DNA from: Acidimicrobiales bacterium
GTDB taxonomy: Bacteria; Actinomycetota; Acidimicrobiia; Acidimicrobiales; DATDAH01
Reading direction: 5' to 3'
Assembly: GCA_016794585.1 (NCBI GenBank)
Contig: JAEUJM010000019.1
Coordinates: 1 to 64,000, forward strand
DNA: 64,000 nt
Part shown: in pieces, positions 1-64,000 of the stretch
How the letters are laid out: the number at the start of each line of letters is the position of its first letter
Position numbering within the stretch: position 1 is the stretch's first letter
Position numbers and translations under genes: made by a program
Notes under the pieces: model-generated
The model's input: the letters and a program-made list of their open reading frames with translations, nothing else
What the model was told of the DNA's origin: nothing
Database searches by the model: none

Positions 1-2
1 CC

Positions 3-830
3 TTGGACGGGCGCGCCCGACGGCTCGACGCCGGGCGCCGCCGGCCCCGGGCTCGCGCCGGCGCCGGCGCCCTCGCCGCGAGCGCGGGCCTGAGCCTCCT
101 GCTGCTGGCCGGCTGCGGCTCGGCCCCCGCCGAGCGCGCCGCTCCCGATGCCACCCCCACCACGGCGGCCGCGCCGACGACCTCGGCCCCCGCCCCGTCG
201 CCCTCCACGACCGTCGCCGCCGAGGCACCGGCGGTGCGCATCGCCCGGACCGACGAGGCCCTCGTCGTGCGGGCTGCGCCGGACGAGAACGCCGCCCTCG
301 TCACCTCCCTGCCCGCCACCACGGTGTTCGGCTCCCCGCGCACCCTGCTCGTCGTCGACGACGCCGACGGGTGGGTCGAGGTGCAGGTGCCACAGCGACC
401 GAACGGCGGTACCGGCTGGGTCGAGTCCGACCGGGTCGACCTCGTGGCCGGCTCGTACACCGTCGCCGTCGACCGCGCCGCACGGTCCCTGACCGTGACC
501 GAGGTCGCCTCCGACGCGGTCGTGCTCGAGACCGCGGTGGCCATCGGCGCCCCCGACGCCCCCACCCCCACCGGGACGTTCTCCGTGGTCGACCGGCTCG
601 AGACCCCGAACCCGGCCGGCGCCTACGGCCCCTTCGCCCTCGGCCTCAGCGGCTTCTCCGAGACGCTGTCCGAGTTCGGCGGCGGCAACGGCCAGATCGC
701 CATCCACGGCACGGACGACCCCACCAGCATCGGCCGGGACGTCTCCCACGGCTGCATCCGCGTCCCCAACGACGTGGTGCTCCGCCTCGCCGAGCTCCTC
801 CCCCTCGGCACCCCCGTCACCATCACGTGA
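3..830 (+). CDS. L,D-transpeptidase (YkuD domain) lipoprotein, 5' end possibly outside the window
   Basis: Predicted cell-wall enzyme that forms 3-3 (L,D) cross-links in peptidoglycan or attaches proteins to it. The first in-window start is a TTG at base 3, so the true start could lie upstream. An arginine-rich N-terminus leads to a hydrophobic stretch ending in the lipobox LLLLAGC near residue 38. A Pro/Thr/Ala-rich linker follows (about 45-75), then an SH3-like region (about 78-150) with VRAAPDENA and GWV motifs. The C-terminal half is the YkuD domain, with HGT near residue 235 and the catalytic SHGCIRVPN (Cys about 251). The family and active site are seen directly; export and lipid anchoring are inferred from the signal. 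It runs convergently into the next gene, 15 bp away. Confidence 0.88.
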   Translation: MDGRARRLDAGRRRPRARAGAGALAASAGLSLLLLAGCGSAPAERAAPDATPTTAAAPTTSAPAPSPSTTVAAEAPAVRIARTDEALVVRAAPDENAALVTSLPATTVFGSPRTLLVVDDADGWVEVQVPQRPNGGTGWVESDRVDLVAGSYTVAVDRAARSLTVTEVASDAVVLETAVAIGAPDAPTPTGTFSVVDRLETPNPAGAYGPFALGLSGFSETLSEFGGGNGQIAIHGTDDPTSIGRDVSHGCIRVPNDVVLRLAELLPLGTPVTIT

Positions 831-845
831 CGGGCGGCGTGCCGG

Positions 846-2771
846 TCAGCTGCCGGCGCCGGCTCCGGCCGTGACCTCGTCGGCGGCCGGCGCCTCGGGC
901 TCGGTCGGGGCCACCACCGCGAGGTGGTTGGCCTCGGCCCAGGCCTTGGTGAAGGCCATGCGCTCCGCCGCCGGCGGGTGGGTGGCCTGGAGGCGGCGGA
1001 GCAGGTTCGGGTCGAGGTCGGCGAGGTTCTTCACGTGCAGGCGGCGCTGCATGTCGAGCATCGTCTGCGGCTGCTGGAGCAGCTCGAGGGCCTCGAGGTC
1101 GGCTTGGCGCTCGAAGGCCCGCGACACCCAGCCCGACACGAGCCCGGTGACCGCGAAGCCGGCCTGCACCCCGAACAGCAGGATGGGCAGCGCCGCCGGG
1201 TTGCCGATGGCGGGCACCGAGCCGGTGGTGGGGATGCCGGCCTGCTCGAACAGCCAGGTCCACTCGGACAGCAGCTTCAGGAAGCCGAACACGAAGAACG
1301 ACAGCACCGCGGCCAGGGGGATCTGGCGGCGGAGGTGGTGCAGGCGCCAGTGGCCGATCTCGTGGGCCACCACCTGCTCGACGACCGCGGGTGGGTGCTC
1401 GAGGAGGGTGTCGAAGAGCACCACCCGGCGGGTGGCGCCCAAGCCGGCGACGTAGGCGTTGTCGCGGCGGGACCGCCGGCTCTCGTCGGCCACGTAGGCG
1501 CCGCTGATGTCGACGCCGGCCAGGCGGGCGACGCTGTCGATGCGACGGGACAGCTCGCCCTCCTCGAGCGGGGTGAACTTGTTGAAGATCGGGGCGATGA
1601 CGATGGGGAAGAGGAACCCGATGCCGATGCTGAAGACCAGGACGAGGGCCCAGCCGTAGAGCCACCACAGGTCGGTGGTGCGGATCACCCAGAACAGCGG
1701 CACGAGCAGCACGGTGTTCATGACGAGCCCGAGCAGCAGGCTCTTGACCTGATCGCCCACGAACCCCCCGGTGGTCTGGGTGGAGAGTCCCCACTCCTTG
1801 TCGTGCTTCAGGTCCACCCAGGCGTCGAGGGCGGGGTTGTAGAGCAGGGAGACCAGTTCCAGCGCGGCGACCATGACGAACAGCTGCGCCACCCAATTGG
1901 TGACATCGAGGGCGTCGAGGAGACGGGGACCGACCTCGCCGAACACGAACACGAACAGCACGACCGCCGAGAGGGCCCCCCGGACGAGACGGAGACGGGC
2001 CAGCGGCCGCTGGTACGAGCGCGCCCGCTCGAGCTCGTCGGCCGAGAACCAGTCGGCGGGGTCGTTCGGGGCGGGTCGATAGGTGGTGAGGCGGGCCCCA
2101 GCGGTGGGCACGGCGAGAGCGGGCTCGGGCGTCACGTCGCCATCCTCGCCTGTCGGGACCGCGGTGGCGGCGACCCCCACGAGGCGATCGTCGTCGCGCG
2201 GAGCGCCGTCGGCGTCGTGTCCGTCCGTCGTGTCCACGGCGTCGGCGCTGTCGCCGGGCTCGACGACGGCGGCGGGCTCGTCGCCGACGACCGGCTTGGA
2301 GACGGACGCGCGGCGCGCCGCGAAGGCCTCGACGATCTCGACGTCGTAGGAGTACGTGAGCAGGGCCTGCGCATCGCCCGGGGCCAACCAGCGCACCTCG
2401 TCCACCTCCCGGTTGGGCACGAAGGCACCGACCGGGTCCGTCACCTCGAAGTAGTGGACGACCTTGGCGCGGCCCTTGCCGTCCACGTAGCGGGTGGTGC
2501 CGATCTCGTCGCCGAGGAGGCCCGTGATCCCGGTCTCCTCCTCGATCTCTCGACGGGCGCAGTCCTCGTCGGACTCACCGGGCTCGTGCTTGCCCTTGGG
2601 GAGCGACCAGTCGTCGTACTTCGGCCGGTGCACCAGCAGCACCTCGACGTCGGCGCCCTCGACGTCGGCGCCCTCGACGTCGGCGCCGCCACCCCCCAGG
2701 GGGCGCCAGACCACACCGCCGGCGGCCGTGACCTGCGGCGCGCCGTCGTCGCCGCCGCCCTTCGCGCTCAT
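846..2771 (-). CDS. Nudix hydrolase fused to M48 (STE24/CAAX-type) membrane metalloprotease
   Basis: A 641-residue two-domain protein. Residues 13-150 are a Nudix hydrolase with a complete Nudix box at 60-82 (GKHEPGE, then REIEEETGI). Residues 150-240 are an acidic low-complexity linker. Residues 250-625 are an M48 zinc protease: several membrane helices (about 262-300, 345-395, 485-505, 528-548), the zinc motif HEIGH at 470-474, and a downstream ERQAD glutamate (E554) as likely third ligand. The ATG at 2771 overlaps the ppk1 stop by 4 bp (ATGA), so the two are translationally coupled. In mycobacteria mutT1, a Nudix plus histidine-phosphatase protein, sits beside ppk1; here the second domain is a protease. 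The Nudix substrate (damaged nucleotides or dinucleoside polyphosphates) and the protease substrate are unknown. No in-frame stop or good internal start argues for two genes. Confidence 0.87.
   Translation of the reverse strand: MSAKGGGDDGAPQVTAAGGVVWRPLGGGGADVEGADVEGADVEVLLVHRPKYDDWSLPKGKHEPGESDEDCARREIEEETGITGLLGDEIGTTRYVDGKGRAKVVHYFEVTDPVGAFVPNREVDEVRWLAPGDAQALLTYSYDVEIVEAFAARRASVSKPVVGDEPAAVVEPGDSADAVDTTDGHDADGAPRDDDRLVGVAATAVPTGEDGDVTPEPALAVPTAGARLTTYRPAPNDPADWFSADELERARSYQRPLARLRLVRGALSAVVLFVFVFGEVGPRLLDALDVTNWVAQLFVMVAALELVSLLYNPALDAWVDLKHDKEWGLSTQTTGGFVGDQVKSLLLGLVMNTVLLVPLFWVIRTTDLWWLYGWALVLVFSIGIGFLFPIVIAPIFNKFTPLEEGELSRRIDSVARLAGVDISGAYVADESRRSRRDNAYVAGLGATRRVVLFDTLLEHPPAVVEQVVAHEIGHWRLHHLRRQIPLAAVLSFFVFGFLKLLSEWTWLFEQAGIPTTGSVPAIGNPAALPILLFGVQAGFAVTGLVSGWVSRAFERQADLEALELLQQPQTMLDMQRRLHVKNLADLDPNLLRRLQATHPPAAERMAFTKAWAEANHLAVVAPTEPEAPAADEVTAGAGAGS
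2643..2687. repeat. Three exact tandem 15-bp repeats inside the Nudix domain
   Basis: The 15-mer CTCGACGTCGGCGCC occurs three times head to tail and encodes GADVE repeats (residues 29-43) just before the first conserved Nudix strand. It sits in a loop position and keeps the frame, so copy number could vary without breaking the protein. Confidence 0.9.
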
Positions 2772-4876
2772 GTGGGCAGCTCGCGGCGACCGACCCGGTT
2801 GGCAGCGAGCTCCTGCAGGCGATCCTGCACGTTGCGCACCCCGCCCGGGGTCGGGCGCTGCCAGCGGCCGTCGGGACCCAGCGACCACGCGAGGCGGTCG
2901 TCGGTGAGGCAGAGGTGGAGCACCTCCTCCAGCCGGGCTTGGAGGGTGGGGTCGAGCACGGGGACGAGCGCCTCGACCCGACGGTCGAGGTTGCGAGGCA
3001 TGAGGTCGGCCGAGCCGATGTAGTGCCGGGGCCGCGACGGGCCGGCCCCGTTGGCGAAGCGGTAGATCCGCGAGTGCTCGAGGTAGCGGCCCACGATCGA
3101 CCGCACACGGATGTTCTCGGACTGCCCGGGCACCCCGGGCACGAGACAGCAGATGCCGCGCACGATGAGGTCGATCTGCACGCCGGCCTGCGACGCCTCG
3201 TAGAGGAGATCGATCATCTCGGCGTCCGCGAGGCTGTTCAGCTTCAACACGATGCGCCCGCCACCGGGGGCGGCCATTTCGTTGCGGATGAGGTCGGCGA
3301 TGCCCGAGCGCAGGGCCGTGGGGGCCACGAGGAGCCGGTGGTACTGCACGTTGCGCCCATAGCCGGTGAGGAAGTTGAAGAGCTGGGTGAGGTCGGACCC
3401 GAGCTGCGGATCGGCGCTGAGCAGGCCGAGGTCCTCGTAGAGGCGGGCGGTCTTCGAGTTGTAGTTGCCGGTGCCGACGTGGCAGTAGCGGTGCATCCCG
3501 TCGGCCTCCTCGCGCACCACGAGGGCAGTCTTGGTGTGGATCTTGAGCCCGACGAGGCCGTAGACCACGTGCACGCCCGCCTCTTCCAGGCGGCGGGCCC
3601 ACACGATGTTGGCCTGCTCGTCGAAGCGGGCCTTCAGCTCCACCAGCGCCGCCACCTGCTTGCCCCGCTCGGCGGCACGGATGAGCGACCCCACGATGGG
3701 GCTGTCGCCCGACGTGCGGTAGAGCGTGATCTTGATGGCCTGGACCTTCGGGTCGATCGAGGCCTGGCGGATGAACTCCTCGACCGACGACGTGAACGAC
3801 GAGTAGGGGTGGTGCACGAGCACGTCACCCCGCTTGAGCTCGTCGAAGAGGTCGAGGGGCTCGTCGTCGGTGCTGGAGAGGCGAGGCTCGGTGACCGCCA
3901 CCCAGGGCGCGTCCTTCAGATCGGGGCGATCGAGGGCGTGCACCGCCCACAGGCCGCTCAGATCGAGCGGGCCGACGCACTCGTAGACGTCCTCCTCGTC
4001 GAGGTCGAGCTCGCTGACGAGCAGCGAGCGCGTCTCGGCCGACATGGCGGCGTCGATCTCGAGGCGCACCGCCCCGCCGAAACGGCGGCGGCGCAGCTCC
4101 ATCTCGACCGCGGCGAGCAGGTCCTCGGCCTCCTCCTCCTCGAGGGTGAGGTCGGCGTTGCGGGTGACCCGGAAGGGCTCGTGGCTGTCCACCACCATCC
4201 CCGGGAAGAGCAGCTCGAGGTGCTCGGCGATCACCTGCTCGAGCGGGACGAAGCGCTCCCCGTCGGGCATCACCACGAAGCGCGGCAGCAGGGACGGCAC
4301 CTTCACCCGGGCGAAGCGCGTCTCGCCCGTGAGGGGGTTGCGGACCATCACCGCGAGGTTCAGCGACAGGTCGGAGATGTAGGGGAACGGGTGCCCCGGG
4401 TCCACGGCGAGCGGCGTGAGCACCGGGAAGATGTGGTCCTCGAAGACCTCGACGAGGTACTTGCGGTCGTCCTCGTCGAGTTCGTCCCAGCTGGACAACG
4501 TGATGCCCTCGGCCGAGAGGGCGGGCGCCACCACCTCGAGGAAGATCTGCTGGCAACGTCGGGTCAGGCCGTCGACGATGTCGCGGATCTCGAGAAGCTG
4601 TTGGGCCGGTGTGCGCCCGTCGGGGGTGGTGGCGCTGAGGCCGGCCGCGACCTGGTCCTTCAGGCCCGCCACCCGCACCTGGAAGAACTCGTCCAGGTTC
4701 TGGGAGAAGATCGCGAGGAACTTCGCCCGTTCGAGGAGAGGCACGCGCTCGTCCTCGGCCTGGGCCAGGACGCGGGCGTTGAAGTCGAGCCACGACAGCT
4801 CGCGGTTGAGGAACCGCTCTGCGCCCGCGCCGTCGCCCCCGGCGCGTTCGTCGGGGAGGTCGAGGGCCACCGGCAC
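2768..4876 (-). CDS. ppk1: Polyphosphate kinase 1
   Basis: Reversibly transfers the ATP gamma-phosphate to polyphosphate. The protein has 702 residues, normal for PPK1. The N-terminal domain opens with FLNRELSWLDFN (22-33) and a PFPYISDLSLN segment near 163-173. The C-terminal phospholipase-D-like domains carry KIHTKTALVV, with the probable autophosphorylated histidine at 447, and HVGTGNYN (466-473). The start is a GTG at 4876. The stop overlaps the ATG of the Nudix-protease gene, so the two form an operon read leftward. The identity is secure from motifs and length. The coupling links polyphosphate metabolism with nucleotide sanitation and possibly membrane proteolysis; that link is inference. 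Confidence 0.97.
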   Translation of the reverse strand: MPVALDLPDERAGGDGAGAERFLNRELSWLDFNARVLAQAEDERVPLLERAKFLAIFSQNLDEFFQVRVAGLKDQVAAGLSATTPDGRTPAQQLLEIRDIVDGLTRRCQQIFLEVVAPALSAEGITLSSWDELDEDDRKYLVEVFEDHIFPVLTPLAVDPGHPFPYISDLSLNLAVMVRNPLTGETRFARVKVPSLLPRFVVMPDGERFVPLEQVIAEHLELLFPGMVVDSHEPFRVTRNADLTLEEEEAEDLLAAVEMELRRRRFGGAVRLEIDAAMSAETRSLLVSELDLDEEDVYECVGPLDLSGLWAVHALDRPDLKDAPWVAVTEPRLSSTDDEPLDLFDELKRGDVLVHHPYSSFTSSVEEFIRQASIDPKVQAIKITLYRTSGDSPIVGSLIRAAERGKQVAALVELKARFDEQANIVWARRLEEAGVHVVYGLVGLKIHTKTALVVREEADGMHRYCHVGTGNYNSKTARLYEDLGLLSADPQLGSDLTQLFNFLTGYGRNVQYHRLLVAPTALRSGIADLIRNEMAAPGGGRIVLKLNSLADAEMIDLLYEASQAGVQIDLIVRGICCLVPGVPGQSENIRVRSIVGRYLEHSRIYRFANGAGPSRPRHYIGSADLMPRNLDRRVEALVPVLDPTLQARLEEVLHLCLTDDRLAWSLGPDGRWQRPTPGGVRNVQDRLQELAANRVGRRELPT

Positions 4877-4951
4877 AGAGTACCGAGGCCCCGCGCCGCT
4901 CCGTGTGCCCTACGTCACGGATCGAGGTCGGACCGGTGACGGGCGAGTGAA

Positions 4952-4957
4952 TAGGGT
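4952..4957 (+). promoter_or_regulatory. -10 element TAGGGT, leaderless start
   Basis: TAGGGT ends 6 nt before the ATG at 4964, so transcription should begin at or next to the start codon. Confidence 0.6.
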
Positions 4958-4963
4958 CGGACG

Positions 4964-5755
4964 ATGCCCGAGACGGCTCCGTCCCTGCCCCCCGGGCCCC
5001 CATCGGCCCGTCGCTCCCTGAAGCCCCGGGGGCGCCTGCTGGCCCAGCCGGGCCCTGGCGACTGGGTCGCGGTGGGCGACCACTGGGTCGATCGCCTCCG
5101 CCGGTGGGCCGCCCTCGCCGCCGACGAGCAGGTGCTCGAGGTGGGGTGCGGCCCCGGCCGCAGCGCCCTCGCCCTCAGCGACTTCCTCGCCGATGGCGGC
5201 TCGTACGACGGCATCGACGTCGACAAACGGGTGATCCGGTGGTGCCGCCGCCACGTCGAGCCGAAGTGGCCGGCCGGACACTTCACCCACGTGGACGTGT
5301 GGAACGGCGTCTACAACAAGCGGGGCCGCATCCGGCCCGACCGCTTCGAGTTCCCGTTCGCCGACGAGACCTTCGACGTCGTCTTCGCCACCTCGGTGTT
5401 CACCCACATGCTCGATGACGACGTCCGTCGCTACATCAGGGAGGTCCAGCGGGTGCTGCGCCCCGGCGGCCGATCCCTCTGCACGTTCTTCGTCATCGGT
5501 GACTCGGCGCGTGCCGCGCCCGCCGGGGACTGGGACATCGCCTTCACGCCCGCCGCCGCGCCGCCCGGCTGCTGGCTGTTGAACCACGACGCGCCCGAGA
5601 AGGCCGTGGCCTACGACGAGGACGTGATCCGCGGGTGGTACGCCGAGGCCGGTCTCGTGCTCGACGAGCCCATCCGGTGGGGTGAGTGGATCCGCCCCGG
5701 TGGGGGCGAGAGCTACGACTACCAGGACACCGTCATCGCCCGCCGTCCGGCCTGA
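4964..5755 (+). CDS. Class I SAM-dependent methyltransferase
   Basis: A 263-residue cytosolic protein with a Rossmann methyltransferase fold. Motif I is EVGCGPGRS (59-67), the acidic end of strand 2 is GIDVD (83-87), and VVFATSVFTHM matches motif IV/post-I. RVLRPGG is the usual later loop. The substrate cannot be told; the type resembles small-molecule or lipid methyltransferases. An ATG 6 nt after a TAGGGT box fixes the start. The 87 bp separating it from ppk1 hold the divergent promoters. Confidence 0.85.
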   Translation: MPETAPSLPPGPPSARRSLKPRGRLLAQPGPGDWVAVGDHWVDRLRRWAALAADEQVLEVGCGPGRSALALSDFLADGGSYDGIDVDKRVIRWCRRHVEPKWPAGHFTHVDVWNGVYNKRGRIRPDRFEFPFADETFDVVFATSVFTHMLDDDVRRYIREVQRVLRPGGRSLCTFFVIGDSARAAPAGDWDIAFTPAAAPPGCWLLNHDAPEKAVAYDEDVIRGWYAEAGLVLDEPIRWGEWIRPGGGESYDYQDTVIARRPA

Positions 5756-5774
5756 GCGACCCGAGGAGCCGGGC

Positions 5775-6038
5775 TCAGCGACGCAGCGAGACCTCGGTGG
5801 ACGTGCCCGCCACCTCTTGGCGACGGCGCTTGAGGATGCGGCGGCGCTCGCGCTCGGAGCAGCCGCCCCAGACGCCGTGGTCGATGCGCTCGGCGAGCGC
5901 GTACTCGAGGCACGGCTCCTTCACCGGGCAATCGGCACAGATCTTGCGGGCCACTTCCACGCCCACGCCGTCACTGGGGAAGAACAGCGAGGGGGGCTTG
6001 TCGTTGCAGTAGCCGATCGCCATCCAGGTGGTGTCCAT
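5775..6038 (-). CDS. WhiB-family iron-sulfur transcription factor (first copy)
   Basis: An 87-residue WhiB-like protein, an actinobacteria-specific [4Fe-4S] regulator that usually partners the main sigma factor. The four cluster cysteines are at 11, 34, 37 and 43 (ICADC then EPC), followed by the GVWGG turn (55-59) and a basic tail (ERERRRILKRRRQ) for DNA contact. The ATG at 6038 has a strong GGAGG ribosome site just upstream. It is divergent from the 90-residue gene at 6141, and the 102-bp space holds an inverted repeat. The paralogue class (WhiB1 to WhiB7) cannot be fixed by eye. Confidence 0.93.
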   Translation of the reverse strand: MDTTWMAIGYCNDKPPSLFFPSDGVGVEVARKICADCPVKEPCLEYALAERIDHGVWGGCSERERRRILKRRRQEVAGTSTEVSLRR

Positions 6039-6081
6039 CGATCCTCCGTGTGTTCACCAGTAGTACGACGCCCGGCCACGA

Positions 6082-6108
6082 AAGGTTCCCACGCCGAGGG
6101 GGAACCTT
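6082..6108. promoter_or_regulatory. Inverted repeat AAGGTTCCC-N9-GGGAACCTT between divergent genes
   Basis: Two perfect 9-bp arms separated by 9 bp lie between whiB and the 90-residue gene. Position and symmetry fit a dimeric regulator site controlling one or both promoters; a hairpin in the whiB leader is the alternative. Confidence 0.55.
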
Positions 6109-6127
6109 CGCCAGTCCGGCCCCCCGG

Positions 6128-6133
6128 TAGGGT
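6128..6133 (+). promoter_or_regulatory. -10 element TAGGGT, leaderless start
   Basis: TAGGGT lies 7 nt before the ATG at 6141 and supports that start over the in-frame GTG at 6132. Confidence 0.55.
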
Positions 6134-6140
6134 GAAGCCC

Positions 6141-6413
6141 ATGTCCATGGCAGATTCGAACGTCGAGCCGCAGCCGCCCCGGGGCCACGTGCGCATCGTG
6201 TACCTCGGCCCGGTGGCTCCGCACTGGGAGGTCGTGTCCGACTTCGGCGACCGCGCCGTGATCGACGACTTCCGCACCCGGGTCATGGCGCGCCTGATGC
6301 TGCTGCCGCCCCACGATCCCCAGTTCCGCCGCAACCGCGAGCGGGTCGCCCGTGACGCCGAGCGCGAGGCGCTGAGCCTCGAGTGGGATCTCGGCTACCC
6401 CGAGGACGAGTAG
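6141..6413 (+). CDS. Conserved-looking hypothetical protein, 90 residues
   Basis: A small soluble protein with no signal or membrane segment. It has a beta-rich start (HVRIVYLGPVAPHWEV), a central basic helix (IDDFRTRVMARLMLL) and an acidic C-terminus ending YPEDE. I do not recognise the family. The start is supported by a TAGGGT box 7 nt upstream and by codon bias. It is divergent from whiB and overlaps the next gene by 31 bp if that gene starts at 6383, so the two are probably co-transcribed. Confidence 0.65.
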   Translation: MSMADSNVEPQPPRGHVRIVYLGPVAPHWEVVSDFGDRAVIDDFRTRVMARLMLLPPHDPQFRRNRERVARDAEREALSLEWDLGYPEDE

Positions 6414-7183
6414 CGCTGCACCCCTCCCCCAGCGAGGCCGATCGGCGCACGTTCGCCGAGCAGGGCTCGCTGGTCGTCGACAGCGGCCTCTCGGAGGCCC
6501 TGATCGACCGCGCCCGCGCCGACGCCGAGGCACTCATCGCGAGCCGGCCCTTCGACCCCGAGTCCCCCAACCGGGTCCAGGACGCCTGGCGGCCCAGTCG
6601 AGCGGTGCACCGAGTCGCCATCGCCCCGCACGTCCTCGCGCTGCTGGAAGGCCTCTACGGCCGCACACCGCAGCCGTTCCAGACCCTGAACTTCGCGGTC
6701 GGGACCGAGCAGCGGGCCCACGCCGACACCGTCCACTTCAACTCGAAGCCGTCGGGGTTCATGTGCGGGGTGTGGGTCGCGCTCGAGGACATCCACGTCG
6801 AGAGCGGGCCGGTCTTCTCCCTGCCCGGCACCCACCGATGGCCCGAGCTCACCCCCGCGGACTGGGGCGCCCCGCCGGGCACCGAGCACTACGAGCGCTA
6901 CGAGGCCCACGTGGCCGAGCGCGTGGCGGCCGAAGGCCTCGAGCCGGTCCCCGCCCTCCTCCGCAAGGGCCAAGCCCTGATCTGGGCCGGCAACCTGCTC
7001 CACGGCGGCCTTCCCCGGCAGGACCCGGACGCGAGCCGCCACAGCCAGGTCACCCACTACTTCTTCAGCGGCTGCGAGTACTGGACGCCGCTGCGCTCGA
7101 CCGCCGGGCACACCGAGTGGCGCCAACCCCGCTGGGTGCCCACCCGGTCATCGCGACGACCGCTGCGGCTCGTCGGACGCTGA
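6383..7183 (+). CDS. Phytanoyl-CoA dioxygenase (PhyH)-family Fe(II)/2-oxoglutarate oxygenase
   Basis: A 266-residue protein with the PhyH layout. HAD (113-115) supplies the first two iron ligands, and the distal histidine is in NLLHGGLPR (about 207) within a GQALIWAGNLLHGG motif. SGPVFSLPGTHRWP is the usual loop before it. Members hydroxylate lipids or small secondary metabolites using O2 and 2-oxoglutarate; the substrate here is unknown. The ATG at 6383 lies inside the previous gene. No later ATG/GTG/TTG precedes the conserved TFAEQGSLVV segment, so this start or a rare CTG at 6416 must be used. Confidence 0.8.
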   Translation: MGSRLPRGRVALHPSPSEADRRTFAEQGSLVVDSGLSEALIDRARADAEALIASRPFDPESPNRVQDAWRPSRAVHRVAIAPHVLALLEGLYGRTPQPFQTLNFAVGTEQRAHADTVHFNSKPSGFMCGVWVALEDIHVESGPVFSLPGTHRWPELTPADWGAPPGTEHYERYEAHVAERVAAEGLEPVPALLRKGQALIWAGNLLHGGLPRQDPDASRHSQVTHYFFSGCEYWTPLRSTAGHTEWRQPRWVPTRSSRRPLRLVGR

Positions 7184-7281
7184 CGGTCCGCCTGCGCCCT
7201 TCTGACTCACCCCTGCGCGCTCGGCGCGACCGGGGGTACCCGGAACGCGGCACGGGGTCGGGTCCCGAACCGGGTCGGGCC

Positions 7282-8118
7282 TCAGCTCCCGAGGCCGAAG
7301 GTCCAGACCACTTCGGCGCCGGCCCCACGCGCCCGCTCGAGCAGGGAGGGCGCCGGGCCGTCGGGGAGGTCGCCGCCCACCACCAGGAGCACCGCCATCG
7401 AGGCGTCGCCCACCACCGTGTAGACCACGCCGGCGCGCTCGACGACCACCGCGTGCATGCCGTCACCGGCCTCCATCGCCCAGGCGTGGGCGTCCATCGG
7501 CTCCATGTGGTCGTCGAGGGCGTCATCGTCGAGGTCGCCGTCCTGTTCGAACACCGTGACGGTGTCGGTGTCGGACCGGTACGCGGCGGCGACGGTGTCG
7601 TCGCCGTCCCGTTGGTAGACCGCCTCGCGCTGGAAGCCGCCTTCGAGCTGGGCGGGAGCGTCGAGCCCACCCATCTCCTCGGGGGCCATCGCCGCGAAGC
7701 CCGTCGACGGCACGAAGCCCGCCTCGTGGATCTCGACCATGTCGTCCACCGCGGGAGTGACCTCGGTGCCGCTGAGGTTCGATGCCAGTCCCACCACCAG
7801 CGCCACGACTGCCGCGGCGCTGGCCACGGACAGGGCGATGCGGACCCGGCGGCGGTCGGTCGAGCCCGACCCGAACGACGGGCGCAGCATCCGCTCGTAG
7901 AAGCCGAAGCGCGGGTCGACCGCGGGGAGGCCGCGCACGAGATCCGCGGTGGCCTGGGTGGCGGCGAGCTCGTCGGTGCACTCGGCACAGCCGTCGAGAT
8001 GGCGGCGGGCCTCGGCCTCCTCGGCCGGGCTCAGCTCGCCATCGACCAGGGCACTCAGCGCGTCGCCGAGGTGGGGCCCGTCGGGGCCGTCGAGGTGCTC
8101 CGGCCGGGCGTCAGGCAT
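7282..8118 (-). CDS. Zinc-containing anti-sigma factor, membrane anchored
   Basis: A 278-residue protein that should hold the adjacent ECF sigma factor inactive. The N-terminal anti-sigma domain carries the ZAS motif HLDGCAEC (H40, C44, C47). One membrane helix spans about 92-112. The remaining ~165 residues are predicted outside the cell and resemble no sensor I know; they are rich in Asp/Glu and Val. The gene overlaps the sigma gene by 8 bp, the usual sigma/anti-sigma arrangement. The signal that triggers release, by proteolysis or redox, is not visible. Confidence 0.87.
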   Translation of the reverse strand: MPDARPEHLDGPDGPHLGDALSALVDGELSPAEEAEARRHLDGCAECTDELAATQATADLVRGLPAVDPRFGFYERMLRPSFGSGSTDRRRVRIALSVASAAAVVALVVGLASNLSGTEVTPAVDDMVEIHEAGFVPSTGFAAMAPEEMGGLDAPAQLEGGFQREAVYQRDGDDTVAAAYRSDTDTVTVFEQDGDLDDDALDDHMEPMDAHAWAMEAGDGMHAVVVERAGVVYTVVGDASMAVLLVVGGDLPDGPAPSLLERARGAGAEVVWTFGLGS

Positions 8119-8632
8119 CGACGAGCACCTCCCGGAGACGGCTGCGGCCGCGGTGGATGCGACTGCGGACGGTGCCGACCGGCAGGTCCAGCGACTCGGC
8201 GATCTCCTGGTAGCTGAAGCCCACGACGTCGCACAGCACGACGGCGGCCCGGTAGTCCTCGGGCAGGGCGAGCAGGGCGGCCTGGACGTCGTCGGGCAGT
8301 TGCGCCTTGGCCAGGGCCTCGTCGGCGGAGGCCGAGGTGGGCAGGACCCGCTCGGGGTCGTCGGGGAGGGCGTCGAGCGGACGGCGCTTCTGGGCCCGGA
8401 CGCGATCGAGGAAGGCGTTGGTGGTGATGCGGCTGAGCCAGCCCTCGAGGGAGCCCGGCCGATAGGTCGCCAGACCTCTGTTCACTCGTAGCAGTACGTC
8501 CTGCACCAGATCCTGCGCATCGTCGTGGTTACCGGTCAGCCGGTAGGCCACCGTGTAGAGGAAGCGCCCGTGGTCACGGGCGACCTCCTCCCAGGTGGGG
8601 ATGCGATCCTCGGGAGCATCGCTCCGGCTCAT
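8111..8632 (-). CDS. ECF RNA polymerase sigma factor (SigE-like)
   Basis: A 173-residue ECF sigma factor. Region 2 spans about 20-85 (YRLTGNHDDAQDLVQDVLLR, GWLSRITTNAFLDRVR) and region 4 about 112-170, with the helix-turn-helix FSYQEIAESLDLPVGTVRSR. The ATG at 8632 lies only 7 nt downstream of a promoter resembling its own class (GGAAC, 17 bp, CGTT), which suggests autoregulation. The anti-sigma gene follows with an 8-bp overlap and tatA precedes it. In mycobacteria sigE and rseA also lie near a Tat gene, so an envelope-stress role is a reasonable inference. Confidence 0.93.
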   Translation of the reverse strand: MSRSDAPEDRIPTWEEVARDHGRFLYTVAYRLTGNHDDAQDLVQDVLLRVNRGLATYRPGSLEGWLSRITTNAFLDRVRAQKRRPLDALPDDPERVLPTSASADEALAKAQLPDDVQAALLALPEDYRAAVVLCDVVGFSYQEIAESLDLPVGTVRSRIHRGRSRLREVLVDA

Positions 8633-8639
8633 CGAGAAG

Positions 8640-8665
8640 AACGACCGTCCCGACTCGTTGGTTCC
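8640..8665 (-). promoter_or_regulatory. ECF-type promoter GGAAC-N17-CGTT ahead of the sigma gene
   Basis: On the minus strand GGAAC (8665-8661) and CGTT (8643-8640) are separated by 17 bp, close to the consensus of SigE/SigR-like ECF factors, and the ATG follows 7 nt later. Confidence 0.65.
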
Positions 8666-8705
8666 CGCTCAGGCCCGCCGGACCACCGGGAACGGCCGCC
8701 GGGGC

Positions 8706-8879
8706 TCAGGCCGAGGGGGGCGTGTCCTTCGAGGACGCGTCGTTGGCCTCGTCGGTGCCGGCCTTGAACTCCTTCTGCGCCTGGCCGAGCGAGCGGGCCA
8801 GCTTGGGCAGCTTCGACCCACCGAACACCAGAAGGATGATCAGCAGGATGATCAGCAGTTCGGGGGCGCCGAGGTTCAC
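8706..8879 (-). CDS. tatA: Twin-arginine translocase subunit TatA
   Basis: A 57-residue protein with the TatA/E layout: short N-terminus NLGAPE, one hydrophobic helix (about 8-19), the FGGSKLPKLARSLG hinge and amphipathic helix (19-32), then a charged tail. It forms the pore for folded Tat substrates with TatC, which is not in the window. The start is a GTG at 8879, 7 nt after a minus-strand TAGGGT box that overlaps the box of the divergent gene. TatB-like proteins are longer, so TatA is preferred. Confidence 0.93.
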   Translation of the reverse strand: MNLGAPELLIILLIILLVFGGSKLPKLARSLGQAQKEFKAGTDEANDASSKDTPPSA

Positions 8880-8885
8880 GGTGAC

Positions 8886-8892
8886 TACCCTA
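8886..8892. promoter_or_regulatory. Overlapping divergent -10 boxes (TACCCT plus, TAGGGT minus)
   Basis: Only 21 bp separate the two divergent GTG starts. TACCCT on the plus strand (8886-8891) and TAGGGT on the minus strand (8892-8887) overlap by 5 bp, so both leaderless transcripts would share one melted segment. Confidence 0.55.
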
Positions 8893-8900
8893 CCCCGACC

Positions 8901-9689
8901 GTGCTGGAGTGCGTGATGAACGTGAGCGAGGGGCGCGATCTCTCGGTGCTCGCCCGTTTGGGCGATGCAGCCGGGGACGCCCTGCTCGACGTGCACACGG
9001 ACCCCGATCACCATCGCAGCGTCTTCACCCTCGTGGGCGAGCACGCCCCCCGGGTGGTGACCGAGCGGGCCGTCGAGCTCATCGACCTCCGGGACCACGC
9101 CGGTGTGCATCCGCGCTTCGGGGCGGTCGACGTCGTGCCCTTCGTGCCGTTGCGCGATGCCACGATGGCCGACGCTATGCAGGCGAGGGACGACTACGCC
9201 CGGTGGGCGGCGGCCACCCTCGACCTGCCCTGCTTCCTGTACGGGCCATCCCGCTCGCTGCCCGAGGTGCGCCGGGGTGCGTTCCGGGCCTTCGGACCGG
9301 ACCTCGGGCCGCCGGTGGCCCACCGTTCCGCCGGCGCCGTGGCCGTCGGGGCGCGCCCGCTGCTCGTCGCCTACAACCTGTGGCTGGCCGAACCCGACCT
9401 CGACCGGGCCAAGGCGGTCGCCGCGTCCGTGCGCTCGGCGACGATCCGCACCCTCGGGCTCGCCGTGGGCGACCACGTGATGGTGTCGTGCAACCTCGTC
9501 GACCCCCTCCACGTCGGCCCGGCGGACGCCTGGGACGCGGTGGCCGCCCACGCGGCGGTGGCACGCGCCGAGCTCGTCGGGCTGGTGCCGGAGGCGGTGC
9601 TGCGATCCACCCCCGAGGATCGCTGGGAACAGCTGGATCTGGCGGCCGACCGCAGCATCGAGGCGCGGCTGGCGGCAGCGGGCCACTGA
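8901..9689 (+). CDS. Glutamate formimidoyltransferase, single-domain
   Basis: Transfers a formimino group from N-formiminoglutamate to tetrahydrofolate in histidine degradation, or does a related folate reaction. The 262 residues match the two halves of the formiminotransferase domain: LECVMNVSEGRD at the start, DHHRSVFTLVG, HPRFGAVDVVPFVPL, LPCFLYGP and RRGAFRAFGPDLGPPVAH. The cyclodeaminase domain of the mammalian bifunctional enzyme is absent. The GTG at 8901 is chosen because homologues begin with LECVPNVSEG-like sequence; the ATG at 8916 would cut this. No histidine-degradation gene is nearby. Confidence 0.9.
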   Translation: MLECVMNVSEGRDLSVLARLGDAAGDALLDVHTDPDHHRSVFTLVGEHAPRVVTERAVELIDLRDHAGVHPRFGAVDVVPFVPLRDATMADAMQARDDYARWAAATLDLPCFLYGPSRSLPEVRRGAFRAFGPDLGPPVAHRSAGAVAVGARPLLVAYNLWLAEPDLDRAKAVAASVRSATIRTLGLAVGDHVMVSCNLVDPLHVGPADAWDAVAAHAAVARAELVGLVPEAVLRSTPEDRWEQLDLAADRSIEARLAAAGH

Positions 9690-9703
9690 GGCCCGCGAGA
9701 CGA

Positions 9704-9979
9704 TCAGGCCGGGCGGACCTCGGCCCGGGCGAGGGCCCGCTGGCGACGGAGACGGCGACGCTCGCGCTCGCTCATGCCGCCCCAGATGCCGAACTTCTCG
9801 CCGTTGGCCAGGGCGAACTCGAGGCAGTCCTCGCGCACGACGCAGCCCCGGCAGACCTCTTTGGCCTCACGGGTGGAGGCGCCCCGCTCCGGGAAGAACA
9901 GGTCGGGATCGACACCGAGGCAGTTGGCGTAGTCCTGCCAGCCCTGGTCTTCGAGTTCGTTCGCTGCTGCGCTTCGCAT
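9704..9979 (-). CDS. WhiB-family iron-sulfur transcription factor (second copy)
   Basis: A 91-residue WhiB-like protein. Cluster cysteines are C20, C43, C46 and C52 (VCRGC then EDC), the turn is GIWGG (64-68), and the basic tail contains ERERRRLRRQ. WFF-like aromatic residues before the second cysteine (DPDLFFPERG) resemble the WhiB2/WhmD class linked to cell division and sporulation, though the paralogue call is only suggestive. The ATG at 9979 has a purine-rich GAGGGGG ribosome site. A perfect 14-bp palindrome lies 31 bp upstream. Confidence 0.94.
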   Translation of the reverse strand: MRSAAANELEDQGWQDYANCLGVDPDLFFPERGASTREAKEVCRGCVVREDCLEFALANGEKFGIWGGMSERERRRLRRQRALARAEVRPA

Positions 9980-10010
9980 GGGGAGCCCCCTCGGATGGGT
10001 ACATACCACA

Positions 10011-10024
10011 GTTGTAATTACAAC
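10011..10024. promoter_or_regulatory. Perfect 14-bp palindrome upstream of whiB
   Basis: GTTGTAATTACAAC is fully symmetric and strikingly A+T-rich for this genome. It lies 31 bp upstream of the whiB start codon, overlapping the expected promoter, and fits a homodimeric regulator site. Confidence 0.6.
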
Positions 10025-10141
10025 GGTGTGATCTTCATCATGGCCCGCATCCCCCGCCGTTGCAAGGGCGAATCGGCGATTGCCCCACGCAGCGCGCGCG
10101 TCGCGCCACACGACGAGCACGGCCGAGACGCGGCCACCGCG

Positions 10142-11572
10142 TCAGCGCTGCCACCGGTCGCCGCCGGTGGCGTGGAAGGGGTTGGGGTCGAAACACCCGG
10201 CGGTGACGAACGTGGGGTCCAGATGGGTGGCCCGGCGACACCGCGACACGCCTGCACCGGTCCGCACCACCATCTCGTCGCGGGCGAGGCCCAGCAGGAC
10301 GTCGGGGTCGATCCCGAGCAGGCTCCCCGCCGCCTCGGCCTGGTCGAGATCGCTCACCCCGAAGGCCAGGCGCAGGCCCGCGTTCTCGCGGATCACCCGG
10401 GCCTCGGCCTCATAGGCCACCTCGAGCTGCGCGAGCGACTGGACAACGGCTACGGCCCGCACCCCGAAGCTCCGGAGATAGGCGAACAGCGACGGCACCA
10501 TGCCCATGCGGCCCAGTGCCGGCAGCTCGTCGATCAGGAAGAGCACCTCGGAGCGGGCGTCGGCGCGGCGGTGCGCCCGCTCGGGTGAGGTGAACGCCCG
10601 CAGCAGCGCCGTCAGCCAGAGGCGCACGAGCGGAGCGTGGCTCACCATGTTCTGCGGAGGGAGCACCAGATAGAGGGTGACGGGACGCTCGCCGCTCACC
10701 ATGCCGGCGGCGTCGAACGACGTCCCCGAGAGCACCTGCTTCACCTGCGGGGTGTGGAAGGCACGGAGCCCCGCCCTCGCCGTGCTCAGCACCGAGGGTC
10801 GGGTCTCGCGCTCCGGATGGGTGAGGTAGGCGGCCAGGCTCTCCCGGGCCGTCGGGTTCGACACCGCCCCGGCGTCGAGGAGCTGGGCGATGGTCAGGTC
10901 GAAGTCGCCGGTGAAGTGCAGCTCCGCGACCCGGGCCCATGACCGCTCCTCGGGGGGAAGGTCCAGGTAGACGTGCAGGATCAGCGCGGCGGTGAGGTCG
11001 GTCGCCGAAGCTGCCCAGAACGGGTCGCGGGCCAGCGGTGCGGCGTGGATCTCCGCGGCCAGGGCCATCGCCTCGTCCTCGATGCCCACGGTGGAGGCCA
11101 ACCACCGCCCCGGGTCGAACCGGCCCCGGAAGAGGCGCACGTCGAACCCCTTGGTCACCCCGAACGGATCGAGGACCACCACGTCGTTGCCGAGCTCGAG
11201 TCGGCGCCGGGCGGTCATGGCCGCCAGCTCCCCCTTGGGATCCACCACCACCGCCGAGCCCGGGTGCTCGGCGAGCTGGCAGGCCAGCCACGTGGTCTTG
11301 CCCGCTCCCGTGGGAGCCACCACCAGCGCATGCGCCTCGCTCCGGTCGGACCAGCACTCGCCGAGCGGCTCCTGCCCGCGGAGCGTCGCCCCGAACCCGA
11401 CGGGGCGACCGGCGTCGAGGGACCCCCGGCGATCACCGAGCAGCAGTCCGGTGCGCTCGGCCGGCGGACGGTGGCGCTCCGTCGTCGTCGGACGATCGAC
11501 GGGAGCGGGAGGAGCAGAGGGATCGGGCGGGTCGAAGGGCGACCAGTCGATGGTGGTGATGGCGTCGGGCAA
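10142..11572 (-). CDS. VirD4/TraG/TraD-type coupling ATPase, soluble, orphan
   Basis: A 476-residue RecA-like/FtsK-HerA ATPase of the type IV coupling protein family. Walker A is APTGAGKTT (86-94), PKGEL follows at about 112, Walker B is VLFLIDELPALG (about 341-352), and QSLAQLEVAY follows. The two N-terminal membrane helices of true coupling proteins are missing. No relaxase, VirB genes or integration site lies nearby, so conjugation is doubtful. The start is a TTG at 11572 with AGGAGG 7 nt upstream. It is divergent from the MerR gene across a 56-bp space full of repeats and may share its control. A role in DNA transfer or as a defence ATPase is possible; neither is shown. Confidence 0.83.
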   Translation of the reverse strand: MPDAITTIDWSPFDPPDPSAPPAPVDRPTTTERHRPPAERTGLLLGDRRGSLDAGRPVGFGATLRGQEPLGECWSDRSEAHALVVAPTGAGKTTWLACQLAEHPGSAVVVDPKGELAAMTARRRLELGNDVVVLDPFGVTKGFDVRLFRGRFDPGRWLASTVGIEDEAMALAAEIHAAPLARDPFWAASATDLTAALILHVYLDLPPEERSWARVAELHFTGDFDLTIAQLLDAGAVSNPTARESLAAYLTHPERETRPSVLSTARAGLRAFHTPQVKQVLSGTSFDAAGMVSGERPVTLYLVLPPQNMVSHAPLVRLWLTALLRAFTSPERAHRRADARSEVLFLIDELPALGRMGMVPSLFAYLRSFGVRAVAVVQSLAQLEVAYEAEARVIRENAGLRLAFGVSDLDQAEAAGSLLGIDPDVLLGLARDEMVVRTGAGVSRCRRATHLDPTFVTAGCFDPNPFHATGGDRWQR

Positions 11573-11594
11573 AGGCGGGCCTCCTGGGATCGGT

Positions 11595-11629
11595 TGTCAC
11601 TGTTTGTATCAGTGATAGTATCAGTGACA
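11595..11629. promoter_or_regulatory. Operator-like repeats between the T4CP-like and MerR genes
   Basis: GTATCAGTGA occurs twice in direct orientation (11606-11615 and 11618-11627, 12-bp period). The flanks TGTCACTG (11595-11602) and CAGTGACA (11622-11629) form an 8-bp inverted repeat. The array ends on the MerR start codon, as expected for an autoregulated leaderless or short-leader gene. Confidence 0.65.
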
Positions 11630-12354
11630 TGACTGATCCGCTTTTCGGCATCGAGGAACTGGTCGCCCGGGCCGACGCCCGGGTGGCCGCCTCCGGCATC
11701 GAGGCCCCCAACGGCCAGGTGGCCGAGGCCCTCACCGTCCGCAACGTCCGCTACTACGCCACCCTCGGCCTGCTGGCCCCCCCGGCGGCACGGCGGGGAC
11801 GCAACGCCCTCTACGACGACACCCACGTCGACCAGCTCGTCGCCGTCAAGCGACTCCAGGGCGACGGCCTCCAGCTTGCAGAGATCCAGCGGGCCCTCGT
11901 GGGACTGGCACCAGAGGAGGTCGCCCGGGTCGCCGCCGGAGGGTCCGGCTCGACCGAGCGCTTCTGGGCGGCTCGCGCCACGACGTCCCACGCCCCCACG
12001 GACGAATCCGTCGCGGCGGAGGAGGCGGCACCCCTGGCGGCGGCCCGAGCCGTCGCACCGCCGGCCGGCTTCCTGGCGCCGTCCTCCACGCCGGCCCTCG
12101 CCCCGGACACCACCCGAGGCACTGCCTCGGTCACGCCGGCGCCGTACCCCACGGCAACCGTCTTCCCCCTCGGCGAGGGTGTCGCACTCCAGGTGCCCAC
12201 CGGCCTCGCCCTGTCCTCGGCGGCGGCCACCCGCGTCCTCGACGCCGCCCGCGCCGTGCTGCTGCCCACCGCCGCCCCCGACAACCCTGACGCCCCCCTC
12301 CACCCCCTGATCGCGCCGAAGACCGGCCCGCACAACCAGGAGTCCCGCCGATGA
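11629..12354 (+). CDS. MerR-family transcriptional regulator with long C-terminal extension
   Basis: A 241-residue protein. Residues about 32-95 form a MerR winged-helix domain: TVRNVRYYATLGLLAPP, GRNALYDDTHVDQL, LQLAEIQRALVGL. The C-terminal ~140 residues are Ala/Pro/Thr-rich with no metal-binding cysteines, so it is unlikely to be a metal sensor. A KVFPLGEGVALQV-like segment (TVFPLGEGVALQVPTGLAL, about 182-200) may be a small effector domain. The ATG lies at the end of the repeat array. Its stop overlaps the next ATG by 4 bp (ATGA), so it is the first gene of an operon with the VIT/vWA and probably the AAA+ gene. Confidence 0.85.
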   Translation: MTDPLFGIEELVARADARVAASGIEAPNGQVAEALTVRNVRYYATLGLLAPPAARRGRNALYDDTHVDQLVAVKRLQGDGLQLAEIQRALVGLAPEEVARVAAGGSGSTERFWAARATTSHAPTDESVAAEEAAPLAAARAVAPPAGFLAPSSTPALAPDTTRGTASVTPAPYPTATVFPLGEGVALQVPTGLALSSAAATRVLDAARAVLLPTAAPDNPDAPLHPLIAPKTGPHNQESRR

Positions 12355-14798
12355 CCCACCTCCGACTCGCCCCCACGCTCGCCCCCGAGCCCGATGCCGA
12401 CGCCGGCCTCGGCGCCCTCACCACCGAGGTGCCCGGCCTCGACAACCTCGCCCTCGAGGCCCTCGACGTCACGGTCGCGGCCCACGGCCTGCTCGCGGAC
12501 ACCACCGTGGTCCAGCGCTTCCGCAACCACCACGACCGCGCCATCGAGGTCACCTACGTCTTCCCGCTCCCCGCTCGCGCCGCGGTGGTCTCGTTCACCG
12601 CCCGGCTCGGCGACCGGGTCGTCACCGGCGTGCTGAAGGAGCGGGGCGAGGCACGCGCCGACTACGACCGGGCGCTCGCCCAGGGCCGCCGCGCCGCCAT
12701 CGTCGAGGAGGAGCGGCCCGAGGTGTTCACCTGCCGGGTCGGCAACATCGGTGCGGGCGAGACCGCAGAGGTGACCCTCGCACTGGTGGCCCCTCTGCCG
12801 CACGAGGACGGCGGCGTGACCGTCCGGGTACCCCTCGTGGTGGCACCGCGGTACGTGCCGGGGACCCCCCTCGACGGGGAGTCCGTTGGCGCCGGCTGGG
12901 GCCCGGACACCGATGCCGCCCCGGACGGCTCGCGCGTGACGCCACCGGTGCTGCTGCCGGGCTTCCCCGAGCCGATCGCCCTCTCGTTGGCGGTCACGGT
13001 CGATCCGGCGGGGCTGCCCCTCGGCGAGCTCGCCTCGTCGTTGCACGCGGTCACCCGCACCACGGGCGACGACGGCGCCGTGCGCGTCGAGGTCGACCCC
13101 GGCGAGCGCGTCGACCGCGACTTCGTGCTGCGCTACGACCTCGCCGTCACCGAGGTCGAGGCCGCCGCGACCGTGAGCCCCGATCCGGCCGACGTTGACG
13201 CCGAGGCCGACGCCGACGCCGACGCCGCCACGGTCTCGATCACCGTGGTGGGCCCGCCGCCCACGGGGGACGTGACCCCGCGTGACGTCGTGGTGCTGCT
13301 CGACCGGTCGGGCTCGATGGGAGGCTGGAAGATCGTCGCCGCCCGGCGGGCCGCCGGCCGCCTCGTCGACGCCCTCGGCCCCGGCGACCGCTTCGCTCTG
13401 CTGGCCTTCGACCACGAGTGCGAGGCGTTCGGCGACGGCACACTCACCGACGCAACGGATCGCAACCGGTGGCGAGCCGGCGAGTGGGCCGCACGGCTCG
13501 ACGCCCGGGGCGGCACCGAGCTGCTCGACCCGCTCCAGCGCGCCGTGGCCCTGCTCGACCGGACCGCCGACGAGCCCGCCGGCGCCGACCGCGAGCGCAT
13601 CGTGCTCCTGGTCACCGACGGTCAGGTCGCCAACGAGGGCCAGCTCGTGGCCACGGTCGCCGACCGGCCCGTCCGTCTCTTCTCGGTGGGCATCGACCGG
13701 GCCGTCAACGCCGGCCTGCTCGAGCGCCTGGCCCGTACGACCGGGGGTCGCGCCGACCTGGTCGAGTCCGAGGACCGCCTCGACGAGGCCCTCGCCGGCC
13801 TCCGACGCCGCCTGGCCCCGCCCCTGCTCAGCGATCTCACCATCGACGGGCCGGGGATCGACCCCACCTCGCTGGCGTCGGTCACCGGGCTCGACCTGCA
13901 CGAGGGCGTCCCCCTCGTCGCCCACGCTCGGCGAGCGTCGGGCGCCACCGGTGCCGTCACCGTGCGGGCCCGCCGCCGGGACGGCTCCGCCTGGACCCGG
14001 GTGCTCACCCTTACCCCTGGCCCGGCGTCGGCCCGGAGCCTCTGGGGCAAGGCCCGTCTGCGAGACCTCGAGGACCGCTACGAGGCGCACGGCGGCGACA
14101 CCCGGCCGATCGTCGACTTGTCCCTCACCACCGGCGTGCTGTGTCGCTTCACCGCGTTCGTGGCCGAGTCCCCGGACGGCCCGGTCGACGCCGACGGCGC
14201 CCCGCTGACGATCGTGCAGCCCGTCTCGTTCCCGTCGGGCTGGTCCCCCGACGCGCTGGGGATCGCCCCGGCGATGGCGGCGCCGGCGTCGTTCGCGATG
14301 GCCCCGCCGCCACCCATGGCCGTCGGGCCCGCCGACGATGCCTACTACGGGCTCGGGCCGGACGACGGCGCCCAGGGGATCCTCGCTCCCCAGCAGTGGC
14401 ACCAGCAGGAGCAGGCGGCGCCGTCGCGCCCAGGTCTGCGGATTCCCGGCAAGGGGGTCGTCCGTCCCGCCGGTGGGCGGGCTCGTCCTCCGCGAGCTGC
14501 GCGACCCGGTCCGTTCTGGTCGCAGCGCCCCGCCGGCACGCCCTCGACGCCGCCCGCCGACGGCTCCCTGGCCTCCCGGGTCCGCGACCTGCTGCGCGCG
14601 GTCGAGCACCCTGCGGCCGACCTCGCAACCCTCGCCGTCCGTGCCCGCGCCCTCGCCGCCGAGGCCCGTGGTGCCGCCGACGACTGCCTGGCGCGGGCGC
14701 TCGACGACCTCGCCGTGGTGCTGGACGCAGGCGACACGGGCGGTGTCGCCACGGCCTGCGAACGGGTCCGCCGGGGCCTCGTCCCCGCGGGCGCCTGA
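12351..14798 (+). CDS. VIT domain and von Willebrand A domain protein
   Basis: An 815-residue protein without a signal peptide. The N-terminal VIT domain (about 30-165) has VVQRFRNHHDRAIEVTYVFPLP, KERGEARADYDRAL and RVGNIGAGE. The vWA domain (about 310-480) has an intact metal site DRSGSMGG (D318, S320, S322) and VLLVTDGQV. A Pro/Gly/Ala-rich region (about 630-735) precedes a helical C-terminal segment. The pairing resembles eukaryotic inter-alpha-trypsin inhibitor heavy chains and bacterial VIT-vWA proteins, thought to act in metal-dependent protein assemblies. It is translationally coupled to the MerR gene and followed 125 bp later by the AAA+ gene. A vWA plus AAA+ pair often forms a remodelling or chaperone complex. 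The DADADADA stretch (about 284-292) is a codon-repeat linker. Confidence 0.9.
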   Translation: MTHLRLAPTLAPEPDADAGLGALTTEVPGLDNLALEALDVTVAAHGLLADTTVVQRFRNHHDRAIEVTYVFPLPARAAVVSFTARLGDRVVTGVLKERGEARADYDRALAQGRRAAIVEEERPEVFTCRVGNIGAGETAEVTLALVAPLPHEDGGVTVRVPLVVAPRYVPGTPLDGESVGAGWGPDTDAAPDGSRVTPPVLLPGFPEPIALSLAVTVDPAGLPLGELASSLHAVTRTTGDDGAVRVEVDPGERVDRDFVLRYDLAVTEVEAAATVSPDPADVDAEADADADAATVSITVVGPPPTGDVTPRDVVVLLDRSGSMGGWKIVAARRAAGRLVDALGPGDRFALLAFDHECEAFGDGTLTDATDRNRWRAGEWAARLDARGGTELLDPLQRAVALLDRTADEPAGADRERIVLLVTDGQVANEGQLVATVADRPVRLFSVGIDRAVNAGLLERLARTTGGRADLVESEDRLDEALAGLRRRLAPPLLSDLTIDGPGIDPTSLASVTGLDLHEGVPLVAHARRASGATGAVTVRARRRDGSAWTRVLTLTPGPASARSLWGKARLRDLEDRYEAHGGDTRPIVDLSLTTGVLCRFTAFVAESPDGPVDADGAPLTIVQPVSFPSGWSPDALGIAPAMAAPASFAMAPPPPMAVGPADDAYYGLGPDDGAQGILAPQQWHQQEQAAPSRPGLRIPGKGVVRPAGGRARPPRAARPGPFWSQRPAGTPSTPPADGSLASRVRDLLRAVEHPAADLATLAVRARALAAEARGAADDCLARALDDLAVVLDAGDTGGVATACERVRRGLVPAGA

Positions 14799-14923
14799 TC
14801 CGAGGTCGACTCGGCGCGCCCACCCGCACCACGACCGGCGCGATGCGCCAGGTCGAGGTCGGGGGCGGCCCGGAGCGACCACGCCAAGTGCGAAGCTGGG
14901 GTCGACGAGGCCGGAAGCGGGAG

Positions 14924-16687
14924 ATGAGCATGGCGTTGCACGACGACGAAGGGGGCGCCGCGGTCGCCGACGACACGCTCCCTGCCGGCTGGCCGGCCCA
15001 CTGGCCCCCACCCGACGGCACCGCGGACGTCGTCGAGCCCCGCGCCGCTCTCGGGCTCGGCGAGCTGACCACGTCCGCGGCTTCGCTCCTCGCCCTCTCG
15101 ACCCCGGCGACCCCCTGCCTCATCGGTCCACGCGGGTCGGGGCGGAGCACCGCGCTCGGCGCGCTGGCCGCGCTCATCGAGGAGGACGGCGCCGTCGACG
15201 TCCTCGCCGGCCGACCGGTCGTGCGCATCCGGGCCGAAGCCGTCCTGGGTCGGGCCCGAGGCAACACCTTGCGCCACATCCGCGGCTTCGCCGCGCTGCG
15301 GGGCATCCTCGCCCTCGACGACCTCGAGGTGCTGCTCGGCCTGTCCTCGCCCGCGGTCGACCTCGACCTGCGGGGCGTGGTCCGGTCCTTGATCGCCCAG
15401 CCCGACGTGCTCACCATCGCCACGCTCGACGAGTCCTACGCGGGCCGCCTCCAGACCGAGGAGCCCGAGCTCTTCTCGCAGCTCGAGCGCCTGTCGATGC
15501 CCGTCCCCACCCACCACCAGTTGCTCGAGATCGGCACCGAGCACTGCCGACGCCTCGCAGCGCACCATCGGATGGCCGAGATCACGCCGTCGACGATCGA
15601 GGCCTCTGCGGCACCGCCCGGCCCTGGCGACGACCTCGCCCACCCCGGCCTGCTGGTGGCCCGCCTGGACCGGGCGTGCATCCGCGCCCGGATCCGGCGC
15701 ACCGACACCGTCGGCCCGCGCGACCTGCCCCGCCCCGACGCCACGCCGACCTGGCAGGTGGTCCAGGCCGACGAGCTCACCGCGCGACTGGGAGAGCACC
15801 TCGTCGGCCAGGACGACGCCATCGAGCGAGTGGTGCGGCGCATCAGCCTCACCACCGCCGGCCTCGATCTCTCCCCCCACCGACCCAACGGCGTGTTCCT
15901 GCTCGTGGGCCCGACCGGTGTCGGCAAGACCGAGCTGGCCAAGGCGCTCGCCGACGAGGTGTTCGGCGGCGACGACCTGCTCATCCGCCTCGACATGAGC
16001 GAGTACGCCGAGGACTGGGCCATCAGTCGGCTGTTCGGGCCCCACCCCGGCTACAAGGGGTCCGACGAGCCGGAGGGCTGGTTCACCTCCAAGGTGCTGG
16101 CCAAGCCGACGTCGGTGGTGCTCCTCGACGAGGTGGAGAAGGCCCACCCCACGGTGTGGAACGTGTTCCTCCAGGTGTTCGACGACGGCCGCCTCACCGA
16201 CTCCCGGGGCCGGACCGCGTCCTTCGCCGACACCGTCGTGATCATGACCTCGAACCTCGGTGCCCGTGCCTTCTCCGCCAACCCCGTGGGCTTCGGTGGC
16301 GGCGGCAATGGCGGGAGCGGCGCCGGCCTCGCCGACGCCGAGGCCGAGGTGCGCGCCGCCGTCGAGCGCACCCTTCCCCCCGAGCTCGTCAACCGCATCG
16401 ACGAGATCGTCCTGTTCCGCCCCCTGACGCCCGACGCCATCACGGAGATCGCCCGCCGCCGCCTCGCCCGGGTCACCGCCGACCTCGCCCCACAGGGCTG
16501 GGACCTCACGTTCGATCCCGCCGTCGTCGACCTCCTCGCCACCGAGGGCTACGACCCCACCTACGGCGCCCGCCACCTCGACCGCAACATCGAGCGCCAC
16601 GTGCTGGAGGCGCTGGTGGGGCGCCCGGCGGGCGCTTGGCGGGCGTCGATCGGCGACGACGGTGCGGTGGTGTGGACCGAGGCCTGA
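14924..16687 (+). CDS. ClpA/ClpB-like double AAA+ ATPase lacking the Clp N-domain
   Basis: A 587-residue protein with two AAA+ modules. The first (about 45-235) is small, with Walker A GPRGSGRST (68-76) and Walker B ILALDDLEVLLG (128-139), and resembles the ClpA D1 module. The second (about 285-580) is a full Clp D2 type: VGPTGVGKTELAKALAD (328-344), FLLV before it, VVLLDEVEKAHPTVWN (398-413), SNLGAR, and a C-terminal D2-small domain (ITEIARRRLARV, YDPTYGARHLDRNIERHV). There is no Clp repeat N-domain and no obvious IGF/L ClpP loop, so it probably works without ClpP, with the upstream VIT/vWA protein as likely partner. ATG 14924 follows a purine-rich GGAAGCGGGAG ribosome site; ATG 14930 is an alternative. 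It converges on the TIR gene 30 bp later. Confidence 0.88.
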   Translation: MSMALHDDEGGAAVADDTLPAGWPAHWPPPDGTADVVEPRAALGLGELTTSAASLLALSTPATPCLIGPRGSGRSTALGALAALIEEDGAVDVLAGRPVVRIRAEAVLGRARGNTLRHIRGFAALRGILALDDLEVLLGLSSPAVDLDLRGVVRSLIAQPDVLTIATLDESYAGRLQTEEPELFSQLERLSMPVPTHHQLLEIGTEHCRRLAAHHRMAEITPSTIEASAAPPGPGDDLAHPGLLVARLDRACIRARIRRTDTVGPRDLPRPDATPTWQVVQADELTARLGEHLVGQDDAIERVVRRISLTTAGLDLSPHRPNGVFLLVGPTGVGKTELAKALADEVFGGDDLLIRLDMSEYAEDWAISRLFGPHPGYKGSDEPEGWFTSKVLAKPTSVVLLDEVEKAHPTVWNVFLQVFDDGRLTDSRGRTASFADTVVIMTSNLGARAFSANPVGFGGGGNGGSGAGLADAEAEVRAAVERTLPPELVNRIDEIVLFRPLTPDAITEIARRRLARVTADLAPQGWDLTFDPAVVDLLATEGYDPTYGARHLDRNIERHVLEALVGRPAGAWRASIGDDGAVVWTEA

Positions 16688-16717
16688 CGCCGCCGGTCCC
16701 CGGGCGACGGTCTGCGG

Positions 16718-19480
16718 TCAGCCGGACGGGTCGAGGGGGTGCCCGTCGAGCTGCACCCTGGTCAGGTCGAGCCCCGCACCCTTCCCGAGCTTGATCGCAC
16801 CCTGGAAGGGCTTGTTGGCCTTGTCGCGCAGGAACTTCTGACCGATGTCCAGGAACTGCGTGTCGACGAGGGCGGCCTCGCCGGTCTTGCCCACCTCGAG
16901 CCCGAAGCCCTCGGCCTGCTCGATCCGGCAGTCCTCCATGTGCAGCGTGCAGCCCTTGCCGACGCCGACGGCGGCCCGCACCACGTCACCGCACGCCACG
17001 AGCTGGCACCCGACGATGCGACCCGTCACCCGACCGAGCACCACGGCGGTGCTCCCCATCCGGATGCCCTCGTGGCGCGAGCCCTCGATCGTCGTGCGGG
17101 CCACGTCGAGTCGCTCGCCCGACTTCGCGTCGACGGCCACGTCCGAGACGGACCGGAACCGGGTGTCCTCGACGGTCAACGTCCTGCCCTCGACCCCGGT
17201 CCCGACGTCGTGGACCTCGCTGTCGCGGACGTGGACCGCCGCCTTCGGGGCGCTGACGCCGACGACCGAGCCGGTGCCCGATCCGGAGAGATCGCAGCGG
17301 TCGACCAGCAAGTCGCCGCCGAGGACCTCGACGACGGGACCGTCCTTCTTGCCCTGACGGACGAGCACGAGGCCCTCCAGCGCGCAACCGGTGCCGTTGA
17401 CCACGACACACGCGGCGTTCTCCGCGGTGACGACCACGCTTCCTGGGGCGGCCTCGGCGATGATACGCACGCCCGGGTGGTTCACCACGACCGTCCCCGG
17501 GTACTGCCCGGGCGCGACGACCACCGTCGTCTCCTCGACCGCCACCCGCAGCGCTGCGGCGATGCTCTCGTGGTCGCCGCCTCCGTCCGGCGCGACCCGC
17601 AGGACGGGTCCCTCTGCCGACGGGGGCGCGGCGGTGTCCACCGCCGGTGCCGGGGCGGGCGCCGGCACCCGATCACCGGAGGGAGGCTCGGCGGACGGCA
17701 ACACGGTGGACGGCGGGTCGGCGGACGGCGGGTCGGGGGTGACCCCCGTGGGCGCGTCGACCGAGGGCAGGCCGTGCCGGTCGTCCGGGAGCTCGACGCC
17801 GGCCAGCTCGGCGCTGTCGAGGGCCCGCTCGGCCGAGAGGGTGTCGGCGTGGTCGGGGCCCAGCACCCGGCGGCGTCGCTCGACGACGTCGGCGAAAAGC
17901 GCCTTGGAGCCGACCAGGTCGTTGAGCTGGAAGAGGGTGACCGCCAGGTTGGCGGCCGAATCGAGGGTCTCGGGGTCGTCCGGGCCGAGCACCCGCGCCC
18001 GCCCACTGAGCGAGCGCTGCTCGACCTCACGGGCGCCGGCGAGGTCGCCGCTCTCACGGAGCCAGCATCCGAGGACGAACTGCGCTGCGAACCCGCCCGG
18101 CTCGTCCGGGGTCGCCGCCCAGTCCGCCACCACCGCCCGCTGGACGGCGAGGGCCTCGGCGACGTCCCCCCCGTCGAAGAGGGACAGCGCGAGCGCCTGC
18201 CGGGCGTCGAGGTGCCCGGGCGACCGGGCCCCCTCCTGGCTCCCGGCGACCTCGGCGAGCTCCCGCAGGAGGGGGACGGCCTCGTCGAACTGCGCGAGCG
18301 CGCGCTGGGAGATGACCAGGTTCCTCATGGCGGTCAAGGTGTCGGGATGGGTGTCACCGAGCGTGCGGCGGCGGGCCTCGAGCACCTGCACCTCGAGCGC
18401 CTTGGCCCCGGCGACGTCCCCTTGGCGGTAGAGGAGGTTGGCGAGCTCGACCTGGGTGGCGAGGGTCTCGGCGTGCTGGGGCCCGAGCACCCGCTGTCGA
18501 TCCCCGAGCGTGCGGCGCAGCTCCCGCTCGGCTTCCTCGACCTCGCCCGTGGCGGCCAGCCAGAGCCCGATGTTCGATCGCGCCAAGAGGGTGTGCGGGT
18601 GATCCTCACGCAGGAGGCGGGTGCGCACCTCGAGGACGCCCCGCTCGATGCGGAGCGCCTCGCCGAACTCGTCGGACCGGGCGAGGTCGAGCGCGCGTTG
18701 CTCGGCCTCGTTGGCTGCGTCGAGCTCGCCACCAGCTCGACCGTCCTCCGCCTCGGCCCCGTCGGCTGGGTCGGGCGGCGGGGTGGGGCCACCAGTCGGT
18801 CCTTCGTCAGGGGAATCCGCGGGATCGACCGGACCCAAGGGCGGGTCATGGTCCAGAGCGTCCGGGCCCTCCGGATCGTCCACCGGCGCGGTGGCCGCGG
18901 ACTCGCCGGCCGGCGCCGGCGGGGGCTCGTCGACCGCGGTGGGAGCGACCGCGCTGGTCGCCCCGCTGGCCGTGGCGACCACGTCAGGCGCGGCGCCTGC
19001 GGCCCCCTCTCCGAGCGGCTGCACGACCCGGGCCAGGAGATCCACGAGCACCTTGATCTCGTGGTAGTACGCGGCCGGCGTGAGGGTGAACGCCTGCTTC
19101 TTGGTCAGCCGCTGGAGTGATTCGGGAAGCTCGGCCGCGTCGGGCATGACCGCCCCGTCGATCGTCACCGGGATGACCGGCTTGCCCGAGGCGAGCGCGG
19201 TGGCCACCTCGTAGGCGTGCTTGTCGTTCTCGTCGTGGATGCGGGGGTTCCCCCGCTTGTCCTCGAGGGTGGCCCACCGGGGGCCCACGATGAGCACCAC
19301 GATCGCCGCCTGCTCCACCGTCCGATCGATGGCCTCGTCCCAGTCCGACCCGGGATAGAGCGAATCGAGGTCGAAGAAGACCCGGTCCTTGCCGAAGACG
19401 GGCCACAGCTGGTCGTAGATCCGACCGCTCCAGCCGAGGCTGTCGTCCCGCCGATAGCTGATGAAGATCCCGTCGGTCAT
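16718..19480 (-). CDS. TIR domain - TPR - right-handed beta-helix protein
   Basis: A 920-residue protein with three parts. Residues 1-150 are a TIR domain of the bacterial TIR_2 type: IFISYRRDD (5-13), DSLYPGSDW, IVVLIVGPRW, and HAYEVATAL, where E91 matches the usual catalytic glutamate of NAD-cleaving TIRs. Residues 155-250 are a Pro/Ala/Asp linker. Residues 255-560 are about seven TPR units of the kinesin-light-chain type (LGPQHAETLATQVELANLL, LGDTHPDTLTAMRNL, LGPDDPETLDSAANLA). After a Pro/Ser linker (565-623), residues 624-920 form a pectin-lyase-like beta-helix beginning VLRVAPDGGGDHESIAAAL, with repeated V/I-rich coils. There is no signal peptide, so it is cytoplasmic. The TPR could bind a partner and the helix could sense sugar, cell-wall or phage structure; both are inference. 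Confidence 0.88.
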   Translation of the reverse strand: MTDGIFISYRRDDSLGWSGRIYDQLWPVFGKDRVFFDLDSLYPGSDWDEAIDRTVEQAAIVVLIVGPRWATLEDKRGNPRIHDENDKHAYEVATALASGKPVIPVTIDGAVMPDAAELPESLQRLTKKQAFTLTPAAYYHEIKVLVDLLARVVQPLGEGAAGAAPDVVATASGATSAVAPTAVDEPPPAPAGESAATAPVDDPEGPDALDHDPPLGPVDPADSPDEGPTGGPTPPPDPADGAEAEDGRAGGELDAANEAEQRALDLARSDEFGEALRIERGVLEVRTRLLREDHPHTLLARSNIGLWLAATGEVEEAERELRRTLGDRQRVLGPQHAETLATQVELANLLYRQGDVAGAKALEVQVLEARRRTLGDTHPDTLTAMRNLVISQRALAQFDEAVPLLRELAEVAGSQEGARSPGHLDARQALALSLFDGGDVAEALAVQRAVVADWAATPDEPGGFAAQFVLGCWLRESGDLAGAREVEQRSLSGRARVLGPDDPETLDSAANLAVTLFQLNDLVGSKALFADVVERRRRVLGPDHADTLSAERALDSAELAGVELPDDRHGLPSVDAPTGVTPDPPSADPPSTVLPSAEPPSGDRVPAPAPAPAVDTAAPPSAEGPVLRVAPDGGGDHESIAAALRVAVEETTVVVAPGQYPGTVVVNHPGVRIIAEAAPGSVVVTAENAACVVVNGTGCALEGLVLVRQGKKDGPVVEVLGGDLLVDRCDLSGSGTGSVVGVSAPKAAVHVRDSEVHDVGTGVEGRTLTVEDTRFRSVSDVAVDAKSGERLDVARTTIEGSRHEGIRMGSTAVVLGRVTGRIVGCQLVACGDVVRAAVGVGKGCTLHMEDCRIEQAEGFGLEVGKTGEAALVDTQFLDIGQKFLRDKANKPFQGAIKLGKGAGLDLTRVQLDGHPLDPSG

Positions 19481-19816
19481 GCCGTCCGCCGTGCTGCGCT
19501 CGCGGGGCGCCGCTGGCCGGCAACCCGTTCCGTCCGCTGGCCCGACATACCCCTCCTCCGTCTCGAAGCGTGAACGTTAGGCCATCCGCTCCCCCGCCGT
19601 GCCTGGGACTTCGCAACGTGGTTCCAGCTGTCATTTCATCCAACAGCGGTGGTGTCCCGTGGCTGACACGACCGGTGACACGGCCGTGCTCGATGAGTTG
19701 GATCAGGTCGATGGACCGCTGTCGGAGTCGAGCGAACCAGCTCGATCGACGACGGCGGGGCGCCTCTCGAACTACGGTCGCCACCGTTCTGTTCGGTTGG
19801 CTGACGGGGAGCCGCC
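19481..19816. other. 336-bp divergent intergenic region between the two TIR genes
   Basis: It must hold both promoters. TGACACG is repeated with a 12-bp period (19664-19670, 19676-19682), preceded by an inverted GTGTC (19652-19656). GGGGAG (19806-19811) is the ribosome site of the rightward gene. A GTG-initiated frame from 19659 runs into the next gene but has mixed third positions, and I do not call it a gene. Confidence 0.5.
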
Positions 19817-22800
19817 TTGCCGGGAGACACGCCTGAACTCGACGTTTTCATCCTCCACGCTCCCGATGAGGCGGCAGCCGATCGGGTCCGCCGGCTGCTC
19901 GAGGCAACCGGCCTGTCAGCCCGGACCGCCGGTCCCCCTTCGAGGGGCGAGCCCGATGCCGACCTGGGACGCGCTCTGCGGGTGATCGTCCTGCTTTCCG
20001 AAGGGTTCATCGAGGACCCTGCCTGCCGGAGGTCCTGGGAGGCTGCCTTGGGCGAGGACCGCTTCAACCACGCCGGCCGCGTCGTGCTCCTCCGGGTCGA
20101 CGGGTGCGACCCCGCCGGAGTCTTCAGCCAGTACGCCTGGCGGGAGGTGGGACCACTCGAGCTCCTCGACGACGTGTCGCTGACCGAGATCCTTGCGAAG
20201 GCGGCCTCCGGCAGCATCGCGGCACCCGACAACGATTACGTGGACCGGTACGACGTCTTCCTCAGCCGGGCCGGCAAGGAGAGCGAGATGGCGCAGCGCT
20301 TCGCGCGGTGCCTCCAGCAGGCGGGGCTCCGTGTGTTCCTCCAGAACTGGCACATGCAGGACCGCAACTTCATGGAGCGGATCGACTTCGGCCTGAGCCA
20401 CTCGGACCGGGTCCTGGCCCTGCTCTCGCACGACTACGTCGCCAGCGACTACTGCAAGATGGAGTGGAGCCAGGTGACCAAGGGAGAACCGCTCCACGAG
20501 TCGCGCCGCTTGGTCGTCCTGCGGGTCGACGACTGCCAACCGGTGGGGCTGCTCGCCACGGCGCCCCGGTGGGATCTCCGGGGCTTGACGGATCTGGACG
20601 ACGACGACCTGACGAGCATCCTGCTCGATGCCGCATCCGGCACGACCTCCCCGCTGGAGGCGAACCTCGGCTACCTCGAGCACCCTCCGCCGATCGTGAG
20701 CGACGAGGTGCGGCGGAGCGCGGTGCACTTCACCGGACGCGAGGACAACCTCGCCGCCCTCCACCGTGCGCTCGCCCCCGAGACGGTGCCGCCGTTCACC
20801 GCCCCTGTCGTCATCCACGGCATGGGAGGCGCAGGCAAGTCGACCCTCGCCCGCGAGTACGCCAGCCGTCACGAGGACGCCTATGCCGGCATCTGGTGGT
20901 TCAACGCCGAGATGGACCGCCTGCTGAGCACGTTCCCCGAGGTGGAGAGCGGCTTCGAGCACCTGGGCCGCACCCACTTCTTCGGGCCATCGCTGTCCGG
21001 TGACGTCAGCCTCGCCGCCCGCCGCGTGTACGACTTCCTGAGGCGGGAGTGCCGGGCCGGCGCGCCAGCGAAGCCGTGGCTCTTCGTCTTCGACAACGCC
21101 GACGACGAGGCCCTTCACCCCTGGCTGCAGTGGAAGGGCTCACACGCCCAGGTACTCCTCACCACCCAGGCCGAGTCCGTCTGCAACCTGGGCGAGCACG
21201 TCGTCGACCTGGCGGAGTGGGCCCTGCCCGACGCCCACCGGTTCCTCCAGCGAGCGTGCTCGCGCCGAAACCTGACCGAAGACGAGCTGCACGAGCTGAC
21301 CGATGCGATCGGCTGTCTCCCCCTCCCGCTCTCGCACGCCGCGGCCACGATCCGCGAGGACAGCTTCCTCACCGTCGACGAGTACGTCGCGCGCCTCACC
21401 ACGATGATGAACCTCGTCCCGTCGGGGTCCGACTACGGCAAGGCCGTGTTCGCCACCTTCCAGGAGGCGATCGCGAAGGCCGAGCAGCAAGTGCCCGGGT
21501 GTCGGGCGCTGATGTCCTTCATCGCCTGTCTCGGAGCCGACGGCATCCCTCTCTCGGTACTCGAGGCCCCCGTCGGGACCTACCCCGAGCCACTCCGGCC
21601 CGTCATCGCCGCCGGGACCGGTCGTACCGCCCTGGCCAAGCTGGCCGACCTCTCGCTCGTGCGGCCGGCATCCGACCGCCGCACCTTCTCGGTGCACCGC
21701 ATGGTGCAGCTGGTCGCCCGCGATCTTCTGGGCGAAGACCTCCCGAGCTGGCGGCGGCACGCGGTCGAGGTCGTGAGCTCCCTGTTCCCCGCGTTCGACC
21801 CGAGTGACTACTCGATCTACCTGATCACCCCGGACGAACGCGACCGGGCCGCCGTCCTCGAACCGCACGTGGACGACGTGCTCGCGGCGACGGCCGAGGA
21901 GGTGTTCCCGTCGAGGGTCCAGCTCCTGCTCGACTTCGCCGTCCACCTCGGCGTGACCGGCCGTTCCGGTGTTGCCCTCCCGCTCGTGGGAGACGCCCTC
22001 GCCGGCTGGGCGTCGGTCGGGATCGGCGGCGATCCGATCCGAGACGCCAGGGCCCACCTCGCCGCGGCATGGGTGGCTCGTCGCAACTCGAAGATGGCCG
22101 AGGCCCGGATCGCCGTCGACCGGGCGATCGCGATCCTCGAGAGCGTGGCCGAGGCGGAGCGGCGCGACCGGACGCTCGCGGCCGCCCTGACCGAATCGGG
22201 AGCCCTGTGCTGGCAACACGAGGATGGCACCGGCGCCGTCGAGGCCCTCACGAGCGCCCAACGCCTGCTGGCCGAAGCGGGCCTCGACCGGAGCCCCGAG
22301 TACGGCGCCGCGTGCAACTACCTGGGTCAGGTGCTCTACGACCAGGAGCGATTCGACGACTCCCTGGCCGCACACGAGCTCGACGGAGAGATCTGCGCCG
22401 AGCACTTCGAGGCCGACCACCCCCGCCGTCTCGTCCCGCTCCACAACGGCGCCTGGGCGAGGCTCGAGCTGGGTGAGGCCGAGCGGGCCCACCAGGACTT
22501 CCTGTTCGACCTCGACGCCTCGACGCGGTTGCTCGGCGCCGACCATCCACAGACGGCGTTCTCACACGAGGGCATCGGTGACGCTGGCAGCCGGCTGGCC
22601 GCCCAGCAGAACGATCCGGCGCTCCGACGGGACCAGTTCGACCGGGCACAGCACCACCTCGAGCGCGCCGTCGCGCTCTTCGAGCAGGAGTCCGCCTCGC
22701 TCGGCTCGGACTCGGCGGCGTCGGTCGACCTCGGCGATGCACTCCAGGCCCTGGGGGACCATCACCAACGGGCCGGCGAGACGGCCGAGGCCCGCTCCGC

Positions 22801-22906
22801 GTTCACGCGTGCCGCGGCGATCTTCTCGCAGACCGGGCGCGACGACTCCCCTCGGCGCAACTACTGCCTGGAGCGCCTCGACGAGCTCGCCGAACCCACG
22901 ACGTGA
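19817..22906 (+). CDS. Tandem TIR - NB-ARC (STAND) - TPR protein, NLR-like
   Basis: A 1029-residue protein. Two TIR domains sit in tandem. TIR-1 (about 8-130) has LDVFILHA and CRRSWEAAL (E75). TIR-2 (about 144-275) has YDVFLSRAGKE and SDYCKMEWSQV (E216, the typical catalytic-glutamate helix). An NB-ARC ATPase follows: P-loop GMGGAGKST (335-343), Walker B WLFVFDNADD (421-430), VLLTT sensor (446-450) and GCLPLPLSHA (499-508, the GLPLA-like motif). A winged-helix region contains HRMVQLVARDLL, and TPR units fill about 690-1015 (LGADHPQTAFSHEGIGDAG). This is the plan of plant and bacterial NLR immune switches: the TPR senses, the NB-ARC oligomerises, the TIRs act, probably on NAD+. Start is a TTG with GGGGAG 5 nt upstream. 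Antiphage function is inference. Confidence 0.92.
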   Translation: MPGDTPELDVFILHAPDEAAADRVRRLLEATGLSARTAGPPSRGEPDADLGRALRVIVLLSEGFIEDPACRRSWEAALGEDRFNHAGRVVLLRVDGCDPAGVFSQYAWREVGPLELLDDVSLTEILAKAASGSIAAPDNDYVDRYDVFLSRAGKESEMAQRFARCLQQAGLRVFLQNWHMQDRNFMERIDFGLSHSDRVLALLSHDYVASDYCKMEWSQVTKGEPLHESRRLVVLRVDDCQPVGLLATAPRWDLRGLTDLDDDDLTSILLDAASGTTSPLEANLGYLEHPPPIVSDEVRRSAVHFTGREDNLAALHRALAPETVPPFTAPVVIHGMGGAGKSTLAREYASRHEDAYAGIWWFNAEMDRLLSTFPEVESGFEHLGRTHFFGPSLSGDVSLAARRVYDFLRRECRAGAPAKPWLFVFDNADDEALHPWLQWKGSHAQVLLTTQAESVCNLGEHVVDLAEWALPDAHRFLQRACSRRNLTEDELHELTDAIGCLPLPLSHAAATIREDSFLTVDEYVARLTTMMNLVPSGSDYGKAVFATFQEAIAKAEQQVPGCRALMSFIACLGADGIPLSVLEAPVGTYPEPLRPVIAAGTGRTALAKLADLSLVRPASDRRTFSVHRMVQLVARDLLGEDLPSWRRHAVEVVSSLFPAFDPSDYSIYLITPDERDRAAVLEPHVDDVLAATAEEVFPSRVQLLLDFAVHLGVTGRSGVALPLVGDALAGWASVGIGGDPIRDARAHLAAAWVARRNSKMAEARIAVDRAIAILESVAEAERRDRTLAAALTESGALCWQHEDGTGAVEALTSAQRLLAEAGLDRSPEYGAACNYLGQVLYDQERFDDSLAAHELDGEICAEHFEADHPRRLVPLHNGAWARLELGEAERAHQDFLFDLDASTRLLGADHPQTAFSHEGIGDAGSRLAAQQNDPALRRDQFDRAQHHLERAVALFEQESASLGSDSAASVDLGDALQALGDHHQRAGETAEARSAFTRAAAIFSQTGRDDSPRRNYCLERLDELAEPTT

Positions 22907-22950
22907 GCATCGCGCCGAGTCGCCTCGCGGCTCGGCAGTGCACAACGCCG

Positions 22951-24075
22951 TCAGGGCGCCGCCGGGAGGAAGCCGTCGAGGTGGGCGATGTCGACGATGC
23001 GCTCTGCCATCGCGGCGCCGACCGCGCCCAGCACGTCGAGGTGCGCCACCGAGTCCAGGGGGAGGACCTGCTCCACGGCCACGTCCACGAATCCGAGTGC
23101 ATCGAGGTTGGCCCGGGTCAGGTCGAGGTCGTACCTCACGTAGGTGAACAGCGGGTCGGCCAGCAGTCGGTCCCCGCCGCGCAGGTCTCCGACCTCCAGG
23201 TCGATCGGCGGGCCCGCCCGACAGTCGCCGAGCAGGCGGCACAGCATGTCCTGTTGCGTCGCCGCCGACCCGAGGAGCGCGCCCATCGCCGACACCACCT
23301 GGTTGAGCACGTGCAGGTCGTGGGCCTCGAGGTCGGGTCGCGGGCGTTCGGCACTCCCCGTGCCCACGGAGACGAGCAGGAGCTCGTCGACCCCGGTCGA
23401 CCACCCCAGTCGGTACGCGGGCGCGGTGGCCATCACGAACAGCTGGAGCGCCGGGTTGTTGAACGGGGTGATCCCGCCATCGACGAAGACGAACTCGTTG
23501 CCGCCGAGACGCACCGTCTCGGGAGGGAAGTAGATCGGGGCGGCGGTGCTGGCCCGCACGAGCTGCCACAGGGGCAGATCGAGGTTGCAGTCGGGCAGGG
23601 CCCGGTCGTTGAACATCGCCGCCGGGTTGTTGCTGAGCGGCCAGGGCGAGTCGGTGGTGGCGTTGCGCAACACGACCAGGAGCAATGTGCGGAGGTCCTC
23701 GCTGCCGAGCGTGGTGTCGGCGCCGAGCTCGTCGCGGAGGATCGCGGCCAGCGGCTCGTCGTCGTAGAGGTGACGGACCCGATCGCGCAGGCGGGCCCGA
23801 TCGAACATCTCCGCCCCGCGCTCGAGGTAGAGCGTCCGCAGCCGCTGCGTGTCGAACCCCAACGCGAGGCCTGTGGCGATGATGGCGCCGGTGCTCGTCC
23901 CCCCGATGTAGTCGAAGGCGTCGGCCAGCACGAGGTCGGCGCGGCCGGTCGCCTCCCGGAGGTCGCCTTCGAGCTTGGCCAGGATCTCGAGGCTGAGGAT
24001 CCCTCGGATGCCGCCTCCGTCGAGCGCGAGGAGGCGCTTCGGCCCGGGTGCGTGGATGCGGTCGCGGTACGTCAT
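22951..24075 (-). CDS. Patatin-like phospholipase
   Basis: A 374-residue cytosolic lipase. The oxyanion-hole motif DGGGIRG is at 19-25, the nucleophile elbow GTSTG at 59-63 (Ser61), and the catalytic aspartate in VDGG at 198-201 (Asp199), giving a complete Ser/Asp dyad. LLVSVGTGS is another conserved patatin segment. The family cleaves membrane phospholipids, and patatins such as CapV serve as cell-killing effectors in CBASS. Here no nucleotide cyclase is nearby; instead the gene is the second of an operon behind the TrkA-N/RyR gene (52 bp apart, ATG with GGAGGAGG upstream). It converges on the TIR-NB-ARC gene. The effector role is inference from family and neighbours. Confidence 0.93.
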   Translation of the reverse strand: MTYRDRIHAPGPKRLLALDGGGIRGILSLEILAKLEGDLREATGRADLVLADAFDYIGGTSTGAIIATGLALGFDTQRLRTLYLERGAEMFDRARLRDRVRHLYDDEPLAAILRDELGADTTLGSEDLRTLLLVVLRNATTDSPWPLSNNPAAMFNDRALPDCNLDLPLWQLVRASTAAPIYFPPETVRLGGNEFVFVDGGITPFNNPALQLFVMATAPAYRLGWSTGVDELLLVSVGTGSAERPRPDLEAHDLHVLNQVVSAMGALLGSAATQQDMLCRLLGDCRAGPPIDLEVGDLRGGDRLLADPLFTYVRYDLDLTRANLDALGFVDVAVEQVLPLDSVAHLDVLGAVGAAMAERIVDIAHLDGFLPAAP

Positions 24076-24127
24076 GGCCTCCTCCCGACCATCAGGCTCG
24101 CGCTCGCCACCGGGTGATCGGCCGGGG

Positions 24128-25861
24128 TCAACCCGCCCGCACGATGCGCAGGCCCACGCGGGCCAGCACCTCGGGGATGTCCCGGATGGCCTCGCGGTCG
24201 TACTCCTGGATCTCCGGCGGGACCTTGTTCCACGGCACCATGTAGGGCGACGTCTTCACGACCGGATCCTTCGGACCCGGTGCGTAACGCCAACCGTTGC
24301 GGGCCATGTCGGCGGTCCATCGGTCGTGCTCGGCCGGAGCGAGACCGTCCACCTCGGCGGCCGTGAACTCGAAGCCGCCGGTGTCGCCGAACCGAGCCGG
24401 CACCAGCTCGCATCCGACGAGGCGGAGCTTCACGCCGATGTGGCGGGCGAGGTCGCGGTTGGACTCGCGGAGCGACTCCTCGAGCTCCTCCCAGGGCACG
24501 GTCGAGGGGTTCGACGAGGGGTCCTGACCCTCGGCGAGGCGCCGCGACACGTAGTGGCCGTGGAAGGCGCGCGCCAGCGTCTCCATCGCCGAGTCCTCGA
24601 TCTGACCCCGGTTGCACAGCGCCGCCACAAGCGCGACGACCTGGAGGCGTTCGCCGGCCTTCTCGACCTCGCCGAGCAGACCGGTCAGCGCCGCCGTGCG
24701 GGTCAGGCACGCCACCACCTGCACGCCTGCGGGGAGTTGGGCGTCGAGCGACAGCGCCGTCGCGAGCGTGGCCTCGTCGGTGTCCAGGCGCACGTAGACG
24801 TCTCGGACCGCGTCGACACCCTCGACCGCATCGACCCGGAACTCGTGCGCGTCGACGTCGGCGGCGCCGATCCGCAGTCGGTCGCCGAGGTCGCCCAGCT
24901 GCCACGCCACCTCGGCGAGCTCGGCCTCCGCCCCCTTCCCCACGAGGGTCACCGACACCGCCCCCTCTGCGACCCCGCGATCCTCACCCGCGAGCGCCAG
25001 CTTCGCGAGGAACCCGTCCCAGAGGTCGTCGACGCCGACGAGCCAGATCGAACCGCTCCGTCCGCCGTCGAGGTGTGGTGGGTAGCGGTCGAGCAGCAGC
25101 TGGGCCCCGCTCACGGACAGGGAGAAGAAGTCGATCCGGGCCCCGGGCGCGTCAGAGCGTCGGAACTGGCGCAGCCGAAGCAGGTTCGCGAGGTCGCCGT
25201 CCTCGATGTGCACCAGGCAGCGCAGCACCGAGCCCTGCCGGCCCGCCGACAGCTCCATCGCCCGCACGGCGACCGCCGCGTTCACGTCGTCGCTCGGGCC
25301 GACCGCGACGAGGTCGCGCGCCCGGTCGACGCCGGCGGCCACCAGCACGTCGGGGTCACGGGCGTCGCCGGTCATGGTGTGGATGCCCAGCCGCCGGCAC
25401 GCCTCGAGGTTGGTGCCCTTCGGCTCGAGGTCGATCACCAGCACGGACGCGCCTTGGGTGCGAGCCGACTCCGCGAAGCCGAATCCCTTGTCGCCGAGAC
25501 CGACCACGATGACGTGGCCCTTCAGGAACCCGGCCCGCATGGCCATGAGCCGGTCGTGGAAGGCGGCGTAGAGGCCGAACAACGCGGTGAAGCCGAGGGC
25601 GAGCGGCAGCAGGAAGCGGGCGACGCCGAGGTACCAGTTGTTGGTGGTCGAGGGCCCGCTCCAGAACGTGACCATCCCGAAGTCGGCGTACACGACGTCG
25701 ACCCAGCCCCAGGTGGGCTCCTGCTTGCGCCACCCGATGAGCCCGAGCCCCGCGCCGACCACGATGAGCGCACCGAGGAGCAGCCACTGGTGGCGACGCA
25801 GCCACCGCAGCACCGGATCACCACGTCGTACCTTCGGCACCTCCGCCGGCGTCGTCGTCAC
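24128..25861 (-). CDS. Membrane protein with TrkA-N (RCK-like) Rossmann domain and C-terminal RyR domain
   Basis: A 577-residue protein. Two N-terminal hydrophobic helices (about 26-44 and 78-99) flank an aromatic stretch (VYADFGMVTFWSGPSTTNNW) that could be a pore or extracytoplasmic loop. From 115 a TrkA-N fold begins HVIVVGLGDKGFGF with strand-2 acid VLVIDLEPKG, a probable NAD(H)-binding site. A second Rossmann-like region follows from about 285 (SIWLVGVDDLWDGFL, VSVTLVGKG). The last 67 residues match the ryanodine-receptor RyR repeat: EHDRWTADMARNGWRY, DPVVKTSP, YMVPW, EIQEYDREAIRDIPEVL. RyR domains are also found in predicted prokaryotic conflict systems. GTG start at 25861 with GGGAGGGGG upstream. 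First gene of an operon with the patatin; a ligand-gated channel or NAD sensor is inferred. Confidence 0.83.
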   Translation of the reverse strand: MTTTPAEVPKVRRGDPVLRWLRRHQWLLLGALIVVGAGLGLIGWRKQEPTWGWVDVVYADFGMVTFWSGPSTTNNWYLGVARFLLPLALGFTALFGLYAAFHDRLMAMRAGFLKGHVIVVGLGDKGFGFAESARTQGASVLVIDLEPKGTNLEACRRLGIHTMTGDARDPDVLVAAGVDRARDLVAVGPSDDVNAAVAVRAMELSAGRQGSVLRCLVHIEDGDLANLLRLRQFRRSDAPGARIDFFSLSVSGAQLLLDRYPPHLDGGRSGSIWLVGVDDLWDGFLAKLALAGEDRGVAEGAVSVTLVGKGAEAELAEVAWQLGDLGDRLRIGAADVDAHEFRVDAVEGVDAVRDVYVRLDTDEATLATALSLDAQLPAGVQVVACLTRTAALTGLLGEVEKAGERLQVVALVAALCNRGQIEDSAMETLARAFHGHYVSRRLAEGQDPSSNPSTVPWEELEESLRESNRDLARHIGVKLRLVGCELVPARFGDTGGFEFTAAEVDGLAPAEHDRWTADMARNGWRYAPGPKDPVVKTSPYMVPWNKVPPEIQEYDREAIRDIPEVLARVGLRIVRAG

Positions 25862-25907
25862 CCGCTGCCCCCTCCCGTCGTTCGGGCCAGCGTAAACGCC
25901 GCCCTGT

Positions 25908-27950
25908 TCAGGCGGAGCGCCGGCGGCCGCCGCGACCCTGGACGAGGGCCCGGCGCTGCTCGATGAAGTCGACCAGGACGTAGTCGCCGAGGGTGTCGGG
26001 GCTGGTGAAGAAGGCCCGGCCCTTGTTCAGGCGGGTGAGCTGCTCGATGAAGTGCTTGAGGCCGCGGTCGGCGTCGAGCATGAAGGTGTTGATGCGGATG
26101 CCCTCGCGGGTGAGGCGGGCGACCTCGGTGAGGGTGGCGTCGACGGTCTCGCGCACTGGCGGGTAGTTGAAGAACACCTCGCCGTTCTCGCGCAGGTGGG
26201 CGGTGGGCTCACCGTCGGTGATCATGATGATCTGCTTCGTACCGGTCTGGCGGGCGAGCTTGCGACGGGCGATCTGGAAGCCGTGCTGCATGTTGGTGCC
26301 GTAGACGAAGTCCCACGACACCTCGGGCAGCTGCTCGGGGGTGAGGTCGCGGGCGATCTCGCTGAAGCCCACGAGCCCCAGGTAGTCGCGGGGGTAGTTG
26401 GTGGAGATCAGCGAGTGCAGGGCCATGGCCACCTTCTTGGCGGCCAGGAAGTTGTCCCGCATGGGCATCGAGAGGGAGAGGTCGATCATCAGCACGGTGC
26501 TGGTGCGCACCAGGTGCTCGGTCTCCTCGACCTCGAAGTCGTCGGGGGTGAGGCGCACCGGCGTGCCGCCGCCGGTGCGGCGGATGGCGTTGCGGACCGT
26601 GCGCTCGATGCTCAGGTTGAAGGGGTCACCGAACTCGTAGGGCTTGGTGTCGTAGGTGCGCTCGTGGCCCGTGCCCTTGCGCTCGAGCTCGTGGCGGCCC
26701 ATCTGACTGCGGGACAGGTGCTTGAACAGGTCGTTGAGGGCGTTGGCGCCGACGCGGCGCAGGCCCCGGGGCGTGAGCTCGAGGCGACCCTCCTTGTTCT
26801 CGACCAGACCCGCCTCCTCGAGCATGCGGGCCAGCTCCTGGATGCGCTCGAGGCTCTCGGCCGACTGCTCGCCGAGCAGGTCGCGCACCTTGTCGATGTC
26901 GGCCTCGGCGAGTGCGCCGGGGTTGGTGGCGCCCCGCAGCAGGTTCTCGAGCTGGTCGATGTCGCCCAGCTCTCCCATCATCTCGGCCGCCTCGGCGAAG
27001 CCGAGTGGGTCCTGGCCGCTGAAGTTGTACTGCTTGTCCCAGCCGGCGTTGGGGAACGCGTTGCGCAGGTTCTCGGCCAGTTGGTCGGCCTGCCAGCGCA
27101 GGTCCATGTCCTCGAGCAACTGCTCGGACAGGCTCTGGAGCTGCGCCCGCTGCTCGGGCGTCATCGAGTTGAGCATCGCCTGCATGGCCGCCATGCGCTG
27201 GGCCATCACCTCGAGCAGCTCGTCGAGGGTCTCGGGGTTCTCGGGGAAGAAGTCGCCGAAGCGCTCCATGAACCCCTCGAAGTCGGGCGTCTCGCCGCGC
27301 TCGCGCTGCTCGAGCATCTGGTTGAGCTCGGCCATCATGTCCTTCATGCGGGCCATGTCCTCGGGGGACATGTCGTTCATGGCCCCGGTCATCTGGTCCA
27401 CGTAGCGCTGCATGAGCTGCTGGCGCAGCTGGTCGACCAGCTCGTCGAAGCGCTCACGGGCCTCTGACGACGTGAACTCGTACTCCTGGAGCTCACGGAC
27501 CTGGCCGGCGAGGTCGGGGGGGAGCATGTCGAGCTGGAGGTTGCGCTCCATGGCGACCTGGTCGGTGAGCTCCTGGCGGCGGGCGTCGCCCGACTCGCGG
27601 GCCTCGCGCTGGAGGTCCTCGATGCCGCCCCGCTCCATCTCGACGACCTCGCGCAGCTCTTCGGCGATGTCGTCGTAGACGCCCCCGAGGTCATGCTGCT
27701 CGAGGGTCTCCTTGCGGCGCCGGCGCAGCTTCTCGAGCATGTCGCGCACGCCCTCCATGCGCTCGCCGTTGCGGTCGCGGAACCCGGACTGCATCATCCG
27801 CCGCAGCGCGGCGTTGAGGTCGCCGTGGTAGAGCAGGTCGTCGGTGATCTCGGAGAACACGTCGTCGGCGTCGAGCTCGAAGCCCACCTGGGTGCCGTCC
27901 CACCGCGAGTAGGCGAAGCGGGGAGCGGGGGCCTTGCGCCGGCGGAGCAC
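25908..27950 (-). CDS. von Willebrand A domain protein, CoxE/ChlD-like
   Basis: A 680-residue soluble protein. The first ~360 residues are long, charged and Met/Glu/Leu-rich, probably coiled-coil (REVVEMERGGIEDLQRE, MARMKDMMAELNQMLEQRE). The C-terminal vWA domain holds VLMIDLSLSMPMRD, a metal site with Asp500, then DYLGLVGFSE and IIMITDGEPTAH. This architecture usually partners a MoxR/ChlI-type AAA+ ATPase, and such a gene lies 6 kb away at 33662-35065 on the same strand. Start is a GTG at 27950, 6 nt after a TAGCCT box. It is 46 bp upstream-adjacent to the TrkA-N/RyR gene on the same strand, so read-through into that operon is possible. Confidence 0.88.
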   Translation of the reverse strand: MLRRRKAPAPRFAYSRWDGTQVGFELDADDVFSEITDDLLYHGDLNAALRRMMQSGFRDRNGERMEGVRDMLEKLRRRRKETLEQHDLGGVYDDIAEELREVVEMERGGIEDLQREARESGDARRQELTDQVAMERNLQLDMLPPDLAGQVRELQEYEFTSSEARERFDELVDQLRQQLMQRYVDQMTGAMNDMSPEDMARMKDMMAELNQMLEQRERGETPDFEGFMERFGDFFPENPETLDELLEVMAQRMAAMQAMLNSMTPEQRAQLQSLSEQLLEDMDLRWQADQLAENLRNAFPNAGWDKQYNFSGQDPLGFAEAAEMMGELGDIDQLENLLRGATNPGALAEADIDKVRDLLGEQSAESLERIQELARMLEEAGLVENKEGRLELTPRGLRRVGANALNDLFKHLSRSQMGRHELERKGTGHERTYDTKPYEFGDPFNLSIERTVRNAIRRTGGGTPVRLTPDDFEVEETEHLVRTSTVLMIDLSLSMPMRDNFLAAKKVAMALHSLISTNYPRDYLGLVGFSEIARDLTPEQLPEVSWDFVYGTNMQHGFQIARRKLARQTGTKQIIMITDGEPTAHLRENGEVFFNYPPVRETVDATLTEVARLTREGIRINTFMLDADRGLKHFIEQLTRLNKGRAFFTSPDTLGDYVLVDFIEQRRALVQGRGGRRRSA

Positions 27951-27956
27951 GTCCCG

Positions 27957-27962
27957 AGGCTA
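27957..27962 (-). promoter_or_regulatory. -10 element TAGCCT, leaderless start
   Basis: TAGCCT on the minus strand ends 6 nt before the GTG at 27950. Confidence 0.55.
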
Positions 27963-28090
27963 CCCGTCACCCTTCGGCGCCGTACGGCCGGGTGGGCACC
28001 CGAGCCATCGCCGCGAACGGTCACCGGACCTCGCTGCCCTGGGCGCCGGATCCGGGGCACCGGATCGGGGTCAGGACGGAAGGGGCGGTG

Positions 28091-29101
28091 TCAGCCCACG
28101 TGGTCGCGGAGCCAGGCGAGGACCTCGGGGGCGAGGGCCTCGCCGTCGGCGCTCAGCGAGCCGTCCTCGTCGAGGTCGAAGGCATGGCCCTCGCCGGGGA
28201 GGATTCGGGTGGTGACGTCGACGCCCGCAGCGCCAAGGGCGGCGCCGAAGCGCTCGCTCTGCTCGGCCGCCACGAGGCCGTCGTCGGCGCCGTGCACCAA
28301 CAGGGCAGGGGCGACGGCGCCGGCGGCCAACTCGGTGGAGTCGGCTCGCTGCCAGCGGCCCAGCACGAGCGGGTCCGCGCTGTCCTCGGGGCCCCCGTAG
28401 TAGCGCTCCTCGTCGAACTGGAGGCCGGTGTAGTAGCCGTAGAAGCCGATGAAGCCATCGATGGCATCGGACGTCCCGGGCCAGAGCTCGGTGTCCTGGT
28501 AGTACGGGTCGTCGGGCGTCACCTCGATCTGGCCGCCGAGGCGGGCGCCGGCCGAGATGCCGTGCACGACGATGTGATCGGCGGCCACGCCGTGGTCGGG
28601 ACCCTCGCCCCGCAGCCACTGGACCGCGGCCTTCACGTCCTGCTCGGGCTCGGGGTAGACGGGCGAACGGGTCGTTTCGTCGAAGATCAGGTAGTCGGTC
28701 GAGAGGGTGGCGTAGCCGGCGTCGCGGTACACCTCGGCCCACGCCCGCATGTCGCTGCGCTCGCCGCCGAAGCCGCCGCCGCCGTGGACCAGGACGATGG
28801 CGGTGTCGTTGACCACGCCCTCGGGCACGCACAGGTCTCCCTCGTACTGGTCGGCCGCGTCGGGCGGGGACACGACGACCGTCTCGCACCCGTCCGGCAG
28901 CGGCGATGAGGTGGTGGTGACCCCGAAGGCATCGCCGGACGGCTCGGCGTCGGCACCCTCCTCGGTCGGCTCGGCCGCCGTGCCGCTCGACGAGTCGGGC
29001 GCCATCACCCGGGCCACGACGACCACGAGGCCGGCGAGGCAGACCAGGCCCAGGACCGTCGGCAGCCACCGGGAGACCCGGCCTCTGGTGTGGCGTGCCA
29101 T
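28091..29101 (-). CDS. Alpha/beta-hydrolase (carboxylesterase-type), membrane anchored
   Basis: A 336-residue protein. A basic N-terminus and one hydrophobic helix (12-33) anchor or export it; an Asp/Glu/Ser-rich spacer follows. The hydrolase domain has an HGGGG oxyanion motif (106-110), the nucleophile elbow HGISAG (Ser183), a late HGADDG aspartate loop and GEGHAF histidine, so the triad is complete. It resembles hormone-sensitive-lipase/BD-FAE-like esterases that remove acyl groups from small esters or polysaccharides. The ATG at 29101 lies 6 nt after TAGCCT. Substrate unknown. Confidence 0.85.
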   Translation of the reverse strand: MARHTRGRVSRWLPTVLGLVCLAGLVVVVARVMAPDSSSGTAAEPTEEGADAEPSGDAFGVTTTSSPLPDGCETVVVSPPDAADQYEGDLCVPEGVVNDTAIVLVHGGGGFGGERSDMRAWAEVYRDAGYATLSTDYLIFDETTRSPVYPEPEQDVKAAVQWLRGEGPDHGVAADHIVVHGISAGARLGGQIEVTPDDPYYQDTELWPGTSDAIDGFIGFYGYYTGLQFDEERYYGGPEDSADPLVLGRWQRADSTELAAGAVAPALLVHGADDGLVAAEQSERFGAALGAAGVDVTTRILPGEGHAFDLDEDGSLSADGEALAPEVLAWLRDHVG

Positions 29102-29107
29102 GTCCGG

Positions 29108-29113
29108 AGGCTA
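29108..29113 (-). promoter_or_regulatory. -10 element TAGCCT, leaderless start
   Basis: TAGCCT on the minus strand is separated by 6 nt from the ATG at 29101. Confidence 0.6.
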
Positions 29114-29180
29114 CGCGGGCGACGGGCCTGCGCCCGGTCAGACCCGAGCGCCCCCATGGTCGGCGTGATCACATATCTGT

Positions 29181-29186
29181 TATCGT
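29181..29186 (+). promoter_or_regulatory. -10 element TATCGT, leaderless start
   Basis: TATCGT precedes the GTG at 29193 by 6 nt. The A+T-rich stretch ACATATCTGTTATCG around it could also be the antitoxin operator. Confidence 0.55.
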
Positions 29187-29192
29187 TCAGGT

Positions 29193-29762
29193 GTGCCCGC
29201 AAGCTCGTTCCTCCACGCCGCCCGCACCAGCCGCGGCTGGTCGCAGCGTGAGCTCGCCCGCCGCTGCGGCGTCGCCCAGCCCTCCCTGTCCGACATCGAG
29301 ACCGGTGACCGCGACACGACCGTGGCCAAGCTCGAGCAGATTCTGCGCGCCACCGGGCACCGCCTCGTGTCGATCCCCACCACCCGCCCGACGGTCGCCG
29401 AATGGGCCCTCGCATTGCGCGACGAGGCCGACCGACCCGCGGTCGTGAACAAGTCGCTGGTCGAGTTCAGCAACGATCTCCGTGGTGCGGAGCCGACGAC
29501 CGCCATTGCGTTGACCATCGCCGCCCCGGAGACCACGAACGACCAACGCGTCGACGCCGCATTGGCGGCCATCGTCGATCACTCGTTGGTCCAACGGGGC
29601 CTGCCCACGCCCACCTGGGTCGACGAGCCGTCTCGGTTCTCCTCGGTCGAGTGGGACCTGATCGAGCACCCCGACCTTCGCCTCGCGGCACGGGCAACGG
29701 TTCCGCGGGCCTTCGCGCGACGAAACGTGTACATCCCGCGCGAGTTCTTCGACAGCGTCTGA
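29193..29762 (+). CDS. XRE-family helix-turn-helix protein, probable antitoxin
   Basis: A 189-residue protein. Residues 5-60 are an XRE helix-turn-helix: ARTSRGWSQRELARRCGV then AQPSLSDIETGDRD. The remaining 130 residues are an alpha/beta domain of unknown type ending VYIPREFFDSV. One base after its stop begins a nucleotidyltransferase-like gene (29764), the arrangement of HTH/nucleotidyltransferase toxin-antitoxin or abortive-infection pairs. GTG 29193 is supported by a -10 box 6 nt upstream; autoregulation is expected for such antitoxins but not shown. Confidence 0.8.
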   Translation: MPASSFLHAARTSRGWSQRELARRCGVAQPSLSDIETGDRDTTVAKLEQILRATGHRLVSIPTTRPTVAEWALALRDEADRPAVVNKSLVEFSNDLRGAEPTTAIALTIAAPETTNDQRVDAALAAIVDHSLVQRGLPTPTWVDEPSRFSSVEWDLIEHPDLRLAARATVPRAFARRNVYIPREFFDSV

Positions 29763-29763
29763 C

Positions 29764-30371
29764 ATGACCGACCGCACGCGACTGTTCGACGCCGCGGAAG
29801 TCCGATCGCTGCTGACCGCAGTCGCCCGTCGACTTGATGGCCTCGGGGTCCCCGCCCGGATCTACCTCCTCGGCGGCGCTGCTCTCGCCCTCTGCCACTA
29901 CGACCACCACGAGCGCGCGCTGACTCGAGACATCGACGCGTGGTACGTCCCCGGCCCCGAGATCGATCGAGTCGTGCACGAGTTCGCCGAGCAGCGAGAC
30001 CTGCCTCCCGATTGGCTCAACGCCGGCGCTGCGCAGTTCGTCCCCGCGCACGGGCTACCTCCGGGAGTGCCATTCCTCGAAGCAGGTTCGGTGGTGATCG
30101 AAGTCGCTCCGGCTCGGTTGCTCCTGGCCATGAAGCTCCAGCCGCGAGGCCGGGTCGAGACGACGACGACATCGCGATCCTGCTCCGTCGGTGCGACGTG
30201 CGATCAGTCGACGCCGCCCAGGCAGTGCTCGACGACGTGTTCGACGGAGAGGAACGGTTCAAGCCATGGGCTCGCCTCGTGGTCGAGGCCGCCCTCGGCG
30301 AGTACACGGTGACCACGGCCATCCCGCCGTTCACGCTGCCCGCCGTCGATGAGTCAGGATCCACCCCATGA
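29764..30371 (+). pseudogene. DUF6036/AbiEii-like nucleotidyltransferase gene with a -1 frameshift
   Basis: The first frame (ATG 29764, stop at 30312) reads as a nucleotidyltransferase: IYLLGGAALALCHYDHHERALTRDIDAW contains the GG and the acidic DID motif, and LLLAMKLQ ends the core. After about base 30141 that frame turns into Thr/Ser/Arg nonsense. The zero frame instead continues AARPGRDDDDIAILLRR, then VDAAQAVLDDVFDGEERF, the expected C-terminal half, and stops at 30371. One base seems lost in CTCCAGCCGCG (GG to G). The restored stop overlaps the next ATG as ATGA, strong evidence that the second frame is the genuine end. It is the likely toxin of the upstream HTH gene. Truncation by mutation, a sequencing error or recoding remain possible. 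Confidence 0.72.
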
Positions 30372-31597
30372 CCTGGGACGCCGGCAGCCAAGACCGCTTC
30401 TGGTGGGGGACCGCCGCCTCGTCCACCCAGGCCGAGGGGGCCGCGCCCCGCGCCGACTGGGCCCGGTGGGAGCGGCTCGGGCGGGCGCCGGCGTCGCGTG
30501 ACGGCAACGGCTTCGCCACCAACTACCGCGACGACTTCGCCCTGCTCGCCGATGCCGGCCTCACCCACCACCGCCTGTCGATCGAGTGGGCCCGCCTCGA
30601 GCCCGAGCCCGGCAAGTGGGACCGCGACGCCGTCGAGCACTACCGGTCGATGCTCGAGGCCGCCAACGACGCCGGCCTGTCGGTGTGGGTGTGCCTCCAC
30701 CACTTCTCGCTCCCGGGCTGGTTCTCGGACGACCTCGGCGGCTTCGTCGACGACAAGGCCCGCCGCTACCACTGGCCCCGCCATGTCGACCGGGTGGCCG
30801 AGACCTTCGGCGACCTGGTGTTCGGCTGGAAGCCCATCAACGAACCGGTGGCCTACGCCTCGCTGGGGTGGCTCGACGGGACGTTCCCTCCCGGCCGACG
30901 TGACCCCGAGAAGTTCTTCGACGCCTTGCGGGCGGTGCACCTGGCCAACCACGAGGCGTGGCTGCTGCTCAAGGGCGGCGACCAGCCCGTGGCCACCGTC
31001 TACAACCTGGCGCCGGTCGTGCCCCGCTCCACCGAACCCCACGTCACCGCCCTCGCCGACACCGTCGACGAGGCCCTGTGGGGGTGGATCAGCGCCCTGC
31101 GCGACGGATTGCTGCGCACGCCCGGCCGCGCCGACGTCGAGATCCCCGAGATGGCCGGCTCGTTCGACCTCGTCGGCTTCTCCTACTACTCGGCCTACGG
31201 GATCGCCGACGATGCCGACAACCCGTTCGTCCCCTATCCCGCCGACGCCCGCGTCGGGCCCCTCGGCTACGCCCCGTGGAGCGAGGGCCTCGGCATCGTC
31301 CTGCGTCGCCTCGCCGACGAGCTGCCTGGCCGGCCGCTGCTGATCGCCGAGCACGGCGTCGGCACCACCGACGACGAGTGGCGCGAGGAGGTGCTCCGGG
31401 CGTCCCTGGCCGAGGTCGCCTCCGCGGCGGCCGACGGGATCGACGTCCGGGGCTTCTTCCACTGGACGGGCATCGACAACTACGAGTGGCTCCACGGCTT
31501 CGACGTGCCCTTCGGGCTGTTCGATCGGAACCGCAAGCCCCGCGACTCGGCGGCGCTGGCCTCGGACTGGGCCACCCGCGACCTCCTCTCCCCGTAG
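30368..31597 (+). CDS. Glycoside hydrolase family 1 (beta-glucosidase type)
   Basis: A 409-residue cytosolic retaining beta-glycosidase. FWWGTAASSTQAEG is the family N-terminal signature. The acid/base glutamate is in PINEP (E159) and the nucleophile in LLIAEHG (E328; the usual ENG is EHG). HHFSLPGWF and the late FFHWTGIDNYEW also fit GH1. It is about 40 residues shorter than typical members. The ATG overlaps the restored stop of the nucleotidyltransferase gene by 4 bp. No sugar transporter lies next to it. A 28-bp palindrome follows the stop. Confidence 0.93.
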   Translation: MTWDAGSQDRFWWGTAASSTQAEGAAPRADWARWERLGRAPASRDGNGFATNYRDDFALLADAGLTHHRLSIEWARLEPEPGKWDRDAVEHYRSMLEAANDAGLSVWVCLHHFSLPGWFSDDLGGFVDDKARRYHWPRHVDRVAETFGDLVFGWKPINEPVAYASLGWLDGTFPPGRRDPEKFFDALRAVHLANHEAWLLLKGGDQPVATVYNLAPVVPRSTEPHVTALADTVDEALWGWISALRDGLLRTPGRADVEIPEMAGSFDLVGFSYYSAYGIADDADNPFVPYPADARVGPLGYAPWSEGLGIVLRRLADELPGRPLLIAEHGVGTTDDEWREEVLRASLAEVASAAADGIDVRGFFHWTGIDNYEWLHGFDVPFGLFDRNRKPRDSAALASDWATRDLLSP

Positions 31598-31623
31598 TCG
31601 AGGAGCCGGCCGCCCGGCGAAGT

Positions 31624-31651
31624 CGAGGCAATGGCGCGCGCCATTGCCTCG
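31624..31651. terminator. Perfect 28-bp palindrome, bidirectional terminator candidate
   Basis: Arms CGAGGCAATGGCGC and GCGCCATTGCCTCG are exact complements with no spacer. It lies between the convergent GH1 and DUF2510 genes, 27 bp after one stop and 14 bp from the other. There is no U-tract. Confidence 0.65.
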
Positions 31652-31664
31652 GGAACGGCTCCGC

Positions 31665-32240
31665 TCAGAGCGGGTCGGCGGAGACGGCGCCGGCGTCGCT
31701 GACCTGGTCGGTCCAGGTGGCGCCGTCCCAGTAGCGGTACTCGTGGCGGCCACCCGGGTCCGGGTGCCAGCCCGCCGGCGGGCCGGGGGGCGCGGTGGGG
31801 ACGCCGAGGGCGGGTCCGGGCACGCCGACGCCCGGGGCGAAGTGCGGCGCCGGTGACATCTGCCCGCGGGGACCCGGGGACATCTGCTGGGGTGCGTTCG
31901 GGGGCACACCGGGGAGGGGCCCCGACAGGCCGAGCTCGGCGTCGAGGGCGGCGAAGAAGCGGTTGATGTTCTTGTCGTTCTTGCCCCAGTCCACGAGGCC
32001 GAACTTCACCCCCGAGCGCATGCCCACCTGGATCACACCCGGCTCGAGTTGCCCCACCTGCAGGGCGATGTTCTCACCCCAAGACGCCAGCGACATCGAG
32101 GTCGAGAGGGTGATGGCGCCGGTGGCCGGGTCGGCGGCCTGCACGGCCATGTTGCAGCGGGCGGCCGCCCGGCAGGCGGCGTCGAAGACGGGGGCGTACT
32201 CGAGCTGGTAGGTGCGGGCGGCGTCCTTCGAGATGGCCAT
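31665..32240 (-). CDS. DUF2510 domain protein
   Basis: A 191-residue protein. Residues 1-110 form an uncharacterised alpha/beta region (YQLEYAPVFDAACRAAARC, LASWGENIALQVGQ, VGMRSGVKFGLVDWGKN). A Pro/Gly/Met-rich linker (115-155) leads to a C-terminal DUF2510 motif, PAGWHPDPGGRHEYRYWDG, then ATWTDQV. DUF2510 is a short actinobacterial motif often attached to membrane or export-linked proteins, with unknown role. The start could be 32240 or 32249 (MVAMAISK); no good ribosome site separates them. Confidence 0.75.
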   Translation of the reverse strand: MAISKDAARTYQLEYAPVFDAACRAAARCNMAVQAADPATGAITLSTSMSLASWGENIALQVGQLEPGVIQVGMRSGVKFGLVDWGKNDKNINRFFAALDAELGLSGPLPGVPPNAPQQMSPGPRGQMSPAPHFAPGVGVPGPALGVPTAPPGPPAGWHPDPGGRHEYRYWDGATWTDQVSDAGAVSADPL

Positions 32241-32280
32241 GGCCACCATCGTGCCGCGCGCCGCGGGGCGGTGCAGCCGT

Positions 32281-33627
32281 TCAGCGGCTGGTGGCCCGCA
32301 CCCAGGTGCCCTTGCCATCTCCCTTGGCCGAGCGCAAGGCCTCGTCGGCGGCCACCACGAGGTCGTTGGCGTTCGCCGGCGCCTGCCCGTCGGTGACCGA
32401 ACAGCCGACGCTGACGCTGACCGCGATCTCGCCGTAGGGCTCGAGCGCGAAGGGCCGGCCCACCGAGTCGACCACCCGTACCGCGAGCGCCTCCGCCACG
32501 GTCCCGTCGTCGCCGGGCACCACGATGGCGAACTCGTCGCCGCCGAGACGGGCCACGAGCGCGTCCCCGGGCACGCACGCCTCCAGGCGCTCGGCGACGG
32601 CGACGAGGACCTGGTCGCCGGCGTCGTGACCAAAGTGGTCGTTGACGAGTTTGAAACCGTCGAGGTCCAGGTACAGCACGCTCGCGGGACCCTGACCGAT
32701 GGCTGCGGTGAGGGCGTCGAAGAAGGCGCCGCGGTTGGCCAGGCCGGTCAGGTGGTCATGGCGGGCGGCGAAGTACAGGCGGCGGGCGTCCTCGGCGCGC
32801 ACGAGGGCCACCTGCAGGACATCGGCCAGCACGTCGGCGAAGGTCTGCCGGACGTAGGCGAGCATCGAGGCGTCGCGCACCCAGTTGACGTAGAGGAGAG
32901 ACTCGCCGGTCGCCGGGTCGGGCACGGGCGACACGCAGCAGGCCACGAAGCCGGCTGCGGTCGCGGCGTCGCCGACCTCGGCCGGCAGGCCGTCGAGGCC
33001 TACCTGCTCGGCCGGCTCGCCGTACTCGGTCGCCCGCCACCAGGGCGTCTCGGGGTCGGCGTCCCGCCGACCGTCCCTCCCGACCCCGGCGAGCACCGGC
33101 GGGAGGTTGCCGAACACGTGCAGTTGGCCTTCCGGGTCCATCCAGTTGATGGCCATGCCGGCGACATCGCTGACGATGCCCTCCATGAGCCGGGCGAAGG
33201 TGTGCGACAGGGGCCGGCCGGCGGCCACGTCGTGGAGGGTGTCGAGCACCGTGAGCCGCGGTGGTGCCGGAAGGAACCCGATCTGGAGGTAGGACTCGCC
33301 GTCGACCGGAAGCATCCGGGCCTGGGTGAGCACCTCGACGCTGCCACCGTCGGCCAGGAGCATCCGCCACACCGATCCGGGGTTGCGGGAGGGGTCGGCC
33401 CAGCTCCGCTGGATCTTGGTTGCGGCGAGGATCCGGGTGAGGTCGTCCGCGTGCAGGAGGTCGGTGACGGACATTCCCGTGGGGTCGCGTCCGATGATCT
33501 CCAGCGCCGCCTCGTTGGCGTACACCACGACGGCTCGGGCGTCGAAGGTCATCAGCCCGATGGGGCCGTTCGCCACGAACCGCTGGGCCGCCCGCTCCCA
33601 CCCGTCCACCGAGCCGCTCTCCCCCAT
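32281..33627 (-). CDS. PAS-GAF-like-GGDEF diguanylate cyclase
   Basis: A 448-residue soluble protein. Residues about 12-125 are a PAS domain (GLMTFDARAVVVYANEAALE, GRDPTGMSVTDLLHADD). A GAF-like middle region (about 130-275) has no obvious cofactor motif. The GGDEF domain (about 285-448) starts ARHDHLTGLANRGAF and has an intact GGDEF at 362-366. The RxxD inhibitory site is absent, so product inhibition should be weak. It makes the second messenger c-di-GMP; what the PAS/GAF part senses is unknown. No EAL partner lies nearby. Confidence 0.92.
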   Translation of the reverse strand: MGESGSVDGWERAAQRFVANGPIGLMTFDARAVVVYANEAALEIIGRDPTGMSVTDLLHADDLTRILAATKIQRSWADPSRNPGSVWRMLLADGGSVEVLTQARMLPVDGESYLQIGFLPAPPRLTVLDTLHDVAAGRPLSHTFARLMEGIVSDVAGMAINWMDPEGQLHVFGNLPPVLAGVGRDGRRDADPETPWWRATEYGEPAEQVGLDGLPAEVGDAATAAGFVACCVSPVPDPATGESLLYVNWVRDASMLAYVRQTFADVLADVLQVALVRAEDARRLYFAARHDHLTGLANRGAFFDALTAAIGQGPASVLYLDLDGFKLVNDHFGHDAGDQVLVAVAERLEACVPGDALVARLGGDEFAIVVPGDDGTVAEALAVRVVDSVGRPFALEPYGEIAVSVSVGCSVTDGQAPANANDLVVAADEALRSAKGDGKGTWVRATSR

Positions 33628-33661
33628 CTGGGCTCCCGTCCCCGCTCCCGGACCGCTCGGC

Positions 33662-35065
33662 TCAGCCGCGGCCTCGGTAGGTGGCGCGGGCGCCGACTGC
33701 GTCCTTGTTGAGGCGTTTCGACAGGTGGAGGCCCTCGAGGACGAGCTCGACGGCGCCGGCCACCGCCGCGGGCGACTCGTCGTCGGTCAGCTGCCGCACG
33801 GCGTCGCGCAGCGCCGGCACCGAGGTGACGAGCTGGGCGTAGTCGTCGGCGCCGACGTCCTCGCCGGCGTTGACCACCGCGCCCTCGTCGAAGGCGTCGA
33901 GCACACCACGCAGGTCCTCGACCGCGAAGTGCTCCTTGAACACCGTCAGCACCGCGCCCTTCATGATCTGCTCGACGATCTGCGCGTCGCGGCCCTCCTC
34001 GATGGCCTCGATCTCGACCTTGCCGGCGGTGGAGGAGACGAGCGCCTCGAGGTCGCTCACCCGCGGCACGACCTCGGTCTCGCCCATGCGCAGCGACCGC
34101 CGGAGGGCGTTGGCGATCAGGGTCTCCTCGTTCGACACGGTGAGGCGCACCGACACGCCGGAGGCCTGGTTGATGTGCGGGCTCTGACGGGCCAGGTGGC
34201 TGATGGTGGCCACGATCTCGGACATGTACTCGGGCACGGAGACCCGCACGCCCTCGAGGTCGAACGGACGGGCCTCCTGGGCGGCGATGGCCACCTCGGT
34301 CTCGACGTCGAGGGGGTAGTGGGTGCGGATCTGGGCGCCGAAGCGGTCCTTCAGCGGGGTGATGATCCGCCCGCGGTTCGTGTAGTCCTCGGGGTTGGCC
34401 GAGGCGAAGAGCAACACGTCGAGGGGGAGGCGGATCTTGTAGCCGCGCACCTGGACGTCTCGCTCCTCGAGCACGTTCAGCAGTCCGACCTGGATGCGCT
34501 CGGAGAGGTCGGGCAGCTCGTTGATGGCGAAGATGCCACGGTTGGTACGGGGGACGAGGCCGTAGTGGAGGGTGAGCTCGTCGGAGAGGTAACGGCCCTC
34601 GGCGACCTTGATGGGATCGACCTCGCCGATGAGGTCGGCGATGGACGTGTCGGGGGTGGCCAGCTTCTCGCCGTAGCGCAGGTCGCGGTGGACCCACTCG
34701 ATGTTGGTGTCGTCGCCGTGCTCGGCCACGAGGTCCCGGGCGTGCTTCGACACCGGGTGGTAGGGGTCGTCGTTGATCTCGGAACCGACGATGATCGGCA
34801 TCCACTCGTCGAGCAGCCCGGTGAGCGAGCGGATCATGCGGGTCTTCGCCTGACCCCGCTCGCCCAGGAAGATCACGTCGTGCCCCGCGAGCAGCGCGTT
34901 CTCGAGCTGGGGCATGACGGTGTCCTCGTAGCCGAGCACCTCGGCGAAGAGGGGCTCGCCGGAGGCGATCTTGGCGACCGCGTTGCGGCGCACCTCCTCC
35001 TTGATGGGAACCGACTCCCAGCCGGACTCGCGGAGCTGGCCGATGGTGGCGGGTCGCGACGACAT
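33662..35065 (-). CDS. MoxR/ChlI-type AAA+ ATPase
   Basis: A 467-residue AAA+ protein of the magnesium-chelatase/MoxR class. The P-loop is the variant GERGQAKTR, and IFAINELPDLSERIQVGLLNVLEERD and LLFASANPEDYTNRGRIITP are the Walker B and sensor regions typical of ChlI-like proteins. These ATPases work with vWA partners, and the best candidate is the CoxE/ChlD-like protein at 25908-27950. ATG 35065 matches where the homology begins. A GTG at 35086 overlaps the antiporter stop by 4 bp (GTGA), so coupling with a 7-residue extension is an equal possibility. Confidence 0.9.
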   Translation of the reverse strand: MSSRPATIGQLRESGWESVPIKEEVRRNAVAKIASGEPLFAEVLGYEDTVMPQLENALLAGHDVIFLGERGQAKTRMIRSLTGLLDEWMPIIVGSEINDDPYHPVSKHARDLVAEHGDDTNIEWVHRDLRYGEKLATPDTSIADLIGEVDPIKVAEGRYLSDELTLHYGLVPRTNRGIFAINELPDLSERIQVGLLNVLEERDVQVRGYKIRLPLDVLLFASANPEDYTNRGRIITPLKDRFGAQIRTHYPLDVETEVAIAAQEARPFDLEGVRVSVPEYMSEIVATISHLARQSPHINQASGVSVRLTVSNEETLIANALRRSLRMGETEVVPRVSDLEALVSSTAGKVEIEAIEEGRDAQIVEQIMKGAVLTVFKEHFAVEDLRGVLDAFDEGAVVNAGEDVGADDYAQLVTSVPALRDAVRQLTDDESPAAVAGAVELVLEGLHLSKRLNKDAVGARATYRGRG

Positions 35066-35082
35066 GCGCGCCAACCTACCGG

Positions 35083-36372
35083 TCACGCGGAGGGGGGCGA
35101 CGGTCGAGCTCGGCGGTCTGTGCCCGCCCCGTCACGGTCGACCTTCCGCTCGATCCCGGACAGGGCGATGCTGGCGGTGGTCCCATGGACGACGATCGAC
35201 AAGACGATGGTGAGGATGGCGATCGACCACACCTCGCGGGCTTCCGGAAAGGCCTCCTCGGTCACCGCGTGCGCCAGGTAGTAGATCGTGCCCATCCCGC
35301 GGACCCCGAAGAAGGCCAGCGCCGCCCGTGTGGGCGCGTCGGTGGGCGACCCGAGCAGGCCGACCCAGCCAGCCAGCGGCCGCACCACCACGATCGCGGC
35401 CACGGCCACGGCGATGCCTGCGGGCGTGAGTGCCCCGAGGGCACCGTCGACCACCGACCCGCCCAGCAGCAACAGGAACACGATGCTCGCGAGGCGTTCG
35501 AGGGTCTCGGCGAAGTCGTGCAGCACCTCGTGGTACTCGTGGTCGAGCTCGTACCTGCGGATGGTGACCGCGGCCACGAACACCGCGAGGAAGCCGTAGC
35601 CATGGGCGAGCTCCGCCACGCCGTAGACCAGCAGGGTCGCTCCCACGGAGACGAAGCCCTGGCCGGTGCGGGCGAGGGCCAGCGGTGACCCGACGCTGAA
35701 GGCCAGGTAGGCGATGACCCGACCGAGCAGCACGCCCACCACGAGACCGACGGAGAGGTGCACGACCACGTCGTCCACGACCCAACCGGCCAGCCAGCTT
35801 CCACCGGCCGCGATCGCGATGGCGAGGTTCGTGAACGGGAAGGCGAGGGCGTCGTTGAGGCCGGCCTCCGAGGTCAGGCCGAAGCGGACCTCGTCGTCGG
35901 CGTCCTCCTCCTCGGGACCCTGCACGCCCTCCACCTGCACGTCGGACGCGAGCACCGGGTCGGTGGGTGCGAGCACGGCGCCGAGGAGGACGGCCGCCGC
36001 CAGCGGCAGCCCCGCCGCCAGTCCCCCCAACAGCGCGATGCCGGCGATCGTGAGCGGCATGGTGATGCCGAGCAATCGCCAGGTGGTGCCCCAAGACCGC
36101 CAGCCGATGGGTCGGCGCAGCTTCAGTCCGGCGCCCATGAGGGAGACGATCACCACGAACTCCGTGAGCCGCTCGGCCCAGTTGGTGTCCGTGTCCGCCC
36201 CCGTGCCGGGCAGCGGCGCCTCCAGGCCCAGCGGCAGCGCGAACAGGACCATGCCGGCCGCCACGTACACGATCGGCACCGAGATCGGCCGGCGGTGCAC
36301 CAGCCGGGGGAGCACCGCCGACCCCAGCACCGCCACCCCGAGGATGGCCAGGAGCAGTTGGTAGGTGTCCAC
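35083..36372 (-). CDS. Monovalent cation/proton antiporter, CPA1 type
   Basis: A 429-residue membrane protein with about 12 helices. LLGAVLAPTDPVLASDVQV and SEAGLNDALAFPF are the ion-binding signatures of the NhaP/CPA1 family (acidic D in ND). FFGVRGMGTIYYLAHA is the late arginine helix. A short acidic insert (PEEEDADDE, about 152-160) separates the two signatures. It exchanges Na+ or K+ for H+; which ion cannot be decided. The start is a GTG at 36372, 6 nt after TAGGGG. Its stop overlaps a possible start of the AAA+ gene, so the two are co-transcribed. Confidence 0.9.
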   Translation of the reverse strand: MDTYQLLLAILGVAVLGSAVLPRLVHRRPISVPIVYVAAGMVLFALPLGLEAPLPGTGADTDTNWAERLTEFVVIVSLMGAGLKLRRPIGWRSWGTTWRLLGITMPLTIAGIALLGGLAAGLPLAAAVLLGAVLAPTDPVLASDVQVEGVQGPEEEDADDEVRFGLTSEAGLNDALAFPFTNLAIAIAAGGSWLAGWVVDDVVVHLSVGLVVGVLLGRVIAYLAFSVGSPLALARTGQGFVSVGATLLVYGVAELAHGYGFLAVFVAAVTIRRYELDHEYHEVLHDFAETLERLASIVFLLLLGGSVVDGALGALTPAGIAVAVAAIVVVRPLAGWVGLLGSPTDAPTRAALAFFGVRGMGTIYYLAHAVTEEAFPEAREVWSIAILTIVLSIVVHGTTASIALSGIERKVDRDGAGTDRRARPSPPSA

Positions 36373-36448
36373 GACCGTCCCCTACCCCGGCGGCCCCGTC
36401 CGGGTCGGATTCCGCGGCCCCGAGGGCCGGGGGCCCGGCCGCGACCAT

Positions 36449-36454
36449 TACCCT
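36449..36454 (+). promoter_or_regulatory. -10 element TACCCT, leaderless TTG start
   Basis: TACCCT lies 8 nt before the TTG at 36463; no ribosome site is visible. Confidence 0.5.
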
Positions 36455-36462
36455 CGGACCCC

Positions 36463-38625
36463 TTGGCTCTCGATCTCTCGGGCACGTGGCGAGCGGCGAT
36501 CGCCGACGAGGACCTGCGTCGCACCTACACCCTCGATGGGTTCGACGACTCCGGCTGGGAGCCGATCGAGGTGCCGGGCCACTGGCAGTCGACACCGGCC
36601 TTCGCGGGCACCGAGGGACCGCTGCTCTTCCGCCACGGCTTCGGTGCGCCCGCGCCCGCCGAGGGGCGACGATCCTGGCTGGTCCTCGACGGCGTCTTCT
36701 ACCAGGGCGACGTGTGGCTCGACGAGGGCTACGTCGGTGCGACCGAGGGCTACTTCTTCCACCACACCTTCGAGGTCACCGAGGCCCTCACCGCGCGGGC
36801 CGAGCACGCGCTCGCCATCGAGGTGATCTGCGCGCCGCAGCTCGACCGGGCGGCCAAGCGCAACCTGACCGGCGTGTTCCAGCACTGGGACTGCCACGAC
36901 CGCGACCGCAACCCCGGCGGCATCTGGCGGCCGGTGCGCCTCGAGGAGACGGGCCCCGTGCGCTTCCGGCGCCCGTCGATGATCTGCACCGACGCCAGCG
37001 AGACGAACGCCACCGTCGCCATCGGGGCGGTGGTCGACACGCTCGACGCAGGGACGGTCGAGATCCGCACCACCGTCGCGCCCGCCGGCGACGACCGCCC
37101 GATCGTCGAGCAGGTGGCCGAACATCCGCTCGCAGCGGGCGAGAACCGGGTCGAGTGGTCGGTCTCGGTGGCCGACCCCGAGCGCTGGTGGCCGTGGTCG
37201 CTCGGCGACCAGCCGCTGCACGACGTCACCATCGAGGTGCGCACCGACGGCGGCGAGGTCAGCCACCGGGTCACCCGCCGACTGGGCTTCCGCACGGTCG
37301 AGCTGCGCAACTGGATCGCCCACGTCAACGGCGAGCGCCTCTTCCTGAAGGGCTCGAACCAGGGGCCGACCCGCCAGGCCCTCGCCGAGGCCACCGTCGA
37401 GGATCTCCGAGGTGACGTCGCCCTCGCCCGTGACGCCGGGCTCGACTTCCTCCGCCTGCACGCCCACATCACCCGGCCCGAGGTGTACGACGCCGCCGAC
37501 GAGGCCGGACTCCTGCTCTGGCAGGACCTCCCCCTCCAGTGGGGCTACGCCCGTGGGGTGCGCAAGCAGGCGGTCCGCCAGGCCCGCAAGGCCGTCGAGC
37601 TGCTCGGCCACCATCCCTCGGTGGCCATCTGGTGCGGGCACAACGAGCCCATGGCCATCGACATCGACGCCGAAGCGCTCGGCGACCCCGCCGAGGTGCG
37701 CAAGCTGGCGCTACGGGCGCTCGCCGCCCAGGAGCTGCCCACCTGGAACCGCACGATCCTCGACCGCTCCATCAAGCGCTCGCTCCGCAAGGCCGACTCG
37801 TCCCGACCGGTCATCGCGAGCTCGGGGATGTTCCCCCACCTGCCCCAGCTCGACGGCACCGACACCCACACCTACTTCGGTTGGTACTTCGGCGACGAGC
37901 GCGACTTCCCGACCTTCCTGCGCCGCCTCCCCCGCCTCGCCCGCTTCGTCACCGAGTTCGGCGCGCAGGCCGTGCCGGAGGACGCCGCCTTCTGCGAGCC
38001 CGAGCGCTGGCCAGATCTCGACTGGCCCCGCCTCGCCCGCACCCACAACCTCCAGAAGCACGCCTTCGACCGTTACGTGCCGCCGGCGGACTCCACCACC
38101 TTCGACGAGTGGCGTGACGCCACCCAGCGCTACCAGGCCGAGGTCGTGAAGCACCACATCGAGGCGCTCCGCAAGCTGAAGTACCGCCCGACCGGTGGGT
38201 TCGCCCAGTTCTGCTTCGCCGACGGCCACCCGGCGGTGACCTGGAGCGTGCTCGGGCACGACCGCGCACCCAAGGCGGCCCACGCCGCGCTGGTCGAGGC
38301 GTGCCGGCCGGTGATCGTGACCTGCCAACGCCCGCCTGAGACCGTGCGCGCCGGCGAGCGCCTCACGCTCGACGTGCACGCCGTGTCCGACCTGCACCGG
38401 CTGGTGGCCGGCGCCCGGGTCGGCGCCACGGTCCGGTGGGCCGGCGGTGAGGAGACGTGGGGGTGGCAGGGAGACCTGCCCGCGGACGAGTGCACCCGCA
38501 TCGGCGGCATCGAGTTCGAGGTGCCCGACGCGCCGGGGCCGCTCACCATCGATCTCGAGCTCCTCGGCGGCGACCTCGACCGCGTGGCCAACCACTACGC
38601 CACCGTCATCGTCGGGTCCGCCTGA
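36463..38625 (+). CDS. Glycoside hydrolase family 2 (beta-mannosidase/beta-galactosidase type)
   Basis: A 720-residue protein without a signal. The N-terminal sugar-binding domain starts LDLSGTWRAAI and includes EVPGHWQS and VFYQGDVWLDEGYVG. The catalytic TIM barrel has WCGHNEP, where NE supplies the acid/base, and FVTEFGAQ with the nucleophile glutamate. GIWRPVRLEE and a C-terminal beta domain complete the GH2 plan. The fit is closer to beta-mannosidases (FLKGSNQGPTRQ), but the substrate is not certain. TTG 36463 is chosen because the conserved LDLSGTW follows at once and no other start precedes it closely. Confidence 0.87.
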   Translation: MALDLSGTWRAAIADEDLRRTYTLDGFDDSGWEPIEVPGHWQSTPAFAGTEGPLLFRHGFGAPAPAEGRRSWLVLDGVFYQGDVWLDEGYVGATEGYFFHHTFEVTEALTARAEHALAIEVICAPQLDRAAKRNLTGVFQHWDCHDRDRNPGGIWRPVRLEETGPVRFRRPSMICTDASETNATVAIGAVVDTLDAGTVEIRTTVAPAGDDRPIVEQVAEHPLAAGENRVEWSVSVADPERWWPWSLGDQPLHDVTIEVRTDGGEVSHRVTRRLGFRTVELRNWIAHVNGERLFLKGSNQGPTRQALAEATVEDLRGDVALARDAGLDFLRLHAHITRPEVYDAADEAGLLLWQDLPLQWGYARGVRKQAVRQARKAVELLGHHPSVAIWCGHNEPMAIDIDAEALGDPAEVRKLALRALAAQELPTWNRTILDRSIKRSLRKADSSRPVIASSGMFPHLPQLDGTDTHTYFGWYFGDERDFPTFLRRLPRLARFVTEFGAQAVPEDAAFCEPERWPDLDWPRLARTHNLQKHAFDRYVPPADSTTFDEWRDATQRYQAEVVKHHIEALRKLKYRPTGGFAQFCFADGHPAVTWSVLGHDRAPKAAHAALVEACRPVIVTCQRPPETVRAGERLTLDVHAVSDLHRLVAGARVGATVRWAGGEETWGWQGDLPADECTRIGGIEFEVPDAPGPLTIDLELLGGDLDRVANHYATVIVGSA

Positions 38626-38652
38626 GCACGTTCACCCGACCCGCCCTCGCCG

Positions 38653-38695
38653 CCGGGAGGAGGTGGTGGGAACCGGCCCCCGCACCTCCTCCCGG
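38653..38695. terminator. 13-bp stem hairpin, bidirectional terminator
   Basis: CCGGGAGGAGGTG pairs exactly with CACCTCCTCCCGG across a 17-nt loop, 27 bp after the GH2 stop. Confidence 0.65.
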
Positions 38696-38717
38696 GTACG
38701 CCCGTGGCGTGGGAGGG

Positions 38718-38753
38718 CCGCCGTCACGGCGGTGAAGGGGACCGTGACGGCGG
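38718..38753. terminator. 12-bp stem hairpin, second terminator
   Basis: CCGCCGTCACGG pairs exactly with CCGTGACGGCGG across 12 nt. It backs up the first hairpin between the convergent GH2 and TetR genes. Confidence 0.6.
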
Positions 38754-38854
38754 AGTGCCGACGGTCGAAGGGCGCCGACCGGCACTCGAATACCCTCAGT
38801 TTCCGAGTGTCCCAGCGTGTCACCGCCGGGTCAAGTCGGCCCGCAGCGGCGGGA

Positions 38855-39475
38855 TCAACCCGTCGGCGGCTCCGCGGCGACCTCCATGGTGCCGAGGATC
38901 AGGTTGCGCACGGCCACCCGGTAGGCCTCGCTCGGGATGGTGGCGTCGAGGGTGCGGATGAACGCCAGACCGGCGACGGCGGCGAAGAAGATGTCGACCT
39001 GCACCTCGAGGTGCAGGGGCTCGACGGCGAGATCGAGCAGGCGGCTGAGCTCGGCGGCCAGCATGGTCGACACCATCGTGCGGGCCGAGCGGTAGGGCTC
39101 GACGAAGGCGCGTGCCGCCTCGGGGGTCGCGGCCGCCTCGACCAGGAACTCGGAGTAGGCCCGCTGGCGCTGCTCGCCCTCGCCACCGAGGGCGGCCACC
39201 CAGTCGGCGATGAGGGCGATCCACTCGTCGAGGTCGTCGAGGGCGGCAGCCTGCTCGGCGAGGAGCGGGATCCCGCCCAGGGACCACTCCTGGCGGACCG
39301 CCAGGAACAGGTCGGCCTTCGATCGGAAGTTGGCGTACACCGCACCCTTGGTGAGCCCGGCGTCGGCCGCGATCTCGGACAGCGTGGTGCCCAGGTACCC
39401 CTGGGCCTCGAATCGCCGGTCGGCCGCGGCGAGCAACGCCGCCCTCGTCCGCTCCTGTGATTCGGCCCGACTCAT
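38855..39475 (-). CDS. TetR-family transcriptional regulator
   Basis: A 206-residue regulator. The N-terminal helix-turn-helix reads RTRAALLAAADRRFEAQGY, then TTLSEIAADAGLTKGAVYANF and RSKADLFLAV, a standard TetR domain. The C-terminal ligand domain is Ala/Leu-rich and gives no hint of the effector. ATG 39475 has GGGGGAG 9 nt upstream. A TAGAAT box would instead give a leaderless TTG start at 39496, adding MVGETKP. It is divergent from sdhA across ~110 bp and could regulate it. Confidence 0.9.
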   Translation of the reverse strand: MSRAESQERTRAALLAAADRRFEAQGYLGTTLSEIAADAGLTKGAVYANFRSKADLFLAVRQEWSLGGIPLLAEQAAALDDLDEWIALIADWVAALGGEGEQRQRAYSEFLVEAAATPEAARAFVEPYRSARTMVSTMLAAELSRLLDLAVEPLHLEVQVDIFFAAVAGLAFIRTLDATIPSEAYRVAVRNLILGTMEVAAEPPTG

Positions 39476-39586
39476 CGGCTTCGTCTCCCCCACCAAGGGG
39501 TGATTCTAGGAAGTCGCGCGACCCCGAGGGGGCGTCCGGGCGCGGTCGATGCGGTGCCGATGCCCAGCGCGTGGAAAAGTGAGGTC

Positions 39587-41347
39587 GTGAAAGTCCATCA
39601 CCACAGCTACGACGCGGTGATCGTCGGCGCCGGTGGCGCCGGCCTGCGTGCCGCCATCGAGGTCGCGGGGCAGTGCCACGTGGCGGTCCTCACCAAGCTC
39701 TACCCGACCCGCTCGCACACCGGCGCCGCCCAGGGCGGCATGTGTGCGGCGCTCGCCAACGTGGAGGACGACTCCTGGGAGTGGCACGCGTTCGACACGG
39801 TGAAGGGCGCCGACTACCTCGGCGACCAGCCCGCCATCGACGTGATGTGCCGCGAGGCCATCGACGCGGTGATCGAGCTCGAGCACTTCGGCCTGCCGTT
39901 CAACCGGACCCCCGAGGGCAAGATCGACCAGCGGCGCTTCGGCGGCCACACCCGCAACCACGGCGAGGCCCCGGTGCGCCGGGCGTGCTACTCGGCCGAC
40001 CGCACGGGCCACATGATCCTCCAGACCCTGTTCCAGCAGTGCGTGAAGCGGGGCGTGAACTTCTTCAACGAATTCCAGGTCCTCGACATCGCGTTCGTGG
40101 ACGACCCCGACAGCGACGCCGGCAAGCGGGTGTCGTCAGTGGTGGCCTACGAGATGGCCACGGGCGACCTGCACGTGTTCCGCACCAAGGGCGTGCTCTT
40201 CGCCTCCGGCGGCTTCGGCCGCATGTTCAAGGTGTCGTCCAACGCCGTGAGCCTCACCGGTGACGGCCCGGGCCTCCTCCTGCGTCGGGGCATCCCCATG
40301 CAGGACATGGAGTTCTTCCAGTTCCACCCGACCGGTATCTACAAGCTGGGCATCCTGCTCTCCGAGGCCGCCCGCGGCGAGGGCGGCATCCTGCGCAACA
40401 AGGACGGCGAGCGCTTCATGGAGCGCTACGCCCCCACCGTGAAGGACCTCGCCCCCCGCGACATGGTCTCGCGGTCGATCATGACCGAGATCCTCGAGGG
40501 TCGGGGCTGCGGCATCAACGGGGACTACGTCCACCTGGACCTCACCCACCTGCCGCCCGAGCAGATCGACGCCAAGCTGCCCGACATCTCGGACTTCGTG
40601 CGCACCTACCAGGGCATCGAGCCGAAGACCGACCCCATCCCGATCCAGCCCACCGCCCACTACGCCATGGGCGGCATCCCCACCAACGTCGACGGCCAGG
40701 TCGTCATCGACACCGACAACACCGTGCTCCCCGGCCTCTACGCCGCCGGCGAGTGCGCCTGCGTGTCGGTCCACGGCGCCAACCGCCTCGGCACCAACTC
40801 GCTGCTCGACATCGTCGTGTTCGGCCGCCGCGGCGGCAAGGACATGGCCCGCTACGTCAACAGCGTCGGCCACCCCGAGGCGGTGCCGGGTGCCGAACAG
40901 GACGTCGCCGCCCGCATCGAGAAGCTCAAGGCGGGCAAGGGCTCGGAGAACTACGCCGACCTGCGCACCCGCCTCCAGGACGACATGACCAAGTACGCCA
41001 CGGTGTTCCGCACCGAGGAATCCCTGGCCACGGCCGAGGCCACCGTCGCCGAGCTGAAGGAGGCCTACGAGGACGTCGCCATCACCGACAAGGGCGACAC
41101 CTTCAACTACGACCTCACCGAGGCGCTCGAGGTGAGCTACCTGCTCGACCTCGCCGACGTCACCGTCAAGAGCGCCCGGGCCCGCACCGAGAGCCGCGGC
41201 GCCCACGCCCGTGACGACTACCCGAACCGCGACGACGGCGAGTGGATGAAGCACACGCTCGCCACCCTGAACGACGACGGCACCATCACCTTGGACTACA
41301 AGCCCGTGATCGGTGGCCGCTACGAGCCCATGGAGCGCAAGTACTGA
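39587..41347 (+). CDS. sdhA: Succinate dehydrogenase flavoprotein subunit
   Basis: A 586-residue flavoprotein that oxidises succinate to fumarate (complex II). The FAD site is DAVIVGAGGAGLRAA, the covalent-FAD histidine is in SHTGAAQGG, and the active site includes HPTGIY and a late HGANRLGTNSLLD. Length is usual for SdhA. GTG 39587 is chosen because homologues begin near HHHSYDAVIVG; ATG 39560 would add 9 residues. The stop and the sdhB start share one base (TGATG). No sdhC or sdhD lies upstream or downstream. Confidence 0.96.
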   Translation: MKVHHHSYDAVIVGAGGAGLRAAIEVAGQCHVAVLTKLYPTRSHTGAAQGGMCAALANVEDDSWEWHAFDTVKGADYLGDQPAIDVMCREAIDAVIELEHFGLPFNRTPEGKIDQRRFGGHTRNHGEAPVRRACYSADRTGHMILQTLFQQCVKRGVNFFNEFQVLDIAFVDDPDSDAGKRVSSVVAYEMATGDLHVFRTKGVLFASGGFGRMFKVSSNAVSLTGDGPGLLLRRGIPMQDMEFFQFHPTGIYKLGILLSEAARGEGGILRNKDGERFMERYAPTVKDLAPRDMVSRSIMTEILEGRGCGINGDYVHLDLTHLPPEQIDAKLPDISDFVRTYQGIEPKTDPIPIQPTAHYAMGGIPTNVDGQVVIDTDNTVLPGLYAAGECACVSVHGANRLGTNSLLDIVVFGRRGGKDMARYVNSVGHPEAVPGAEQDVAARIEKLKAGKGSENYADLRTRLQDDMTKYATVFRTEESLATAEATVAELKEAYEDVAITDKGDTFNYDLTEALEVSYLLDLADVTVKSARARTESRGAHARDDYPNRDDGEWMKHTLATLNDDGTITLDYKPVIGGRYEPMERKY

Positions 41348-42120
41348 TGGCTGACACCACCACTGCCGAGGCCCCGTCGGAGTCGGGCGGGGCGGCGGCG
41401 CCCGCCCCCGCGGTCGAGCTCTTCAAGATCGAGCTGCGCATCAAGCGCTTCGACCCCGAGCGCGACACCAAGCCCCACTGGGAGAGCTACCAGGTCGAGA
41501 TGGAGGGCACCGACCGCGTGCTCGACGCCCTCCACGAGGTCAAGTACCACCACGACGGCACCCTCTCGCTACGGCGCTCCTGCGCCCACGGCGTGTGCGG
41601 ATCGGACGCCATGGTCATCAACGGCGCCAACGCCCTGGCCTGCACGATGCTCATCAAGGACGCCGGCAAGATCGTCACGGTCGAGCCCATCCGCGGCCTC
41701 CCGGTCATCAAGGACCTCGTGGTCGACATGGAGCCCTTCTTCGCCCAGTACCGCTCGGTGATGCCCTTCCTCATCAACGAGAGCGACCCCGGCTACACCG
41801 AGCGCTACCAGTCCTCGGAGGACCGCGAGCGCTTCGACGACACCACCAAGTGCATCCTCTGCGCGGCGTGCACCACGTCGTGCCCGGTGTACTGGGGCAA
41901 CTCGTCGTACGTGGGCCCGGCGGCCATCGTCAACGCCCACCGCTTCATCTTCGACTCGCGCGACGAGGGTGCGGCCGACCGCCTCGACATCCTCAACGAG
42001 AAGTCGGGCGTGTGGCGCTGCCGCACCGCCTTCAACTGCTCCGAGGCCTGCCCCCGTGAGATCAAGGTCACCCAGGCCATCGAAGAGGTCAAGCGGGCCA
42101 TCCTCTACGACCGCGTGTAG
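41347..42120 (+). CDS. sdhB: Succinate dehydrogenase iron-sulfur subunit
   Basis: A 257-residue electron carrier from FAD to quinone. All three clusters are present: [2Fe-2S] in RRSCAHGVCGSDAM with a later CTM, then CILCAACTTSCPVYW and CRTAFNCSEACPREI for the 4Fe-4S and 3Fe-4S centres. The first ~25 residues are an Ala/Pro/Thr extension. It overlaps sdhA by one base. The membrane anchors that complete the enzyme must be encoded elsewhere. Confidence 0.97.
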   Translation: MADTTTAEAPSESGGAAAPAPAVELFKIELRIKRFDPERDTKPHWESYQVEMEGTDRVLDALHEVKYHHDGTLSLRRSCAHGVCGSDAMVINGANALACTMLIKDAGKIVTVEPIRGLPVIKDLVVDMEPFFAQYRSVMPFLINESDPGYTERYQSSEDRERFDDTTKCILCAACTTSCPVYWGNSSYVGPAAIVNAHRFIFDSRDEGAADRLDILNEKSGVWRCRTAFNCSEACPREIKVTQAIEEVKRAILYDRV

Positions 42121-42185
42121 CGGCGGAGCGCCCACGTGTCCGCGCGGCTGTGCGATGCAGTTACACTTCTGGTATCTCTATTGGT

Positions 42186-42989
42186 ATGGCAGATTCCGAG
42201 GTATGGCCGAACGCCCCTTTGGCCTTGGTAGCCGTCGAGGCCCGGTTTCCCGCAGCGACCACAGCTCTCCGACCTCCCGGGCAGCGAGCGCTTAGGGATC
42301 ATCTCGGTAGCGACTGGGTGATCGAGGGTGCAAAAGAGCAAACGGTGGAAATTGCCCTCGCAAGTGGCGTGCCGGGAAACCCAGTCGTCAAGACCGAGGA
42401 AGTGACTCGGATCACCATGCGCGATCGGACCGTCGCTGTGACAGTCCGTCCGGAGCGGTTGACGATCGAGGCTACGAGCTACCGGGGCTACCCTGCGTTC
42501 CGAGAGATCTTGCGCCGAGCGTTCGAGGCCGTCGAGGACGTATTGAGGCCAGATGGCGTCATCCGGTTGGGACTCCGCTACATCGACGAGATACGAGTTC
42601 CCGGCCTTACTGAGCCAAGTGAGTGGGTCGAATGGATTGACCCGAGTCTTTTGTCATCCCGAGCCGATGGTCTAGTCGCAGTCGAGTGGACCGGCGCTGC
42701 CCAGTACCAAACGGGCGCGGAGCAGCGACTGGTGCTCCGGCACGGTACGTCCGACGGGCCAGTGGTCGACCCCTCTGGCCCTCTCCGACGGCCCTTACCA
42801 CCCCCCACCGGCCCCGTCTTCGTGCTGGATTTCGATAGTTTCTGGCAGCCGGACCTGATCCCTGCCTTCCGAACGCCCGATCTGCTCGTGGCTTGTGACC
42901 AGCTCAGGGGTCCTGCACGGTCACTGTTTGACCAGCTGCTGACAGACCGACTAATCGACGACGTCTTTCGAAAGGATCCGCTGGCGTGA
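42186..42989 (+). CDS. TIGR04255-family-like protein, first gene of a three-gene cassette
   Basis: A 267-residue soluble protein. The N-terminus (VWPNAPLALVAVEARFP) and LRLGLRYIDEI-like centre (VIRLGLRYIDEIRVP) match the TIGR04255 family of unknown function. FVLDFDSFW is a conserved later segment. ATG 42186 follows TATCTC by 7 nt. Its stop overlaps the next gene's GTG as GTGA. Codon use is visibly less G+C-rich than neighbours (42301-42360 is 55% by my count), which suggests transfer. The next gene is an HTH protein and the third is unknown. Confidence 0.72.
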   Translation: MADSEVWPNAPLALVAVEARFPAATTALRPPGQRALRDHLGSDWVIEGAKEQTVEIALASGVPGNPVVKTEEVTRITMRDRTVAVTVRPERLTIEATSYRGYPAFREILRRAFEAVEDVLRPDGVIRLGLRYIDEIRVPGLTEPSEWVEWIDPSLLSSRADGLVAVEWTGAAQYQTGAEQRLVLRHGTSDGPVVDPSGPLRRPLPPPTGPVFVLDFDSFWQPDLIPAFRTPDLLVACDQLRGPARSLFDQLLTDRLIDDVFRKDPLA

Positions 42990-43636
42990 GCACGATGCAT
43001 CGCGACTGGACCCAGGACTCAACGAGGACCGATGCGCTTCTCGACCGACCGTCTGACACCCCAACGAAGACTACGCAGGACGAACTCGCAGATCGAGCAG
43101 GCCATCTTCGCGGGGTAACCAGGTATCTCCTTGAAGACGTCGCCGAGGTGCACGACGAGGCGATGGCCATCCAACTCGATGCTCGGACTGACGAGGCTGC
43201 TAAACGGTCTGTGCAGGACCTCCTCAGCGAACTCGCTGGCCTGGGTTTTGCCTGGAGGGACATCGCCCGTCTTGTGGACGTCACCGTCCCGGCCGTCCGT
43301 AAGTGGCGTCACGGCGAGTCCACGACTGGGGCCCATCGTCGTTCCGTAGCTCGACTGCTCGCCTTCGTTGACGTCCTGCGGTGCGACCATCTCGTGAGCG
43401 ACGTGGCGTCGTGGATGGAGATTCCCCTGGCAGGGTCCGAGATCACCGCAATCGACATCTACAGCGAAGGTGATGCCACCGGCTTGCTTGAGTACGCCGC
43501 TGGCCACATCACTTCTGAAGACCTGCTCGACGCGTCTTTCCCTCAGTGGCGGGTCCTGCCCGACGATCATCTTGAGGTCGCGATGGGTGACGACGGCGAA
43601 CCAGTGATCCGCCTGCAGGTGGAGACACGTGAGTGA
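42986..43636 (+). CDS. Helix-turn-helix protein, second gene of the cassette
   Basis: A 216-residue soluble protein. Residues about 75-130 form a helix-turn-helix resembling Xre-type antitoxins (ELAGLGFAWRDIARLVDV, then VPAVRKWRHGEST). The N-terminal 70 residues are helical and polar. The last 60 are acidic and contain EVAMGDDGEPVIRLQVE. It begins with a GTG and ends in a GTGA overlap with the next gene, so all three are coupled. A regulator or antitoxin role is likely but not shown. Confidence 0.72.
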   Translation: MSTMHRDWTQDSTRTDALLDRPSDTPTKTTQDELADRAGHLRGVTRYLLEDVAEVHDEAMAIQLDARTDEAAKRSVQDLLSELAGLGFAWRDIARLVDVTVPAVRKWRHGESTTGAHRRSVARLLAFVDVLRCDHLVSDVASWMEIPLAGSEITAIDIYSEGDATGLLEYAAGHITSEDLLDASFPQWRVLPDDHLEVAMGDDGEPVIRLQVETRE

Positions 43637-44298
43637 GCCTCGAAACCTGGGACGCACCCTCACGGCTCTACCTCGCCCGAGGTGACGAGGTGTCGTCGCG
43701 CCGCCCACTCTTCACGGGCGACGTAATCGACGGGGTCGCAATCCCAGGTGTCCAGGTCGACGGATCGGCGCTGGTGCTGGCGCACCCGTGCGCTATGCGA
43801 CGAGGGGCAAAGCTCGCCGATGGGATCCTGGTAGCCGCAGTCCGCCCCCACGACGCCATCGCGGCTGAGAAGTGGAGCAATGGATTCTTCGATCGTATGC
43901 CACTTCCTGAGCTCCGTGGCCCCACCCTGCCCTTCGAAGCGGCTCGCCTGGCGGAGATCGGTTTGGCGGAACAGTCGACACTCAACGTCGAGAAGCGGGT
44001 CGCATGTCTGTCGCCGGTGGGCGTCAACATCCTCCAGCAGCGCAACGTATTCCACATGACCCGCCTTGAGGTGCCGACCGCCCGATTCTGGGAGGCCTTT
44101 GGGCACACCTTCGAGGAAGCCGACTTACTTGAGGAGTGGACCGAGGAACTCGCGGACGTTCCGTCGATCGGTGATCCAGTACAAGGCTTCGAGGACTGGA
44201 TACGAGCTGAATCTCGACAAGAACGCCTGACGGATCCACAGCAACGAGCGAGCATCCGCTCCGAGATGCGAGTCGAGCTACGGGCGATGCAGGCCTGA
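43633..44298 (+). CDS. Unknown protein, third gene of the cassette
   Basis: A 221-residue protein of no family I recognise. It has no signal or membrane helix. LVLAHPCAMRRGAKLADGILVAAVRP (a His-Pro-Cys turn) and RVACLSPVGVNILQQRN are the best-conserved-looking parts; the C-terminus is charged and helical (WIRAESRQERLTDPQQ). GTG start overlaps the HTH gene's stop. As the last gene beside an HTH protein it is the prime candidate for a toxin or effector, which is inference only. Confidence 0.68.
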   Translation: MSLETWDAPSRLYLARGDEVSSRRPLFTGDVIDGVAIPGVQVDGSALVLAHPCAMRRGAKLADGILVAAVRPHDAIAAEKWSNGFFDRMPLPELRGPTLPFEAARLAEIGLAEQSTLNVEKRVACLSPVGVNILQQRNVFHMTRLEVPTARFWEAFGHTFEEADLLEEWTEELADVPSIGDPVQGFEDWIRAESRQERLTDPQQRASIRSEMRVELRAMQA

Positions 44299-44322
44299 GT
44301 AGCGGTGTCCGCCCGAGCGGCG

Positions 44323-44345
44323 ACTCTCCTAGACAACTCTCCTAG
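44323..44345. repeat. Direct repeat ACTCTCCTAG x2
   Basis: Two exact 10-bp copies separated by ACA, 25 bp after the last cassette gene. It may mark a junction of the insertion or a regulator site. The rest of the 216 bp before hppA shows only the AAAGGA ribosome site. Confidence 0.5.
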
Positions 44346-44514
44346 GCGCGCCGCCGGGCGGGCCGACGACCCACCGCCAGCGGTCGCCAATTGGCCTCGA
44401 CAGGGGTCGCTGGGCAAATCTTGAGGCGGCATGACGGCGGTCTGAACAGATCGCCGCGCCCACACCCCATGTCCCACAGGCGGCACAGGGCTGCCTGCGA
44501 CCAAAGGAAACACG

Positions 44515-46869
<2,355 letters not shown>

Positions 46870-46911
46870 TCATGACGGGCTCCCGCGGCGGTCACGAGGA
46901 GACGATCTGAC

Positions 46912-47613
46912 ATGACTTCCCATGTGATCGTCTCCGCCGTGATCGCCGCGGGCGGCCTGGACCCCGAGTCCCTGCTCCAGTCGTTCGGGGCCCTCGGACT
47001 CTTCCTCATCATCTTCGCCGAGTCGGGGCTGTTCTTCGGCTTCTTCCTGCCCGGCGACTCGCTGCTGTTCACCGCCGGCCTGCTGTCCTCGCAGGACAAG
47101 CTGCCGGCCCTGCCCATCTTGTTGGTGGGCTGCTTCATCGCCGCCGTGGCCGGCGACCAGGTCGGCTACCTGTTCGGGCGCAAGGTCGGCCCGGCGCTGT
47201 TCCGCCGTCCCGACTCGCGCATCTTCAAACAGGAGTACATCGAGCGCTCGCAGGAGTTCTTCGAGCGCCACGGCTCGAAGACCATCGTCCTGGCCCGCTT
47301 CGTCCCGGTGGTGCGCACCTTCGCCCCCATCGTGGCCGGCGTCGGCAAGATGCGGTACCGCACGTTCGTCACCTACAACGTGATCGGGGCCCTCATGTGG
47401 GCGGTGGGCATCACCACCCTCGGCTACGTGCTCGGCGACCGGGTGCCGTGGGTCGAGGAGAACCTCGAGCTCGCCATCTTCGCCATCATCGGCCTGTCGC
47501 TGATCCCCGTGCTCATCGAGGTCATCCGGGCCCGGCGTGAGCCCACCCCGACCCCCGAAGAGCTCCTCGAGAACGAAGAGGAGATCTTCGGCCCCGAGGT
47601 CCCGACCGACTGA
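46912..47613 (+). CDS. DedA/SNARE-associated family membrane protein
   Basis: A 233-residue protein with about five membrane helices. FFLPGDSLLFTAGLL and RFVPVVRTFAPIVAGVG are the two DedA signatures, the second carrying the essential arginines. DedA proteins are lipid transporters/scramblases, including undecaprenyl-phosphate recycling. The acidic tail (ENEEEIFGPE) is typical. The ATG has GAGGAG upstream. The stop abuts the stop of the convergent gene (TGATCA). Confidence 0.93.
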   Translation: MTSHVIVSAVIAAGGLDPESLLQSFGALGLFLIIFAESGLFFGFFLPGDSLLFTAGLLSSQDKLPALPILLVGCFIAAVAGDQVGYLFGRKVGPALFRRPDSRIFKQEYIERSQEFFERHGSKTIVLARFVPVVRTFAPIVAGVGKMRYRTFVTYNVIGALMWAVGITTLGYVLGDRVPWVEENLELAIFAIIGLSLIPVLIEVIRARREPTPTPEELLENEEEIFGPEVPTD

Positions 47614-48579
47614 TCAGGCGGTGGCGGGCGGCTCGGCCTCGGGGAGGCCGTACTCCACCCAGCCCACGCCGGTGCGGCCGTCGGCCTCCCGGTACCGGAC
47701 CATCGAGCGGGGGAAGCGGGAGATGTCGCCGGCGGGCGACACCAGCAGCACCGGCGAGTGGGCGACCGCGGTCATCTCCATGTCGAGGCCGGGGAACGTC
47801 ATGTGGGCCCGCTCGGGCATGCCGTCCGCGGCGAAGTCGGGCTCGGTGCGGTAGCTGTTGACGTCACCCACCGGGGTGCCGCCGGGGGCCTGGACGTAGC
47901 CGATCGACCAGTCGCCCCACCCGGGCATGGAGTGGGTGCCGTGGAAGCGCGTTCCGTCGGCCAGTGCCCCTTCCGACCAGTTGTGCGACATCGCCCACCA
48001 GTCCCGCACGCCCCAGGAGTGGTCGCGCTGGCCCGAGCCCTCGAACTCGATGCGCTCGTCGCCCACCAGGATCTCGCCGTGCACCCGGCACGGCACCTCG
48101 TAGCGGGTGATGCCGAAGGGGAAGGGGAAGACCTCGCCCTGGGTCTCCCAGTCGAGCTCGAGACCGAGCGCGGTGCGCTCACCGCGGAGATCGCGGGGGT
48201 CGGTGGCGGCGTAGACGTCGGCGGGATCGTCGAGGGTGACCCCGAAGCCTTCCAGGCCCAGCGAGATGTGGCGCCACGGGGTCTCGACCACGTAATCCGT
48301 CCAGAGCCCGTCACTGCGGACGGCCACGCCGGTGGCGGGGATGGGCACCTCGTGGTCGATCAGGGTGACGAGGGGCCGCCCCTCCCCCACCACGCACGCC
48401 CAGTACCAGCAGACCCCGAGGTTCGGGTACAGACCGGTGCGGACGTAGCCCCCGAGCGAGCCGTCATCGGTGACGAAGTCGAGGTACCAGCTCTCGTTCC
48501 AGTAGCGCTCGCCGTCGGGGGTGTGGCGCCCCTCGTTGGCGGGGTCATCGGTGAGCTGGGCGTCCGTGGGCTCGGCCAT
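47614..48579 (-). CDS. DUF7064/DUF7065-like protein, lipocalin-type
   Basis: A 321-residue soluble protein rich in Trp and beta strands. GSGQRDHSWGVRDWW and HNWSEGALADGTRFHGTH are a signature shared with CrtC/AttH-like proteins and a DUF7064 family I recall from actinobacteria. The N-terminal NESWYLDFVTDDGSLGGYVR is the first lobe. No enzyme residues can be assigned; hydration or binding of a hydrophobic ligand is possible. The ATG at 48579 lies 7 nt after TACGCT. Confidence 0.75.
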   Translation of the reverse strand: MAEPTDAQLTDDPANEGRHTPDGERYWNESWYLDFVTDDGSLGGYVRTGLYPNLGVCWYWACVVGEGRPLVTLIDHEVPIPATGVAVRSDGLWTDYVVETPWRHISLGLEGFGVTLDDPADVYAATDPRDLRGERTALGLELDWETQGEVFPFPFGITRYEVPCRVHGEILVGDERIEFEGSGQRDHSWGVRDWWAMSHNWSEGALADGTRFHGTHSMPGWGDWSIGYVQAPGGTPVGDVNSYRTEPDFAADGMPERAHMTFPGLDMEMTAVAHSPVLLVSPAGDISRFPRSMVRYREADGRTGVGWVEYGLPEAEPPATA

Positions 48580-48586
48580 GGCGGCG

Positions 48587-48592
48587 AGCGTA
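48587..48592 (-). promoter_or_regulatory. -10 element TACGCT, leaderless start
   Basis: TACGCT on the minus strand lies 7 nt upstream of the ATG at 48579. Confidence 0.55.
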
Positions 48593-48623
48593 CGCCCCCG
48601 CGGGCGCCCCCTCGTCCGTGTCC

Positions 48624-49769
48624 TCAGGGCAGCGGTTCGTAGTAGTGCTCCTCGTCGCCCACGCCGGCGTTCTCACCCTCCATGGCGGAGAGCAGCTGGT
48701 AGAGGGGCTCAGGGACGTCGCGGGGGACGGTCCAGTCGAGCTCGTCGCCCACCCCGGCGACGTCGGCGAAGGGCTTGAGGAACGAGAAGTACACGTAGGC
48801 GCCGCAGCGGATCTTCTCGTCCCGACTCATGGCGGCGATGTTGCGGTAGTGCTGGGACTGCGCCTTGCGCACGGCGGCGAGCAGGCCGTCGATCTCGTCG
48901 TCGGGCACGGGACGCAGGGACCCGTCGTCGGCGCCGTCGGTGGTGTAGAGGCCGAACGACACCAGCCGATCGAGGTAGTCCTCGGGGGTGGTGTTGGCGG
49001 TGCCGAAGTCGGTGATGTGCACGTCGACGTCGTCGAGCACGAGTGCCGCGGTGAGGTTCTGGTAGGGCACGTCGGCCGCCACGTCGGACCACCAGAAGTC
49101 GCTCTGGGCGAGGCGGTAGTAGTCCCGCACGATGAGGGTGCGGCCGTCGGGCAGCGGGTAGGGGCCGGTGTCCCCGGAGCCCACCCGGGTGTCGAAGTAG
49201 AGCAGGAACAGGTAGTTGATCAGGGTGGCGTTGAAGCGCTTGATGGTGGCGCGGCGGTCGTCGTCAACGTCGGTGGCGCCGGCCAGCAGGGTGGCGATCA
49301 TGTCGTCGCCGTAGGGCCGCACCACCCCGCCGGCGTCGAAGGCCTGGCGGGTGCCGTCGTCGCCTCGGAAGCCCTGGGCGGCGCGCTCCCAGAAGTCGAG
49401 CACCGTGTGGGCCGGCTCGGGTGCGTTGGCCGCGACCGGGTCGATCATGGCCATGACCTTGCGGCCCAGGAGCCAGAAGTTGGCGATGGACCAGAGGTAG
49501 ACGGTGTTGACCTGGCTGCCCGGGCGGCGGCCGGCCCGGCCGATGTCGCCGGCGGCCATGGCCTCCTCGATGCGCCGCATCATCTCCGGGTAGCGGTACC
49601 AGGACTCGACGCAGGCCACCACGATGTAGGCGGTCACCGGGATGAGAGCCGACTCGAGCGAGGTGCGTTCCTCGGTCAGCTGACGGGAGATGGGGCCGTG
49701 GTAGGCGATGAGCTCGTTGGCCTTCGCCTTCATCTCCTCTGGTGTGAGGGCGCTGCTCTGGTCGCTCAC
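48624..49769 (-). CDS. Unknown protein, paired with a swivelling phosphohistidine protein
   Basis: A 381-residue soluble-looking protein, helical and Tyr/Asp-rich. I do not recognise the family. Noticeable segments are ALIPVTAYIVVACVESWYRY, NTVYLWSIANFWLLGRKVM, INYLFLLYFDTRVGSGDTGP and FSFLKPFADVAGVG. A GTG start at 49769 lies only 7 bp after the preceding gene, so the two are surely co-transcribed. The pairing with a phosphohistidine swivel domain suggests it may be the catalytic or substrate-binding half of a split enzyme, but no ATP-grasp or other motif is visible. Confidence 0.75.
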   Translation of the reverse strand: MSDQSSALTPEEMKAKANELIAYHGPISRQLTEERTSLESALIPVTAYIVVACVESWYRYPEMMRRIEEAMAAGDIGRAGRRPGSQVNTVYLWSIANFWLLGRKVMAMIDPVAANAPEPAHTVLDFWERAAQGFRGDDGTRQAFDAGGVVRPYGDDMIATLLAGATDVDDDRRATIKRFNATLINYLFLLYFDTRVGSGDTGPYPLPDGRTLIVRDYYRLAQSDFWWSDVAADVPYQNLTAALVLDDVDVHITDFGTANTTPEDYLDRLVSFGLYTTDGADDGSLRPVPDDEIDGLLAAVRKAQSQHYRNIAAMSRDEKIRCGAYVYFSFLKPFADVAGVGDELDWTVPRDVPEPLYQLLSAMEGENAGVGDEEHYYEPLP

Positions 49770-49776
49770 CGGAGGC

Positions 49777-50109
49777 TCACGTGCGGATGACGCCGTTGTC
49801 GATGGTGACCTGGTCGCCGTCGGCGGGCTCGCCGTCGGGGAAGGTGGCGCCCATCACGCACGGCACCTGGAACTCCCGGCTGACGATGCCGATGTGGCTG
49901 CGCACCGTGCCGCCCGTGCAGATGATGCCGGTGAGCTCGTGGTAGATCGGGGCGAGGAAGGTGGCGCCGGCGTCACGTACGACGGCGACGATGCCCTCGG
50001 CGCCCGTGTCCATGAGGTCGAGCACGTCGTCGGGACCGCTGAGGAGGCGCCAGGCGCCCGTCACCGGCTCGTGGTCGAACACCGCTTCTCCGCGTCCGCG
50101 CTCAGGCAT
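49777..50109 (-). CDS. Stand-alone PEP-utilising enzyme mobile (swivelling phosphohistidine) domain
   Basis: A 110-residue single-domain protein. The motif CTGGTVRSHIGIVSREFQVP matches the phosphohistidine swivel of PEP synthase/pyruvate phosphate dikinase, with the phospho-accepting His in RSHIG. Normally this domain is part of a large enzyme; here it stands alone with the unknown 381-residue gene 7 bp downstream. Split versions occur in phenylphosphate synthase-like enzymes. The ATG is 8 nt after TAACGT. The reaction is unknown. Confidence 0.87.
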   Translation of the reverse strand: MPERGRGEAVFDHEPVTGAWRLLSGPDDVLDLMDTGAEGIVAVVRDAGATFLAPIYHELTGIICTGGTVRSHIGIVSREFQVPCVMGATFPDGEPADGDQVTIDNGVIRT

Positions 50110-50117
50110 GGGCACCG

Positions 50118-50123
50118 ACGTTA
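50118..50123 (-). promoter_or_regulatory. -10 element TAACGT, leaderless start
   Basis: TAACGT on the minus strand ends 8 nt before the ATG at 50109. Confidence 0.5.
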
Positions 50124-50222
50124 GGCCACCGGGGCGGGCGCCCGGCCCCGATGCGGCCACCGACCGCTCGACCGCCCCCGTCAGGGCTACGACCCTGCCA
50201 CCTGTGCGTGCCAAGCTCGGGC

Positions 50223-50603
50223 ATGGCCAGGTACCTCAGCGACGAGTGGCTCACCGCCGCCCACGATGCACTGGGCCCGCCCCCCGATGCCGGCGCCGAC
50301 GACCGGCTCGTCATCGAACAGCACGTCGACGGCGGTCCCGACGGTCGGGTCGTCTGGCACGTGGTGGTGGCCGGTGACGCCCGCTCCATCGAGGCCGGCC
50401 CCCACCCCGACCCCGACGTGACCTTCACGCAGGACTACGAGACGGCGGCCGCCGTCGCCCGGGGCGACCTCAGCGCCCAGGAGGCCTTCATGACCGGTCG
50501 CATCACCCTGTCGGGGACCGCCGGCGCCCTCATCCTCGCCGCCCCCGCCCTCGCCGCCGTGGGCGACGCCCTCGCTCCCCTGCGCGCCGCCACCACCTAC
50601 TGA
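50223..50603 (+). CDS. SCP2 sterol-transfer family protein
   Basis: A 126-residue protein whose second half fits the SCP2 lipid-binding fold: DPDVTFTQDYETAAAVARGD then SAQEAFMTGRITLSG are the family's hallmark segments. It probably binds an acyl-CoA, sterol or other hydrophobic ligand. The ATG at 50223 is clear. The small hairpin CAGGG/CCCTG (about 50182-50197) lies in its leader region. Confidence 0.85.
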   Translation: MARYLSDEWLTAAHDALGPPPDAGADDRLVIEQHVDGGPDGRVVWHVVVAGDARSIEAGPHPDPDVTFTQDYETAAAVARGDLSAQEAFMTGRITLSGTAGALILAAPALAAVGDALAPLRAATTY

Positions 50604-50694
50604 GCGGGCGGGCCTCGACCAGCGGTCGGCGGTCGCCGGGGCTATGGTGCGCGTCGCCGGTGCCGGGGGGCTCGGCAGAACCAGGGGGAAACCG

Positions 50695-52101
50695 ATGAGG
50701 CTGCGACGACTGCTGGTCGTGGGGGCGTGCGTGGCGTTGCTGGCGGGCGCCTGCTCGAGCCGGGGCGAGGACTCTGCGGGCGGGTCGGACACCACCGACA
50801 CGTCGGCGACCTCCGGGACCGAGGGGGCCGAGGGCGTGACCTTCGGCACGATGGAGTCCCCGTGCGGGCCGGCGGCCGACTCCGGGGCCACCGACACGAC
50901 CGCCGCGGGCGGCGGTGACCCCGCCGAGACCCAGGGCATCAGCGCCGACACCATCCAGGTGGGCACCGTGGCCGACCCGGGCTTCTCGGGGGCACCCGGC
51001 CTCAACCAGGAGATCTTCGACGCGGGCGAGGGCTTCGTGGCGTGGTGCAACGAGCAGGGCGGCATCGACGGTCGCCAGCTCGAGCTGACCCAGTACGACG
51101 CCGCCATCGCCGAGTACCAGGGCCAGATGCAACAGGCGTGTGGCCAGGAGTTCGCCATCGTGGGCGACGGAGCGGTGCAGGACAACCTCTGGGCCACCAC
51201 CGGCCGGGAATGTGGGCTCATCGACATTGCCGGCTTCTCGGTCACCGCGGAAAAGGCGGGGACCCATGGGGACGAGATCTGGCGGGAGACCCGGGCGGTG
51301 CAGCCGCTGCCCAACCCGTCGGACCAGTACCCGGTCGGGGCCATCCAGCTCCTGAACGAGGAGTTCCCCGGCGCCATCGACCACGTCGGCATCCTCTACG
51401 GCGACCTCGCCACCACCCGCGAGCAGAAGGACAAGATCGCCGAGGCCATCGAGTCGCAGGGCGGCACCGTGGTGCTCGAGCAGGCCACCAACATCCTGGG
51501 CGAGGCCAACTGGGCGCCCTTCGCCCAGGCCCTGAAGGACGCGGGGGTCGAGTGGTTCACCTTCGTGGCCCAGGGCGACGCCATGTCCCAGCTGCAGCAG
51601 GCCATGCAGGAGATCGACTACTCGCCCACCGTCACCCTCCTGGAGAGCAACTTCTACGACCCGCTGTACCTCGAGGCGGCCGGCGACGCGGCCAACGGCA
51701 CCATCGTGCGCCTGGCCTTCACCCCCTTCGAGGAAGCAGCGGACAACCCGGCGACGCAGGACTACATCGACATGATCGAGGCCGTCGACGGCAAGGTCGC
51801 CCTCCTCGGCGCCCAGTCCGTGTCGGGCTGGCTGCTGTTCGCCCAGTCGGCGAAGGAGTGCTCCGAGGCCGGGACGCTCACCCGCAGCTGCGTCCTCGAG
51901 ACCGCCGGCTCGGTCACCGAGTGGGACGCCGGCGGCCTCCACGCCGTCGCCGACCCGTCGACCAACAGCGTGGTGCCCTGCGTGATGATCGTGGAGGCGC
52001 AGGACGGCGAGTGGGTCCGCCACGCCCCCGAGGAGGGCTTCGCCTGCAACGACGAGCCCGTGGTGGACCTCACCGGCGACTTCTCCACCGCCGACGGCTG
52101 A
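50695..52101 (+). CDS. ABC-type branched-chain amino acid-like substrate-binding lipoprotein
   Basis: A 468-residue periplasmic-binding-protein fold (Peripla_BP_6 type). A signal RLRRLLVVGACVALLAGAC carries a lipobox with Cys20; a Thr/Gly/Ser spacer (21-75) follows. The binding domain has IQVGTVADPG, WCNEQGGIDGRQLEL, VGILYGDLATTREQ and FVAQGDAMSQLQQAM, typical of leucine/amide-binding proteins. ATG 50695 has GGGGGAA upstream. No permease or ATPase gene is near, so it may serve a transporter encoded elsewhere. A strong hairpin follows the stop. Confidence 0.9.
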   Translation: MRLRRLLVVGACVALLAGACSSRGEDSAGGSDTTDTSATSGTEGAEGVTFGTMESPCGPAADSGATDTTAAGGGDPAETQGISADTIQVGTVADPGFSGAPGLNQEIFDAGEGFVAWCNEQGGIDGRQLELTQYDAAIAEYQGQMQQACGQEFAIVGDGAVQDNLWATTGRECGLIDIAGFSVTAEKAGTHGDEIWRETRAVQPLPNPSDQYPVGAIQLLNEEFPGAIDHVGILYGDLATTREQKDKIAEAIESQGGTVVLEQATNILGEANWAPFAQALKDAGVEWFTFVAQGDAMSQLQQAMQEIDYSPTVTLLESNFYDPLYLEAAGDAANGTIVRLAFTPFEEAADNPATQDYIDMIEAVDGKVALLGAQSVSGWLLFAQSAKECSEAGTLTRSCVLETAGSVTEWDAGGLHAVADPSTNSVVPCVMIVEAQDGEWVRHAPEEGFACNDEPVVDLTGDFSTADG

Positions 52102-52115
52102 CCACGCCTCCTGTT

Positions 52116-52159
52116 CTGGCTCCCGATTCGACCGCCCTGGCGGTCGAATCGGGAGCCAG
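52116..52159 (+). terminator. 19-bp stem hairpin, copy 1 of a repeated element
   Basis: CTGGCTCCCGATTCGACCG (52116-52134) pairs perfectly with 52141-52159 across 6 nt, starting 14 nt after the solute-binding gene's stop. A near-identical element lies downstream of mdh (57966-58009). Confidence 0.75.
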
Positions 52160-52175
52160 TTCGCGTGGGGTGCCT

Positions 52176-52202
52176 GAACCTTTCCCCACACTCGTGCGAT
52201 AG
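52176..52202 (+). promoter_or_regulatory. ECF-type promoter candidate GAACC-N16-CGATAG
   Basis: GAACC at 52176-52180 and CGATAG at 52197-52202 have spacing usual for ECF promoters. It would drive the sigma gene that follows, suggesting self-control. Confidence 0.45.
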
Positions 52203-52232
52203 ACGGTCCAGACGAGAGCCGGGAGGGCCGTC

Positions 52233-52784
52233 ATCGCCGAACCAGGACCAGGGGACCCGGCGTTCGCCGCGTTCTGCAGGGACCAGTACCCGGCCCTCGT
52301 GGGTCTGCTCTCCCTGCACGTCGGCGACCGCCGCATCGCCGAGGAGCTCGCCCACGACGCCCTCGTGCGGACCCAGGAGCAGTGGGAGCGCGTCCGCCAC
52401 ATGGACGCGCCCGGCGCATGGCTGCGGCGGGTAGGCCTGAACCTGGCCAACTCGTGGTGGCGGCGGCGCTTCGCCGAGCGTCGGGCCAACCGGCTGGCCA
52501 CGGCCGGGGCCGCGACCGACGCTCCCGCCGACGTCGCCGACGCCCTCGCCGTGCGGACGGCCGTCGCCGCTCTCCCCCGCCGTCAGCGCTCCGCCATCAC
52601 CTTGCGCTACTTCGTCGGCTTGAGCGTGGCCGAGGCCGCGTCCGAGATGGGTTGCGCCGAGGGGACCGTGAAGTCGCTGTCCTCCCAGGCCCTCGCCGCC
52701 CTGCGCACCACCTTCACCGACCTCGACGCCGCCCACGCCGCGCACGACACCGACGACCTCGAGGAGGTCGAGCGCCATGGCTGA
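52233..52784 (+). CDS. ECF sigma factor (SigE/SigM-like) with probable ATC start
   Basis: A 183-residue ECF sigma factor. Region 2 includes FAAFCRDQYPALVGLLSLHV and EELAHDALVRTQEQWERV; region 4 is LPRRQRSAITLRYFVGLSV then EAASEMGCAEGTVKSLSSQA. The frame is open from the stop at 52200, yet contains no ATG, GTG or TTG until the GTG at 52299, which would remove part of region 2. ATC 52233 sits 5 nt after GGAGGG and keeps the domain whole, so a rare ATC start is proposed. The next gene overlaps by 8 bp, so it may encode the cognate membrane regulator. Confidence 0.8.
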   Translation: MAEPGPGDPAFAAFCRDQYPALVGLLSLHVGDRRIAEELAHDALVRTQEQWERVRHMDAPGAWLRRVGLNLANSWWRRRFAERRANRLATAGAATDAPADVADALAVRTAVAALPRRQRSAITLRYFVGLSVAEAASEMGCAEGTVKSLSSQALAALRTTFTDLDAAHAAHDTDDLEEVERHG

Positions 52785-54237
52785 ACCACAGGACCTGCTC
52801 CGACGAGGCGCGGCCGTCGGCGGCGAGCCCGACCTCGCCGTCGTCGAGCGACGGGTGAGAGGCCGCCGCCGTCGGAAGCGCTCGGTGGTGGCCGGCGCCG
52901 TGGCGCTCGTCCTGGTCGCACTCGGCGCGAGTGTCGCCGTGCGCCAGGGCGATCCGGAGAGCCAGCGGGTCGTGACCGGCCCCGATGGCCGATCGCTCTC
53001 CGAGCCGGTGGGCTCATGGCACCAGGCCGCCGATCCTCCCTTCGCCGCCCGCGAAGGGGCCTTCACCGCGACGACCGATGACGGCCGCATCCTCGTCTGG
53101 GGCGGTGGCGGGCAGGGCGGGGCCAGCGACGTGCAGGTCGACGGTGGCATCTACGACCCAGAGTCCGACGAGTGGGAGGCCATCCCGGAGGCACCCTTGG
53201 GAACGTCCACACGTCATGCCACCGCATCGCTCGTCGCGAACCGCCTCGCCGTCGCCGACGGCGAAGGAAGCCCGGCCACCGCCGCGGTGTTCGATCTCGA
53301 GGAAATGACCTGGACCGAGGCGCCCCCGACCGGGGTCGACGGCATCCTCAGCGGGCCGCTGTGGGACGGGACCACGATGGCATTGCTGCGCATTCTCCCG
53401 GGTGGCGGAGGTAGTGAGCCACAGACACTCCGGTGGCACGTGGGCGAGGACGCGTGGACCAACGGCGCGCCGTATCCGCTCGGTGCACGGGACGTTCCCG
53501 CAATCGCCCGCCACGAGGGAAGGTTCGCCGTCTGGGGAGGTACCACGTCAGATGACCTAGGACCGGGTCGGCCAGTCGCGCCGGGTCCGGACCCCGGGGC
53601 CACCTCGGACGGTGCCGTGTACGACCTCGCGTCCGACACCTGGCAGGAGATGCCACCCGGTCCGCTGGAGCCGCGAGTCCATGCCGACGCCATCTGGCAG
53701 GAAGGGAATGTCGTCGTGGGCGCTGGCTCGAACGACTTCGATGAATCAGAGACCCCGCTCTCCCCGATCATCGCCAGATACGACCCGAGCACGAACTCCT
53801 GGGGCGAATTGCCCTTCCCGCCAGCCGACGTGGTCAATGCCAACTGGAACGGTGTCGAGGCCCCCGCCTTCTTCCTAGAGGGGGGCGCCTCTGGAGCGAT
53901 CACCGTCGAAGGTGAGGCAGGCATGCACAGCGGTCCGCAGCCTCGGTGGTTCACGCTCGGCGGCGAGTGGGAGGAGGCCCCCTTCTACGACCTCCACGAC
54001 CTGGACGTCGGCCTCGTCGCCACCAGCGCCACCCGAGACAACCCGGACGACGGGCCGTTCCAGCTGGCCGTCCGGGTGGCGCCCGGCGTATGGCTCGACG
54101 GCACCGACGGCCCGTTCACGAACCGCAGGGAGCCCGCCGTCGGCACCGCTGGCGACCACCTGCTCGTGGTCGGCGGGCTCGAGGGCCGAGACATCGAGCC
54201 CGTCGGCGATGCCTGGGTCTTCGACGTCTCGGGGTGA
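52777..54237 (+). CDS. Membrane-anchored kelch-like beta-propeller protein
   Basis: A 486-residue protein. A cytoplasmic basic segment (1-35, RRVRGRRRRKRS) leads to one membrane helix (36-54); the rest is extracytoplasmic. The outer part has repeated blades with kelch-like sequence (GRILVWGGGGQGG, GGIYDPESDEWEAIP, GAVYDLASDTWQEMP, IARYDPSTNSWGELP). It overlaps the ECF sigma gene by 8 bp, the same spacing as the sigma/anti-sigma pair at 8 kb. It may restrain that sigma factor, though no ZAS motif is visible. The gene is complete and ends 45 bp before the IS. Confidence 0.83.
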   Translation: MAEPQDLLRRGAAVGGEPDLAVVERRVRGRRRRKRSVVAGAVALVLVALGASVAVRQGDPESQRVVTGPDGRSLSEPVGSWHQAADPPFAAREGAFTATTDDGRILVWGGGGQGGASDVQVDGGIYDPESDEWEAIPEAPLGTSTRHATASLVANRLAVADGEGSPATAAVFDLEEMTWTEAPPTGVDGILSGPLWDGTTMALLRILPGGGGSEPQTLRWHVGEDAWTNGAPYPLGARDVPAIARHEGRFAVWGGTTSDDLGPGRPVAPGPDPGATSDGAVYDLASDTWQEMPPGPLEPRVHADAIWQEGNVVVGAGSNDFDESETPLSPIIARYDPSTNSWGELPFPPADVVNANWNGVEAPAFFLEGGASGAITVEGEAGMHSGPQPRWFTLGGEWEEAPFYDLHDLDVGLVATSATRDNPDDGPFQLAVRVAPGVWLDGTDGPFTNRREPAVGTAGDHLLVVGGLEGRDIEPVGDAWVFDVSG

Positions 54238-54281
54238 GCTGCGCCACTCATCCGCCAACCTGAGGTGCATCCCCCCGTTCT

Positions 54282-54308
54282 GGCGGTTCTTTGACGGATC
54301 GGCAGCGG
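54282..54308. repeat. IS30 left inverted repeat
   Basis: GGCGGTTCTTTGACGGATCG followed by GCAGCGG. It matches the right end in 20 of 27 positions by my count. Confidence 0.75.
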
Positions 54309-54387
54309 TATGCGCCGGCGGGCTCAAGGGGTCCTCGCGACATCTCGTCGAGACGAACAGTCTCAAGCGAGACGAGGAGGTCGTGTG

Positions 54388-55558
54388 ATGGGCAAAGCGA
54401 AGCGGCAGTGGCGGAGGGTCACCGAGGACAAGCGCAGGGAGATGATCCGTTTGGCGGCGCGGGGCATGTCGCGCGACGACATTGCCTCGGCGGTCTGCCT
54501 CGGCGCAGGGTCGGTATTCGAATGTGCTGGTTCCTTTGGGTGGGGTGGTGCGCCCGGAGATGTGGGAGGTCCCCGACGGCCGGCTCACGCTTGATCATCG
54601 GGTCGAGATCCGCCTCGGGCTCGAACGAGGCGAGTCCTTCGCGGTCATCGCCGAGCGGATCGGGTTTCACCGCTCCACGGTGTGGCGCGAGGTCAAAGAC
54701 AACGGCGGACGCGACCTCTACGCGCCGATGGCGGCGCATCGGGCGGCGTGTTCTCGGCGGGAGCGGCCCAAGGAGACCAAGCTGGCGGCGAACCCCCGGA
54801 TGTGCGCCATGGTGGTCGAGGGCATGGAGAAGCTGTGGTCCCCCGAGCAGATCTCGGCGGCGCTGCACGAGGACCATCCTGACGACCCGGAGATGTGGGT
54901 GTCGCACGAGACGATCTACAAGTCGCTGTATGTGCAGGGCCGGGGCGAGCTGCGCCGAGAGCTCACTGCGTGTCTGCGCACCGGCCGCGCCGCCCGCAAG
55001 CACCGCAGCCGGGTCGAGCGCCGCGGCCAACTCAAAGACATCGTCACCATCTCAGAGCGGCCCGCCGAGGTCGAGGACCGGGCAGTGCCCGGCCACTGGG
55101 AGGGTGACCTCATCATCGGCAAGAACAACAAGAGCGCGATCGGCACCCTGGTGGAACGCTCGATCCGGTTCGTGATGCTCCTGCACCTTCCGGAGGGGCA
55201 GAGCGCCCCGTCGGTCCGAGACGCCATGACCGAGGCCATCCAGACCCTGCCCGAGGCGCTGCGCCGCTCCATCACCTGGGACCGGGGCAAGGAGATGGCC
55301 GAACACGCCCAGTTCAGCGTCGACACCGGCGTCGACGTCTATTTCTGCGACCCGCACTCGCCCTGGCAGCGCGGCAGCAACGAGAACACGAACGGACTGC
55401 TCCGCCAGTACTTCCCCAAAGGCACCGACCTGTCGCTCCACGACGTCGAACGCCTCGCCGAGGTCGCTGACAGCCTCAACGGCCGGCCCCGCAAGACCCT
55501 CGGATGGAAGAATCCAGCACAGGCACTCGACGAGCTCCTTGTCGCGATGACCGATTGA
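54388..55558 (+). pseudogene. IS30-family transposase, frameshifted
   Basis: A DDE transposase in two frames. The N-terminal helix-turn-helix (ATG 54388: EDKRREMIRLAARGMSRDDI) runs in one frame up to GSVF, then becomes unrelated and stops at 54594. The rest continues one frame later with NVLVPLGGVVRPEMW and a second DNA-binding part (SFAVIAERIGFHRSTVWREV). The DDE core follows: GHWEGDLIIGK (D), ITWDRGKE (D) and SPWQRGSNENTNGLLRQY (E), stop at 55558. One extra base near 54520 explains the shift. A TTG at 54482 could restart the longer frame without the first helix-turn-helix. Probably inactive, unless +1 recoding occurs. Confidence 0.8.
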
Positions 55559-55563
55559 GACCG

Positions 55564-55590
55564 CCGCCGTCGATCCGTCATTGAACCTCC
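55564..55590. repeat. IS30 right inverted repeat
   Basis: Its reverse complement reads GGAGGTTCAATGACGGATCG then ACGGCGG, matching the left end. Confidence 0.75.
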
Positions 55591-55665
55591 GAGTCCCTCG
55601 ACGAGGGGGACCACGACGTTCAACGGACCGATCGGCCCCGGCGTTCAGATAAACGGCCGCCGCCG

Positions 55666-56028
55666 CTACGGGGCGGCGAGGAGCTCGAGGCGGTTGCCCC
55701 AGGGGTCGTGGACGTGGAAGCGGGTGACGCCGGGGTTGGCGTCGTCCCACACCACGTCGTGGCCGGCGGCGGTGAGGCGGGCGGCCAGGTCCTCTAGATC
55801 GTCGGCCAGCAGGCCGGGATGGGCCTTGCGGGCGGGGGCGAAGTCGGCCTCGACGCCGACGTGGAGCTCCTGGGCGCCGCAGCGGAACCAGCACCCGCCG
55901 CGGGCGGCGAGCACGGGTGGCTTGGGCAGCTCGGGCATCCCCAGCAGCTCGCCGTAGAAGTGGCGGGCGGCGTCCTCGCACCCCGGCGGCGCCGCCACCT
56001 GCACGTGATCCACCCCGACGATCCCCAT
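55666..56028 (-). CDS. VOC (glyoxalase/bleomycin resistance)-superfamily protein
   Basis: A 120-residue one-domain metalloenzyme-like protein. VGVDHVQVAAPPGCEDAARHFYGELLGMPELP is the family start; ELHVGV and RFHVHDPWGNRLELL supply the usual His/Glu metal positions. The reaction is unknown (lyase, dioxygenase or isomerase types exist). ATG 56028 is preferred over 56049 because TAGCGT lies 8 nt upstream and homologues begin here. The IS lies 75 bp past its end. Confidence 0.87.
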   Translation of the reverse strand: MGIVGVDHVQVAAPPGCEDAARHFYGELLGMPELPKPPVLAARGGCWFRCGAQELHVGVEADFAPARKAHPGLLADDLEDLAARLTAAGHDVVWDDANPGVTRFHVHDPWGNRLELLAAP

Positions 56029-56036
56029 CGCCGCCC

Positions 56037-56042
56037 ACGCTA
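56037..56042 (-). promoter_or_regulatory. -10 element TAGCGT, leaderless start
   Basis: TAGCGT on the minus strand is 8 nt upstream of the ATG at 56028. Confidence 0.55.
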
Positions 56043-56211
56043 CGGCCATGAGCACGGACGGAGTGCGCACGGCCGGCGGGCCCGTCGGTCAGCCCGACGA
56101 GCCCGGTTGCGGTCACCACCTCGTCGATTCCGCTCGGCGGGCGCCGACGAGGGCCGCACGTCCCACCGTGGGTGGCCGGATCCACCCTGACGCCGCCGAA
56201 ACGCCCTCGTT

Positions 56212-56250
56212 GGAGGGAATAGCCCCCGGATTCCGGGGGCTATTCCCTCC
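56212..56250. repeat. 39-bp perfect inverted repeat between divergent genes
   Basis: GGAGGGAATAGCCCCCGGA (56212-56230) and its exact complement (56232-56250) flank one T. It lies in the 285-bp region between the divergent VOC and glycosylase genes, not after a gene, so an ordinary terminator role is unlikely. The rest of this region holds the two -10 boxes and nothing else I can identify. Confidence 0.7.
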
Positions 56251-56302
56251 ACGTCGAGCCGCTCGACCGCAGGCGGCCACCGTCCGTGGCGGCGCTGGCG
56301 GT

Positions 56303-56308
56303 AGGTTG
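56303..56308 (+). promoter_or_regulatory. -10 element TAGGTT, leaderless start
   Basis: TAGGTT ends 5 nt before the GTG at 56314. Confidence 0.55.
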
Positions 56309-56313
56309 GCGCG

Positions 56314-57150
56314 GTGCCCGAGATGCCGGAGCTCCAGGCCCACGCCGAGCGTCTCACCGAGGAGTTCGGCGGCGCCGAGCTGGCCACGTTCCGGCCCATC
56401 TCCTTCACGGCCCTGAAGACCTACGCGCCCCAGCCCGACGAGGCCTACGGCACCTCCCTCCAGCGGGTGGGCCGGCGGGGGAAGTACCTACTGCTCGAGT
56501 TCCCGCCGCTCACCTTCGTCATCCACCTCATGCAGGGCGGCCGCCTCAAGCCCGACGAGAAGCAGAGCCCCAAGCCTCGCGGCGGGCTGGCCCGCTTCGT
56601 CTTCGCCGACGGACGGGCGCTGCTGCTCACCGAGGCCGGCACCGAGAAGCGGGCCGGCGTGTGGGCCGTCGCCGGCGACGTGGAGACCCAGGACCCGATC
56701 CTCGGGCTCGGCCCCGACGCCGAGACCCTCGACGCCGCCGCGCTCGGAGCCGTCCTGGCCCAGCACTCGGGGCGCATCCACGGGGTGCTGCGCAACCAGC
56801 AGGCGCTGGCCGGCCTCGGCCGGCGCCTGGCCAACGAGATCTGTCACACCGCCAAGCTCTCCCCCTTCGCGAACGCGGCCAAGCTCACCCCCGACGAGGT
56901 CGAGCGCCTCGCCACCGCCATCCACACCGAGTGCGAGGCGTCGCTCACCTACGAGCGGGGCCGCGAGGACATGAGCTCGTCGAAGGAGCGGCCCGGCGCC
57001 GTCCACCACCGTGAGGGCGAGACCTGTCCGGTGTGCGGCGACACGGTGCGGGCCGTCGAGTACCGCAGCTACACGGTGAACTACTGCGCCACGTGCCAGA
57101 CCGGCGGCAAGGTCCTGGCCGACAACACCACCAGCAAGTTCCTGAAGTAG
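56314..57150 (+). CDS. Fpg/Nei-family DNA glycosylase with zinc finger
   Basis: A 278-residue base-excision repair enzyme. It starts MPEMPELQAHAERL, placing the catalytic Pro2-Glu3 after Met removal. RRGKYLLLEF is the conserved lysine strand, GLGRRLANEICHTAKLSPF is the helix-two-turn-helix, and the C-terminal zinc finger is CPVCGDTV and YCATCQTGG. Damaged purines or pyrimidines are removed and the strand nicked; specificity cannot be read. A GTG start is chosen because TAGGTT lies 5 nt upstream. Confidence 0.9.
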   Translation: MPEMPELQAHAERLTEEFGGAELATFRPISFTALKTYAPQPDEAYGTSLQRVGRRGKYLLLEFPPLTFVIHLMQGGRLKPDEKQSPKPRGGLARFVFADGRALLLTEAGTEKRAGVWAVAGDVETQDPILGLGPDAETLDAAALGAVLAQHSGRIHGVLRNQQALAGLGRRLANEICHTAKLSPFANAAKLTPDEVERLATAIHTECEASLTYERGREDMSSSKERPGAVHHREGETCPVCGDTVRAVEYRSYTVNYCATCQTGGKVLADNTTSKFLK

Positions 57151-57169
57151 CCGCTCCGACCGCCATCGT

Positions 57170-57333
57170 CAGGGCGCCGAGCCGACCCCGTCAGGCACCG
57201 GCGAAGCCGTCGTCGGCCGCATCGACGCCGCCAGCACAGCCCTCCGGCGAACCGCCCGACCGACTTTCAGGGCGCCGAGCGGACCCCCGTCGGGCACGGT
57301 CGCTGACACGTCGGCCGCGTCGACGCCGCCAGC
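57170..57333. repeat. Imperfect direct duplication, period 98 bp
   Basis: CAGGGCGCCGAGC begins at 57170 and again at 57268. Matching CGTCGGCCGC and CGACGCCGCCAGC segments follow in each copy. The 218-bp region between the glycosylase and the next gene consists mostly of these two units; no gene is evident. Confidence 0.6.
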
Positions 57334-57368
57334 CGAAACCCCGAGGAATCAGCGCGACGAGTCGTCGC

Positions 57369-57884
57369 TCAGGGTGCCGGCTCGTCGGCCGCCCCGTCGG
57401 GCGCTGCGGCCGCGGTCGTCGGCGGGGAGGATGCCGTGGTGGGGGTGGTGGGCGGGGGTGGGGCGACCGTGGTCGGCGACGCATTGCCGCCGGCGCTGAC
57501 CAGCGCCACGCCGGCCGGCGAGGTGGTCGGCGTCCCCGCCGTCGCGGGATCGCCTGTCTCCACGGACTGGTCTTCCTCGTCGCCGGCGACTGCGGTCGTG
57601 GCCGCTCCCGGATCGACCGTCGTGGCGCTGCCCGATCCCGACTCCGGCGTCGCGGACGGCGGGCGGCCCTGGGACGAGGCGGCGGTCGCTCGTGCCGGGG
57701 CCGGGTCCGTTCGACCGGACGAACCGACGGACGCGGTCAGGAGCGAGAAGGCGATCCCGCCCAACAGGGCCAGGACGCAACCGAGAACGCCGATGGCGAT
57801 GAGCTCACGGCGACGGCGACGGTCGTCGGCGCGGACGGTGCCGGCCGACTCCGAAGCCGAGGACGGCGAGGGGGCGTCGGACAC
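57369..57884 (-). CDS. Small membrane protein with Thr/Pro/Ala-rich extracytoplasmic tail
   Basis: A 171-residue protein of unknown function. A polar, Arg-rich N-terminus (to residue 27) is followed by one membrane helix (about 28-50). The remaining ~120 residues are Thr, Pro, Ala, Gly and Ser, low in complexity, as in mucin-like or wall-spanning linkers. GTG 57884 lies 6 nt after TAGGAC. The composition makes family assignment impossible; the gene call rests on the promoter, the helix and frame length. Confidence 0.6.
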   Translation of the reverse strand: MSDAPSPSSASESAGTVRADDRRRRRELIAIGVLGCVLALLGGIAFSLLTASVGSSGRTDPAPARATAASSQGRPPSATPESGSGSATTVDPGAATTAVAGDEEDQSVETGDPATAGTPTTSPAGVALVSAGGNASPTTVAPPPPTTPTTASSPPTTAAAAPDGAADEPAP

Positions 57885-57890
57885 GCCAGG

Positions 57891-57896
57891 GTCCTA
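57891..57896 (-). promoter_or_regulatory. -10 element TAGGAC, leaderless start
   Basis: TAGGAC on the minus strand is 6 nt upstream of the GTG at 57884. Confidence 0.45.
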
Positions 57897-57965
57897 CCCC
57901 GACGATCGAGCCCGATGCACCCAGTTGCCCACCGGCCGGACCGGGCGCCGGTCCCAGAACGCGAA

Positions 57966-58009
57966 CTGGCTCCCGATTCGGTCGCCAGAGCGATCGAATC
58001 GGGAGCCAG
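57966..58009 (-). terminator. 20-bp stem hairpin, copy 2 of the repeated element
   Basis: CTGGCTCCCGATTCGGTCGC (57966-57985) pairs with 57990-58009 with one G-T mismatch. It lies 16 nt past the mdh stop. Its reverse complement matches the hairpin at 52116-52159 over about 50 bp. Confidence 0.75.
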
Positions 58010-58025
58010 AACGGAGCGCCTGCGG

Positions 58026-59015
<990 letters not shown>

Positions 59016-59021
59016 CCCCCG

Positions 59022-59027
59022 AACCTA
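59022..59027 (-). promoter_or_regulatory. -10 element TAGGTT, leaderless start
   Basis: TAGGTT on the minus strand is 6 nt upstream of the ATG at 59015. Confidence 0.6.
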
Positions 59028-59071
59028 CCCAAAGGACCCGCAGTCACCGAAAAATCGAATCAGCGCCAGCT

Positions 59072-59106
59072 ATCGGGAGGGCGCCCTCGATGGGCGCTCT
59101 CCCGAT
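59072..59106. terminator. 15-bp stem hairpin with one mismatch
   Basis: ATCGGGAGGGCGCCC pairs with GGGCGCTCTCCCGAT around TCGAT. It lies upstream of the mdh promoter and may insulate it from aldehyde dehydrogenase read-through. Confidence 0.5.
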
Positions 59107-59193
59107 CCCGCCCCCCAAACAGCAGAACGGTCGATGTCCCCGGCACCCACGGGAAACCCGCCAGGTGGCCGCCGAAGGTCGGCGGGTGGCGCC

Positions 59194-59254
59194 GATCCGG
59201 AGGGTCCGAGAGATCGCCACATGCCTTTCCGTGGCGATTCTCGGATACCGGATC
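59194..59254 (-). terminator. Long interrupted hairpin after the aldehyde dehydrogenase
   Basis: GATCCGG, CCGAGA and ATCGCCAC pair in order with GTGGCGAT, CTCGG and CCGGATC, with a 10-nt apical loop and small internal loops. It lies 51 bp after the stop at 59305. Confidence 0.6.
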
Positions 59255-59304
59255 GGGGACAGGACCCGCCGACCGCAGGCGGCCGGCCATGCGCGAGACG
59301 CGCG

Positions 59305-60720
59305 CTAGCGCTGGATCGACTTCACCTCGAGGAACTCCTCGAGCCCGTAGACCCCGTTCTCGCGCCCGTACCCGCTCTGTCCGTAGCCGCCGAACGGAGC
59401 CAAGATGTTGTACGAGCCGCCGTTGACGTCGATCTGGCCGGCCCGCATGCGTCGCGCCACCGCCTCGGCCCGCTCCTGCGACCCGGACTGCACGCCGCCG
59501 GCGAGGCCGTAGAGGGTGCCGTTGGCGATGCGGATGGCGTCCTCCTCGTCCTCGTAGGGGATGATCGACAGGACGGGTCCGAAGATCTCCTCCTGCGCGA
59601 TGGTCGAGTCGGGGTCGACGTTGGCGAAGACGGTGGGCTGGATGAAGTAGCCGGTGTCGAGGCCCTCGGGGGGCTCGACACCGCCGGTGACGAGGGTGGC
59701 GCCCTCGTCGATGCCCTTCTGGATGTAGCTGCGCACCCGGTCGCGCTGGGTGGCGGAGATGACCGGGCCGAGGGTGGCCTCGCTGTCGGCGGGGCCGACC
59801 GGGATGGCCTCGGCGGCGGCCTTGGCCAGGGCGGCGACCTCGTCCTGCTTGTCGCGGGGGACCAGCATCCGGGTGTGGGCGGTGCAGGTCTGACCGGAGT
59901 TGAGGTAGCAGCCGAACACGCCCTTGCCCACGACCTTCTCGAAATCGGCGTCGTCGAGCAGGATGTTGGCGGACTTGCCGCCGAGCTCGAGGGCGACCCG
60001 CTTCACGGTCTTGGCCGCCACCTCGGCGACGCGCTTGCCCGCCGCGGTGGAGCCGGTGAACGACACCATGTTCACGTCGGGGTGCTCGGCGAGGCGCTCG
60101 CCGACGACCGGGCCGACACCGGTCACGAGGTTGAACACGCCGGCGGGGAAGCCGACCTCGTCGATGACCTCGGCGAGGATGAAGGCGTTGAGGGGTGCGA
60201 CCTCGCTGGGCTTGAGCACGACGGTGCAGCCGGCGGCGAGCGCCGGGGCGACCTTGCAGACGATCTGGTGGAGCGGGTAGTTCCACGGGGTGATGGCGCC
60301 GACGACGCCGACGGGCTCCTTCACCACGAGGGAGTTGCCGATCTCCTCCTCGAACTCGTAGTTCTCGAGGATCTCGACGTAGTTGGCGGCGTTGCCCACG
60401 GGCAGGCCGGCCTGGATCATGTTCGCCCACATGAGGGGCATGCCCACTTCCTGGCTGATGACCTCGCCGATCTCGGCGCTGCGTGCGGCCAGGCCCTCGG
60501 CGAGGCGTTGGAGGTACTTCCCGCGCTCCTCCTTGGGGGTGTAGCCCCACGTCTGGAAGGCCGCGGCCGCGGCGGCGACGGCCTTGTCGACGTCGGCCGT
60601 TGTCCCCTCGGGGATGTGGCCCATGACCTCTTCGGTGGAGGCGTTGATGACCTCGATCGTGCCCTTGCCATCCGGCTCGACCCAGGCCCCGTCGATGTAG
60701 AACTTGTCGTGATCCCTCAT
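59305..60720 (-). CDS. NAD(P)-dependent aldehyde dehydrogenase
   Basis: A 471-residue ALDH-superfamily enzyme that oxidises an aldehyde to an acid. It has the N-terminal [10 protein letters not shown], the cofactor site [15 protein letters not shown] and FTGSTAAGK, the general base in ALELGGKS and the nucleophile cysteine in [14 protein letters not shown] and [14 protein letters not shown] are other family markers. ATG 60720 lies 7 nt after TAGCGT. Substrate not determinable; close in type to aldehyde dehydrogenases of broad specificity. Confidence 0.94.
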
Positions 60721-60727
60721 GCAGGGA

Positions 60728-60733
60728 ACGCTA
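60728..60733 (-). promoter_or_regulatory. -10 element TAGCGT, leaderless start
   Basis: TAGCGT on the minus strand is 7 nt upstream of the ATG at 60720. Confidence 0.55.
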
Positions 60734-60820
60734 CCGGCCCGACGCCGCCGGCGTTCCGCCGAACGCTCGCCCGACCGGTCTGCGACCACGTCGGGCCGCA
60801 ACGAGCGGACGAGCCCGCGG

Positions 60821-61687
60821 TCAGGCGTCGGCGGCGAGGCCCAGGTTGGCGTAGATCTCGCGGGTCGCGGTGGAGCGGTTGAGGGTGTAGAAGTGCAGGC
60901 CCGGGACGCCGGCGTCGAGCAGGTCCTGGCAGAGCTCGGTGGCCACCTCGACGCCGATGCGGCGCAGCTCGGCGGGGTCGTCGCTGGCGGCCACGAGGCG
61001 CTCCGCGAGGTCGGCCGGGAACTCGGCGCCGGCCATCTCGGCGAAGCGCTTCACCTGGCCGGCGTTGGTCACCGGCATGATCCCGGGCAGTACCGGCTTG
61101 GTGCAGCCGAGGGCGGCGAGCTCGTCGATCATCGAGAGGTAGTCCGAAGCCCGGAAGAAGAACTGGGTGATGCCGAAGTCGGCCACGGCCAGCTTGGCGG
61201 CGAGGTGGACGCGGTCGCTGTCGCGGTCGGGCGAGCGGGGGTGCAGCTCGGGGTGGGCGGCCACGCCGACGGAGAAGTCGCCCACCTCGCGCACCAGCTC
61301 GACGAGGTCGAGGGCGTAGGTCAGCTCATCGGTGGCGGCGATCTCCTCACCCGCCGGCGGATCGCCCGCCAGGGCCAGGATGTTCTCGATGCCCGCCTCG
61401 CGGTAGCCGGTGAGGATGTCCACGAGCTCGTCGCGGGTGTGGCCGATGCAGGTGAGGTGCGCCATCGCCGGCAGGGAGGTGTCCCGCTCGATGTGCAGCA
61501 CCACGTCGCGGGTGCGCTCGCGGGTGCTGCCGCCGGCGCCGTAGGTGACCGAAACGAACGAGGGCCCGAGGGGCTCGAGCTCGCCGATGGTCTTCTCGAG
61601 CAGCGCGGTGGCCTCGTCGGACTTCGGGGGGAAGAACTCGAACGAGTAGGTGCGCCCCGCCGCGAGCAGGTCGGCGATCTTGGTCAT
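60821..61687 (-). CDS. metF: 5,10-methylenetetrahydrofolate reductase
   Basis: A 288-residue flavoprotein supplying methyl-THF for methionine synthesis. [38 protein letters not shown] and ILALAGDPP are the canonical FAD/folate-binding segments, and FGITQFFF and PGIMPVTN follow in order. It reads toward the aldehyde dehydrogenase but has its own TAGCCT box. It lies near folD and purH, so folate one-carbon genes cluster here. Confidence 0.96.
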
Positions 61688-61696
61688 GGGGACGCG

Positions 61697-61702
61697 AGGC
61701 TA
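61697..61702 (-). promoter_or_regulatory. -10 element TAGCCT, leaderless start
   Basis: TAGCCT on the minus strand is 9 nt upstream of the ATG at 61687. Confidence 0.5.
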
Positions 61703-61752
61703 CGGGAGCCGGCCCTCGGGGGCCAACGACCCCCGTGTCGACCTGCCCGGAG

Positions 61753-62877
61753 CTACGGGATGGGCAGGGGGATGGACCTCGACGCCGCCACACCGAGGCC
61801 GACCGCGTTGCGGGCCTTCACCTTGAAGGTGTGGGTGACCCCGGGGGCGAGGCGGACATCGAGCGACCGGGCCGTCGCCGGGAGGTTGAACACCCGCCCA
61901 CCCGGCAGGATGCGGACCTTGTAGCCGGTGATCGGGGTGCCGCCGTCGAAGAACGGCGGTCGCCACGTGGCCCGCACCAGGCCGAAGGCCGAGCCTGCGG
62001 CGAGACCCCGGGGCGCGTCCGGGGGGCTGTCGGGGTCGAGGAACCGCTCGAGGAACGGCCCGTAGTAGGCGTCGACCTGGGCGTAGACACCGGGGAAGTC
62101 GGCCAGCGCGCAGCCCTCGCCGAAGCTGGTGACCCCGATCTGGAGCGGCGAGCCGCCGTTGTCGACGACGATGGGCCCGCCGCTGTCGCCCTGGCAGGTG
62201 TCGACCCCGCCGACCTCGAGGTCGCCGGCGCACATCATGTGGGCGACGATGATCGAGCCGCTGTACGCGGCGTTGCAGGCGGAATCGGACACGACCGGCA
62301 CCTGGGCCACGTGCAGGTCCGTCGGGAAGTTCTGGTCGCCGGTCAGGTCGCCCCAGCCGGTGATGGTGGCCAGGGTGTCCGCCGGCCACAGCCCGGACTG
62401 GCTGGGCTGCGCCAGAGCGACCGGGGTCTCGGGCAGCGTCGTGGCCAGCTGGAGGACTGCGATGTCGTTGTCACTGGTGTCAGCGTCGTAGCCGGGGTGC
62501 ATGCGGATCTGGCGCACGTTGGCCCGGTGGCCGATGTCGTCGACCAGGTCGACGATGCCCGTGCGCACCGCCAGGTCGCCGGCCACCTCGCCGTCGACGC
62601 AGTGGGCGGCGGTCAAGACGGTGTCCGGAGAGATCAGGGAGCCGCCGCAGAACTGGGCCTGGAAGGGGTTCGCGACCCCGCGACTGACGAGCGCGACCTG
62701 ATAGGGGAAGTCGGCGGCGTCCTCGACGGGCACGCCCCCCACGATCTCGGGGTCGCCGGCGCCCTCGGGCACCTGGGCCGACGCCGACGGACCCGTGCCG
62801 GCCGCCACGGCGACCAACGCGAGTGCCGCGGCGACGAGGAGCGCCAGGCGGCGCCGGGTGGGTCGGGTGCTGATCAT
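61753..62877 (-). CDS. Secreted trypsin-like serine protease with fibronectin-III-like tail
   Basis: A 374-residue secreted S1 protease. Arg-rich start and hydrophobic core (about 10-30) form a signal peptide with SASAQ cleavage. IVGGVPVEDAADFPYQVAL is the activation site, with LTAAHC, DNDIAVLQL and GDSGGPIV giving the His-Asp-Ser triad. CGGSLI and the paired cysteines match animal trypsins. The last ~90 residues (ARGLAAG- to IPLPIP) resemble a fibronectin type III domain. It is 29 bp downstream of folD, an odd operon partner; AAGGCGGA upstream is its ribosome site. Confidence 0.92.
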   Translation of the reverse strand: MISTRPTRRRLALLVAAALALVAVAAGTGPSASAQVPEGAGDPEIVGGVPVEDAADFPYQVALVSRGVANPFQAQFCGGSLISPDTVLTAAHCVDGEVAGDLAVRTGIVDLVDDIGHRANVRQIRMHPGYDADTSDNDIAVLQLATTLPETPVALAQPSQSGLWPADTLATITGWGDLTGDQNFPTDLHVAQVPVVSDSACNAAYSGSIIVAHMMCAGDLEVGGVDTCQGDSGGPIVVDNGGSPLQIGVTSFGEGCALADFPGVYAQVDAYYGPFLERFLDPDSPPDAPRGLAAGSAFGLVRATWRPPFFDGGTPITGYKVRILPGGRVFNLPATARSLDVRLAPGVTHTFKVKARNAVGLGVAASRSIPLPIP

Positions 62878-62906
62878 GGGTCCGCCTTCGAGTCGTCGGC
62901 GCCGCC

Positions 62907-63773
62907 TCAGCTCTCGGCCGCGGCCCGCCGTTCCGCCGCTTCCACGGTGTTGCGCAACAGCATGGCGCGGGTCATGGGCCCGACGCCACCGATGCGGGGC
63001 GAGAGCCAGCCGGCCACCTCGGCCACCTCGTCGGCCACGTCGGACAGGAGCTTCTTGCCCTCGAAGGAAACCCCGGCGGCAACGACCGCGGCGCCGGGCT
63101 TGACCATGTCGGCCGTGATCATCCCGGGTGATCCCGCCGCGGCGATGAGGATGTCGGCCTGTCGGGTGTACGACCCGATGTCGGCGACGCCGGTGTGGAC
63201 CACGGTCACGGCGGCGTTGGCGTTGGGCCGCTTCAGCGAAAGCAGGTTGGCGAGGGGGCGGCCGATGGTGAGGCCGCGTCCGACGATCACCACGTGGGCG
63301 CCGGCGATGGGCACGTCGTGGTGCTCGAGCAGCACCTGGATGCCGTGGGGGGTGCAAGGCAGCGGCGCATCGACGCCCATGACCAGCAGGCCCAGGTTCA
63401 CCGGGTGCAGGCCGTCGACGTCCTTCGCCGGGTCGACGGTGAGGAGTGCCGACTCGTAGTCGAGGCCGGCCGGGAAGGGGTACTGGGCGAGGTAGGCGTC
63501 GATGAGGGGATCGGCGTTGAACTGGCGGATGACCTCGAGGACGTCGTCCTGGGTGGCCGACGCCGGCAGGTGCTCGTGCACCGAGCCGATGCCGATCTCG
63601 GCGCAGTCCCGGTGCTTCATGGAGACGTAGTTGCTGCTGGGGCCGTCGTCGCCGACGAGGATCGTGCCGAGCCCGGGGGTGACGCCGGCCTCGGCGAGGG
63701 CCTCGACCCGCACCCGCAGCTCGCCCTTGATCTGAGCGGCGAGGGCCTCGCCGTCGAGCGTGATGGCCGTCAT
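62907..63773 (-). CDS. folD: Bifunctional methylenetetrahydrofolate dehydrogenase/cyclohydrolase
   Basis: A 288-residue enzyme interconverting methylene-, methenyl- and formyl-THF. [10 protein letters not shown] carries the cyclohydrolase Tyr/Lys pair, [11 protein letters not shown] is the folate loop, [11 protein letters not shown] and [18 protein letters not shown] are the NADP and substrate signatures. Its start shares one base with the purH stop (TGATG), so the two are coupled; both act on formyl-THF. Confidence 0.97.
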
Positions 63774-64000
63774 CAGTGGCGGAAGTGGCGTTCGCCGGTG
63801 AAGACCATGGCGAGGCCGTGCTCGTCGGCCGCGGCGATGACCTCGTCGTCGCGGATGGACCCGCCGGGCTGGATGACCGCGGCGGCGCCGGCGTCGATGG
63901 CGCCGTCGAGGCCGTCGGGGAACGGGAAGAAGGCGTCGCTGGCGTAGGCGCCGCCCCGGGCCCGACCGTCGGCCTTCTCGCCGGCGAGTCGGCCGGCGTC
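63773..64000 (-). CDS. purH: AICAR formyltransferase/IMP cyclohydrolase, C-terminal part
   Basis: Only the last 75 residues are inside the window. [33 protein letters not shown] and [14 protein letters not shown] are the unmistakable C-terminus of the AICAR transformylase domain, which uses the formyl-THF that FolD makes. The gene continues beyond 64000. Confidence 0.95.

What the first reader, a model, noticed from the sequence alone, without database searches (positions are those of the whole stretch)
16718..19480. TIR - TPR - beta-helix architecture
An N-terminal TIR with a probable catalytic glutamate (E91) is joined to about seven kinesin-light-chain-type TPRs and then a 300-residue pectin-lyase-like beta-helix. 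Beta-helices usually bind or cut carbohydrate or form phage tailspikes; coupling one to a cytoplasmic TIR suggests a sensor for glycan or a phage structural protein. I know TIR-TPR proteins but not this triple combination.
Basis: partly seen in the sequence, partly recalled or inferred. Interest (0 to 1): 0.78.

Follow-up and report, generated by a model that had tools for sequence, protein, structure and literature searches.

The report
TIR enzyme with TPR and beta-helix
An actinobacterium-like genome encodes a predicted NAD-cleaving immune-type enzyme (TIR) joined to two protein-docking modules, a TPR superhelix and a pectin-lyase-shaped beta-helix; this looks like one more variation on the known "TIR effector plus swappable sensor" plan, using a sensor fold I could not find described with TIR before.

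Summary
Window 16718-19480 (minus strand) is one 920-aa ORF. It carries TIR_2 (residues 5-114), seven kinesin-light-chain-type TPRs (about 256-558) and a right-handed beta-helix (about 624-885). The fold is backed by an HMM built without this protein (92 bits, 0/200 shuffles) and by AlphaFold2 with a small alignment (pTM 0.79); all top Foldseek PDB hits are right-handed beta-helices. E91 aligns with SARM1's catalytic Glu and is invariant in 27/27 related TIRs.

New here: the same genome holds a second TIR + beta-helix gene without TPRs. No other genome, plasmid, phage or viral contig searched showed TIR and beta-helix in one frame. Same-order TIRs carry other C-terminal modules instead (PQQ, WD40 and NHL propellers, PASTA, TPR, SIR2, STAND).

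The beta-helix's best-matching sequence relatives are intracellular helices fused to EccA/CbbX-type AAA proteins, where TPRs and beta-helices are proposed substrate-recruiting modules. No carbohydrate-enzyme motif or phage sequence homologue was found, so the glycan/phage-structure idea is not supported.

Most likely a stand-alone TIR NADase gated by a protein-binding TPR/beta-helix receptor, working like SpbK or Swarozyc. Activity, ligand and any defence role are inferred. Verdict: new variant of a known kind.

The parts
16718..19480 (-). whole gene, 920-aa TIR-TPR-beta-helix protein (P0001)
   Evidence: ORF, ATG start, coding composition
19031..19480 (-). TIR domain, residues 1-150
   Evidence: Pfam TIR_2 42 bits; SARM1 TIRs E 1e-6
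19208..19210 (-). codon of E91, putative catalytic glutamate
   Evidence: aligns with SARM1 Glu; Glu in 27/27 related TIRs
18716..19030 (-). Ala/Pro/Asp-rich linker, residues 151-255, no transmembrane-like stretch
   Evidence: sequence; the best 19-residue hydrophobic window of the whole protein is 1.78, at residue 689 inside the beta-helix
17807..18715 (-). about seven 42-residue kinesin-light-chain-type TPRs, residues 256-558
   Evidence: TPR_10 144 bits, TPR_12 111 bits; FxSxx_TPR 158 bits, below its cut-off 300; PDB kinesin light chains
17612..17806 (-). Pro-rich linker, residues 559-623
   Evidence: sequence
16721..17611 (-). right-handed parallel beta-helix, residues 624-920 (confident to about 885; last ~35 residues uncertain)
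   Evidence: HMM without this protein 92 bits; AF2 pTM 0.79; Foldseek PDB/BFVD

Best explanation
A stand-alone, cytoplasmic sensor-effector protein. The N-terminal TIR is a NAD+-cleaving enzyme using E91, held inactive. The C-terminal half, a TPR superhelix plus a pectin-lyase-fold beta-helix, is a two-part surface that binds a protein ligand. Binding clusters the TIR domains, which assemble into an active NADase; NAD+ falls and the cell stops growing or dies, most plausibly in response to a phage or similar intruder. SHOWN by computation: the domains, the fold and the conserved Glu. INFERRED: the NADase activity, the cytoplasmic location (no signal or membrane stretch), a protein rather than sugar ligand, activation by clustering, and the defence role.
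For: TIR resembles SARM1 NADase TIRs with the catalytic Glu kept. In same-order genomes the same TIR cassette sits in front of many unlike binding or signalling modules: PQQ and WD40 propellers, NHL propeller, PASTA, TPR, SIR2, AAA/STAND, the pattern expected of a constant effector with swapped receptors. The same genome has a second TIR + beta-helix protein without TPRs (TIRs pair at 86/87 support), lying among metabolic genes, so TIR + beta-helix is a recurring unit that needs no fixed partner operon. The beta-helix relatives are N-terminal parts of EccA/CbbX-clade AAA proteins; in that clade TPRs and a beta-helix are described as alternative N-terminal modules thought to recruit substrate (PMC10659427). 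Single TIR proteins with an extra domain that binds phage portal are known: SpbK (PMC12847820) and the TIR-like Swarozyc (PMC13174449). Neighbours include TIR-TIR-NB-ARC-TPR, a CBASS-lipase-like patatin and RyR-domain genes.
Against: No biochemical or phage data. PADLOC and NCBIfam give only weak matches to defence TIRs. No orthologue was found, so neither the gene neighbourhood nor the beta-helix surface could be tested for conservation. Base composition is like the rest of the window, so there is no sign of a recently acquired island. The paralogue reads with a frameshift in the assembly.
Confidence: 0.5

Rival explanations
1. The TIR is an adaptor, or makes a signal nucleotide, and works with the neighbouring genes: the divergent TIR-TIR-NB-ARC-TPR protein and the patatin would be partner and executioner, with this protein as receptor.
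For: The divergent TIR-NB-ARC-TPR start lies about 340 bp away and a CBASS-lipase-like patatin follows it; TIR-AP-ATPase-TPR effectors occur with TPR-bearing partners in vWA systems (PMC7159879).
Against: The paralogue sits among metabolic genes with no such neighbours; the genes are on opposite strands, not in one operon; no relative with the neighbourhood was found; the catalytic Glu is kept.
Confidence: 0.2
2. The beta-helix is a glycan sensor: it binds capsule, cell-wall or phage-processed sugar and the TIR reports it.
For: The fold is that of pectin methylesterases, PL6 lyases and epimerases.
Against: No catalytic motif of those enzymes; no secretion signal or membrane stretch, so the helix should be cytoplasmic; best-matching sequence relatives are intracellular AAA fusions.
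Confidence: 0.1
3. Part of envelope or type VII secretion quality control rather than defence: like EccA-type beta-helix proteins, it monitors secretion substrates and the TIR answers to stress.
For: Strong sequence kinship with beta-helix-AAA proteins encoded next to eccC and S8 protease genes in Streptomyces.
Against: No AAA domain in this protein and no eccC/eccB-like gene among the neighbours that were scanned; the paralogue's neighbours are metabolic.
Confidence: 0.12
4. The beta-helix was taken from a phage tailspike and acts as a decoy or as a receptor for phage tail parts.
For: Foldseek finds many phage beta-helix proteins.
Against: No sequence match of the beta-helix in 50,697 phage genomes, in PHROGs or in IMG/VR scans apart from one Streptomyces-type AAA fusion; the structural matches are generic to the fold.
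Confidence: 0.05

Closest known systems
SpbK and Swarozyc (DUF4062): single-protein TIR NADases with a domain that binds phage portal
   Same: TIR-type effector with a conserved Glu plus a separate binding domain in one protein
   Different: Sensor part is TPR + beta-helix; ligand unknown; activity not tested
Actinobacterial TIR-TPR proteins (TIR group 6 of PMC7075850; FxSxx-system TIR/TPR proteins)
   Same: N-terminal TIR with many C-terminal TPRs; the TPR stretch is closest to FxsT (158 bits)
   Different: TIR motifs are FISYRR and DSLYPG, not RDFFVSY and WDAVPG of group 6; no NB-ARC; extra beta-helix; below the FxSxx_TPR cut-off
Beta-helix + EccA/CbbX-type AAA proteins of Streptomyces (type VII secretion loci)
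   Same: Homologous beta-helix, intracellular, fused to a signalling or motor domain; TPR and beta-helix are the alternative binding modules of that clade
   Different: TIR instead of AAA; TPR and beta-helix both present in one chain; no T7SS genes seen nearby
TIR + propeller / PASTA / TPR / SIR2 / STAND proteins in the same order
   Same: Same TIR cassette with the conserved Glu, variable C-terminal module
   Different: Several have a membrane-like stretch after the TIR; none of those read has a beta-helix

Membership tests
TIR domain, NADase type | TIR fold with catalytic Glu aligned to SARM1 E642 | tested here: met
   Pfam TIR_2 over cut-off; alignment to SARM1; Glu 27/27
TIR domain, NADase type | hydrolyses NAD+ | not testable with these tools
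   needs an enzyme assay
Right-handed beta-helix (pectin-lyase-like) fold | parallel coils of short strands | tested here: met
   AF2 pTM 0.79; Foldseek top hits all beta-helices; HMM 92 bits
Carbohydrate-active beta-helix enzymes | family catalytic motifs (PME, pectate lyase, polygalacturonase, epimerase) | tested here: not met
   regular-expression check, none found
Phage tailspike/tail fibre | sequence match to phage structural families | tested here: not met
   no beta-helix match in phages or PHROGs
FxSxx-COOH system TPR protein (NF040586) | score above 300 bits | tested here: not met
   157.9 bits over the TPR part only
Actinobacterial TIR group 6 (TIR-TPR) | RDFFVSY and WDAVPG motifs | tested here: not met
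   sequence has GIFISYRR and DSLYPGSDW
Thoeris (ThsB/ThcB4) | score above family cut-off and ThsA-type partner next door | tested here: not met
   27 bits against cut-off 220; no SIR2/SLOG or Macro partner among the neighbours scanned
vWA-MoxR ternary conflict systems | MoxR AAA + vWA pair plus VMAP or another third component | tested here: not met
   neighbours are VIT-VWA and a ClpB-D2-type AAA; no MoxR-family hit
Beta-helix-EccA/CbbX AAA proteins | EccA/CbbX-type AAA domain in the same chain | tested here: not met
   no AAA in P0001; the beta-helix part is homologous
Anti-phage defence system | protects a host from phage | not testable with these tools
   needs a phage challenge

The most novel reading that the evidence does not exclude
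TIR + beta-helix proteins are a new class of intracellular immune receptor in which a pectin-lyase-type beta-helix, a fold known for sugars and phage spikes, has become the ligand-recognising solenoid in place of LRR, TPR or WD40, with TPR-bearing and TPR-free versions in one genome.
Probability: 0.28. Interest if true: 0.65.

Novelty: new variant of a known kind. Interest (0 to 1): 0.42.

Why it matters
TIR NADases are widespread death effectors in immunity, and what tells them apart is the sensor fused to them. A cytoplasmic beta-helix as that sensor would add a new recognition fold to innate-immune-type receptors and would tie it to the beta-helix and TPR modules of EccA-type AAA chaperones. 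The finding is testable with one gene and a point mutant.

Tried and rejected
Single-sequence AlphaFold2 of the beta-helix failed (pLDDT 36) and was not used. A tree of the beta-helix did not resolve whether the two TIR + beta-helix proteins share one fusion event. Scans of viral contigs gave no TIR + beta-helix relative; one found a Streptomyces-type AAA fusion (L055). The genome-contig scan used only two TIR-derived patterns and found four TIR proteins without a beta-helix. Rejected: carbohydrate-active enzyme, phage tailspike, FxSxx TPR protein, Thoeris, vWA-MoxR ternary member (see membership test).

Full report
OBSERVATION. The ORF at 16718-19480 (minus) runs 920 aa from an ATG with coding-type codon composition. 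Pfam finds TIR_2 at 5-114 over its cut-off, TPR_10/TPR_12 with high scores across about 270-556, and Beta_helix at 725-868 just under its cut-off (27.1 bits, over the cut-off, when searched as a genome). E91 is present. In the alignment with SARM1 TIR structures it falls on the Glu of 'HKEIVTAL', which from general knowledge is the catalytic E642. It is Glu in all 27 TIRs aligned.

BETA-HELIX. Because the Pfam score was marginal I tested it three ways. (1) An HMM built only from other proteins (the paralogue, a same-order protein, five actinobacterial homologues) hits residues 627-880 at 92 bits while none of 200 shuffled versions was reported; a model from the five actinobacterial homologues alone gives 67 bits. 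(2) The family profile, which includes this protein as one of eight rows, hits pectinesterases, a phage tail fibre, epimerases and NosD in the PDB by sequence. (3) AlphaFold2 failed on the single sequence but with four rows from one relative gave pLDDT 77.8 and pTM 0.79. The 50 PDB entries listed by Foldseek are right-handed beta-helix proteins such as pectin methylesterases, PL6 lyases, Pel9A, AlgE and tailspikes. The last ~35 residues are not confidently modelled.

DISTRIBUTION. In the window's own genome there is a second TIR + beta-helix gene, G000:C15 (L020:7541 onward), with no TPRs between the two domains. It carries the conserved Glu; its beta-helix is broken by a frameshift in the assembly, which I report but did not mend. 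The TIRs of the two genes pair in a tree with moderate support (86/87), the paralogue being on a long branch; their beta-helices do not resolve. No other genome showed both domains in one frame among 59 same-order relatives, 248 same-order genomes, 395 same-class genomes (beta-helix profile only, frames of the three other hits not scanned for TIR) or 397 same-phylum genomes. Plasmids, phages and viral contigs also gave none. These searches score few candidates per genome, and the scan of 85,000 genomes used only two peptide patterns, so 'rare' is supported but 'unique' is not shown. Papers searched gave no description of the combination.

THE THEME. Same-order genomes carry the same TIR cassette before other modules: PQQ propeller (L056), WD40 propeller (L058), NHL propeller (L026), PASTA (L022), TPR (L059), SIR2 (L063), AAA_16/STAND (L057). 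Several have a membrane-like stretch after the TIR by inspection; the window protein has no transmembrane-like stretch. This is a modular effector with exchangeable C-terminal parts.

THE BETA-HELIX'S RELATIVES. The relatives found by sequence are Streptomyces 'right-handed parallel beta-helix repeat-containing proteins', which carry two EccA/CbbX-type AAA domains and lie beside eccC and S8 protease genes; L064 in the same order has one AAA domain. Deinococcus has SH3 + beta-helix proteins, one with a weak kinase-like match. [quoted passage not shown] The window protein carries both module types behind a TIR. This, the lack of any carbohydrate-enzyme motif and the lack of phage sequence relatives favour protein binding over glycan or tailspike functions.

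NEIGHBOURHOOD. The gene stands alone on its strand, converging with a ClpB-D2-like AAA gene preceded by VIT-VWA, and diverging from a TIR-TIR-NB-ARC-TPR gene followed by patatin and TrkA-N/RyR genes. This smells of conflict systems, but no named system passes its cut-off and no relative allowed a test of conservation. The paralogue lies between luciferase-like monooxygenase, AMP-ligase, methyltransferase and phosphofructokinase genes, which argues that TIR + beta-helix proteins work alone.

MECHANISM. Most likely (0.5) a cytoplasmic one-protein receptor-enzyme: ligand binding by TPR + beta-helix clusters the TIRs, which cleave NAD+. This is how SpbK and Swarozyc are reported to work with other sensor domains (PMC12847820, PMC13174449). 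The domain facts are shown; activity, ligand and defence role are inferred.

VERDICT. A new variant of the TIR-plus-sensor kind, interest 0.42.

Noticed in passing
L020:7541-10140 (G000:C15): Second TIR + beta-helix gene in the same genome, without TPRs; frameshift in the beta-helix in the assembly, the other frame continuing the helix.
   Followed up: partly
window 19817-22906 (+): TIR-TIR-NB-ARC-TPR protein resembling the FxSxx-system TPR protein (204 bits, below cut-off 300) but with two TIR domains at its N-terminus.
   Followed up: partly
window 12351-14798 and 14924-16687 (+): VIT-VWA gene followed by an AAA protein with only ClpB-D2-type ATPase match; a vWA + AAA pair without MoxR, preceded by a MerR-type regulator (11629-12354).
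   Followed up: no
window 22951-24075 (-): Patatin phospholipase related to CBASS lipase (111 bits, below cut-off 200).
   Followed up: no
window 24128-25861 (-): TrkA-N domain joined to an RyR domain, beside a VWA protein (25908-27950).
   Followed up: no
L022, L026, L056, L057, L058, L059, L063: Same-order genomes fuse one TIR cassette to PASTA, NHL, PQQ, AAA/STAND, WD40, TPR and SIR2 modules.
   Followed up: partly
L021:2090-3568 (-): Beta-helix-only 493-aa protein with near-perfect repeats (248 bits to Beta_helix), same N-terminal cap motif as the window protein.
   Followed up: partly
L048:3126-5762 and L050:3195-6059: Deinococcus plasmid proteins with SH3 and beta-helix; the first also has a weak kinase-like match.
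   Followed up: no
L055:1418-4804: IMG/VR contig carrying a Streptomyces-type beta-helix + 2xAAA gene, perhaps a host stretch.
   Followed up: no
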